Source of the DNA: Polyangiaceae bacterium
Lineage (GTDB): Bacteria; Myxococcota_A; Polyangia; Polyangiales; Polyangiaceae
Reading direction: 5' to 3'
Assembly: GCA_020848455.1 (NCBI GenBank)
Contig: JADLAB010000400.1
Coordinates: 1 to 39,585 of the forward strand
Length of the DNA: 39,585 nt
The position numbers and the translations under genes were made by a program. This document shows positions 1 through 39,585 of this stretch, one piece after another; within the stretch, counting starts at the first letter, position 1; every line of letters starts with the position of its first letter. The notes beneath the pieces were generated by a model. That model searched no databases. It saw nothing but the letters and a program-made list of their open reading frames with translations, and was not told the origin of the DNA.

Positions 1-18
1 GCGGCCCCGACGGGCCGC
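1..18. other. GC-rich hairpin at window edge
   Basis: GCGGCCC and GGGCCGC form a perfect 7-bp stem around a CGAC loop. There is no T-run on either side, so it is not a standard intrinsic terminator. It may be the 3' structure of a gene outside the window. The following bases up to the first gene show nothing else recognisable. Confidence 0.35.
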
Positions 19-164
19 GCACGAGCCCGCGCCCGCGTGGTGTGCCCGGACCGGGACGGCGCTGGCCGTCGCGCGCGCCGACGCGTGGCGCGCGCCGCGT
101 GCGGCCCGGGGGCGCCCACGTGCGCGCGCCGGTGCGGCCGCGTCCGCCCGCCGGAGGAATCGCC

Positions 165-1070
165 ATGTCGCCGTCCGCCTCGCGCGTGCGCCCGCACCGG
201 TGCGCGCGCGCCCCGCTCCGTTCCCTCGTGACGCTCGCCCTCGTGCTCTTGCCCGTCGTCCTCGCGCTCGGGCCCGCCTCGGGCAGGGCCTCGGCCGAGA
301 CCGACCCGGGAGGCGCCGACCCGTCGCGCCGCCTGTCCGGCACGCGCGACGCCGTGGCCCGCGTCACGGTCCCGCGCCAGTCCTTCGCGCGTCTCGGGGC
401 GAGCGCGCACGTGGCCTTGCTCGGCGCGGGCTGGTCGGCCGAGGGCGAGGCGCGCGCGCCGGAGCGTCGCATCGAGCTCTTCGCGCCCGCGAGCGCCGGC
501 CCGGACCGGCCGCTCGTCGTCATGCTGCCGGGCGCCTGCGGCGAGGCCCACCCGGTATGCGAGCGCTGGCGCGCGAGCTCGTCGGCCCGCGGCTGGCTCG
601 TGTGTCCCGACGGACCGAGCGCCTGCGAGGACGGTGAGCCCGACTGGCACGGCGATCCGCTCGCGCAGGCCGCCTATCTCGACGCCGCCGTCGCCGAGGC
701 TCGGGGCGCCTACGGACGCCTCGGCTCGGGCGAGGACGTGCTCATGGGGTTCTCGCGCGGGGCGTTTGCCGCGCGCGACATCGCGCTCGCGCAGCCGGGG
801 CGCTGGCCGAAGCTCGTGCTCGTCGGCGCGGCCTTGCGCCTCGATCCGGCCGCGGTGCGCGCCGCGGGCATCGAGGCCGTCGTCCTGGCGGCCGGCGAGC
901 TCGACTCGGCGCACGGCAGCATGGTCGGCGCGACCGCGCGCCTCGCGGCGAGCGGCATCCCGGCTCGCTTCCTCGGCCTCGGGCCCATCTACCACCAGCT
1001 CCCGCACGACTTCGCCCGCTACGTGGACGAGGCGCTCGCGTGGCTCGCGACTGCTCGCGCCGGGGCGTGA
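165..1070 (+). CDS. Secreted alpha/beta hydrolase (esterase-like)
   Basis: This is a 302-residue protein with an N-terminal hydrophobic segment (about residues 20-42, ending near ASA-ETD) that reads as a signal peptide, so it is probably exported. The fold is alpha/beta hydrolase: a strand with LVVMLPGACG near residue 120 is followed by the nucleophile elbow GFSRG with Ser197. Asp247 (in GELDS) and His277 or His281 (in YHQLPH) are likely triad partners. The ATG at 165 was preferred over an in-frame ATG at 42 because GGAGG lies just before it and it leaves a proper signal peptide at the N-terminus. The substrate cannot be told from sequence; poly-hydroxybutyrate depolymerase-like or feruloyl esterase-like enzymes share this layout. 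It lies 61 bp before the Hsp70-like gene and could be co-transcribed with it, but shares no obvious function. Confidence 0.8.
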   Translation: MSPSASRVRPHRCARAPLRSLVTLALVLLPVVLALGPASGRASAETDPGGADPSRRLSGTRDAVARVTVPRQSFARLGASAHVALLGAGWSAEGEARAPERRIELFAPASAGPDRPLVVMLPGACGEAHPVCERWRASSSARGWLVCPDGPSACEDGEPDWHGDPLAQAAYLDAAVAEARGAYGRLGSGEDVLMGFSRGAFAARDIALAQPGRWPKLVLVGAALRLDPAAVRAAGIEAVVLAAGELDSAHGSMVGATARLAASGIPARFLGLGPIYHQLPHDFARYVDEALAWLATARAGA

Positions 1071-1131
1071 GCACAGCGCCCGCCACGAGGCCCGCTTCCC
1101 GCGCGCCCCGCGCGTGTTAGGCTCCGCCGCG

Positions 1132-4035
1132 ATGACGGCGAGCCTCCGCATCGACGACATGGGCCTCTGCATCGAGCGCGCAGGGGCAGGAGCCACGACG
1201 CTCGGCGTCATGCCGCTCGGCGCCGTGACGGCCGCGACGGCCGTGGTGCTGCCCGCTTTCGAGGGCTGGCTCGCCGGCGGCACGCTCGCCCTCACGCTCG
1301 CCGGCCGCACGCGCGGGCCGCTCGAGCTCGCGCTCGAGGTGGGGGGCAGGGCGGAGGGCGCGCCGCGCGCCGCCGCGCTCGCGGGGGAGCCCGACGCCGC
1401 CGGCACGCGCGCGTTCTCGGTCGAGCTCCGCGCGCCGCTCACGGCCCTGTGGGCCTCGGTCGGGGAGACGCTCGCCCTCGCCGTCCTCGTGGCGTCTCCC
1501 GCCGCTCCGGCGGCCCCGCCGCGGCGGCTCGACCTCTTCGACCTCACGCTCGTGCCGGTCGCGGCCCCCGGTCCCGGCGTCGTCGCGCTCGAGCTCAGCG
1601 ACGTGACCGATGCCGAGCTCTACGCTGGCGCCGAGCGCCGCTCTTTCGACCTCCAGAGCCCGGAAGAGGGCTTCTGGCGCGGCAGCGGCAAGGCGCTGCT
1701 GCGGCTCGTCCTTTCGTGGTCGGGCGTCGAGGGCCCGGGCTACGCCCTCGACACGAAGCTCGAGCGCCTCGGCCACGCCTTCGTGCGCGACCTCGCGGGG
1801 CGCGAGCGCACCCCGGGCTCGGGCCCGCTCGTCGAGGACGCGAGCCAGCGCTTCGGTGAGGGCGCGACGACCCGCACCGAGCTCGTGCTCGACACCGGCC
1901 ACGCCGAGCTCGGGGCGATCCCCGAGGAGGGCCGGAACGTGGTGCTCGGCCCCGTCGGGAGCCACGCGCTCTCGTTCGGGACCGCCGGCGGCGCGGGCGC
2001 GCGCGCGCATCGCGCCGAGCTCGTGTGGCGCGCGCCGCTGCCCGTGCGGCTGCGCGATCCGCGCCCGCTGCTCAAGACCTTCCAGCGCCTCTCGGCGGTC
2101 GGCATCGACTTCGGGACGAGCGCCACCGTCGCCGCCCTGGTGCAGCGCGGCTACCGCTCGCTCCTGCAGCTCGGTCGACCGCGCGACGAGGGGGCCAAGG
2201 ACGAGACGCTGCGCTCGGCGGAGAACCCGACCGTGCTCTTGGTCGACGACCACGAGCGGCTCTGGGAGCAGATGGCCGCCCCGGGCCGCTTCCCCTACCT
2301 CGTGCGCGTGCTGCGGGGCAGCCACGCGGCCGTCGCCAAGATGGCCGACGCGCCGAATGCCGCCGTGGGCCAGCTGAAGACCTTGCCCGAGCGCGTGCTC
2401 GGCCTCGACGAGTCGCCGCAGCTCCGCGACCGGGAGAAGCAGAAGGACTTCTTGCTCGACGAGGCGCGGGTGCGCGCGCTGCTCCGCGCCTACGCCTATC
2501 TGCTCGGGCGCGCCATCAACCGGCCGGGGCAGGACATCTACCTCCGCTACGTGCTCACCCATCCGTCGAAGGGCGACGCCAAGATCCGGCAGCTCATCGA
2601 GGAAGAGCTGCACAAGGGCCTGCTCCTCAGCCTGCCCGAGGACGTACCGGCGAGCGAGCTCGTGGTCGAGGTCGTCGCCTCGGAGGCCGAGGCCTTCGCC
2701 GTCGAGGTGTGCCCCGAGCTGTGCGCCCACCCGGACCTCGCGCCGCTGCTCGAGAAGCACGGCGAGCTGCGCTTCGTGGTGTTCGACCTCGGCGGTGGCA
2801 CGCTCGACCTCGCGTGCGGCACCTTCCGTCCGGCGACCGAGGCGGAGCAGGCCGAGCACGGCTCGTCGACCGTGATCGAGACCGTGCAGGTGAACGGCCA
2901 GCCCGATCTCGGCGGCGAGCTCCTGACCCACGAGCTCGCCTGGCTGGTGCACCAGCACCCGAGCATCCTGCCCGAGATGGAGAGCCGCGAGGTGCCGATG
3001 ATGCGGCCGGTCAGCGTGCCCGTGAATCACCTGGCGCGCCGCCCCGAGCTCTACAAGCGCGGGCTCGCGGCGCGGCAGAACTGGCTGCGTATCGAGCGCG
3101 CGCTCGGCCTCGAGCGCGTGAAGTTCGGCCGTCACGAGGCGGCGCGGCCGGCACCGGGCCTCAGGCTCGCGCGGCTCGACGGCACCGAGACCGTCGTCGA
3201 GTCGCTCGGCCGCGACCTCGCGCCCGTCACCGAGGCGCTGCGCGCGCACCTCGTGGCGCGCATCGGCGAGGGGACGAAGCTGCTCGCGAGCACCGTCGCG
3301 AGCGCGCGCTGGCCCGGCGAGGCGGAGTCGGCGCACGGCGCGTCGCTGGCGGAGCGCGGCGTGGTCGTGCTCCTCGCGGGCAACTCGTCGCGCAGCGCCT
3401 TCGTGGCCGAGGCCGTCGCGACCGAGCTCGGGCTGGCGCGCGCCGGCGAGGGCGGTTCCGGCGGCGACGCGCCCTTCGAGCCCTGGCGGCCCGACGGCAA
3501 GGTCCCGCTCCGTGGCGTCGTGCTCTACGAGACGCCGCCGCACGTGGAGCGCGGCGTGACGATGGTGGGCGTCACGCCGAAGACGGCGGTCGCGCTCGGG
3601 GCGCTGAAGCTCGCCAACCACGAGGTGCACCTGGTGCGCGCGACGCAGGGCTTCGGCTACTTCCTCGGCGATCTGCGCGGTTTCCCGCCGAAGTTCACCG
3701 CCCTCGTGCCGATGGGCGCGCCGAGCGGACCGGAGGGCGAGCCCGGCCCGCACCTGTTCGACTTCGGCCGCTGGGACACGAAGATGCCGCTCCGGCTCGC
3801 GCGCGAGTACGTGCCGGGCAAGATGACGTCGAACGACCCGCGCGTCTTCCTCGTGCCGACCGGCCTGCCACCCGGCCAGGTGGGGCGCCTCTACGTGGCC
3901 GTCGTGTCGCCCGACGAGGTCGTCCTGTGCCTCGACCGCAGCGCCGGGCCGCGGCCGGCGGGGGCTCCCTCCGAGCCGGGCGCCGAGGAGCCGCCGCTCG
4001 TCGCGCGCCTCACCCTCTCGAAGCTCTTGCGCTGA
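1132..4035 (+). CDS. Hsp70/actin-fold ATPase with ~320-residue N-terminal extension
   Basis: The 967-residue protein carries the three nucleotide-binding motifs of the Hsp70/actin superfamily. Phosphate-1 is GIDFGTSATVAAL from residue 324, phosphate-2 is VFDLGGGTLDLACG near residue 551, and the adenosine motif is VVVLLAGNSSRSAF near residue 744. The canonical DnaK peptide-binding beta domain is not recognisable. Instead, about 320 residues of unknown, beta-rich-looking sequence precede the ATPase domain, and about 200 unassigned residues follow the adenosine motif. The ATG at 1132 is the first start after a non-coding-looking gap; the reading frame runs open further upstream but overlaps the hydrolase gene. 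It is followed after 28 bp by the dynamin-like GTPase gene. Size and partners resemble SrfB-type proteins (virulence factor SrfB, an Hsp70-like family); that link is inferred from architecture, not from an alignment. It is very likely not a housekeeping DnaK. Confidence 0.85.
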   Translation: MTASLRIDDMGLCIERAGAGATTLGVMPLGAVTAATAVVLPAFEGWLAGGTLALTLAGRTRGPLELALEVGGRAEGAPRAAALAGEPDAAGTRAFSVELRAPLTALWASVGETLALAVLVASPAAPAAPPRRLDLFDLTLVPVAAPGPGVVALELSDVTDAELYAGAERRSFDLQSPEEGFWRGSGKALLRLVLSWSGVEGPGYALDTKLERLGHAFVRDLAGRERTPGSGPLVEDASQRFGEGATTRTELVLDTGHAELGAIPEEGRNVVLGPVGSHALSFGTAGGAGARAHRAELVWRAPLPVRLRDPRPLLKTFQRLSAVGIDFGTSATVAALVQRGYRSLLQLGRPRDEGAKDETLRSAENPTVLLVDDHERLWEQMAAPGRFPYLVRVLRGSHAAVAKMADAPNAAVGQLKTLPERVLGLDESPQLRDREKQKDFLLDEARVRALLRAYAYLLGRAINRPGQDIYLRYVLTHPSKGDAKIRQLIEEELHKGLLLSLPEDVPASELVVEVVASEAEAFAVEVCPELCAHPDLAPLLEKHGELRFVVFDLGGGTLDLACGTFRPATEAEQAEHGSSTVIETVQVNGQPDLGGELLTHELAWLVHQHPSILPEMESREVPMMRPVSVPVNHLARRPELYKRGLAARQNWLRIERALGLERVKFGRHEAARPAPGLRLARLDGTETVVESLGRDLAPVTEALRAHLVARIGEGTKLLASTVASARWPGEAESAHGASLAERGVVVLLAGNSSRSAFVAEAVATELGLARAGEGGSGGDAPFEPWRPDGKVPLRGVVLYETPPHVERGVTMVGVTPKTAVALGALKLANHEVHLVRATQGFGYFLGDLRGFPPKFTALVPMGAPSGPEGEPGPHLFDFGRWDTKMPLRLAREYVPGKMTSNDPRVFLVPTGLPPGQVGRLYVAVVSPDEVVLCLDRSAGPRPAGAPSEPGAEEPPLVARLTLSKLLR

Positions 4036-4063
4036 CCACCACCGAGAAGAGAACGAACGCCAC

Positions 4064-6619
4064 ATGTGGAGCCCCGAAGGACGCAAAGCGAACGCCCGCG
4101 AGCTCAAGGTCGTCGCCGACAAGGTGATGCGCTACCGGCAGCTCGCCGACCGCTTCATCTCCTACTTCCCGCCCGAGAGCGACAGCGCCCGGTCGCTCGC
4201 GCAGATCAAGCGCAAGATCGAGGATTTGCGGGCCCGCTGCCTCGACCGCGAGAAGCGCATGGCCAAGGGCGTCGTGAAGATCGGCGTGGTCGGGCTCGAG
4301 AAGCAGGGCAAGAGCGCCTTCTTGTCGGCGTGGCTGCGGAGCGAGAAGCTCCTGCCGAGCGAGGCCGAGCGCTGCACCTGGAGCACCACGGTGGTCGAGC
4401 CGGCCGAGGCGGGGCGCTTCGAGGCCACCGTCACCTTCTACGGGCCCGAGGAGTTCAAGCAGCGCATCGCGAGCTACTTCGACGCGCTCGAGCCGGGCAG
4501 CGCCGAGCAGTGGGAGGGGCTCGACGACACCGCGATCATCCGCATGAAGGCCGCCTTCCGCGCGCGTGAGGGCTACGACGTCGACGACCCGGACCGCTCC
4601 GGCCGCAAGGAGCAGTCGGCGCTCGTCGAGCTGCAGGAGATCGCGACGACCCTGGCGCAGATCAAGGCGAACCTCGGCAAGGCGCCGCTCGCCATCCACG
4701 CGACGAGCCTCGACGAGCTCGCGGAGCTCATCCGCCCGTACATCGCCCTCAAGGACACGAAGCACGGCAACCGCCCTTACGGCGGCGTGCGCGCGGTCAA
4801 GATCGTGACCGTGAACATCCCGGTCGCGGGCGCGATGCCGGGCGTCGTGCTCGTGGATCTGCCGGGCATCGACGCGCCCAGCGACAAGGCGCGGCGCGAC
4901 ACCGAGGAGGCGCTGACCAACGAGGTCGACATCACGATCTTCGTCAAGGACGTGACGCGCCCCTCGCTGGTGCGCAACGAGATCGAGCTCCTGCGCACGG
5001 CGCAGAGCGCCGACCGCAGCATCAGCCTGAAGGATCGGATGTTCGTCGTCCTGACGAAGATCGATCTGTTCGACCACCCGGACGAGAACGGCAACTGGCA
5101 CTGGCAGCTCGCGACGCGCAACTTCTCGGCGCAGGGCGTCGATCGCGTCTTTCCCTACTCGAAGGTGTGGGTCCACGACGGCCCGGACCTCAAGCACCCG
5201 GTCGCCAAGCAGCTCATGGACTTCTTCGGGTCGACGACACCGGTGAGCGGGCTCGAGAAGCTGCAGGCCGCGGTCGAGCGCTACCTCAACAACGACGTCG
5301 AGGCGCTCGACCAGAAGGTGATGCTGGCGGCGCGCAGCGAGTTCACCGAGCTCGAGGCGCAGCTGCGCGGCGTGCTCGTGTCGGTGAAGGACGCGCTCGG
5401 CGACCGCGAGTTCGAGCGGCGCGGCGAGCAGCAGTTCGACGTGCTGTTCGAGCACATCCGCGCCGGCGAGGACCCCGTGGGCCTGCTGCCCGAGATCCGC
5501 ACGCGCCTGTCGGCCTTCATGGACCACGAGGTGAGCGAGCCGGCGCGCGTCGCGCGCGCGACCCGGGCCGACGAGCGCATCAGCCAGATCCGCGAGGACC
5601 TGCTCGCGCGCCTGACCCCGGCGGAGGCCGAGGCCAAGCGCCGGCAGATGCCGAGCCCCGGTCTCATGAACGAGACCGCGGTCGAGATCGAGATGCGCAA
5701 GCAGATGCGCGAGCGCGTCGCGGCCAAGATCGCCGGGCTCGGCGAGGACTTCCGCAACACCGCACGCGAGAGCGTCGAGCGCATGCTCTACGAGATGTTC
5801 GTGGAGTCGAGCTACGACGGCGGGCGCCTCGAGATGCTGCTCCCGCCCGGCAAGTCCCTGGTCGAGCGCATCGACGCGCTCGGGCGCGCGGGCCACGTCT
5901 CGGAGAGCGTGGTGCGCTACCAGAACAACGAGATGGCCAAGGCCGACGTCGCCTTCGAGGTGCTGTCGCGCTACTTCGCCCGCCAGATCGTCGACATCCT
6001 GGACGCGACCGATGCCGGCGACCGCGACATGCGCGAGCGCGAGATGGCCGGTCTCGAGCAGTTCTTCGGCATGGCGCGTCCGTCGGACGAGGGTGGCGAG
6101 CGCCCGGAGGCCGAGCCGACCGCGGAGGGCGACAGGGGCGACAGGCCCGACAGGGCCGACAAGGACCGCGACGACAAGGACAAGGCGCAGACGAGCGGCA
6201 TGCTCGGCGCGATGCGCTCGAAGCTCGGCCTCGGGGCGAGCGACCCGAAGGGGATCGGCGGCTTTCCGTCGACCCAGGCGCAGCGCGCCGACCGGGCTGC
6301 CCCGGCCGGCGGCGCGGCAGCACCGAAGACGGCACCCGGCGACAAGGCGGCGCCCGCGCGCGAGCCCATCCCGAGCGGGCCGCCGCGCGACTGGACGCGG
6401 ATGCTCCTGCGCGTGCGCGAGGACGTGGAGCGCATCTGCAACTTCCTCGAGGCGCTCGCCAAGCACCCGCGCGGCCTGCAGAAGTACCACGAGGAGGCCG
6501 TGCGCACGGTGCACGACTCGTGGATCGACCGCGAGGGGGAGCAGTCTCTGCGCCGCTGGGTGCGTTCGGAGTGCACCCGGGTCTGGCCCCACCGCTTCGC
6601 CGCGCTCGAGGCCGAGTAG
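4064..6619 (+). CDS. Dynamin-like large GTPase, possible amber-shortened C-terminus
   Basis: This 851-residue protein has a G domain near the N-terminus. The P-loop is GLEKQGKS (residues 77-84), the G3 motif is DLPG from Asp265, and the G4 motif is TKID (residues 331-334). Long charged helical stretches follow (about 400-660), as in bacterial dynamin-like proteins and SrfC-type putative virulence factors. A low-complexity Asp/Arg/Lys/Ala-rich linker lies around residues 685-775, and a helical C-terminal part completes the protein. No membrane segment is evident. The gene lies between the Hsp70-like ATPase and the coiled-coil gene. At the 3' end, TAG at 6617-6619 is followed in the same frame by 30 codons with typical codon usage, ending at a second TAG at 6710-6712. 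The stop may therefore be a nonsense mutation, a sequence error or a readthrough site. The full form would be 882 residues with the amber codon decoded. Confidence 0.85.
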   Translation: MWSPEGRKANARELKVVADKVMRYRQLADRFISYFPPESDSARSLAQIKRKIEDLRARCLDREKRMAKGVVKIGVVGLEKQGKSAFLSAWLRSEKLLPSEAERCTWSTTVVEPAEAGRFEATVTFYGPEEFKQRIASYFDALEPGSAEQWEGLDDTAIIRMKAAFRAREGYDVDDPDRSGRKEQSALVELQEIATTLAQIKANLGKAPLAIHATSLDELAELIRPYIALKDTKHGNRPYGGVRAVKIVTVNIPVAGAMPGVVLVDLPGIDAPSDKARRDTEEALTNEVDITIFVKDVTRPSLVRNEIELLRTAQSADRSISLKDRMFVVLTKIDLFDHPDENGNWHWQLATRNFSAQGVDRVFPYSKVWVHDGPDLKHPVAKQLMDFFGSTTPVSGLEKLQAAVERYLNNDVEALDQKVMLAARSEFTELEAQLRGVLVSVKDALGDREFERRGEQQFDVLFEHIRAGEDPVGLLPEIRTRLSAFMDHEVSEPARVARATRADERISQIREDLLARLTPAEAEAKRRQMPSPGLMNETAVEIEMRKQMRERVAAKIAGLGEDFRNTARESVERMLYEMFVESSYDGGRLEMLLPPGKSLVERIDALGRAGHVSESVVRYQNNEMAKADVAFEVLSRYFARQIVDILDATDAGDRDMREREMAGLEQFFGMARPSDEGGERPEAEPTAEGDRGDRPDRADKDRDDKDKAQTSGMLGAMRSKLGLGASDPKGIGGFPSTQAQRADRAAPAGGAAAPKTAPGDKAAPAREPIPSGPPRDWTRMLLRVREDVERICNFLEALAKHPRGLQKYHEEAVRTVHDSWIDREGEQSLRRWVRSECTRVWPHRFAALEAE

Positions 6620-6712
6620 GCGCGCGCGCGCGCCGACCTCGACGCGCTCGAGGAGCTCTTCGGCGCGAGCGCGCCGGCACCCGCGCCGGTGGCACCCCCG
6701 GCGAAGAACTAG
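6620..6712 (+). other. In-frame coding-like extension behind an amber codon
   Basis: Directly after the TAG of the GTPase gene the same frame continues for 30 sense codons. Almost all end in G or C, and they encode an acidic helix (DLDALEELFG) followed by an Ala/Pro tail (APAPAPVAPPAKN) before a TAG at 6710-6712. The helix continues naturally from the residues before the first stop (AALEAE). The next gene starts only after the second stop, at its own GGAGG. This looks like the true original C-terminus of the GTPase. Confidence 0.6.
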
Positions 6713-6735
6713 CCGCGACCCGGAGGATCGGCGCC

Positions 6736-8706
6736 GTGTCCTACGACCTCGCACCGCTCAAGAGCTACGTCCGGTTCTACCTCGCGATCCTGTCGCAGCT
6801 CGAGCGGGTGTGGCAGAGCCTGTGCGCGATCGAGACGGCGGTGCGCGAGGAGCTCGGCCCGTTCGCGACCGACCTCGCGCCGGTCGGCCTGCCGGCGCTC
6901 GCCACGCTCACGGATCCGCCGCGCACACTGCCGCCCGAGCTCGCGGCCCTGTGGCGCCCGGAGGATCCGGACGAGCTCGACGGGCTGTGCGACGTGTACG
7001 AGGTCGTCGGGCGCTTCTCGTTCCAGGGGGAGCGCGACGCCAACCTCGCGGCGGCGACGGCGCTCGTGGCCACGGCGCGCGGGGCCATCGTCGAGAACGA
7101 CGAGGCGCTGCGCGGCCTCGAGCCACTCGGCGAGCGCGCCCGCGCGACCTCCGAGGCGCTGCGCGCCGCCGAGAAGGCGCGCGCCGCGGCCGACCGCAGC
7201 GACCGGGCGGCGCGGCTCGAGCCCATGATCGAGGCGGTGCTGTTGCGGGCGAAGCAGACGCAGGACGCCCTGCACGCGGTGCCGATCCCGACGCTGGCGG
7301 ACGCGGCGACGGCCGGCGAGGAGTACCGGCGGCTGCGCGCGCGGCTGCAGCAGGTCTACCAGACCTGCCTGCCGTTCCTGAAGAACGCCATCGCGGCGGT
7401 GTGGGCCTTCGTCGACGCGCCCGTGCCGCAGGACTTCCCCGAAGATCTGCCGCTCGTGCCCGAGCTTCCGCCCGAGCTCGTCGCGCTGCCCGAGGCGGGC
7501 TCCGAGGATCTCGACAGGGCGGAGAAGACGCTGGCGGCGCTGGCGCTCGAGGTGCAGGGCCTCGAGCAGACGAAGGCCGCGATCGCCTCCGAGCTCGGCA
7601 AGCTCGAGGCGCAGGCCGCCGCGATCCTGGCTCGGCGCGACGAGCACCGCGCCGACATCGAGCTGGCGCGGGCGCTGCTCGACTGGGCGCGCGCGACCGA
7701 GGTGCAGGCGACGCTGCAGCGCAAGGCGAGCGAGCTCGAGCGCGAGCTCGCCCCGCGCGTCGCCCTCGCATCGAAGGCCGCGACCGAGGTCGCCGACCTC
7801 AAGACCGAGCTCGAGGCCGATGCCAAGGAGGCCGAGGAGAAGGCCGCCGCCATCGCGCCGCTCGAGACCGAGCTCGCGGACCTGCAGAAGAAGGAGCCGC
7901 TGCTGTTCGGCAAGGACGAGTGGCGTGGCAAGGTCGCCGCCGCCCAGTCGAACCTCGAGGCGGAGCGGCTGGCGCACGCCGCGCTCGGTCAGTCGGTGGC
8001 GCAGCGCCGCATGGAGCTCACCGCCGCCGAGGTGCGCGCCGGGACCGCCCAGGCCGAGCAGGCGATCACCGAGCGCAGCCTCGCCGACGTGCGCACGCGC
8101 CGCGTCGAGGTCGACCGGGAGCTGCGCGCGCTCGCCGAGAAGCTCGGCAGCAAGCGCCCGGCGCGACCCGTGCCTCCGTCCGAGGTCGAGGAGATCGCCA
8201 TCGCGCTCGAGCAGAAGGAGCTCGGCGTCGCGGCCGAGCTCGAGCGCGTGCGGGCCGAGCAGCAACGGAAGAAGGAGGATGCCCTGCGCACCATCGCGCG
8301 CGGCCGTCAGATCGAGGTCGAGCGCCAGCACGCCCAGGCGCGGGTCGACGGCGTGCGCGTCGCCCGCGCGGAGGGCATCGACGCCGCCCACCGCCGGCTC
8401 GCGGCCGACCGGCGCGCAGCGGTCGAGGAGCACGTGCGCGAGGTGCTGGGCGCGCTCTCGAAGTCGCTCGTGCAGGTGGGGCCCGTGTTCGTGGATCCGG
8501 CGCGGGAGCGGCTGCGCGTCGCGACGGAGCCCGACTTCGGCGCCGCCGAGCGGGTGGCCGCGGCCGCGGCGGCCGTCGCGCCGGTGGTCGAGCGCCTGCT
8601 CGCCGAGCGCGGACCGGAGATCGTCGCGGTGGGAGAGCTGCTCGGGCGCATCCAGCGCGAGTTCTGCGACGCGGCCAGCGCGGCGTGTCGCGCTGCGTGG
8701 GGGTAG
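6736..8706 (+). CDS. Long coiled-coil protein of the Hsp70/GTPase cassette
   Basis: This 656-residue protein has no recognised catalytic motif, no signal peptide and no membrane segment. The first ~255 residues are helical with a central Pro-rich stretch. From about residue 258 to 555 it is dominated by Glu/Ala/Leu/Lys/Arg heptad-like sequence typical of a long coiled coil, briefly broken by a KKEPLLFGKDEWRGK segment near residue 385. The C-terminal ~100 residues are Ala/Val-rich helix. The GTG at 6736 has GGAGG about 9 bases upstream and lies 23 bp after the extended end of the GTPase frame, so the three genes read as one operon. A scaffold or adaptor role for the ATPase and GTPase is plausible but inferred. 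It could be the counterpart of SrfA in SrfABC systems, though I cannot show homology. Confidence 0.8.
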   Translation: MSYDLAPLKSYVRFYLAILSQLERVWQSLCAIETAVREELGPFATDLAPVGLPALATLTDPPRTLPPELAALWRPEDPDELDGLCDVYEVVGRFSFQGERDANLAAATALVATARGAIVENDEALRGLEPLGERARATSEALRAAEKARAAADRSDRAARLEPMIEAVLLRAKQTQDALHAVPIPTLADAATAGEEYRRLRARLQQVYQTCLPFLKNAIAAVWAFVDAPVPQDFPEDLPLVPELPPELVALPEAGSEDLDRAEKTLAALALEVQGLEQTKAAIASELGKLEAQAAAILARRDEHRADIELARALLDWARATEVQATLQRKASELERELAPRVALASKAATEVADLKTELEADAKEAEEKAAAIAPLETELADLQKKEPLLFGKDEWRGKVAAAQSNLEAERLAHAALGQSVAQRRMELTAAEVRAGTAQAEQAITERSLADVRTRRVEVDRELRALAEKLGSKRPARPVPPSEVEEIAIALEQKELGVAAELERVRAEQQRKKEDALRTIARGRQIEVERQHAQARVDGVRVARAEGIDAAHRRLAADRRAAVEEHVREVLGALSKSLVQVGPVFVDPARERLRVATEPDFGAAERVAAAAAAVAPVVERLLAERGPEIVAVGELLGRIQREFCDAASAACRAAWG

Positions 8707-8751
8707 GGGCCGTCGCCCCGCGCTCGCCTGCGCTCGTTCATCGGAGGTCCC

Positions 8752-9384
8752 ATGAGGCGCGTTCCAGGCTCGTCGCTTCTCCTCGCGCTCGTCGTCGCGG
8801 CGTGCGGCTCCGGCTCGGGCGGTGCCGGCTCCGCGAGCGCGAGCGGCAGTGGCGCGCGCTGCGCCGACAAGCCGGCCTGCCGGCAGATCGGCGCCTGCGC
8901 CGAGAAGCCCGGCGCGCTCGCGGGGGACACGCGCGCGACCTGCGGCCCCGCGAGCGAGGCGCACTGCCGGCAGTCGCACCTCTGCGCCGTCTTCGGCGCC
9001 TGCGCGTTCAAGGAAGACGCCTGCGTCGTCGGCTCGGACGAGGACTGTCGCGCCTCGAAGAGCTGCGCCGCGGAGGGGCGCTGCAAGGCCGATCCGGCCC
9101 TCAACGCCTACCAGTGCGTGGCGACGGCGAGCGACTGCCGGGCCGCGAAGATCTGCACCGAGGGCGGCATGTGCCTCGCCGGCAAGACCGGCTACTGCGA
9201 GGCCGAGAACGAAGAGGCCTGCCAGAAGGCGCCCGGCTGCAAGCACAAGGGCGCCTGCCACCTCGTGCGCGAGAGTGGCGTGGCCGTGTGCCGTGCCAGG
9301 GGCGACGACGACTGCGGGCAGTCCGAGGCCTGCAGGACCGACCGGGCGTGCAAGGCCGTCGACGGCGTGTGCACGTCGGGCTGA
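8752..9384 (+). CDS. Cys-rich repeat lipoprotein
   Basis: This 210-residue precursor has a short signal ending in the lipobox VVAAC (Cys17), followed by a Gly/Ser/Ala linker typical of myxobacterial lipoproteins. The rest consists of about six degenerate repeats of roughly 28-30 residues with regularly placed cysteines, of the type C-x3-C-x5-C followed by a longer spacing to a C (for example CRQSHLCAVFGAC and CRASKSCAAEGRC). Paired disulfides are expected outside the cytoplasm. A good ribosome binding site (GGAGG, 7 bases before ATG) sets the start. It lies 45 bp behind the coiled-coil gene on the same strand and may belong to that operon. The function is unknown; an extracellular binding or structural role is likely. 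Confidence 0.8.
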   Translation: MRRVPGSSLLLALVVAACGSGSGGAGSASASGSGARCADKPACRQIGACAEKPGALAGDTRATCGPASEAHCRQSHLCAVFGACAFKEDACVVGSDEDCRASKSCAAEGRCKADPALNAYQCVATASDCRAAKICTEGGMCLAGKTGYCEAENEEACQKAPGCKHKGACHLVRESGVAVCRARGDDDCGQSEACRTDRACKAVDGVCTSG

Positions 9385-9425
9385 GGCCCCGCCCTTCGCA
9401 TGCGGGCCCGACGACGGCCGGCGAC

Positions 9426-9716
9426 CTAGCGGCCGAGCCCGGCGAGCGCGTCGAGGAGCGCGTCGAGCCCGAAGAGCGCGAGCACGAGGGCGGCCGTCGC
9501 CGGGACGCCGAGCGCGCGCGCGGGGCCGCGGCGCGTCACGAAGAACCAGCCGAGCATCGAGGCGGGTCCGAAGGCGTACAGCGCCGCTCCCCACGACGCC
9601 GCGTTCCACGCGCGCTCGCGTGCGGCCGCGTCGAGGTAGCGCCGATCCCACAGCTGCGCCGCGAGCGGCAGCAGGATCCAGGCCGCCGTCATGGCGATCG
9701 TGCGCGCGAGCTCCAT
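9426..9716 (-). CDS. Small three-helix membrane protein
   Basis: This 96-residue protein has three hydrophobic segments at about residues 6-20, 38-60 and 69-90, separated by short charged stretches (QLWDRRYLD and FVTRRGPAR). No family is recognised. It follows the lytic transglycosylase gene on the same strand after 80 bp, and is probably its downstream operon partner. It ends convergently, 41 bp from the Cys-repeat lipoprotein gene. A GC-rich imperfect hairpin without T-run lies in that gap. Confidence 0.6.
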   Translation of the reverse strand: MELARTIAMTAAWILLPLAAQLWDRRYLDAAARERAWNAASWGAALYAFGPASMLGWFFVTRRGPARALGVPATAALVLALFGLDALLDALAGLGR

Positions 9717-9796
9717 GTCAGGCTTGGGCGCGGGCGTCTGCGCCGTGGGGTATCCGCCGTGGGCCCATCGCTCGTTCCCGGGCGCCCTTCGCGTCG

Positions 9797-12166
9797 TCAG
9801 TAGGCGTCCGGGCCGGGGTCGATCCCGTCGGGGAGCTCGAGGGGCAGCTTCGTCACCGCCGCCTCGCCACCCGCCAGGACCTGGTAGCGGGCGAGGTTGC
9901 CGAGGACGCGCGCGGTGTAGGCGCGCGTCTCGTCGTAGGGGATGCGCGCGACCCAGAGGTCGAGCTCGCGGTCGCTGCCGGCGCGCGCCCAGTGCCAGAC
10001 CGCCTGGGGGCCGGCGTTGTAGGCGGCGACGGCGAGCGGCACGCTCCCGCGGAAGGTGCGCAGCAGCTTGCCCACGTAGAAGGCGCCGAGTCGCACGTTG
10101 AGCTCCGGTCGTCCGAGGTCGAGCCCGTCGCTCGCGACCCCGGCCTCGACCGCGACCCGGGCCGCGGTGTAGGGCATGAGCTGCATGAGCCCGATGGCGC
10201 CCGCGCTCGAGACGGCGTTCGCACGGAACGCGCTCTCCTGGCGCATCACGGCCGGCACGAGACCGAGCGGCAGGTCCTGGCGCGTCTGCTCGCCCGCCAC
10301 GAGCTCGCCGTAGGGCACCGGGTAGACGCAGCTCCAGGCCCAGCGGTCGGCGGGGGAGGGGGGGCGCATGAGCACCTCGAGCGGCACGGCGCGGCTGCCG
10401 ACCTGGTGCCGCCGGCGCGCCCCCGCGAGCTTCTCGTACATGGCACAGAGCGCCTCGCTCTCGCGCCCCGGGTAGGCCGCGGCGGCCTCGTCCTCGCTCT
10501 GTGCGAGGCGGCTCTCGGCCGCGGCGTCGAGGCCGAGCGCCCACAGCTTCTCGACCGCGGGTGGCAGCGCCACCGCCATGGGCGTGTGCGCGAACGCTCG
10601 CGGCGCGACCGCGGGCGCCGCCGCCTGCCCGAGGCGCTCGAGCCGGGCGCGGGCGACGAGCGCGGGGTAGGTGAGCAGCTCCTCGCGGGTCACGCGCTCC
10701 CAGATCGCGCGCGCCTCGTCCTCGCGTCCGGCGCGCAGTGCCGCGACGCCCTCGAGCTCGAGCAGCGAGGCCTGCTCGAGGCGCGAGCCCCCGCTCAGCC
10801 GGTCCAGGTCCTGGCGCATCGCCGCGAACAGAGCGCGCGCCTCGTCGGGCTTGCCCGACGACAGGAGCGCGAGCGCCCGGCCATGGCGCGCGTCGTCGCG
10901 GCCCTTGCCGCGCCCGAAGCGCGACATGCGCAGGCGGAAGGCGTCGGCGGCCTCGCCGTAGCGGCCCATGCGCAGGAGCAGCTCGCCCACCCGGTCCGCC
11001 GCGCGCTCGGCGTACTCGCCGCCCGCGTCGGCGACCGCGCGCAGGCGCACGAGCGCGTCCTCGTCGTCGCCGCCGCGCAGGGCCGCCACGGCGGCCTGGT
11101 AGCGCGCCTCGGGCGCGTAGGCCCCCGCGAGCGGCTGGGCGGCGTCCCAGGCGGCACGGGCGGCGAGGTAGTCGCGGGCCTTGTGCAGAGCGCGCGCTCG
11201 GTGGAGCGCCACGAGGCCCTTGGAGGCGCCCGGGCGCGCCGCGAGCGCCTCGATGCGCCGCGTGGTGTCGGCGCGGTTCTGCGGCGTCGACGACTCGGCG
11301 ATACACGCGAGCTCGTCGTCGAGCGCGAGCTGCCCGCCGAGCCGGGCGAGGGCGTCGAGCGCGTCGCGGGCGCGGAGGTCGGAGGGGCGCTCGCGCGCGA
11401 GCCAGCGCCACTCGGCGAGCGCGAGCGCCTTGTCGCCGCGCTCCTCGGCGAGCTCGGCCCGGGCCACGCGTGCCACGGCCTCGTCCTCCTCGCGCCGGTT
11501 GCGCTCGGCGCGGTCGACCGCGCGGTCGACGAGCGCCTTGGCCTGGCGGGCGTCGCCGCCCCGCATCGCCGCGCGCGCCGCTAGCACGAGGTCCTTGGCG
11601 AGCGGCGACCGCCCGAGGTAGGCCACCGCCGCGTCGAAGGGGCCCGCCACGGCGGCGGCCTCCGCGTACCAGCGCGCGATCTCGTCGGCGAGCAAGGGCA
11701 GCTCGTCCGCGAGGCCCTGGAGCAGGCTCACGGCCTCGGCGTGGCGCCCGCGTCCGAGCGCGATGAAGCCGCCCGCGAGGCGCATCTCGGGACGGCCGCG
11801 CTCGGCGTCGGGAAGGGCCCGCCACAGCTCGTCCGCGCGCTCGAAGTCTCCGATGCGCAGCGGCTGTCGCCAGTCGGTCGGCGCGGCGGGCGCAGGGGCC
11901 GCCGTCGCCGCAGCGGTAGCCCCCGGGGCCGCCCCGCCGTCGCCGCTCGCCGCCGTGGCCTCGCTCGCGGTGGCTCCAGCGACCTCGGCGCTGCCGGAGA
12001 CGGGCTGGCCGCGCTCGTGGTCGTGGGCGCTCGCGCAGGCGCCGAGCGCGGCGCCCGAAGCGCCCGCGAGCCAGACGCCGAGCCCCGCCTCGGCCGCCCG
12101 GGCGGCGCGGGTTTGCCGGCGGCACGGCCGTGCTGGGGGGACGCGTGGCTTGGGGAGCACGGGCAT
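9797..12166 (-). CDS. Slt-type soluble lytic transglycosylase, lipoprotein with helical-repeat N-domain
   Basis: The 789-residue protein is a peptidoglycan lytic transglycosylase of the Slt70 type (GH23 fold). It cleaves the MurNAc-GlcNAc bond from the periplasm. The C-terminal domain starts near residue 630 and contains MRQESAF with the catalytic Glu644, then SSAGAIGLMQLMP, and the AYNAGP motif about 70 residues later. The N-terminal ~600 residues are Ala/Leu/Arg-rich helical repeats of TPR or Slt70 U-ring type. A hydrophobic N-terminal segment ends in LGAC (Cys44), a good lipobox, so the protein is probably anchored in the outer membrane. The ATG at 12164-12166 is the first plausible start behind the upstream gene, though the pre-lipobox part is long and a later start is possible. 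It sits in a minus-strand cluster between the sensor-like gene and a small membrane protein. Confidence 0.9.
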   Translation of the reverse strand: MPVLPKPRVPPARPCRRQTRAARAAEAGLGVWLAGASGAALGACASAHDHERGQPVSGSAEVAGATASEATAASGDGGAAPGATAAATAAPAPAAPTDWRQPLRIGDFERADELWRALPDAERGRPEMRLAGGFIALGRGRHAEAVSLLQGLADELPLLADEIARWYAEAAAVAGPFDAAVAYLGRSPLAKDLVLAARAAMRGGDARQAKALVDRAVDRAERNRREEDEAVARVARAELAEERGDKALALAEWRWLARERPSDLRARDALDALARLGGQLALDDELACIAESSTPQNRADTTRRIEALAARPGASKGLVALHRARALHKARDYLAARAAWDAAQPLAGAYAPEARYQAAVAALRGGDDEDALVRLRAVADAGGEYAERAADRVGELLLRMGRYGEAADAFRLRMSRFGRGKGRDDARHGRALALLSSGKPDEARALFAAMRQDLDRLSGGSRLEQASLLELEGVAALRAGREDEARAIWERVTREELLTYPALVARARLERLGQAAAPAVAPRAFAHTPMAVALPPAVEKLWALGLDAAAESRLAQSEDEAAAAYPGRESEALCAMYEKLAGARRRHQVGSRAVPLEVLMRPPSPADRWAWSCVYPVPYGELVAGEQTRQDLPLGLVPAVMRQESAFRANAVSSAGAIGLMQLMPYTAARVAVEAGVASDGLDLGRPELNVRLGAFYVGKLLRTFRGSVPLAVAAYNAGPQAVWHWARAGSDRELDLWVARIPYDETRAYTARVLGNLARYQVLAGGEAAVTKLPLELPDGIDPGPDAY

Positions 12167-12231
12167 CGACACCGCTTGCGTAGTGCCGCCGACCCGGACG
12201 CGCAAATGTCGCGCACCTTGCGGACGCGCGC

Positions 12232-13689
12232 TCAGCCGAGCGGCACGGCGATGAGCACGACTTCCTTGTCTTGCACGTCGATGCGGTAGCGGAACGGCCG
12301 GGCGTGCTTCTGGCTCAGCTGCCGCTCGCTCTCGGCGATGCGCGCGGTGAACGCGCTCTCGGTGATGTGGTCGACCGGGTCGCCGAACGAGCGCTTGGCC
12401 GTGATGTACTCGGCGTAGATGCGCTTGTAGTAGGCGTCGCGGTCCTCGTCGCGCAGCTTCGCGGCGTCCGCGACGTCGCCCACGTCGGCCGCCGCCATGC
12501 GCTCGTCGACGTTGAGCGCTGCGTTGAAATCCGCCGGTCGCGGCGCGTAGGAGGGCCGCCCCTCGTCGTCGGTCGTGTCCTCGGTCACGCCGAGCAGCTG
12601 GTTCAACAGGGAGTTCAACCGAAAGACCAGGCCGCCGAGCACGGCGTGCTCGAGCTCGAAGCGGATCTCCGTCTGGCCGTTGATGATCGCGAGCAACCCC
12701 TCCTCGAGGTCGCCGACCGGGCGCGAGATGTAGGCGTCGAGCAGGAAGCCGGCGACCGCGACGAGCAGCAGGCCGAGGGCGATGACCCCGAGCAGCGGCA
12801 GCAGCATCGCGCCCACGTCGCCACCGATGCGCGCCGAGGCCACCGCGACGATCACCGCGCGCTTGTCGTCGCCATAGCCCGTGAGCCGGCGCGCGGACGC
12901 GACGAGAGCGCTCGGCACGCCCGAGACGTCGACCACCTGACCGCTCGTCATGGCCTGGCGGCTCGCGTCGAGCGCCGCCGGGCTCACGAGCCCGTCGAGC
13001 AGCGCCTTCGGGTTGTCCTCGGCGGCCTTGCCGACGAGCGCCTTCGCCACGAGGTCGGCGTGGTCGGCCGACACCACCACGGCGACGAGCGAGCTGCCGC
13101 TCGTGCCCTGGCTCGTGGCGCCGAGGCGCTCGTCGTTGAACTGGGTGCCGATGATGAGCCCGCCGATGACCTCGCCGTCGCGGCCGCGGAAGGGCGCGTA
13201 CGAGACGAGCAGCTGCTCGCCACGCGTCGAATCGAGCCAGACGTCGCTCGCCGTGGCGCCGGCCTTCAGGGTCTCGAGCATCTCGGGGTGGCGCTCGCCG
13301 AGTGCCTCGCCGCGCAGGAGCTTGCTGCCGTTGCGGCCCACGACCACGCCCTTGATGTCGACGAGCACGACGCGCTCGGGGGCGACGGGCAGCGCGATGC
13401 GAGCCACCTCGTGCAGGCTGTCGGCGACCTTGGTGGCGCCCTCGCCGCGGGCCTGCCCGTCGGGCACCTCGAACAGCGTCGCGAGCTCGCGGCTCGTGGC
13501 CGCCTGGTGCGCGAGCCACCGCTCGGTCCGCAGTGCGTCGACCTGCAGCAGGGCCACGGCCGCCGTCGCCGCGCGCGGCGCCTCGTTCTTGTTGCCGAGG
13601 TCGCCGAGGCTCGCCCGCATGATGACGAACGAGAGGACCACGACCACGAGGACGACGACGGCGAAGACCGCGATGATCCGTTCGCGCAT
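12232..13689 (-). CDS. Two-helix membrane sensor-like protein with Cache-like domain
   Basis: This 485-residue protein has a TM helix at about residues 5-24 and a second at about 295-317. They enclose an extracytoplasmic domain of ~270 residues of the Cache type seen in chemoreceptors and histidine kinases (VVLVDIKGVVVGRNG and LLVSYAPFRGRDGEVIGGLIIG fit the PAS-like core). After TM2 comes an RPVGDLEEGLLAIINGQ segment resembling a HAMP linker, then a cytoplasmic domain of ~140 residues with FKRIYAEY-like and RYRIDVQDKEVVLIAVPLG parts. The C-terminus resembles what is annotated in Myxococcus relatives as the MXAN_5187 C-terminal domain; this is from memory. No kinase, GGDEF or receptor-signalling domain is seen. 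The ATG at 13689 was chosen over the one at 13737 because GGGAGGGG precedes it and TM1 then starts immediately. Confidence 0.75.
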   Translation of the reverse strand: MRERIIAVFAVVVLVVVVLSFVIMRASLGDLGNKNEAPRAATAAVALLQVDALRTERWLAHQAATSRELATLFEVPDGQARGEGATKVADSLHEVARIALPVAPERVVLVDIKGVVVGRNGSKLLRGEALGERHPEMLETLKAGATASDVWLDSTRGEQLLVSYAPFRGRDGEVIGGLIIGTQFNDERLGATSQGTSGSSLVAVVVSADHADLVAKALVGKAAEDNPKALLDGLVSPAALDASRQAMTSGQVVDVSGVPSALVASARRLTGYGDDKRAVIVAVASARIGGDVGAMLLPLLGVIALGLLLVAVAGFLLDAYISRPVGDLEEGLLAIINGQTEIRFELEHAVLGGLVFRLNSLLNQLLGVTEDTTDDEGRPSYAPRPADFNAALNVDERMAAADVGDVADAAKLRDEDRDAYYKRIYAEYITAKRSFGDPVDHITESAFTARIAESERQLSQKHARPFRYRIDVQDKEVVLIAVPLG

Positions 13690-13984
13690 GACGTGCCCCT
13701 CCCGAGGGGCCTTCTGCGAAGAGCGGCAGGGCCGCACGAGCCGCCGTGGCGGCTTCAGGGTCTGAACTTCTCGCCGAGCTACGCGCCGGCTGCCGGCGCG
13801 GCCGGAGCGGCCGCGGGGCCGAGTCGCACCGACAGTAACATCGCGCCCGCGCCGCGTTCAACCGTCGTCCCGGCGCCGCTCACGGGTGGGTGTCGCGGCG
13901 ACGGGCCGCGCGCGCGGCAGTTGAGATCTGCCGATCGCGGAGTATGATGCGCCGCGTGACGCCGGCCCCGGTCGGAGTCGCTCT

Positions 13985-14062
13985 GGTGGGTATAGCTCAG
14001 CTGGTTAGAGCACTGGATTGTGGCTCCAGGTGTCGCGGGTTCAAATCCCGTTACTCACCCCA
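13985..14062 (+). tRNA. tRNA-His (GTG anticodon)
   Basis: The cloverleaf is complete. Acceptor strands GTGGGTA and TACTCAC pair with one G-T wobble. The D-arm is AGCTCAGCTGGTTAGAGC, the anticodon stem-loop is CTGGATTGTGGCTCCAG with anticodon GTG, and the T-loop is GGTTCAAATCC. The extra G at -1 (13985), opposite C73, is the hallmark of bacterial tRNA-His. The CCA end (14060-14062) is encoded. Both flanks are short intergenic DNA. Confidence 0.97.
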
Positions 14063-14138
14063 GTAGTTTCGGCCACTTAGGTGGCTGTGCCGGGCGCTTT
14101 GGTGGGCGCGCCCCCGGGCGCCGTGGCGGAGGGCAGCG

Positions 14139-15038
14139 GTGAGCTTCGCGGTACCGTCGGGCTACCGGCTGGTGGCGTACCTCGGCGCGGGGACGGTGCT
14201 CGACGTGGCGCGCGTGGTGGAGCAGGGGGCTCGAGGCGAGCTCGTGTGCAAGCGCGTCGCCCCGCGGCCCGGCGCCAGCGTTCCGGCGCTCCGGGCGCTC
14301 CGGCGGGAGCGGGCCGTCCTCGAGCGCGTGGTGCACCGCGCCCTTCCCTCGCTCCGGGCGGCCGGCGAGGACGACCACGGCCCCTACCTCGTCGAGACCG
14401 CCGTGCCCGGCCTGTCGCTCGCGGCCCTCGTCGAGGGCTTCGCCACGCAGGCGGGCGAAGGAGCGGCGTGCGACGGGGCGCCCATTCCGGCTCGCCTCCT
14501 CGCCGCGGTGGCGCGCGCGAGCTTCACGGCGCTCGCGGAGCTCCATGCGCTCGCCGACGGCGAGGGGCCGCTCGGGTTCGTCCACGGCGACCTCGCGCCG
14601 GACCACGTGCTCGTGACCCCGTCGGCGGAGGTCGGCTTCGTCGATCTGGGCCAGGCGCGCTTGCGCGGCCTCGGCGTCGAGCTCTTCGACCCCGATCCGC
14701 AGGCGGAGCGCGGCACGCTGCCCTACGTGGCGCCGGAGCTCGCCCGTGGCTCCGGTCCGCCGGGGCAGGGGAGCGACGTGTACGCGCTCGCCGCCACGCT
14801 CGCGTTCGCGGCGCTCGGTCGGGAGCCCGTTGCGACGGGCGAGGCCGCGGCCCAGCTGGCCGAGCTCGCCGAGCAGGGCGTCGCTTGGCCGGCGGTCGCG
14901 CAGGCGCTCGCGGGGCTCGGCCTCGAGGGCCTCGCGGGCGGGCTCCGGCGCGCGCTCGCCTTCGAGCCCGCGGGCCGCCCGTCCGCGGCTGCCGTCGCCG
15001 CGGCGCTCGCCTCGTCCACCGCGACGACGCGTCGCTGA
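14139..15038 (+). CDS. Protein kinase-fold protein with altered catalytic loop
   Basis: This 299-residue protein follows the eukaryote-like Ser/Thr kinase pattern without a membrane or sensor domain. It has a Gly-rich loop (LGAGTVLDVARV, residues 15-26), Lys38 in ELVCKRV as the ATP-binding lysine, and a candidate alpha-C glutamate in RRERAVLERV. The catalytic loop is HGDLAPDHVLV (149-159) with Asp151. The metal motif is DLG (Asp169) and VAPEL stands for APE. The catalytic-loop Asn is replaced by His156 (HGDLAPDH instead of HRDLKPEN) and the HRD arginine by Gly, so activity is uncertain and it may be a pseudokinase. The GTG at 14139 with GGAGGG about 6 bases upstream is the best start. It stands alone, 76 bp behind the tRNA gene. 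Confidence 0.8.
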   Translation: MSFAVPSGYRLVAYLGAGTVLDVARVVEQGARGELVCKRVAPRPGASVPALRALRRERAVLERVVHRALPSLRAAGEDDHGPYLVETAVPGLSLAALVEGFATQAGEGAACDGAPIPARLLAAVARASFTALAELHALADGEGPLGFVHGDLAPDHVLVTPSAEVGFVDLGQARLRGLGVELFDPDPQAERGTLPYVAPELARGSGPPGQGSDVYALAATLAFAALGREPVATGEAAAQLAELAEQGVAWPAVAQALAGLGLEGLAGGLRRALAFEPAGRPSAAAVAAALASSTATTRR

Positions 15039-15095
15039 CCGCGGCCGGCACGCCGCCCCTTGCCGCCCCGCGCGCGCCAACGTACGTGCGGCCGC

Positions 15096-16250
15096 ATGAC
15101 GGAGCACGCCTGGTCCCTCGACACCCTCGCGATCCACGCGGGACAGCCGCCCGAGCCCATGAGCGGCGCCGTGATGCAGCCCATCGTCCTCGCCTCGACC
15201 TTCGCGCAGGAGGCGCCGGGCAAGCACAAGGGCTTCGAGTACTCGCGCAGCGGCAACCCGACGCGCCGCGCCCTCGAGACCTGCCTCGCGGCGCTCGAGG
15301 GCGCGAAGCACGGGCTCGCGTTCGGCAGCGGCCTCGCCGCGAGTGCCACCCTGCTGCACACCCTCGGCCCCGGCGATCACCTCGTCTGCGGCGACGACGT
15401 GTACGGCGGGACCTTCCGGCTGTTCGACAAGGTCGGCCGCCCGATGGGCATCGACGCGACCTTCGTCGACATGACCGACCCCGGCCGCGTGCGCGCCGCG
15501 CTCCGCCCGACGACGAAGCTCGTGTGGCTCGAGACGCCGACCAACCCGCTGCTCAAGCTCTTCGACATCGCGGCCGTCGCCGAGGTGACGCGCGCCGCCG
15601 GGGTGCCGCTCGCCGTCGACAACACCTTCGCCACACCCGTGCTGCAGCGACCGCTCGAGCTCGGTGCCACCGTGGTCGTGCACTCCACGACGAAGTACCT
15701 GAACGGCCACTCGGACGTCGTGGGCGGTGCGCTGCTCACGAGCGACGCGGCGCTCGCCGAGCGGCTCACCTTCCTGCAGAACGCCATCGGCGCCGTGCCG
15801 AGCCCCTTCGACTGCTACATGGTCCTGCGCGGGCTGAAGACGCTCGGCGTGCGCGTGCGCCAGCACGTGGCGTCGGCGAGCCGCATCGCCGAGCGGCTCC
15901 ACGAGCACCCCGCCGTCCTGCGCGTCATGTACCCCGGTCTGCCCGACCATCCGGGCCACGCCATCGGCAAGAAGCAGATGCGCGGGCCGGGGGGGATGAT
16001 CTCCTGCGAGCTCCGGGGCGGGCTCGACGCCGCCGTGCGCATGCTCGGGCGCCTCGAGCTCTTCCACTGCGCCGAGAGCCTCGGCGGGGTCGAGAGCCTC
16101 GCCGAGCACCCGGCCATCATGACCCACGCCTCGATCCCGCCCGAGCAGCGTCGCGCCATCGGCATCGGCGACGGGCTCGTGCGCCTCTCGGTCGGCCTCG
16201 AGGACCTCGAGGATCTCTGGAGCGACCTCGCCCGCGCGCTCGCCGGCTGA
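15096..16250 (+). CDS. Cys/Met metabolism PLP enzyme (cystathionine gamma-lyase/synthase family)
   Basis: The 384-residue length is normal for this family of tetrameric PLP enzymes in transsulfuration. HSTTKYLNGHSDVVGG carries the PLP-binding Lys200. The N-terminal TLAIHAGQPP, the FEYSRSGNPTRRALE motif and the C-terminal ESLGGVESLAEHPAIMTHAS signature, ending in VRLSVGLED, are all typical. Gamma-lyase, gamma-synthase and beta-lyase cannot be told apart safely here; the ESLGGVESL sequence fits gamma-lyase or gamma-synthase best. The ATG at 15096 (MTEHAWSLDTLAIHAG) gives the expected N-terminus. There is no sulfur-metabolism neighbour except mtnA more than 21 kb away. Confidence 0.92.
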   Translation: MTEHAWSLDTLAIHAGQPPEPMSGAVMQPIVLASTFAQEAPGKHKGFEYSRSGNPTRRALETCLAALEGAKHGLAFGSGLAASATLLHTLGPGDHLVCGDDVYGGTFRLFDKVGRPMGIDATFVDMTDPGRVRAALRPTTKLVWLETPTNPLLKLFDIAAVAEVTRAAGVPLAVDNTFATPVLQRPLELGATVVVHSTTKYLNGHSDVVGGALLTSDAALAERLTFLQNAIGAVPSPFDCYMVLRGLKTLGVRVRQHVASASRIAERLHEHPAVLRVMYPGLPDHPGHAIGKKQMRGPGGMISCELRGGLDAAVRMLGRLELFHCAESLGGVESLAEHPAIMTHASIPPEQRRAIGIGDGLVRLSVGLEDLEDLWSDLARALAG

Positions 16251-16328
16251 CCCCGTCCGTCCGGCCGCCTTCCGCCTTTTTCCTTCCGCTGCCGCGCGCC
16301 CCTTCGTATGCTCCCCCGAGAGCCCACC

Positions 16329-16895
16329 ATGTCGTCCGCCGTCCGCTTCCTCTTCGCAGTCCCGTCCGCGGTCCTCCTCGCAGCGTGCAGCGAGGCGGTG
16401 CCGCCGCCGTCGTCCGGGGCGTTCGATCTGCAGTTCCAGGGGTCGTCCAACGTCCCGGGCAAGTCCTGCAACATCCAGACACACCCGGTGAAGGTCGGCG
16501 CCGTCACGGCGGCGCAGCTCGTGAGCCTGCTGAAGGACACGGTGAACGACACGACCGTGTCCTGCTCCGTCACCGGCGACGGCGCCTTCCACGTCTCGGC
16601 CTACATCCGGCAGGATCCGAGCTCGGTGCAGATCGACGTGCCGTCCGTCTCCGCGGCGAACAACCAGGCCAATCCCGCCACGGGCTTCCTGTCCGTGACG
16701 AGCGCGACGACCCAGAAGCCGTTCTCGTCGACGAGCGAGCAGCCGTGCAACTTCTTCCTCAGCGGGACGGCCGAGCAAGTCCTCGCGGGTCGCGCGTGGC
16801 TGAGCTTCGCGTGCCCCGTCGTGGCCGACGTGGGGACCGACAAGTACTGCGCCATCCAGACGGGCGTCATCGCCGTCCAGGACTGCGACCAGTAG
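16329..16895 (+). CDS. Lipoprotein of unknown function with six conserved-looking cysteines
   Basis: This 188-residue precursor has a clear lipoprotein signal (VRFLFAVPSAVLLAAC, lipid Cys at residue 19) followed by a Pro/Ser linker. The mature part contains six further cysteines (in KSCN, VSCSV, PCNF, FACP, YCAI and DCDQ), suggesting three disulfides, and many Ser/Thr/Val strands suggesting a beta fold. No family is recognised. The ATG at 16329 was preferred over 16308 because it leaves a standard-length signal. It is followed after 18 bp by the large Cys-rich surface protein gene, so the two may be co-expressed. Confidence 0.7.
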   Translation: MSSAVRFLFAVPSAVLLAACSEAVPPPSSGAFDLQFQGSSNVPGKSCNIQTHPVKVGAVTAAQLVSLLKDTVNDTTVSCSVTGDGAFHVSAYIRQDPSSVQIDVPSVSAANNQANPATGFLSVTSATTQKPFSSTSEQPCNFFLSGTAEQVLAGRAWLSFACPVVADVGTDKYCAIQTGVIAVQDCDQ

Positions 16896-16913
16896 CCGGC
16901 CGGCGAGGCCCCG

Positions 16914-19148
16914 ATGGCGCATCGTCCGCGGGCCGCGTGCCGCTCGACCGAGCCGTGCGCGCGACGCGCGTGGCGCGTGCGGGCCGGCCTGTCGCGCGGG
17001 CGGGCTGCCGGGGTTGCGCTCCTCGTCGCCGCCGGCCTCGCCGCGAGCGTCGACGCCTGCGACTCGAGCGCGCCCTTCCCCTTCGACCTGTTCGATCCGG
17101 GGCTCGGGGGCGGCTCGGCCGCGGCCGGCGGCACGGCCGGCGCGGGCGGCGCCGTGGATCCGGAGCTCGGCGGCCCGTGCACCGTCGACGCCCAGTGCGA
17201 CGACGGCGTCGCCTGCACCTTCGATCGCTGCGACCACGACTTCGATCGGTGCCGCTTCGCCCCCGACGACAGCCAGTGTCAGAACGGCGGGTACTGCGAC
17301 GGCGTCGAGCGCTGCGCGCTCGGGCTCGGCTGCCAGCTCGGCGAGCCCGTGACCTGCACCCAGGGCAACGCCTGCGTCATCGCGAGCTGCGTGGAGGCCG
17401 AGGCCCTGTGCCTGTTCGCGACGCGCGACGTCGACGGCGACGGTGATCCCGACGCGCACTGCCAGGGGGGCCACGACTGCAACGACGCCGATCCGACGGT
17501 GAACGGCGGCGCGCCGGAGATCTGCGGCAACGCCGTCGACGACGACTGCAACGGCACCGTCGACGACGCGAGCTGCGTCGCGCCGGCGCACGACCTGTGC
17601 GCCGATCCGCTCGTGCTCGCCACGAGCGGCAGCTACCCGTTCACCACCGTCGCGGCGTCGCTCGACTATGCGGCGAGCTGCGCGCTCGCGACCCCCGCGG
17701 CCCGCGACGTCGTCGCGGCCGTCGTGCTGCCGGCCGGCCCGCCGGTCGACCTCGAGCTCACGGCTCGCGTGGGCGGAGCGGCGAACGTGGCGCTGTCGGT
17801 CTTCTCGCAGTGCGGCCCCGGGGCGGAGCTCGCGTGCTCGGGCAGCTTCCCGGCGCTGCCGAGCGGGCACCTGGCGAAGGTGCGCGTGCGGCAGGTCGGC
17901 GACCCTGCGGTCGAGGTCGCACTTCCGGTGTACGTCTGGACGGACGTCGGCGCGACGGGCACGCTCGAGCTCCAGATCCTGCCACCCGCTGCCGCCCCCA
18001 CGAACGAGACCTGCGGCACGGCGCTGCCCATCGCGCCGGGCGTGCCCGTGGTCGCGAGCCTCGTCGGTGTGGCCAAGGACCTCGCCTCGGCCTGCACCTC
18101 GCAGACGGGCGAGCTCGTGTATGCCTTCGACCTCGCGGCGAGCGCCGATGTCGACGTCTACGCGGTGTCGCTCGACGGCGACGGCCAGCCGGCGGTGTCG
18201 CTGCGCGGCTCGGGCTGTGCGCTCCCCGCGGACGAGATCGGCTGCCAGCTGGCGACGGGCGCCCACATCCACCGCACGGCCCTGCCGGCGGGGAGCTACT
18301 TCGTCGCGGTCGCGGCGAGCGCCCCCACCGACGTCTCGGTGACGGTCGAGCTCGGCCCGCCGGGCGTGCCGCCCGCGGACGAGACCTGCGCCGGCGCTCC
18401 CGCGCTGCCACCGAACCAGACGCTCGCGGTCGCGCTCGCCGACCACCAGGACGATCTCGCGACCGGCTGCATCGCGGGCGCCGTGGATGCCGCCTACGCG
18501 CTCGATCTCGCGGTTCCGAGCGACGTCTTGCTCGTGGGGCGGCGCGCGCAGGGCGACGTCGCGGCCGTGGCGCTGCTCGAGCCGCCCTGCGCGGGCCTCG
18601 CGGACGTCGTGGCCTGCGGGACCGGCAACGCCTCGCCGGTGCGCACGGCCCGCCGCAACCTCCCGGCGGGGAGCTACCGCGCCGTCGCCGAGAGCCTCCT
18701 CGGCGAGGACATGCAGCTCACGGCGCTCGTCCGACCCGCCGTGCCGCCGACCATCGTGCCCTTCGCCGACGACTGCAGCGACGCGCTCGTGATTCCGGCC
18801 GAGGGCGGCTTCTTCCAGGGCACGACCGCGAACGCGCACGACGACTTCAGCGCGGGCTGCGACCAGGGCGGCCAGGCGGCGCCCGACCAGCTCCTGCGGC
18901 TCGTCCTGCCGGCGCCGAAGCGCGTCGTGCTCGACATGATGGGCTCGGGGTACGCGACGCTCATCGACGTGCGCAAGGGACCGAGCTGCCCCGGTGTCGA
19001 GGTGCCGAACGCCTGCGCCGTGGGCTACGACGCGAGCCGCAGCTACCTCGACCTCGATCTCGCCGCGGGCACCTACTACCTGCAGGTCGACGGCTACACG
19101 AGCCAGAGCGGACCGTGGTTCCTCGACGTGCGGGTGGTCGATCCGTGA
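16914..19148 (+). CDS. Large surface protein with MopE-type metal-binding motif and four beta repeats
   Basis: The 744-residue protein has an N-terminal hydrophobic segment (about 31-45) followed by DAC with Cys49, so it is exported and possibly a lipoprotein, though Asp before Ala-Cys is not a classical lipobox. A Gly/Ala linker follows, then a Cys-rich region (about 85-165). Next is a Cys/Asp repeat of the putative metal-binding MopE type (about 172-218: DVDGDGDPDAHC, DCNDADPTVNGGAPEICG, DDDCNGTVDD). The remaining ~520 residues form four related modules of 115-125 residues. The last three each begin with ETC or DDC and all end with a LPAGSYFVAVA-like strand, resembling bacterial pre-peptidase C-terminal beta-sandwich domains. 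No enzyme domain is present. Such proteins are abundant in Myxococcota. Confidence 0.8.
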   Translation: MAHRPRAACRSTEPCARRAWRVRAGLSRGRAAGVALLVAAGLAASVDACDSSAPFPFDLFDPGLGGGSAAAGGTAGAGGAVDPELGGPCTVDAQCDDGVACTFDRCDHDFDRCRFAPDDSQCQNGGYCDGVERCALGLGCQLGEPVTCTQGNACVIASCVEAEALCLFATRDVDGDGDPDAHCQGGHDCNDADPTVNGGAPEICGNAVDDDCNGTVDDASCVAPAHDLCADPLVLATSGSYPFTTVAASLDYAASCALATPAARDVVAAVVLPAGPPVDLELTARVGGAANVALSVFSQCGPGAELACSGSFPALPSGHLAKVRVRQVGDPAVEVALPVYVWTDVGATGTLELQILPPAAAPTNETCGTALPIAPGVPVVASLVGVAKDLASACTSQTGELVYAFDLAASADVDVYAVSLDGDGQPAVSLRGSGCALPADEIGCQLATGAHIHRTALPAGSYFVAVAASAPTDVSVTVELGPPGVPPADETCAGAPALPPNQTLAVALADHQDDLATGCIAGAVDAAYALDLAVPSDVLLVGRRAQGDVAAVALLEPPCAGLADVVACGTGNASPVRTARRNLPAGSYRAVAESLLGEDMQLTALVRPAVPPTIVPFADDCSDALVIPAEGGFFQGTTANAHDDFSAGCDQGGQAAPDQLLRLVLPAPKRVVLDMMGSGYATLIDVRKGPSCPGVEVPNACAVGYDASRSYLDLDLAAGTYYLQVDGYTSQSGPWFLDVRVVDP

Positions 19149-19218
19149 CGCGCCGAGGCCCGCGCGGGCCAGCGAAAAGCCTGCCAAGTCGCCCGGCGGC
19201 CTGCTAGTTTTGGCGCCA

Positions 19219-20151
19219 ATGCTCAGGCGCATGGCCGCCATCGCGCTCAACACCTACCGGGAGAGCGTGCGCGCGCGCATCCTGGTCGGGCTCGCGGGCG
19301 TCGCCTTCGCGGTCGGCTTCTACTCGCTCGTCGTGGGCGCCTACACCCTGAGCGAGGCGCCCCGCGTCGTGAGCGACCTCGGCGGCGCGGTGCTGTCGAT
19401 CTTCGCGATCGCGGTCGCCGTCCTCGTGGGCGTCACTTCGCTGCACCGCGAGCTCGAGCAGAAGACCATCCTGCCCCTGCTCGCGCGCCCGGTCGGGCGC
19501 GCCGAGTACCTGGTCGGCAAGTACCTCGGGATGATGGTCGTGCTCGGCTGCTTCGTGGTCGCCGACACGGGCCTCGTGCTCATGCTGTGCGCTGCGACCG
19601 GCGATGCGTCGCCGGCGCTCGTCGCCGGGGTGGGCCTCGGCCTCGCCGTCGCCTTCGGCCTCGCCGCCTGGCGCTCGGCCTGGGTCCGCACCTTCGGCCC
19701 GTTGCCCCTCGCGCTCGTCCTCCTGGCGGCCGGGATCGTGCTGGCTGGCTCGGCGCCCGTCGAGCGGCGCGTGGTGCTGGCCAGCGCGGCGCTCGCCGCC
19801 TGCGAGATGAGCATCGTCGCGGCGCTGACGCTCTTCTTCGCGTCGTTCTCGACCCCGTTCCTGAGCGCCCTGCTCACGCTGCTCTTGTTCCTCATCGGTC
19901 GCAACGCCGACGCCCTGGCCCGTCTGCCGAAGAAGCTCTTCGGTCCGGAGCTCTCCGAGACGGGCAAGGTGCTGGCGAAGCTCGTGCCGAACCTGCACGT
20001 CTACGTCCCGGCGCGGCCGCTGCTCACGGGCGAAGCGGTCGACGCGAACCTCGCCAGCTACCTCGCGATGGCCTTGTGCGCGTCGGTCGGCTGGACCGTC
20101 CTTCTGCTGGCGCTCGCGTCGCTCGTGTTCCGGCGGCGCGATTTTCTGTGA
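19219..20151 (+). CDS. ABC-2 type transporter permease
   Basis: This 310-residue integral membrane protein has about six hydrophobic helices (roughly 22-44, 55-75, 105-130, 135-155, 165-185 and 190-225) and a last helix pair at the C-terminus before RRRDFL. The conserved cytoplasmic segment ELEQKTILPLLARPVGRAEYLVGKYLG after the second helix is typical of ABC-2 permeases of the NosY or antibiotic/lipid exporter type. It couples ATP hydrolysis on a separate ATPase subunit to export. No ATPase gene is adjacent; the only one in the window is at 27578. The stop overlaps the next start (ATGA at 20148-20153), so the following membrane protein is translationally coupled. Confidence 0.85.
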   Translation: MLRRMAAIALNTYRESVRARILVGLAGVAFAVGFYSLVVGAYTLSEAPRVVSDLGGAVLSIFAIAVAVLVGVTSLHRELEQKTILPLLARPVGRAEYLVGKYLGMMVVLGCFVVADTGLVLMLCAATGDASPALVAGVGLGLAVAFGLAAWRSAWVRTFGPLPLALVLLAAGIVLAGSAPVERRVVLASAALAACEMSIVAALTLFFASFSTPFLSALLTLLLFLIGRNADALARLPKKLFGPELSETGKVLAKLVPNLHVYVPARPLLTGEAVDANLASYLAMALCASVGWTVLLLALASLVFRRRDFL

Positions 20152-20813
20152 TGGACCGGGCACGCGTGCGCCGCGTCGCGGCCCGCTCGCTCGCGGTCCT
20201 CGCCGTCGTGGCGGCGGGGCTCGGCGCCGCCAGCGTCCGCGTCATCGTGGCCGGCGAGGGCGAGCTCGTCGAGAGCACCGCCGCCCTCGAGGCGGGCGAC
20301 GTGCGCGAGGCCATCGTGCGCGCGCGCCGGGCGGCCGGCTGGTACGCACCCGGTGCCCCGCACGTGCGCGTCGCCTACGAGCGACTGGTCGCCCTGGCGC
20401 GCGCCGCGGAGGAGCACCGGCGCTTCGACGCCGCGCTGCTCGCGTGGCGCGCCGTCCGGACGTCGGCGGTCGAGACACGCTGGCTCGTCACGCCGCACGC
20501 CGACGACCTCGAGCTCGCCGAGCGCGAGATCGCCCGGCTCGCGGCGGGCGCCGAGCGCGCTCCGGCCACGCGCACGGACGAGCCGGAGGCCTTCGCCGCG
20601 GAGCAGCTCGCGGCGCTCGCGCGCGCGCCGGGGCCGCGCCTCGGCTGGTCGCTCGCGCTCGTGGGGGGCTTCGCCCTCGCGGCGCTCGGCCTCGTGCTCG
20701 TCGCGCGCGAAGTGGCTGCGCCCGCGGAGCGTCGGGGCCTGCGGCGCTTCATCGGCCTCGCGGTCGGCGCGGCGGGCGTCGCCCTGTGGCTGCTCAGCTG
20801 GTGGCGTGCCTGA
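20151..20813 (+). CDS. Membrane protein coupled to the ABC permease
   Basis: This 220-residue protein has an N-terminal hydrophobic helix (about 13-33), an extracytoplasmic helical part with TPR-like Ala/Arg/Glu sequence (about 35-165), and two C-terminal TM helices (about 172-190 and 198-217). No family is recognised. It overlaps the permease by one base at the start (ATGA) and the next gene at its end (TGATG), so the three genes form a translationally coupled unit. It is probably an accessory subunit of the transporter; that role is inferred from position only. Confidence 0.75.
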   Translation: MDRARVRRVAARSLAVLAVVAAGLGAASVRVIVAGEGELVESTAALEAGDVREAIVRARRAAGWYAPGAPHVRVAYERLVALARAAEEHRRFDAALLAWRAVRTSAVETRWLVTPHADDLELAEREIARLAAGAERAPATRTDEPEAFAAEQLAALARAPGPRLGWSLALVGGFALAALGLVLVAREVAAPAERRGLRRFIGLAVGAAGVALWLLSWWRA

Positions 20814-21670
20814 TGGAAGCGCTCGGCCCCCCCTGGCCGGCGGCGCCCGAGCGCATCGTGTCGCTCGTCCCGAGCGACAGCTACAACCTGGTGCGCCTCG
20901 GCGTGGGCGCACGTCTCGTCGGGCGCACGCGCTACTGCGTCGCGCCCGAGCCCGAGCTCCGCGACGTGCCGTCGGTGGGTGGCACCAAGGGGGTCGACGT
21001 CGAGGCCGTGCTCGACCTCCGCCCCGACCTCGTCGTGGCGAACCGCGAGGAGAACACGCGCCACGACGTCGAGGCCCTCGCGCGCGCCGGCGTGCCGGTG
21101 CTGCTCTCGCTGCCGTGCACGGTCGGCGCGGGGCTCGAGCACGCCGCGCGCCTCGCGGCCCTGTTGCCCGAGCGCGCGCGCGACAACGAGGCCCTGCTCG
21201 CCGCGGCGCACGCCGTGCTCGCGCGGCTCCAGGCGCGGCCGGGGCCGGCCGTGCGCACCTTCCTGCCCATCTGGGCCAAGCCGCTCATGAGCGTGAACGG
21301 CGCCACCTTCGTGAGCGACGCGCTGGCGCTCGCGGGCGGCGTCAACGTGCTGGTGGACCGCGAGCGGCGCTACCCGCTCGCGGCGGATCTCGGGCGTGCC
21401 CCGCCGCGTCCGCTCGACGCGGCGCGCGGACGCGACGTGCGCTACCCGCGCATCACGCTCGAGGAGGTTGCGGCGCGTCGTCCCGAGCTCGTGCTCCTGC
21501 CCGACGAGCCGCACCCCTTCGGCGTGGCCGACGCCGAGCACTTCCGCGCGCTGCCGGGCCCTCCGGCCATCCTGTTCTGCGACGGCAAGGATCTCATGTG
21601 GTACGGCCTGCGCTGCCTCGAGGGACTCGAGGCGCTCGCCGAGCGAATCGCCGCCGTGCGGGCTGGCTGA
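20813..21670 (+). CDS. Helical-backbone metal/cobalamin receptor-like protein without signal peptide
   Basis: The 285-residue protein matches the pattern of BtuF/FhuD-type (TroA-like) periplasmic binding proteins. It has PERIVSLVPSDSYNLVRLGVGARLVGRT at the start, VGGTKGVDVEAVLDLRPDLVVAN in the middle, and two lobes joined by a long helix. However, it starts directly at the domain (MEALGPPWPAAPERIV) with no signal peptide or lipobox, so as annotated it would be cytoplasmic. Proteins of this kind are often called cobalamin-binding proteins in genome annotation. The start codon overlaps the stop of the previous gene (TGATG). The neighbouring ABC-2 permease is not of the BtuC importer type, so a classical importer is not supported. 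Confidence 0.75.
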   Translation: MEALGPPWPAAPERIVSLVPSDSYNLVRLGVGARLVGRTRYCVAPEPELRDVPSVGGTKGVDVEAVLDLRPDLVVANREENTRHDVEALARAGVPVLLSLPCTVGAGLEHAARLAALLPERARDNEALLAAAHAVLARLQARPGPAVRTFLPIWAKPLMSVNGATFVSDALALAGGVNVLVDRERRYPLAADLGRAPPRPLDAARGRDVRYPRITLEEVAARRPELVLLPDEPHPFGVADAEHFRALPGPPAILFCDGKDLMWYGLRCLEGLEALAERIAAVRAG

Positions 21671-21730
21671 GCGGCGGGGTCGCGGCCGCCGCCGCTTGTG
21701 GCGCGCCGGTGGCGCGCGCAAGACGGACGC

Positions 21731-22471
21731 ATGGCCACCACGCTCGTCCTTCTGCGCCATGGCGTGAGCGACTGGAACGAGAAGAACCTCTTCACCGGCT
21801 GGGTGGACGTGGCGCTGTCCGACAAGGGGATCGCGGAGGCACGCGCGGCCGGAAGGCTCCTCCGGCAAGCGGGCATCGTGCCGGACGTGCTCCACACCTC
21901 GGTGCTCCGGCGTGCGGTCGTCACCGCGAACCTGGCGCTCGAGCAGCTCGGGCTCGAGTGGTTGCCGGTGCGCCGCTCCTGGCGCCTCAACGAGCGGCAC
22001 TACGGCGCGCTCCAGGGCCTCGACAAGCGCGAGGTGGCCGGCAAGTACGGCCAGCCACAGGTCTTCGCGTGGCGGCGCAGCTACGACGTGCGCCCGCCCG
22101 AGCTCGCCCGCGACGACGAGCGCCACCCGGCGCGCGACCCGCGTTACCGCGAGCTCGCGCCCGACCTCCTGCCCCCGTGCGAGTGCCTGCGGGACGTCGT
22201 CGCGCGCCTCGTGCCGTACTGGCACGACGCCATCGTGCCGGAGCTGCGTGCGGGGCGCGTCCCGCTCGTCGTGGCGCACGGCAACAGCCTCCGGGCGCTC
22301 GTGAAGCACCTCGACGGCATCGCCGACGCCGACATCGCGGCGCTCGACATCCCGACGGGCCTTCCGCTCGTCTACGAGCTCGGCGCCGATCTCCGGCCGC
22401 TCGGGCGTCGCTACCTCGGCGACCCGGAGGCCGCCGCGCAGGCCGCCGCCGTGGCGAAACAGGCGGGCTGA
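21731..22471 (+). CDS. gpmA: 2,3-bisphosphoglycerate-dependent phosphoglycerate mutase
   Basis: This 246-residue enzyme of glycolysis and gluconeogenesis interconverts 3- and 2-phosphoglycerate in the cytoplasm. The catalytic phospho-histidine motif is [20 protein letters not shown] (His10). [23 protein letters not shown] and the second histidine in [15 protein letters not shown] are all present. Length and motifs match GpmA closely, including the insertion region containing YDVRPP that separates true dPGMs from other histidine phosphatases. It starts 60 bp behind the metal-receptor-like gene and may share its transcript. Confidence 0.97.
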
Positions 22472-22608
22472 CCCGCGCCGCCCGCGCGGCACGGTGCAGA
22501 GCCTCCCGCCGTCGCCGCAAATCGGCTAAAGGGACCCCTCGGGCCGGCTGCCGCTCCCACGGCGTGCCGGCTCGGGTACGAGCGGCAGGCGTTTGTAGAG
22601 GGCTTCTC

Positions 22609-22893
22609 ATGGAGAAGAGTGCAGGGACCAGCTGGGGCCACGAGGCGGTGGTGAAGGAGCTCATGCGCGTGCTCGAGGTGCACACCGAGCACAAGGTCGA
22701 GCTCCGCGAGTCGACCGAGCTCGTGGGCGAGCTCGGCATCGACTCGCTCGGCGTGATGGAGGTCGTGGCGGAGCTCGAGGACAAGTTCGGGCTCACGATC
22801 GCCGACGACGATCTGCGCGAGGTCGAGACGGTGGGCGACGTCGCGCGAGCGGTCGAGACGCGGCTGCGCGCCGACGGAAGGTGGTCGGAGTGA
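22609..22893 (+). CDS. Acyl carrier protein paired with fatty acyl-AMP ligase
   Basis: This 94-residue ACP has the phosphopantetheine attachment motif ELGIDSLGVMEV (Ser46) and the acidic helix II (VVAELEDKFGLTIADDDL). The N-terminal ~12 residues are an extra extension. The stop overlaps the start of the ligase gene by four bases (GTGA), so the two are translationally coupled, and the ligase most likely loads an acyl group onto this carrier. It is not near fabD/fabG/fabF genes, so it is a dedicated rather than the general fatty-acid ACP. Confidence 0.93.
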   Translation: MEKSAGTSWGHEAVVKELMRVLEVHTEHKVELRESTELVGELGIDSLGVMEVVAELEDKFGLTIADDDLREVETVGDVARAVETRLRADGRWSE

Positions 22894-24686
22894 CGCTGCG
22901 CACGGTCGCTCGGGCCATCGAGGACGCCGCCGAGAGCGGGCGAACGGGCTACCGCTTCGTCGACGAGGCGTCGAACGCAGAGCCGTTCTTCACCTACGGC
23001 GGCGTGGAGCGTGCGACGGCGCGCTTCGGCGGTGCGCTCCAGGCGCTCGGCCTGCGCAAGGGCGACCGGGTGGCGCTCATCCTCCCCGACAACCAGGACT
23101 TCGTCTTCGCCTTCCTCGGGGCGGTGCGCGCCGGCATCGTGCCGGTGCCGATCTACCCGCCCGCCGGTCTGTCGAAGCTCTCGGGCTACCTCGAGAACAC
23201 GCTGCACATCGTGGCCAAGAGCGGCGCCCGCGTGCTCGTGACCGACGGCGACATCAAGCGCCTGCTCGGCGAGGTGCAGCTCCGGGCGCAGAACCTCGAG
23301 CAGATCGTCGCCGTGGAGGTGCTGCGCAAGGAACGGGCCGCGTTCCGCCCCGAGAAGATCGACCTCGACGACACCTGCTTCCTGCAGTTCACGAGCGGCT
23401 CCACGAGTCGACCCAAGGGCGTCATCCTGACCCACGGCAACCTCGCCGCCAACGTGCGCGCCTTCATGCAGCTCGGCCTCAAGGTCGAGGACGGGGTCGA
23501 CAGCGGCGTGTCGTGGCTGCCGCTCTACCACGACATGGGCCTCATCGGCTTCGTGCTCGGGCCGCTGTTCCACAAGAACACGGTCACCTTCATTCCGCCG
23601 CTGTCCTTCCTCAAGCGGCCGGCCAAGTGGCTCGAGGTGCTGAGCCGGCAGCGCGGCACCATCTCCTTCGGGCCGAACTTCGCCTACGCGCTGTGTGTCA
23701 AGCGCGTGCGCGACGAGGAGGTGGCCGGGCTCGACCTCTCGGCGTGGCGCGTGGCCGGCTGCGGCGCCGAGCCGATCCGCGCGGCCAACCTCCGGGCCTT
23801 CGCCGACAAGTTCGCTCCCATCGGCTTCGACCGGCGCGCCATCTTGGCGTGCTACGGCATGGCCGAGTCGAGCCTGGCGGTCTCCTTCGACAACGCCGGG
23901 GTCGGCGTGCGCAGCGACGACGTCGACGGCGCGCTGCTCGCCGCCGAGCACCGCGCCGTGCCGCTCGCCGGCGACGGCGACAAGGCGGTCGACGTGGTGT
24001 GCTGCGGGCCGGCCTTCGAGGGGCACGACATCGCCGTGTTCGCCGTCGACGACGCCGCCGGCGAGCGGCGCCTGCCGGATCGCGAGGTGGGCGAGATCCG
24101 CCTGCGCGGCCCGAGCGTGACCCGCGGCTACTGGGACGAGCCCGAGCTCACGCGCGCCGCCTTCGCGGGTGGCTGGCTGCGCACCGGCGACCTCGGCTAC
24201 TTCGTCGACGGCAGCCTGTACGTCTGCGGCCGCATCAAGGAGCTCATCATCGTCAACGGCCGCAACTACTACCCCCAGGACCTCGAGTGGGAGGCGGGCA
24301 AGGTCGAGGGCGTGCGCAAGGGCAACGTCATCGCGTTCGGGACGCGCAAGCCGCTCAACGACCGCGAGCGCGTCGTCGTGGCGTTCGAGACCGGCGTCTC
24401 GGACGTCGACGCACGCGAGGCGCTCAAGGTCGCGGTGCGCAAGGTCGTGCGACAGGGCATCGGCCTCACGGTCGACGACGTCGTGCCGCTCGACGTCGGC
24501 GTGCTGCCGAAGACCTCGAGCGGCAAGCTGCAGCGCGCCGCGACACGCGAGCTCTACGAGACCGGACAGCTGTGGACCCGCGCCTCGGCGCGCAAGACCG
24601 ACCGCCTCGCCGTCGCCAAGGAGATCGCCAAGAGCCAGCTCTCCTACGTGCGCCACGCGATCTTCGGCGGCGACAAGAAGCGCTGA
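22890..24686 (+). CDS. Fatty acyl-AMP ligase (FAAL)
   Basis: The 598-residue adenylate-forming enzyme activates a fatty acid as acyl-AMP and passes it to a carrier protein. The P-loop-like A3 motif is LQFTSGSTSRPKGVILTH, followed by the WLPLYHDMGLIGFVLGPLF motif characteristic of FAALs. CYGMAESSLAVSF, GWLRTGDLGYF, the IKELIIVNGRNYYPQDLE hinge region and the C-terminal catalytic lysine in KTSSGKLQR are all present. YYPQDLE and the overall pattern favour FAAL over fatty acyl-CoA synthetase. The GTG at 22890, overlapping the ACP stop as GTGA and with GGAAGG about 8 bases upstream, was preferred over the GTG at 22881. No polyketide or peptide synthetase gene is adjacent. Confidence 0.92.
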   Translation: MTLRTVARAIEDAAESGRTGYRFVDEASNAEPFFTYGGVERATARFGGALQALGLRKGDRVALILPDNQDFVFAFLGAVRAGIVPVPIYPPAGLSKLSGYLENTLHIVAKSGARVLVTDGDIKRLLGEVQLRAQNLEQIVAVEVLRKERAAFRPEKIDLDDTCFLQFTSGSTSRPKGVILTHGNLAANVRAFMQLGLKVEDGVDSGVSWLPLYHDMGLIGFVLGPLFHKNTVTFIPPLSFLKRPAKWLEVLSRQRGTISFGPNFAYALCVKRVRDEEVAGLDLSAWRVAGCGAEPIRAANLRAFADKFAPIGFDRRAILACYGMAESSLAVSFDNAGVGVRSDDVDGALLAAEHRAVPLAGDGDKAVDVVCCGPAFEGHDIAVFAVDDAAGERRLPDREVGEIRLRGPSVTRGYWDEPELTRAAFAGGWLRTGDLGYFVDGSLYVCGRIKELIIVNGRNYYPQDLEWEAGKVEGVRKGNVIAFGTRKPLNDRERVVVAFETGVSDVDAREALKVAVRKVVRQGIGLTVDDVVPLDVGVLPKTSSGKLQRAATRELYETGQLWTRASARKTDRLAVAKEIAKSQLSYVRHAIFGGDKKR

Positions 24687-24691
24687 GGAGC

Positions 24692-24829
24692 TCGTCGGTC
24701 GTCGGTCGTCGGTTCTCGGCCGACGCGGCCCTTCGGGCGGGCCCGACGCCAGCAACGGCAGGTCGTGCGACGCGGCGGCGCGGGCGCCCGAGGGGTCCGC
24801 CTAGCCGACCGACCACCGACGACCGACGA
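24692..24829. repeat. Long inverted repeat in a convergent intergenic region
   Basis: TCGTCGGTCGTCGG at 24692-24705 is perfectly complementary to CCGACGACCGACGA at 24816-24829 (one more T-A pair inward). The ~110-bp interior is GC-rich and contains a small CCCTTCGGG hairpin. The arms are themselves built from a GTCGGTC-type short repeat. It lies between the converging ligase and OmpA genes. It could act as a transcript end for the ligase or be a dispersed intergenic repeat family; the window alone cannot tell. Confidence 0.6.
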
Positions 24830-24833
24830 CATG

Positions 24834-24867
24834 AAAAAAGGGCCGGCGGTCTCGTGACCACCGGCCC
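24834..24867 (-). terminator. Intrinsic terminator of the OmpA gene
   Basis: GGGCCGGCGGTC (24840-24851) pairs with GACCACCGGCCC (24856-24867) around a four-base loop, with one mismatch. On the minus strand the hairpin is followed by six T (the A-run at 24834-24839). It lies 22 bp after the OmpA gene stop, as expected for that gene. Confidence 0.85.
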
Positions 24868-24889
24868 TCGTCGCGGCTCTACCGGGAGC

Positions 24890-27376
24890 CTACTGCTTCT
24901 GCATGATGATGAACTGCACGCGGCGGTTCTTGGCCCGGTTGGCAGGCGTCACGTTGGGCGCGATGGGTCGCGACTTGCCGTAGCCCTTGGCCTGGAGGCG
25001 AGCCGCGTCGACGCCGGCGCCCGTGAGCCACTTCATGACCGACTCGGCGCGATCCTGGCTCAGCTTCTGGTTGTAGTCGGCCGCGCCGGTGTCGTCGGTG
25101 TGGCCCTGCACCTCGAGGAGCTTCACCTGCGGGTTGCGCTGGATGACATCGGCGACCTCGGCGAGGATCGAGTTCGACACCGGATCGAGCTCCGCGGAGT
25201 CGGTCTTGAACTGCACCCGCTTCAGGATCTGGATCTGATCGCCGATGATGCGGGCGTTGGCCACCTTGGGCCGCTTGGTGACGCCCACGGTGACGCTCGC
25301 GCCGTCCTTCGGCTTCACGTCAGCCTCGGCGCGACCCATGAGGTAGTCGTTGGCCTGGGCGCTCACCAGCGTGGTCCCCGGCGGCAGGGCCTTCACCGTG
25401 AAGGTGCCCGAGCCGTCGGTGGTCGCGCTGTGCTTCTGGCCCGTCGCGTCCGTCACCTCGACCGTGGCGTTGGCGACACCGGCGTTGCTCTCGTCGTCCT
25501 TCACGGTGCCCTTGAGGTCGCCGAGCTTGGGCAGCGACTCGAGCTCGCAGTCGAGGTCCGTGAACACCGGGCCCGACGGCGTGACCGGCACCGGGGCCGG
25601 CGGCGGCGTCCCGGGCGGGAAGGGCGGCAGGGTGCCGGGCGTCCCGGGCGCCGGGACTACCGGCTGGGCGGGCTTGACCTCCGCGGTGCACGTGCCGGGC
25701 TTGTACCCGGGCGCCGTGATCGAGAGGGAGTACATGCCGGGCACGAGCTCGTAGGTCAGGAAGCGCCCGTCCGCGCCCGTCGCGACCGGGGGCTCGGGCC
25801 GCCCGGTCACCGCGATGATGGCGTCGGCGACGGGCGTCGGCGCGCCCTTCTCGTGGAGGAAGCCGCGCACGAAGTACTGCGTCGGCGCGACGGTCACCTG
25901 CTGCGGGGGCGGCGGGGGCGGCGGCGGCGCCGCGGCGACTTCCTTCTCCTTCATGTCGAAGGCGAAGCCGAGGCCGAGGTACATGGTCCACGGCGCCGTC
26001 GGGGCGACCTCCTCGATGAACGTCGATTTGCCCGAGAGGCCGATGTCGAAGCCGAGGTGACCGCTCAGGCCGCGCCACACGCCGTTGAACGGCGTCGCCT
26101 TCACGCCGAGCGACAGGTGCGACGGGATCGCCTTGTAGCCGGGAGAGCCCGAGTCCTTGTCCTTCAGGTCCGACAGGGCGAGGCACACGTCGCCGGGCGA
26201 GATGGTGCGCGTGTGGCACTCGTAGCCCTGCCGGTTGACCGGGATGTCGACCGTGTACTCGAGGTAGGGCTGTACCCACTTCAGCGGCACGTCGACGCCA
26301 AAGTACGTCTGGAAGAAGTCGACGCGGTTGATGCCCAGGCCGAAGCGTTCGACCCGGGTCACCGGGATGCGGCCGAGCGCGCCCGCGAGCTGCGGGTCGC
26401 GGACGGCGCGCTCGTCCTCGACGTCGGACACGAGCTTGCCCGAGTTGTCGATGCGGTAGCCGAGGTTCAGGTGGAGGCGGACCGGCGCCTTCTTGCGGCG
26501 GAAGTCGACGGAGGTCAGCGCGAGGAACTCCGCGCTCGTGCCGCCGCCCTTGATGCCGACCGAGCCGGCCCCGTTCAGGAGCAGCAGGCGCGCCTCGCCG
26601 CCGAACGAGATCACGTCCTTGATCGGCTTCGGCGTGAAGGCCTTCACGCCGAGCGTCGTGTCGCCGAGCACCTGCAAGAGCGCGGGGCTCGCCTGGTCGT
26701 TCGAGTTCGCGTAGGTGCGGATGGTCGCGTACGCCTCGAGGAAGCTGATGGGCGTGGCGTTGAGGCCGAAGGTCGCCCCCACGTGACTCACGCTGTCGTC
26801 CTCCTGCTGCACGTTCGCGCCGCGCGCGCAGGGGTGGTCGGCGTTGCACAAGAAGCCGCTCGACTTGAACCAGTCGAACAGGAAGCCCACGCGGAAGGTG
26901 CCGCCCGCGCCCGAGCCGGCGTTCGACACGCGCAAGAGGCCGGTCGAGCCGGTGAGGTCGATCTGCTCCGAGAGCGAGATGTCGCGCCACTCGGCCTCGT
27001 CCTCTTCGGGCTCCGGCGCCGCCGGAGGCTGCGCTCCGAAGCCGCCCTGCGTGCCCCAGGAGCCCGCGGCCGCCGGGTCGCCGAAGCTCGTACCGGCCGT
27101 CGCCCCCGGGGGCATGCCCGGGCCCGGCGGAGCGCCCGGCGGGGCGCCGTAGGGGGCGCCGGGGCTGCCCGGCATCGCGCCGGGCGGTGCGCCGGGCGGT
27201 GCGCCGGGGGGTGCGCCGGGGGGTGTGCCGGGCGGCGCGCCGGGGGGTGGCTGGTCGTAGGGCGTCGGCTGCGCCTCGGCGCTCGCGCTGACGGCGAGGG
27301 CTGCGACGAGCGGCAACACGACGCGCCCGGAACGGCGCCACGAGGAAAAGCCCGGTGCCTGAGGAAGCTTGGACAT
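24890..27376 (-). CDS. OmpA-family outer-membrane protein with Pro-rich linker and two regulatory-like domains
   Basis: The 828-residue precursor has a signal peptide ending near AEA-Q (residue 37). A Pro/Gly/Ala linker of about 90 residues built on a PPGA repeat follows. Next is a region of ~280 residues rich in aromatic-ended strands that reads as a beta-barrel. Two carboxypeptidase-regulatory-like beta domains follow (RGFLHEKGAPTPVADAIIAV and LKGTVKDDESNAGVANATV). The C-terminal OmpA domain (about 708-828) binds peptidoglycan through GHTDDTGAADYN and LSQDRAESV, with the usual Asp and Arg. The ATG at 27376 was preferred over 27448 because it begins a normal signal peptide. The gene is monocistronic with its own terminator. 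A cell-envelope tethering function is well supported; any pore or binding role is not determined. Confidence 0.9.
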   Translation of the reverse strand: MSKLPQAPGFSSWRRSGRVVLPLVAALAVSASAEAQPTPYDQPPPGAPPGTPPGAPPGAPPGAPPGAMPGSPGAPYGAPPGAPPGPGMPPGATAGTSFGDPAAAGSWGTQGGFGAQPPAAPEPEEDEAEWRDISLSEQIDLTGSTGLLRVSNAGSGAGGTFRVGFLFDWFKSSGFLCNADHPCARGANVQQEDDSVSHVGATFGLNATPISFLEAYATIRTYANSNDQASPALLQVLGDTTLGVKAFTPKPIKDVISFGGEARLLLLNGAGSVGIKGGGTSAEFLALTSVDFRRKKAPVRLHLNLGYRIDNSGKLVSDVEDERAVRDPQLAGALGRIPVTRVERFGLGINRVDFFQTYFGVDVPLKWVQPYLEYTVDIPVNRQGYECHTRTISPGDVCLALSDLKDKDSGSPGYKAIPSHLSLGVKATPFNGVWRGLSGHLGFDIGLSGKSTFIEEVAPTAPWTMYLGLGFAFDMKEKEVAAAPPPPPPPPQQVTVAPTQYFVRGFLHEKGAPTPVADAIIAVTGRPEPPVATGADGRFLTYELVPGMYSLSITAPGYKPGTCTAEVKPAQPVVPAPGTPGTLPPFPPGTPPPAPVPVTPSGPVFTDLDCELESLPKLGDLKGTVKDDESNAGVANATVEVTDATGQKHSATTDGSGTFTVKALPPGTTLVSAQANDYLMGRAEADVKPKDGASVTVGVTKRPKVANARIIGDQIQILKRVQFKTDSAELDPVSNSILAEVADVIQRNPQVKLLEVQGHTDDTGAADYNQKLSQDRAESVMKWLTGAGVDAARLQAKGYGKSRPIAPNVTPANRAKNRRVQFIIMQKQ
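27181..27252 (-). repeat. 12-bp tandem repeat coding for Pro-Pro-Gly-Ala units
   Basis: Six imperfect copies of a 12-bp unit (CGGGCGGTGCGC and variants) lie in the Pro-rich linker of the OmpA-family gene. The unit is a multiple of three, so copy-number change keeps the frame and only alters linker length. Related, more diverged units extend to about 27120. Confidence 0.85.
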
Positions 27377-27475
27377 GGTGTTCGCCACGCAGGTCGAGGG
27401 GAAGTGCCGGCGCGAGGCGCCCGCCCCTGCGCGCGCGGCCTCGGCCACTTCGACGCCCCGGTTCTAACACCGACG

Positions 27476-27499
27476 CCCTCGGGAGACCGAGGGTTTTTT
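27476..27499 (+). terminator. Plus-strand intrinsic terminator upstream of the ABC ATPase gene
   Basis: CCCTCGG (27476-27482), loop GAGA, CCGAGGG (27487-27493), then six T (27494-27499) make a textbook Rho-independent terminator reading on the plus strand. No plus-strand gene ends just before it; the upstream gene is the divergent OmpA gene. It lies 78 bp before the ABC ATPase start codon. It may be a leader attenuator, the end of a small RNA, or a block to antisense transcription across the OmpA gene. Confidence 0.75.
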
Positions 27500-27577
27500 C
27501 GTGCGCGCAGGGCCTCGACGCGCCTCCGCGCCGGCGCCCACTTGGCAGCGCGGTCGCCACCGCCTATTTCATCTCCC

Positions 27578-28567
27578 GTGGCCGAGCCCCGACAGCAGGT
27601 GGACCGCGACGAGGCACCCGGCCCCCGGTCCGCCGCGCCCGACTCCGACGTCCTCATCAGCGCGACCGGCCTGCGCAAGACCTTCAAGCTCGGCCTCCTG
27701 CGCCGCAAGACGGTCCAGGCGGTGCGGGGCGTGAGCTTCGAGGTGCGCCGCGGCCAGATCGTCGGCTTTCTCGGGCCCAACGGCTCCGGCAAGACCACGA
27801 CCATCAAGATGCTGCTCGGCCTCATCTCCGCGAGCGGCGGCGAGGCGCACCTGTTCGGCGAGCGCGTGCCCTCGCGCGCCGCGCGCCAGCGGCTCGGCTT
27901 CTTGCCCGAGAATCCCTACGTCTACCCCTACCTCACGCCGCGCGAGTTCGTGGAGCTCTGCGGCCGGCTCTCGGGCCTCGGCGGCAAGCGCGTGCGCGAG
28001 CGCGCCGCGGAGGTGCTCGACCGGACGGGCGTGCTCTACGCCGCGGACCGGCAGGTGCGGCGCCTGTCGAAGGGCATGCTGCAGCGCACGGCGCTCGGCG
28101 CCGCCCTGGTCGCCGACCCGGAGCTGCTCGTGCTCGACGAGCCGATGAGCGGCCTCGATCCGGTCGGGCGCAAGGAGGTGCGCGACCTGCTCTTCGCCGA
28201 GCGGGACGCGGGGCGCACGATCTTCTTCTCGACGCACATCCTCAGCGACGTCGAGGCCATGTGCGACCACGTCGTCATCCTGCGCAATGGCGAGGTCGTG
28301 GTCTCGGGCGCCATCCGTCAGCTGCTGCGGGGCGAGGTGCTGCGCACCGACGTGACGCTCGGCGACCCGAGCGACGAGCTCCGCGCCGCCCTCGCGGCCG
28401 ACGGCTTCACGGTGCGCGAGCGCCCGGGCGTCGTCGTGGTCGAGGTCGTGGGCCAGGACGCGGTCGGGCCGCTCCTCGCCCGGGCCCTCGCCGCCGGCGC
28501 TCAGGTCGTCGAGGTGCTGCCGCGCCGCGAGACGCTCGAGGACCTCTTCATGAACCGCGCCCTGTGA
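27578..28567 (+). CDS. ABC transporter ATP-binding protein
   Basis: This 329-residue ATPase subunit of an ABC-2 type exporter has Walker A GPNGSGKTTTIK and a Q-loop region around LGFLPENPYVYPYLT. The signature motif is degenerate (RLSKGMLQR rather than LSGGQ), as is common in this subfamily. Walker B is LLVLDEPMSGLDP and the switch histidine is in FFSTHIL. A C-terminal DUF4162-like extension (about 235-329) ends in ETLEDLFMNRAL, typical of ATPases of drug, lipid or gliding-type exporters. A GTG at 27578 is the best start available, though no strong ribosome binding site precedes it. No permease gene is adjacent; the ABC-2 permease at 19219 is a candidate partner. Confidence 0.93.
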   Translation: MAEPRQQVDRDEAPGPRSAAPDSDVLISATGLRKTFKLGLLRRKTVQAVRGVSFEVRRGQIVGFLGPNGSGKTTTIKMLLGLISASGGEAHLFGERVPSRAARQRLGFLPENPYVYPYLTPREFVELCGRLSGLGGKRVRERAAEVLDRTGVLYAADRQVRRLSKGMLQRTALGAALVADPELLVLDEPMSGLDPVGRKEVRDLLFAERDAGRTIFFSTHILSDVEAMCDHVVILRNGEVVVSGAIRQLLRGEVLRTDVTLGDPSDELRAALAADGFTVRERPGVVVVEVVGQDAVGPLLARALAAGAQVVEVLPRRETLEDLFMNRAL

Positions 28568-28582
28568 CCCACGGCGCGGGCG

Positions 28583-30097
28583 TCAAGCGAGGTCGGTGCA
28601 GGCGGCCTCGACGATGCCCTCGGCCAGGCCGCGGATCGCACGCTCGTCGTCGCCTTCCACCATGACCCGGAGCTTCGGCTCCGTGCCGCTCCAGCGCACG
28701 AGCACGCGCCCCGCCTCGCCCAGGCTGCGCTCCGCGGCGGCGATGGCCCGGGCCGCGTGGCTCATCTCCGCGAGCGGCCGCCGGCGCGGGAAGGAGCGGT
28801 TCACGAGCACCTGCGGCACGCGCTCCATCGCGCCCGCGCAGAGCTCGCTGACGGGACGGCCCTCGCGCACGGCGATGGCGAGCAGCTGCAGCGCCGCCAC
28901 GATGCCGTCGCCGGTCGTCGCGTGGTCGAGGAAGATGAGGTGTCCGCTCTGCTCGCCCCCGAAGCGGTAGCCGCCCTTGCGCATCGCGTCGACCACGTGG
29001 CGGTCGCCGACCGGCGTGCGCACGAGCTTGCCTCCGGCGCGCTCCACGGCGCGCTCGAGCCCGAGGTTCGACATGACGGTCGTGACGAGCGTGCGCTTCG
29101 GGAGCGTGCGCGCCGCGAGCATGCGCGCCGCGCACAGGGCCATGATCTGGTCACCGTCCACGATCTGGCCGCGCTCGTCGACCACGATGACCCGGTCCGC
29201 GTCACCATCGAGCGCGATCCCGAGGTGCGCGCGGCGCTTGTGCACCTCCTGCACCGTGCCCTCCGGGTGGAGCGCGCCCGTCTTCTGATTGATGTTCACG
29301 CCGTTCGGCTTCACGCCGAGCGCGAACACCTCGGCACCGAGCTCCGCGAACACCGCGGGCGCCACGCGATACGCGGCGCCATGCGCCGCATCGACGACGA
29401 TCCGTACCCCGTCGAGCGTGAGCTCGTTGGGGAAGGTCGACTTGCAGAACACGACGTAGCGACCGGCGGCGTCGTCCACGCGCATCGCGCTGCCGATGGC
29501 GGCTCCCTTGGAGCCGCGTCGGTCGAGCTCGTTCGTGTGGACCAGCCGCTCGATCTCGCGCTCGAGTGCGTCGTCGAGCTTGTAGCCGTCGGGCCCGAAG
29601 ATCTTGATGCCGTTGTCGGCGTAGGGGTTGTGGCTCGCGCTGATGACCACGCCGGCGTCGGCGCGCATGCTGACCGTGAGCTGGGCCACACCCGGCGTCG
29701 GGATCGGCCCGCACAGGAGCACGCGTCCGCCCATCGCGCAGATACCGGCGGCGAGGGCGGTCTCGAGCATGTAGCCCGACAGGCGCGTGTCCTTGCCGAT
29801 GACGATGCGCACGCGCCGCCCGGCACCGAGCTCGTGGTCCATCCGCACCGCGTCGCGCTCGTCGTGGCCCGTCGGCGGCCGGCGCCGCGAGCGTGGAGGG
29901 GTCGGGTCGAAGGGGCGCCGCTCGGCCCGCATGCGCTGCGCGATGTGCGTGATCGCCCGGCCGAGGCGCAGGGCGAGCTCCGGCGTCATGGGAGGCTCGT
30001 TCGCGACGCCGCGCACGCCGTCGGTGCCGAACAGGACGGGCGGCGCGGTGGCGCCGGAGGGGGAGGGGGCAGGCTGGGCCTTGCGGGGGCTTGGCAT
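28583..30097 (-). CDS. glmM: Phosphoglucosamine mutase with internal insertion
   Basis: The enzyme converts glucosamine-6-phosphate to glucosamine-1-phosphate for UDP-GlcNAc, peptidoglycan and lipopolysaccharide synthesis. [11 protein letters not shown] near the start, the phosphoserine loop [16 protein letters not shown] (Ser155), the metal loop DGDADR, the sugar loop GEQSGH and the phosphate-binding [14 protein letters not shown] are all intact. At 504 residues it is about 55 longer than usual GlmM. Part is an N-terminal tail of ~20 residues, and part is a basic, disordered-looking insertion at about residues 60-95 ([20 protein letters not shown] and after). The stop lies 15 bp from the converging ABC ATPase stop. 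The start ATG at 30097 lacks a strong ribosome binding site; an in-frame ATG further upstream is possible. Confidence 0.93.
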
Positions 30098-30203
30098 GAT
30101 GGGCGCTCGTTCGCGGATGGGTACTCCCGCGCCCCACAGCCGGGGCGGCATTGTCCGTCTCCTGTCCGACGGGGCGCAAGCGCGGAATCGACGGGGCCAC
30201 GAG

Positions 30204-30228
30204 TGCTTCGCCCGGAAGGGCGAAACAC
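30204..30228 (-). other. Hairpin just behind folC
   Basis: TTCGCCC (30207-30213) and GGGCGAA (30218-30224) form a 7-bp stem with a GGAA loop; GTG/CAC extends it across one mismatch. It starts right after the folC stop on the minus strand, in the 134-bp gap before glmM. No T-run follows, so it may be an mRNA-stabilising or partial termination hairpin. The rest of the gap shows nothing clear. Confidence 0.45.
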
Positions 30229-30231
30229 GAG

Positions 30232-31560
30232 TCACAGCGGGACGGGCGGGTCGCGGGTCACGCCGAGCAAGGTGGCGCGCACCGCCCCGACGAGGAAGAT
30301 CGAGCCGCACACGACGAGTGCGTCGCCCGGCCGGCAGCCCGCGAGGGCCCGTGCGAGCGCGTGCTCCGGGTGCGGCTCCGTCGCGCCCGCGTGCCGCGCC
30401 GCGAGCGCGCTTGGCTCCGCGGACCTTCGGCCGGCGCTCGCCTCGAGCGGCTCGCAGTAAAAGCGGCGGCGGGCGAGCGGGGCCAGGGTGTCCAGCATCT
30501 CCGGCCACGCCTTGTCGCCCATCGCGCCGAACAAGAGCACCGTCCGGTCGGGGTCGAGGGTCCCCGCGAGGCTCGCGGCGAGCGCCCGCGCACCGGCGGG
30601 GTTGTGTGCGCAGTCGAGCCACACCGTGACGCCGGCCCGGTCGATGCGCTCGAGGCGGCCCGGCCAGCGTGCGCCGGCGAGGCCGGGCGCGGCCGCGCGC
30701 GCGAGCCCGGGCAGCCGCTCTTGCACCGCCCACGCGAGCGCCACCGCGACGACGGCGTTCGCGACCTGGTGCGGCCCGGCGAGGGCGAGGTCGGTGTCGA
30801 GCGCACGCCCCCCGGGGCCCCGGACGGCGACGCCCCGCGCGGTCGGCGTGACGACGCCCGCCCGCGCACCGGGCGTCGCCGTGACCGGGCTCGCGGTCGC
30901 GCCCGGCGCGCCGACCACCACCTCCCAGAGCGGGCCGGCGCCGCACGCGACCGCGCGCCGGCGCGCTTCGTCGAGCGCCTCGGGGGCGAGCGGCCCGACC
31001 ACCGCCGGCGCACCGGGCTTGAAGATCGCCGCCTTCTCCGCGGCGATCGAGCGCAGATCGTCGCCGAGCCACTCGGTGTGGTCGAGGTCGATGCTCACGA
31101 CGGCGGCGGCCGCGGGCGCCGCCAGCACGTTGGTCGCGTCGAGCCGCCCGCCGAGGCCGACCTCGACGATGGCGAGCTCCACCGCGGCCTCGCGTAGCGC
31201 GACGAAGGCGGCGACCGTGAGCGCCTCGAAGAAGGTGAGCTCGGAGCGCAGCGCCGCCTCGAGCGCGTCCGCGAAGGGCTCGTCGGCGATGGGCTCGCCG
31301 CCGATCCGGATGCGCTCGTTCAGGCGGCAGAGGTGCGGCGAGCTGTAGAGGCCCGTGCGCAGCCCGGCGCTCAGCCCCATCGCCTCGAGCATGGCGCACA
31401 CGCTGCCCTTGCCGTTCGTGCCCGCGACGTGGATGCAGGTGAGCGCCCGCTCGGGGTGGCCGAGGCCCGCGAGCGCCGCCTCGACGCGTCCGAGACCGAG
31501 CGCTGCGCCGCGGCTCACGCGCCGCGCGAGCTCGGCGCGCAGCGTCTCGGTGCGGCTCAC
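30232..31560 (-). CDS. folC: Bifunctional folylpolyglutamate synthase / dihydrofolate synthase
   Basis: This 442-residue ligase of the Mur family adds glutamate to dihydropteroate and folates in the cytoplasm. The P-loop [32 protein letters not shown], the metal-binding [35 protein letters not shown] and the C-terminal-domain [14 protein letters not shown] are typical FolC motifs. The GTG start at 31560 overlaps the accD stop by four bases (GTGA), so it is translationally coupled to accD; the accD-folC pairing is common in bacteria. About 20 residues near the middle ([17 protein letters not shown]) are poorly conserved-looking. Confidence 0.95.
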
Positions 31561-32411
31561 GCGCGCGGCCGGCCGTCCGCGAGGTGGGCGAGCACCAGGC
31601 TCGCCCGCGCCTTCATCTCGAGGCGCGAGCACACGAGATCCACCATGCCGTGCTCGAGGAGGAACTCCGCGCGCTGGAAGCCCTGCGGCAGGGTCTGCCC
31701 GATGGTGTTCTCGATGACCCGCGGGCCCGCGAAGCCGATGAGCGCGTTCGCCTCCGCGATGTTCACGTCGCCGAGGAACGCGAAGCTCGCGGCGACACCG
31801 CCCGTCGTGGGGTGTAGCAGGCACGACACGAAGGGCAGCCCAGCGGCGCGCAGGCGCTCGAGGGCGCTCACGCTCTTGGCCATCTGCATGAGAGACAAGA
31901 TGCCCTCCTGCATGCGCGCGCCGCCGGACGCCTGCAGGAGCACGACGGGCAGGCGCTCGCGCGTCGCCCGCTCGAACAGGCGCGTCACCTTCTCGCCCAC
32001 GACCGAGCCCATGCTCCCGCCCATGAAGGCGAAGATGAAGCTGCCGTAGGCGACCGCGCGGCCGTCGATGCGGCCGCTGCCGATCTCGATGGCATCGTGG
32101 TGCCCCGTCTTCTTCAGCGAGCTGCGCAGGCGCTCGTCGTAGGGCGTGCCGTCGCTGAACGACAAGGGGTCGCGCGGCCGCAGATCGCCGTCCCAGGGCT
32201 CGAGCGCTCCGCCGTCGAGCATGAGCTCGCGCCACCGGGACGCGGCGAGGCGGTGGTGGTGACCGCAGTGCGCGCACACCTCGAAGTGGGCCACCAGCTC
32301 CTCGGCGGTTCCGGTGTGTCCGCAGCTCTCGCAGCGTCGGAACACGCCCTTGCCGAGGGTTCGCTTCTCGCTGGCGTCCGTGGTCGGGGCGGTCTTCTCA
32401 GGCCAGGCCAT
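31557..32411 (-). CDS. accD: Acetyl-CoA carboxylase carboxyltransferase beta subunit
   Basis: This 284-residue subunit forms, with AccA, the carboxyltransferase that makes malonyl-CoA for fatty-acid synthesis. The N-terminal four-cysteine zinc ribbon (Cys27, Cys30, Cys46, Cys49) is intact. It is followed by the crotonase-type core with [53 protein letters not shown] and [11 protein letters not shown]. The ATG at 32411 overlaps the end of the upstream CoA-transferase-like gene by 14 bp and gives the expected N-terminus ([10 protein letters not shown]). It is the second gene of a likely rlmN-like/CoA-transferase-like/accD/folC/glmM transcript. Confidence 0.96.
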
Positions 32412-32931
32412 GGCGTGAACCATCGCGCAAGACGCGCATCTCCGCAACGTTTGCCGGCACGAGGAGCGCGGGGGGGCCACGGTCGCCCTCCGTCGCCGCA
32501 GGCGTGGCGGACCCATCGAGCAGGGCCTGGACCTGCCGCGCAGACACGCCTGGCGCGAGCTCGCGCACCACGGCTCCGTCCGCGCACACATCGATGACCG
32601 CGAGCTCGCAGTAGAGCGACAAGGGCCGCAACCGACCCGCGCCGGCCGTGAGGAAGGGCGCGGCGCCGCGCGCGACGTCGGACATCACGACGAGCGTGCG
32701 GCGCGCTCCCTCGCACAGTCCGCGCGGCGGCTCGGGGACGACGGCGCCGGTCGTGCTCACCTGCGTGGCCGCGACCACGCACGCGTCGACCGGGCCCGCA
32801 CGCCGCGTCACGAGCGCGCGCGGCAACAGGGCTGCGAGGCGCTCGGGCAGCCCGGGTCCCAGGCGCACGCTGCGCAGGGTGCGCAGCTCGCGCGCCAGGC
32901 GCGTCAGTACCTCGTCGGCGGCGAGCGGCAT
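32398..32931 (-). CDS. Degenerate CoA-transferase beta-subunit-like protein
   Basis: The 177-residue protein resembles the B subunit of 3-oxoacid CoA-transferases in several blocks. These are an N-terminal helix plus VRLGPGLPERLAALLP (usually YVNLGIGIPT), RRTLVVMSDVARGAAP (usually RVIVAMEHTAK), and a C-terminal LSLYCELAVIDVCADGAVVRELAPGVSARQVQALL. The catalytic glutamate loop (ENGxLGxGP) is missing and the protein is shorter than the ~215-residue family norm, so transferase activity is unlikely. The ATG at 32931 is the likely start. It overlaps accD by 14 bp, suggesting translational coupling to a CoA-ester enzyme. Homology is my reading of motif blocks and needs a profile search. Confidence 0.65.
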   Translation of the reverse strand: MPLAADEVLTRLARELRTLRSVRLGPGLPERLAALLPRALVTRRAGPVDACVVAATQVSTTGAVVPEPPRGLCEGARRTLVVMSDVARGAAPFLTAGAGRLRPLSLYCELAVIDVCADGAVVRELAPGVSARQVQALLDGSATPAATEGDRGPPALLVPANVAEMRVLRDGSRHGLA

Positions 32932-32985
32932 CGGGCCGATGCTACGCCTCCCCGCCGGGCGGGGATACACGGCACGGCGCCGGGG

Positions 32986-34137
32986 CTAGCCGCGCACCAC
33001 GGGCAGGCTCGCCCGACGGCGCGCGCCGGCGAGCTGTCCGCACGCACCCCCGACGTCGCGTCCGCGCGGCTTGCGCACGAGCGTCCGCACCCCTCGGCTG
33101 CGCAGCGCCGCGACGAAGGCGTCGACGCGCTCGTCGCTCGGCGTCGTGAGCGCCGTGTCGGGTCCCGGGTTGGCCGGGATGACGTTCACGCGGCAGCGGA
33201 TGCCCTGCACGAACGAGGCGAGCAGCTCGGCGTCCGCGGGCGCGTCGTTGTACCCGGCGAACAGAGCGTACTGGAACAGGATACGCCGTCCGCGTGGCAG
33301 CGCTTCGACGATGGCGCGGTGCAGGCTCGCGAGGTCGAAGCGCGCTCCGACCGGCATGATGCGCGTGCGGCGCGCGTCGTCGGGCGCGTTGAGGCTCACT
33401 GCCAGCTCGGCGCGCGTGCGCGCGAAGAAGACCGCGATCTTGTCCGCCACGCCGACGGTGCTCACGGTCACGTGCGATGGGGCGAAGGCGAAGGCGTACG
33501 GCTCGCACAGGAGCTCCACCGCACGCAGCACCGCGTCGAGGTTGTCGAAGGGCTCGCCCATGCCCATGAACACGATGCTCGAGATCGGGGCCGCGGCGGC
33601 CTGCGGCAGCGCGCGGGCGATGCGGTATTGATCGACCATCTCGGCCGTGTGGAGGTGCCGCTCGAGCCCGTGCACGCCGGTCTCGCAGAAGCTGCAGGCG
33701 CGCGCGCAGCCCACCTGGCTCGAGACGCAGAGCGTGGTGCGCGGTCGCGGCCGCTCCGCCGTCGCCGGGATGATCACCGACTCGATGAGCCGGCCGTCCC
33801 AGGTGCGGAACAAGAGGCGCGTGGCACCGTCGGCGCTCGGTGCGCGCTCGACGAGCTCGAGGCAGGGCGCCGGCGAGAGCTCGAGCAGCGCGGCGCGGGC
33901 CCGCGAGGGGACGCTCGCGGCCTGCAACGTCGCCGCGTCCCAGGCGCACCCGGGGGGCGGCTCGGGCTGGGCGGTACCGAGCGCGTCGGGGCGCGGGCCG
34001 CGGAACGCCGTGCGGAGCGCGCGCGTGGCTGCGCGCTCCGCCTCCGCCTCGGTCGCGCCGCGCGGCACGAGCCAGCGGGCGAGCGAGGCGCGGTCGTGAC
34101 CCGCGAGGGATGTGCTCGGGTGCGAGAGATGTTTCAC
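32986..34137 (-). CDS. RlmN/Cfr-type radical SAM RNA methyltransferase
   Basis: The 383-residue protein matches RlmN in length and key residues. The radical SAM cluster is CARACSFC (Cys144, Cys148, Cys151) and the SAM-binding GGE-type motif is VFMGMGEPFDNLD. The C-terminal GGACGQLAG holds the methyl-accepting/resolving cysteine (Cys366, equivalent to E. coli RlmN Cys355). RlmN methylates C2 of A2503 in 23S rRNA and A37 of some tRNAs. The N-terminal half is less typical, so a Cfr-like or paralogous role is possible. The GTG at 34137 is taken as start; the frame is open further upstream but enters the AT-rich promoter region. A perfect TATAAT on the minus strand lies at 34282-34287. The gene is divergent from the putative large RNA. 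Confidence 0.88.
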   Translation of the reverse strand: MKHLSHPSTSLAGHDRASLARWLVPRGATEAEAERAATRALRTAFRGPRPDALGTAQPEPPPGCAWDAATLQAASVPSRARAALLELSPAPCLELVERAPSADGATRLLFRTWDGRLIESVIIPATAERPRPRTTLCVSSQVGCARACSFCETGVHGLERHLHTAEMVDQYRIARALPQAAAAPISSIVFMGMGEPFDNLDAVLRAVELLCEPYAFAFAPSHVTVSTVGVADKIAVFFARTRAELAVSLNAPDDARRTRIMPVGARFDLASLHRAIVEALPRGRRILFQYALFAGYNDAPADAELLASFVQGIRCRVNVIPANPGPDTALTTPSDERVDAFVAALRSRGVRTLVRKPRGRDVGGACGQLAGARRRASLPVVRG

Positions 34138-34273
34138 GGCTTCGGTCCCGGTGTCGCGGCGCCCGGGCGTCGCGCGCTCTGGGCCGGCGTCGTCGCCCCG
34201 CAGCGGGGTCGAGAGCACACCGCGGCCGGGCCGCTCGAAGCTAGCACGCCGCGGCGAGCGGTGCGTCTTGTGC

Positions 34274-34440
34274 GAAAAAAAATTATAAAGACAAACGTTG
34301 TCATGATATCGGCCGCCGCGGCCGGGTGCGCGCGCCAAGTGGCCTGTTTTCTGGGCGATGCTGACAACTTGTGGATAAGTCTGTGGACAAAAAAAAGCAC
34401 GCGGCCGCGATATTTTTGTTTGCAAATAGGGGCCGGCTGA
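34274..34440. promoter_or_regulatory. AT-rich divergent promoter region with origin-like boxes
   Basis: This is by far the most AT-rich stretch of the window, with runs of eight A at 34275-34282 and 34389-34396. On the minus strand TATAAT (34282-34287) is a perfect -10 box facing the rlmN-like gene, with no clear -35. GACAA/TTGTC (34290-34302) is a short inverted repeat. On the plus strand TGGACA at 34384 followed by TATT-type hexamers near 34411 could form a promoter for the structured RNA downstream, but spacing is poor and the start site is not fixed. Confidence 0.6.
34370..34390 (-). promoter_or_regulatory. Two tandem DnaA-box-like 9-mers
   Basis: TGTGGATAA at 34370-34378 is the exact complement of the DnaA box TTATCCACA. 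TGTGGACAA at 34382-34390 differs at one position (TTGTCCACA). They lie in the same orientation, three bases apart, inside the AT-rich stretch. This is established DnaA-binding sequence. Whether it is a replication origin, a DnaA-regulated promoter or chance is not determined; no dnaA or dnaN gene is in the window. Confidence 0.55.
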
Positions 34441-36433
34441 CTAAGTTCTGTCCTTGGAAGTTCCGCGGGACATCAACCCGCGGGGCGGTACCAAACGCAG
34501 AAACCGTCGAGGTGGCTGCGGTCGCGACCGGAGGTTGCGCGCCTTGTTGCGCTCAGCCGACACGCGACCGACCCCGTTCGTTTCACGGCTACGTCAACGC
34601 CGTGGAAGGGCCGGGACAAAGAAGGCCACGTCGGTCCGGAGCACGGGGGAGACCCCGGGCGATGGCTGACTTCACAGGCAGATTTATCTCAGCCGGTGAG
34701 CTCCACGGTGGAAAGCACTTCGGGTCCGTTCGTGCGTGCGCTTCTTTCGCGAGGGCGCGCGTGCGGCAACCCTCACGGCGCGCTGCGCTTGACGCGTGGT
34801 GTGCCAGGCGGATTCGTTCGAAAGAGCCCAAGTCACCGCATGGGCGCTGTGTGCGGAGTTTCCACCCCGCGCACGGCACGGGTTCGCGACAAGGAGTGCT
34901 CGGGTCGAACAGGTTGGGGTAAATCCACCGAGGCGAGCGGTCGCCGCGGTGGGGGCCAAAACGCGACCGCAAGGCGCGCGGCCCCTGGCCTGTGACAACC
35001 CGGTGGGCGCGGCTCTCACGAGCTTCGCCCTCCGACCGTCGGTGGCTTGCCACCGTGTCAGCGTCGGAGTTTGGGCCGTTCCGGGGTGTGCTCACGGACC
35101 GTTTCGATTGCAGAAGTCGATGGGCCTCACGTGGCCCGGGCGCGTACGGCGAATAGCCGCACGAGCCGGGACCTAGCGCGCACCGCGTGCGCGTGAACGC
35201 GTGTTGGAAGCTGCGCCCCCGCGGCGAAGCGGTGGCAGCAGTGGCAGCTCCAGGGAAGATGCCGACCGAAAGGCCGGCGGGAGACCGGGGGATCCATCGG
35301 TGGAAGGCGCTCCGGGCTCACAACCGCGCAGTGTTGGCGCACTGCGAGAGGATGGGTCCTCGGTGTTGCGGCAGTGGCAGGCTTCGGCCCGCCGAGCTGC
35401 AACATGACAGGGAGCGTCAGCGGCTCTGCCGCCCGGCTCGCGCGTGACCTAACAAGCATGCGCGGGTCGCCGCCTCACCCAAGGGTGAGCGGCCTCCAAC
35501 GAGAGGACGGCGTGGGTCGTAGCTGGTGACTGCGGCGCCCAACTGCAGCATCACCTGGGGTCGGGGTTTCCGGCAACGGAGCACCGACGTCGACGTGGAT
35601 CTCGTCGTGTCCGGCGCGCGCAGGCGCGCGCGTGGCAAGGGGCGGCGGGTGAAGCGGCGATCGCAAGTGCGCAAGCACCGCGCTCGGGAGTCGGAAGACT
35701 GGTGGGTACTCGTGACATCTAGTCGGTTGCAGAGATCGTAGAAGGGCATCTCGCGCCGGGGTACCAGCACCTTCGGGTGCCGGAAAACCGCCGGAGCTAG
35801 CCCCTCGCAAACGGCCCAAGTCCTTGACTAGGCGGGCCCGGAGCGGGTGGCGAATCGGGTGCGGGGGCTGTCGTGACGCAGGCGATAATAAGCCTGAGTG
35901 GGCAGCTCACTCGACCGCAAGGTCGAGCGGAAGCGATCGAAGGCGTCCTGGGTCATTGCGCGCTGCGTTCTTTAACCGGTGCGTGGTGTTGATGGCCCTG
36001 GCCTGCCGGTGGCGAGCTCGCGCAAGCGAGCCCCCGCCGAGTCGAGACCCGTGGAAGGATCGACTTGGAGCCGGTGTGGCGACAGAGGACGTCAGATCTC
36101 GTGACGGTTCGGGTAGGCTCCCTCAGCCCAGGCGGCGCAGGGGGTCGGTAGCACGGAGCTTCGGCTCGACGCTGCCCCGACCGTTCGCGGGTGAAGCTCT
36201 CGCGGCTAAAAACCGCGTGATTCGGACGCATGGTGCGCGCGGCGCGAACCGCCCCCTGCGACTGGAAGCCGACGGAGTACGATGATGCCCGGTTGCACCT
36301 GCGCAGGTGCATCGCGGGTGGCGCGCACCGACCGAATAGGTCGGCCGAGATGGACCACCGGAACCATCCGCGCGCAAGTGGGACTCTCCGTCGAGGGCGA
36401 CTCGGGCAACCGAGTTCGCCCTCGAGCTTTTTT
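34440..36433 (+). ncRNA. Putative ~2 kb structured non-coding RNA
   Basis: About 2 kb between the rlmN-like and superoxide dismutase genes lacks any frame with the strong third-position G/C bias of all neighbours. It is dense in hairpins. Examples are a 7-bp stem at 34463-34483, GAGA-loop stem 34644-34657, CTTG-loop stem 35040-35055, GAAA-loop 35261-35278 and GCAA-loop 35569-35580. Further ones are GCAA-loop 35667-35678, TTCG-loop 35767-35780, GCAA-loop 35911-35926, GCAA-loop 36016-36031 and TTCG-loop 36156-36167, then a 5-bp stem with an A-rich loop at 36201-36217, an 18-bp palindrome at 36294-36311 and a 6-bp stem at 36328-36344. It ends at a strong terminator. No rRNA, RNase P, tmRNA, 6S or group I/II intron core motif was found by eye. 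The 5' end is uncertain and the stretch could hold more than one RNA. Confidence 0.6.
36391..36433 (+). terminator. Strong intrinsic terminator of the putative large RNA
   Basis: CGAGGGCGACTCGG (36392-36405) pairs with CCGAGTTCGCCCTCG (36410-36424) around a GCAA tetraloop, with a single bulged T. Six T follow at 36428-36433. Orientation is plus strand. No plus-strand protein gene precedes it for more than 2 kb, so it must end a non-coding transcript. It lies 174 bp before the stop of the convergent superoxide dismutase gene. Confidence 0.88.
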
Positions 36434-36606
36434 GTCCCTCGGATTTCCGGCGCTCGCTGCCGGTACGCAGAGGTGCGTGCTCGAGGTCCGGCGCTCCGGG
36501 CCGCGGCCGCGCGCCGCGGACAAAATAGAGCGCGGGCGGCGGGGAGAGCTCCCGCGCCGCCCGTGCGTCGCGCGTCACGCCGGCTCGCAGCCGGCCCGGC
36601 GCTGCG

Positions 36607-37185
36607 TCAGCCGAGGTTCTTCGCGGCGAAGTCCCAGTTGACGAGGTGCTGCAGGTACGCGTCCACGTAGCTCGGACGCGCGTTGCGGTAGTCGATGTAG
36701 TAGGCGTGCTCCCAGACGTCGCAGGTGAGCAGCGCCTTCTGGCCGTGCTTCATCGGCAGGTCGGCGTTCGACGTCTTCGTCACCTTGAGCTTGCCGCCCT
36801 CCTCGACGAGCCACGCCCAGCCGGAGCCGAACTGGGTCTTCGCCGCCTCGCCGAGCTGCTGCAGCAGGGCGTCGACCGAGCCGAAGTCCCGCGTGACGAG
36901 CTCGAGCAGCTTGCCCGTGGGCTTGCCGCCGCCGCCCGGCTTCATGGAGCTCCAGTAGAAGGTGTGGTTCCAGATCTGTGCGGCGTTGTTGAACACGCCG
37001 CCCTCGGACGCGACGATGATCTGCTCGAGGGTCTTGCTCGCCTCGGGCTTGCCCTCGACGAGCTTGTTCAGGTTGGTGACGTAGGCCTGGTGATGCTTGC
37101 CGTAGTGGTAGTCGAGCGTCTCGGCGCTGATGTGCGGTGCGAGGGCGTCCTTCGCCCACGGAAGCTCTGGAAGTGTGAAAGCCAT
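36607..37185 (-). CDS. sodB: Iron superoxide dismutase
   Basis: This 192-residue cytoplasmic enzyme dismutates superoxide. The metal ligands His27, His74, Asp156 and His160 align with those of E. coli SodB. The active-site glutamine Gln70 in [13 protein letters not shown] is in the Fe-type position, and [13 protein letters not shown] completes the signature. The length equals that of FeSOD (192-193). The ATG at 37185 is preceded by GAGGAG about 8 bases upstream. It is monocistronic and convergent with the putative large RNA. Fe versus cambialistic metal use cannot be proven from sequence. Confidence 0.96.
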
Positions 37186-37415
37186 GGCGTGCTCTCCTCG
37201 ATGGGGTGGCGGGTGACCAGGCGACCGCGGCGAGGCCCGCGTCGGCTCGGCGCGGCACTCCCCGGGGGGGCTCGCGACCAGGGGCCGGCGCACACGTGCT
37301 GCGAGGCTGGCGGCGCAGAGCATACCAATTTCCTCGTGCCGGCCAAGGCAAAAAAGTTCCGTTAGGTAACTTCATCGCCGTTGCCGGTCGAGGGGCTCCG
37401 TGCTCGTCTCCGGCC

Positions 37416-38516
37416 GTGCCCGCCGTCACCGTTGCGCGATTGCCGCCCGAGCTCGCCCCGCTCTCGGGCACCCACTACTCCGCCGCCGAGCTCGACGCCG
37501 AGGACCGGCGCGCCTTCGTGCTCGATCAGCGCTTGCTGCCGGGGGAGGTCGCCTACCAGGTGGTCGAGAGCGCGAGCGCCATGGCCGAGGCCATCCGGGC
37601 GATGGTGGTGCGCGGCGCGCCCGCCATCGGCATCGCGGCGGCGTACGGCGTCGCGCTCGGCGCGCGTGCGGCCGCGGATCTCGGCCCCGAGGCCTTCGTC
37701 GCGGCGCTCGAGGCCGCGGCGGCCGAGCTCCGGGCGACGCGCCCGACCGCCGTCAACCTCGCCTGGGCCGTCGAGCGCATGCTGCACGCGGCCCGCACGG
37801 CGCGCGAGCTCGCGGGCCCCGAGCGCGCGGCGCGCCTCGCGGCCGTGGCGCGGGAGCTGCACCGCGAGGACGTGCGGGCGTGCCAGCGCATCGGCGCGGC
37901 GGGGGCGGCGCGCCTGCCCGACACCTGCACGGTGCTGACCCATTGCAATGCGGGGGCGCTCGCGACCGGCGGCTTCGGCACGGCCCTCGGCGTGGTGCGG
38001 GCGGCCGTGGCGGCGGGCAAGCGCGTGCGCGTCATCGCCGACGAGACGCGCCCCTATCTGCAGGGTGCGCGCCTCACCGCCTGGGAGCTCGCCGAGGACG
38101 GCATCGACGTGACGGTGATCTCGGACGGCATGGCGGCGCACTGCATGGCGCGCGGCCTCGGCGACGTGGTCGTGGTCGTCGCCGACCGCATCGCGGCGAA
38201 CGGCGACGTCGCGAACAAGATCGGGACCTACGGCGTCGCGTGCCTCGCTCGGGTCCACGAGCTGCCTTTCTACGTCGCCGCCCCGTGGAGCACCTTCGAC
38301 CTCGCGACGCCCGACGGCTCGGCCATCGTGATCGAGGAGCGCAGCGCCGACGAGCTCGCCGTGGTGGGGACGCGGCGCATCGTCCCCGAGGGTGCCCGCG
38401 TGCTCCACCCGGCCTTCGACGTCACGCCGGCGCGCCTCGTCGCGGCGATCTTCACCGAGACGGGCGAGGTTGCGGCCGAGCCGGGCGCCATCGCGCGGGC
38501 GTACGCGGCGCGCTGA
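37416..38516 (+). CDS. mtnA: S-methyl-5-thioribose-1-phosphate isomerase
   Basis: This 366-residue enzyme of the methionine salvage pathway converts methylthioribose-1-phosphate to methylthioribulose-1-phosphate. Family signatures are [16 protein letters not shown], the catalytic cysteine in [19 protein letters not shown] (Cys177) and the catalytic aspartate in [11 protein letters not shown] (Asp237). [19 protein letters not shown] and [11 protein letters not shown] are also typical. The GTG at 37416 is the only start close to the conserved region and lacks a clear ribosome binding site. The 230-bp gap to sodB contains an AT-richer stretch (37320-37370) that probably holds both divergent promoters. 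No other salvage gene is nearby. Confidence 0.95.
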
Positions 38517-38574
38517 GCGAGCGCGCGCCGCGCGCGTGCCGAGCCGGGGTCGCGCCGCGCTCCCCCAGCCACGC

Positions 38575-39585
38575 TCAGGGGCAGGTGCCGCCGTAGACCA
38601 GCGAAGCGGGGATGGTCGTGTCGATCCCGACCGAGCCCGCGTCGCCCGGCGAGCCGGGTGCGCTCGACGCATCAGGTGGCGAGGCACCGCCGGCGCCGCC
38701 GTCCACGCGGATCAGGCCCCCGAACTGGTTGTCCGGCGCGAACACCTTGACGCGCCCGCCGCCGCCGCCGCCGCCGCCCCAGCCCCACGTGGAGCTCGCG
38801 TCGCCGAGCGCTTGACCGCCGTTGCCCCCGAGGGCGTAGACGGTGCCGAGCCCGACCACGGTCGGCGCGGACAGGACCACGGAGCCGCCGGAGCCGCCGC
38901 CGCCGCCCGGGTGGTACCCGCAGGCCGACGGATCGGGGGGAGGCGTCTCGCCGCTCGCCGTCACGAGGCCGTCGATCGTGATCGTGGAGGACGCCAAGAG
39001 CAGGACCATTCCGCCACCGTGGCCGCCGCGACCGCCGGAGCTCGAGCAGCCGGAGCTGTTGCCGCCGGCGCCGCCGCCGGAGCCCATGTCGAAGTCGTCA
39101 CCCGTCGCGGTCCCGGTGGGCTGCGACGCGGCGGAGGCGCAGTGGACCGGATCGGGCGGCTCGTTGCAGGCGGTGCAGAGGTTGTTCTGGACGTACGTGT
39201 TCGTCGGGACCCCTCCGGCGCCGCCGTAGGCCGCGCCGTTGCCGCCTTGACCGACCGACGAGCCCGGCCCGCCGCCGCACCCGGGGCTCGAGCCGGCGCC
39301 CTGTTGGCCCCCGATGTTGGTGCCGGCGGACGGGAGCCCGCCCGGCTGGCCCGCGCCGTCCGCGACCAGCGTGGCGCCGGCAAACAGCGTGATGTTGGTC
39401 GCGAGCAGGCCGAGCGCGCCCGTGAAGACGGGCGCGCCCGGGTCCAAGGGGGTCACGCGCAGCTCGCCGTAGATGCGCACGTCGCCCAAGAAGCAGCGCA
39501 CGTCCGACGTCTGGTAGCTCGCGCCCGCCGGCACGAGCAGCTGCGTCGCGTCGTCGATGACCTCCGTGTCGCACACGTCGCCGAC
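38575..39585 (-). CDS. Gly-rich exported or surface protein, 5' end outside the window
   Basis: Only the C-terminal 336 residues are inside the window; the frame stays open to the right edge. The sequence is extremely Gly/Ser/Ala-rich, with runs such as GGGGGGGG and GGAGGNSSGCSSSGGRGG. Between them are short hydrophobic strands (VLLLASSTITIDGLV, SVVLSAPTVVGLGTVYAL) and paired cysteines (NLCTACNEP). This pattern suggests an extracellular parallel-beta repeat protein of the kind common in Polyangia surface proteins, but no named domain is certain. It converges on mtnA with a 58-bp gap. Confidence 0.75.
   Translation of the reverse strand, partial: VGDVCDTEVIDDATQLLVPAGASYQTSDVRCFLGDVRIYGELRVTPLDPGAPVFTGALGLLATNITLFAGATLVADGAGQPGGLPSAGTNIGGQQGAGSSPGCGGGPGSSVGQGGNGAAYGGAGGVPTNTYVQNNLCTACNEPPDPVHCASAASQPTGTATGDDFDMGSGGGAGGNSSGCSSSGGRGGHGGGMVLLLASSTITIDGLVTASGETPPPDPSACGYHPGGGGGSGGSVVLSAPTVVGLGTVYALGGNGGQALGDASSTWGWGGGGGGGGRVKVFAPDNQFGGLIRVDGGAGGASPPDASSAPGSPGDAGSVGIDTTIPASLVYGGTCP

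Follow-up and report, generated by a model that had tools for sequence, protein, structure and literature searches.

A predicted giant structured RNA with three homologous modules in the Polyangiales

We found that a contig of a Polyangiaceae bacterium (GenBank JADLAB010000400.1; the whole stretch of 39,585 nucleotides that was analysed is called the window below) encodes a predicted structured RNA of ~1.98 kb with its own promoter-like signal of the sigma70 type, a GCAA-capped terminator and a stem that joins its two ends (Table 1). That the segment is a real, single structured RNA of ~2 kb is in our judgement practically beyond doubt, and we hold almost as firmly that it goes back to an ancient triplication in tandem of a module of ~600 nt. 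The evidence supports an undescribed class of RNA, restricted so far to the order Polyangiales and without a match to any Rfam family. To the whole of our reading, a trans-acting RNA gene of ~2 kb and of an undescribed Polyangiales class, with three homologous ~600-nt modules, tuned by DnaA and with a role in scaffolding or assembly, we would give a probability of roughly one half; transcription and function of the RNA are unproven, in the absence of transcript data. The internal triplication, the array of DnaA-box-like motifs and the taxonomic spread all go beyond the preliminary description of the segment. At 1.7-2.4 kb the RNA would rank with the largest structured RNAs known in bacteria outside the ribosome, exceeding OLE, ROOL or GOLLD two- to threefold in length, and its ~2,000 nt surpass the length of 16S ribosomal RNA.

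Boundaries and folding of the RNA

The preliminary description had placed a single very large RNA at 34440-36433, without a credible coding frame, with an AT-rich promoter-like start, at least thirteen hairpins, stable tetraloop caps and a GCAA-capped terminator with six T. The predicted RNA agrees with this position within ~15 nt, and both the start and the terminator were found to be present and conserved. In 37 loci the promoter-like signal, read by eye as TTGCRR-N16/17-nAnAnT, lies at a fixed distance from the 5' end of the RNA; the elements found in relatives are TTGCGG or TTGCAA and CATAAA or GACATT, with a spacing of N16-17. The terminators of relatives have a G+C-rich stem and usually carry GGGYGACC or GGGCAACC in the loop region, and the distance from start to terminator is 1.67-2.43 kb, the exception being the locus L105 (0.78 kb). 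The absence of a credible frame was borne out as well. Gene calls based on coding bias leave a gap in the window, from the rlmN-like gene to sodB, and likewise in nearly all relatives, the gap containing the whole RNA in nearly all of the 37 loci analysed, and the longest sense ORFs vary in place and length among the relatives. A protein-coding gene was therefore rejected.

The first 961 nt were predicted to fold with -516 kcal/mol, versus -466 +/- 5.7 kcal/mol for 20 dinucleotide shuffles, none of which equalled the native value (z = -8.8). Eight hairpins of at least 5 bp were capped by a tetraloop (GNRA, UNCG or CUUG), whereas 300 dinucleotide shuffles had 1.3 such hairpins on average and never more than 6, and the consensus fold contains many more than the thirteen hairpins noticed initially. 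Sequence-only alignments were made for two clades (group A, 11 sequences with a mean identity of 54%; group B, 11 sequences, 64%), for which RNAalifold gave 576 and 751 pairs, respectively. In group A two-sided changes were present at 365 pairs, and the energy was -859 versus -310 to -333 for column-shuffled alignments. To reduce circularity, the structure was also inferred from about half of the sequences and scored on the remainder: of the held-out cells, 80.8% were paired in group A and 85.6% in group B, versus 39-44% for slid partners, and the held-out covarying pairs numbered 149 versus 41-49 (A) and 203 versus 47-60 (B), three to four times the slid controls. A check of covariation in homologues next to rlmN and sodB, as proposed in the preliminary description, thus turned out in favour of the RNA, with pairing and covariation far above the controls.

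The fold was also asymmetric between the strands. Sense and antisense energies were -859 versus -575 (A) and -1426 versus -1068 (B), and G-U cells outnumbered A-C cells (1002 versus 237 and 1042 versus 192). The latter count does no more than lean towards the sense strand, since the energy model favours G-U; the energy gap was obtained with one model for both strands. The stem that joins the ends (P1), of which the strands are ~1.9 kb apart, can pair in nearly all members, and both strands change between clades (e.g. GAAGTTCGC/GCGACTTC, GAAGGTCGC/GCGAGCTTC and GGAAGCTCT/AGACCTTCC). As P1 joins both ends it provides direct evidence for one RNA and not several short ones. Held-out covariation, strand asymmetry, conserved promoter and terminator, and the 5'-3' stem together led us to the same conclusion as had been drawn at first sight, that of a single very large structured RNA, of a class without a counterpart in Rfam.

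Table 1. Position of the RNA, its parts and its neighbours in the window
Feature	Position	Strand	Remarks
rlmN-like radical SAM gene	32986..34425	-	Divergent from the RNA and conserved beside it in group A; coordinates are those of the open frame, the gene probably starting at ~34.15 kb
DnaA-box-like motif 1	34370..34378		TGTGGATAA, i.e. TTATCCACA on the - strand; only exact TTATCCACA in the window, chance expectation 0.01
DnaA-box-like motif 2	34382..34390		TGTGGACAA, 12 bp downstream of motif 1
Putative sigma70-type promoter	34420..34447	+	-35 TTGCAA 34420-34425, -10 TAAGTT 34442-34447; assigned by eye
Giant structured noncoding RNA	34453..36432	+	~1.98 kb; predicted start ~34453, 3' end inside the T-run
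Most conserved 5' element	34454..34526	+	GAAGTTC-GCGG-ACATC ... CGCAGAA; source of model R1
P1, 5' strand	34455..34466	+	Partner of 36378-36390 in the consensus of group A
Module (arm) 1	34476..35087	+	Closing helix 34476-34496 : 35069-35087 (group A); R2 match 34708-34906, E = 0.0024
Module (arm) 2	35088..35709	+	Closing helix 35088-35109 : 35689-35709; R2 core 35300-35424
Module (arm) 3	35710..36282	+	Closing helix 35710-35728 : 36267-36282; R2 match 35936-36099, E = 0.0016
3' hairpin domain	36288..36377	+	Before P1; consensus helices at RNA positions 1836-1923
P1, 3' strand	36378..36390	+	Pairs with 34455-34466; just before the terminator
Intrinsic terminator	36391..36433	+	15-bp stem, GCAA loop, T6
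Fe/Mn superoxide dismutase gene (sodB)	36607..37323	-	Convergent neighbour; not beside the RNA in most relatives

Modular architecture

The consensus contains three domains with a common signature, consisting of GYAGAAG, GGAAGGC with a stem of 7-8 bp, and GACAG followed by the stem partner. A covariance model that was built from module 2 only (R2; 16 loci) detected modules 1 and 3 in most loci, collinear and on one strand, at E-values as low as 3e-10; the matches in the window itself were weaker (Table 1), and two further loci gave three matches apiece. It is the recovery of the first and third modules by a model trained on the middle one alone, in the same RNAs, from which we infer the triplication. 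The order of the three modules is shared by several families, which suggests a triplication before they split. No other such RNA is known to us in which one large module has been triplicated in tandem. The group A consensus has the three arms abutting directly on a central junction, which is closed by 34471-34475 : 36283-36287; for group B, arms 2 and 3 were seen, without a predicted closing helix for arm 1. An element outside the three module cores (GGCTCTCCCAGCYGAAAGGCGCAGAGGGTC, window positions 36116-36146, RNA positions 1664-1694) is highly conserved in group A and has a fully paired base.

Two loci, L105 (~0.8 kb, adjoining rlmN as in group A) and L103, gave a single R2 match each and have a coding gene in place of the remainder. 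These one-module forms may represent either an ancestral or a reduced state. The occurrence of three- and single-module versions at the same locus amounts to a natural experiment on the growth of giant RNAs. Within the one-module RNA of L105 (roughly 8620-8655, minus strand) we noticed a perfect hairpin, TATCCACAGGTTG-GTGA-CAACCTGTGGATA, of which both strands are DnaA-box sequences, and a weaker version is present in L103.

Distribution, neighbourhood and relation to known RNAs

Counting the window, the RNA was found at 39 loci, all within one myxobacterial order (the Polyangiaceae and three sister families), and nearly all copies are 1.7-2.4 kb long, besides the two short one-module forms. 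In a family search of the blastn type the copy of a sister species was 97% identical, and distant copies in other genera were ~65-70% identical, the matching pieces being collinear over the full 2 kb. From the 5' element of 13 loci (71 positions) we made a covariance model, R1. It matched 29 of 108 genomes in the family and, in the class, 36 of 318, all of them in the order of the window and distributed over four families, and an even draw of 379 genomes of the phylum gave no additional order with the RNA. In a sample of 57 genomes of the class, R2 recovered two further full members that were below the threshold of R1. Within the family, detection by R1 or R2 was patchy (31/108 genomes), which makes it unlikely that the RNA is essential throughout the order. 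Its absence elsewhere is not firm, since the presence calls hang on R1, which misses some members.

Most members come from MAG contigs. One MAG with an estimated contamination of 8% (G083) has two diverged copies of the RNA (L032 and L033), and may contain two organisms in one bin. Pattern matches in a planctomycete and in Caballeronia (L077, L080 and L083) had no module match and were treated as chance, and weak module matches in two genomes (L130 in G052 and L131 in G306) were left out of the count, being partial and having an unconvincing 5' element. The 5' motif was not found in 2.9 million viral contigs, nor was similar DNA found in phage and plasmid records, and an origin from a prophage or plasmid was rejected on these grounds.

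The neighbouring genes differ between clades, with rlmN/accD-like genes upstream and mtnA downstream in one clade and different genes elsewhere, and for that reason no conserved partner gene is proposed. As the RNA, its promoter and its terminator persist while the neighbourhood varies, a trans-acting gene is favoured over a cis-regulatory leader (riboswitch or attenuator). The latter was rejected also because the RNA is divergent from rlmN and has its own terminator, and because the downstream gene varies among clades, in several of which it is convergent. Between rlmN and the promoter of the RNA, the AT-rich DNA of the window contains a palindrome (GACAAACGTTGTC, 34290-34302), perhaps an operator of rlmN, which is found at the same place in L030, L034 and L036 (in the form GATAGTGCTATC in the latter two).

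No known class of RNA had been recognised in the segment before, and the comparison with Rfam 15 gave none either. At gathering thresholds the whole window yielded nothing but one distant tRNA, and the segment 34200-36600 yielded zero matches up to E = 5. The models of OLE, GOLLD, ROOL and HEARO were all unmatched at gathering scores in the segment of the window and five relatives, the core models of group I and II introns, rRNA, RNase P RNA, tmRNA and riboswitches were unmatched in the segment and the relatives scanned, and a one-module relative gave no match up to E = 1. The RNase P RNA of this genome sits on a different contig. In the literature, as far as open-access papers are concerned, we found no description of such an RNA.

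OLE RNA is ~600 nt long (PMC9723947, PMC12054373). Many GOLLD RNAs are just over 800 nt and occur in phages and prophages, GOLLD forming an RNA-only cage and ROOL a homo-oligomeric cage of eight chains, and the cryo-EM structures of OLE, ROOL and GOLLD are all homo-oligomers (PMC12286853). The Polyangiales RNA resembles OLE as a large, well conserved, chromosomal noncoding RNA of bacteria, GOLLD as a giant ornate bacterial RNA of unknown function, and ROOL as a large ornate RNA. However, OLE is mostly found in Bacillota and lacks the three-module build, GOLLD is borne by phages and prophages whereas collections of viruses and phages yielded no copy of the Polyangiales RNA, and the solved ROOL member is a phage-associated RNA of 659 nt whereas the Polyangiales RNA has its repeats within one chain. 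Without a match to any of the three models, much longer and lacking a phage link, the RNA is not a member of OLE, ROOL or GOLLD. We consider 'large ornate RNA' a descriptive label only and rate the RNA as a new class accordingly; if the label were treated as one kind, the RNA would be a variant of it.

DnaA-box-like motifs and possible function

Upstream of the RNA we found a clear array of motifs resembling DnaA boxes. Exact copies of TTATCCACA, which we take to be the classical DnaA box, numbered 35 in the 220-nt upstream regions versus 0 in 446 kb of remaining flanks. TGTGGA motifs were present within 220 nt upstream in 39 of the 39 loci, mostly in one orientation and mostly at about -71 and -83 from the 5' element, sometimes at -94 and -105 (near helical phasing), and a counterpart of motif 1 lies at about -84 in most loci. 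The tandem pair TGTGGATAA-N2-4-TGTGGANAA occurs once in the 9.2-Mb assembly of the window, at the RNA promoter, and seven times in 14 further genomes (in six of them), six times at the RNA promoter, which brings the total in the 15 genomes searched to eight places in seven genomes, seven of them at the RNA promoter. The sole pair away from the RNA (L165; G089:C337:7307-7326) possibly marks a replication origin or another DnaA target. The RNA promoter thus fulfils, at the level of motifs only, the criterion of a DnaA-regulated promoter, namely DnaA boxes at conserved positions nearby. Expression of the RNA is likely to respond to DnaA or to a factor with the same site, although this is suggested by motif identity alone, without binding data.

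That the tandem pair is nearly unique to the locus in seven genomes would also fit a locus that is primarily a DNA element, i.e. a replication origin or a DnaA-titrating site, with the RNA being secondary. In G085, however, the GC skew was negative in 20 of 20 segments over the 400 kb around the RNA and did not flip at the locus, by which an origin was rejected for that genome, and dnaA was located elsewhere in the genomes checked. Together with the fixed distance of the boxes to the promoter, which is kept although the neighbours change, this makes transcriptional control the better reading, and the strand-specific pairing over 2 kb indicates selection on the RNA; we therefore consider a primary DNA element very improbable. 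A decayed gene, a repeat-rich spacer or chance folding of GC-rich DNA can be regarded as refuted, for although a high GC content generally favours stable folds, it leaves unexplained the z-score, the hold-out covariation and the way in which promoter, ends and modules are conserved across several families.

In the reading that we prefer, DnaA (or the factor with the same site) would tune transcription to the state of replication or growth, as inferred from the identity of the motifs, and a stable RNA would act in trans as a structural scaffold, a self-assembling RNA or RNP, whose single chain carries three pseudo-equivalent modules for binding or assembly. The scaffold role is inferred with modest confidence from size and architecture, with OLE, ROOL and GOLLD as its closest precedents. 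A covalently linked particle with three-fold pseudo-symmetry or a larger RNA-only assembly, a ribosome-scale machine that arose by module triplication, whose synthesis is set by DnaA and which is tied to the replication cycle, remains speculative. The same giant RNA could instead be mainly catalytic, either by itself as a large ribozyme or as the RNA core of an RNP enzyme, since conserved motifs recur in every module (GCAGAAG, GGAAGGC...GACAG) and its structural complexity is on a par with that of large ribozymes. It resembles no ribozyme or intron in Rfam, however, and the presence of one module in three copies is more readily understood for a unit of binding or assembly that is repeated than for a single active site, so that we think catalysis unlikely. 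We are equally sceptical about a regulatory decoy with three binding modules per molecule, which would sequester RNA polymerase, DnaA or some other protein that binds nucleic acids, much as RNA polymerase is sequestered by 6S RNA. The repeated modules, the feedback suggested by DnaA-box-like sites at the promoter and the internal hairpin of DnaA-box strands in L105 are in line with such a role, but the hairpin was noticed in the two one-module forms only, 2 kb far exceeds the size needed, and DnaA is not known to bind structured RNA in this manner. 6S RNA itself has roughly one tenth of the length of the Polyangiales RNA, and both 6S RNA and DnaA-controlled genes would offer a functional analogy only (growth-state-linked regulation and DnaA as a transcription factor, respectively), without homology. 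Besides a normal dnaA, one genome encodes a short protein with a domain like the C-terminal domain of DnaA, ~47 kb from the RNA (G087:C5:246282-246476).
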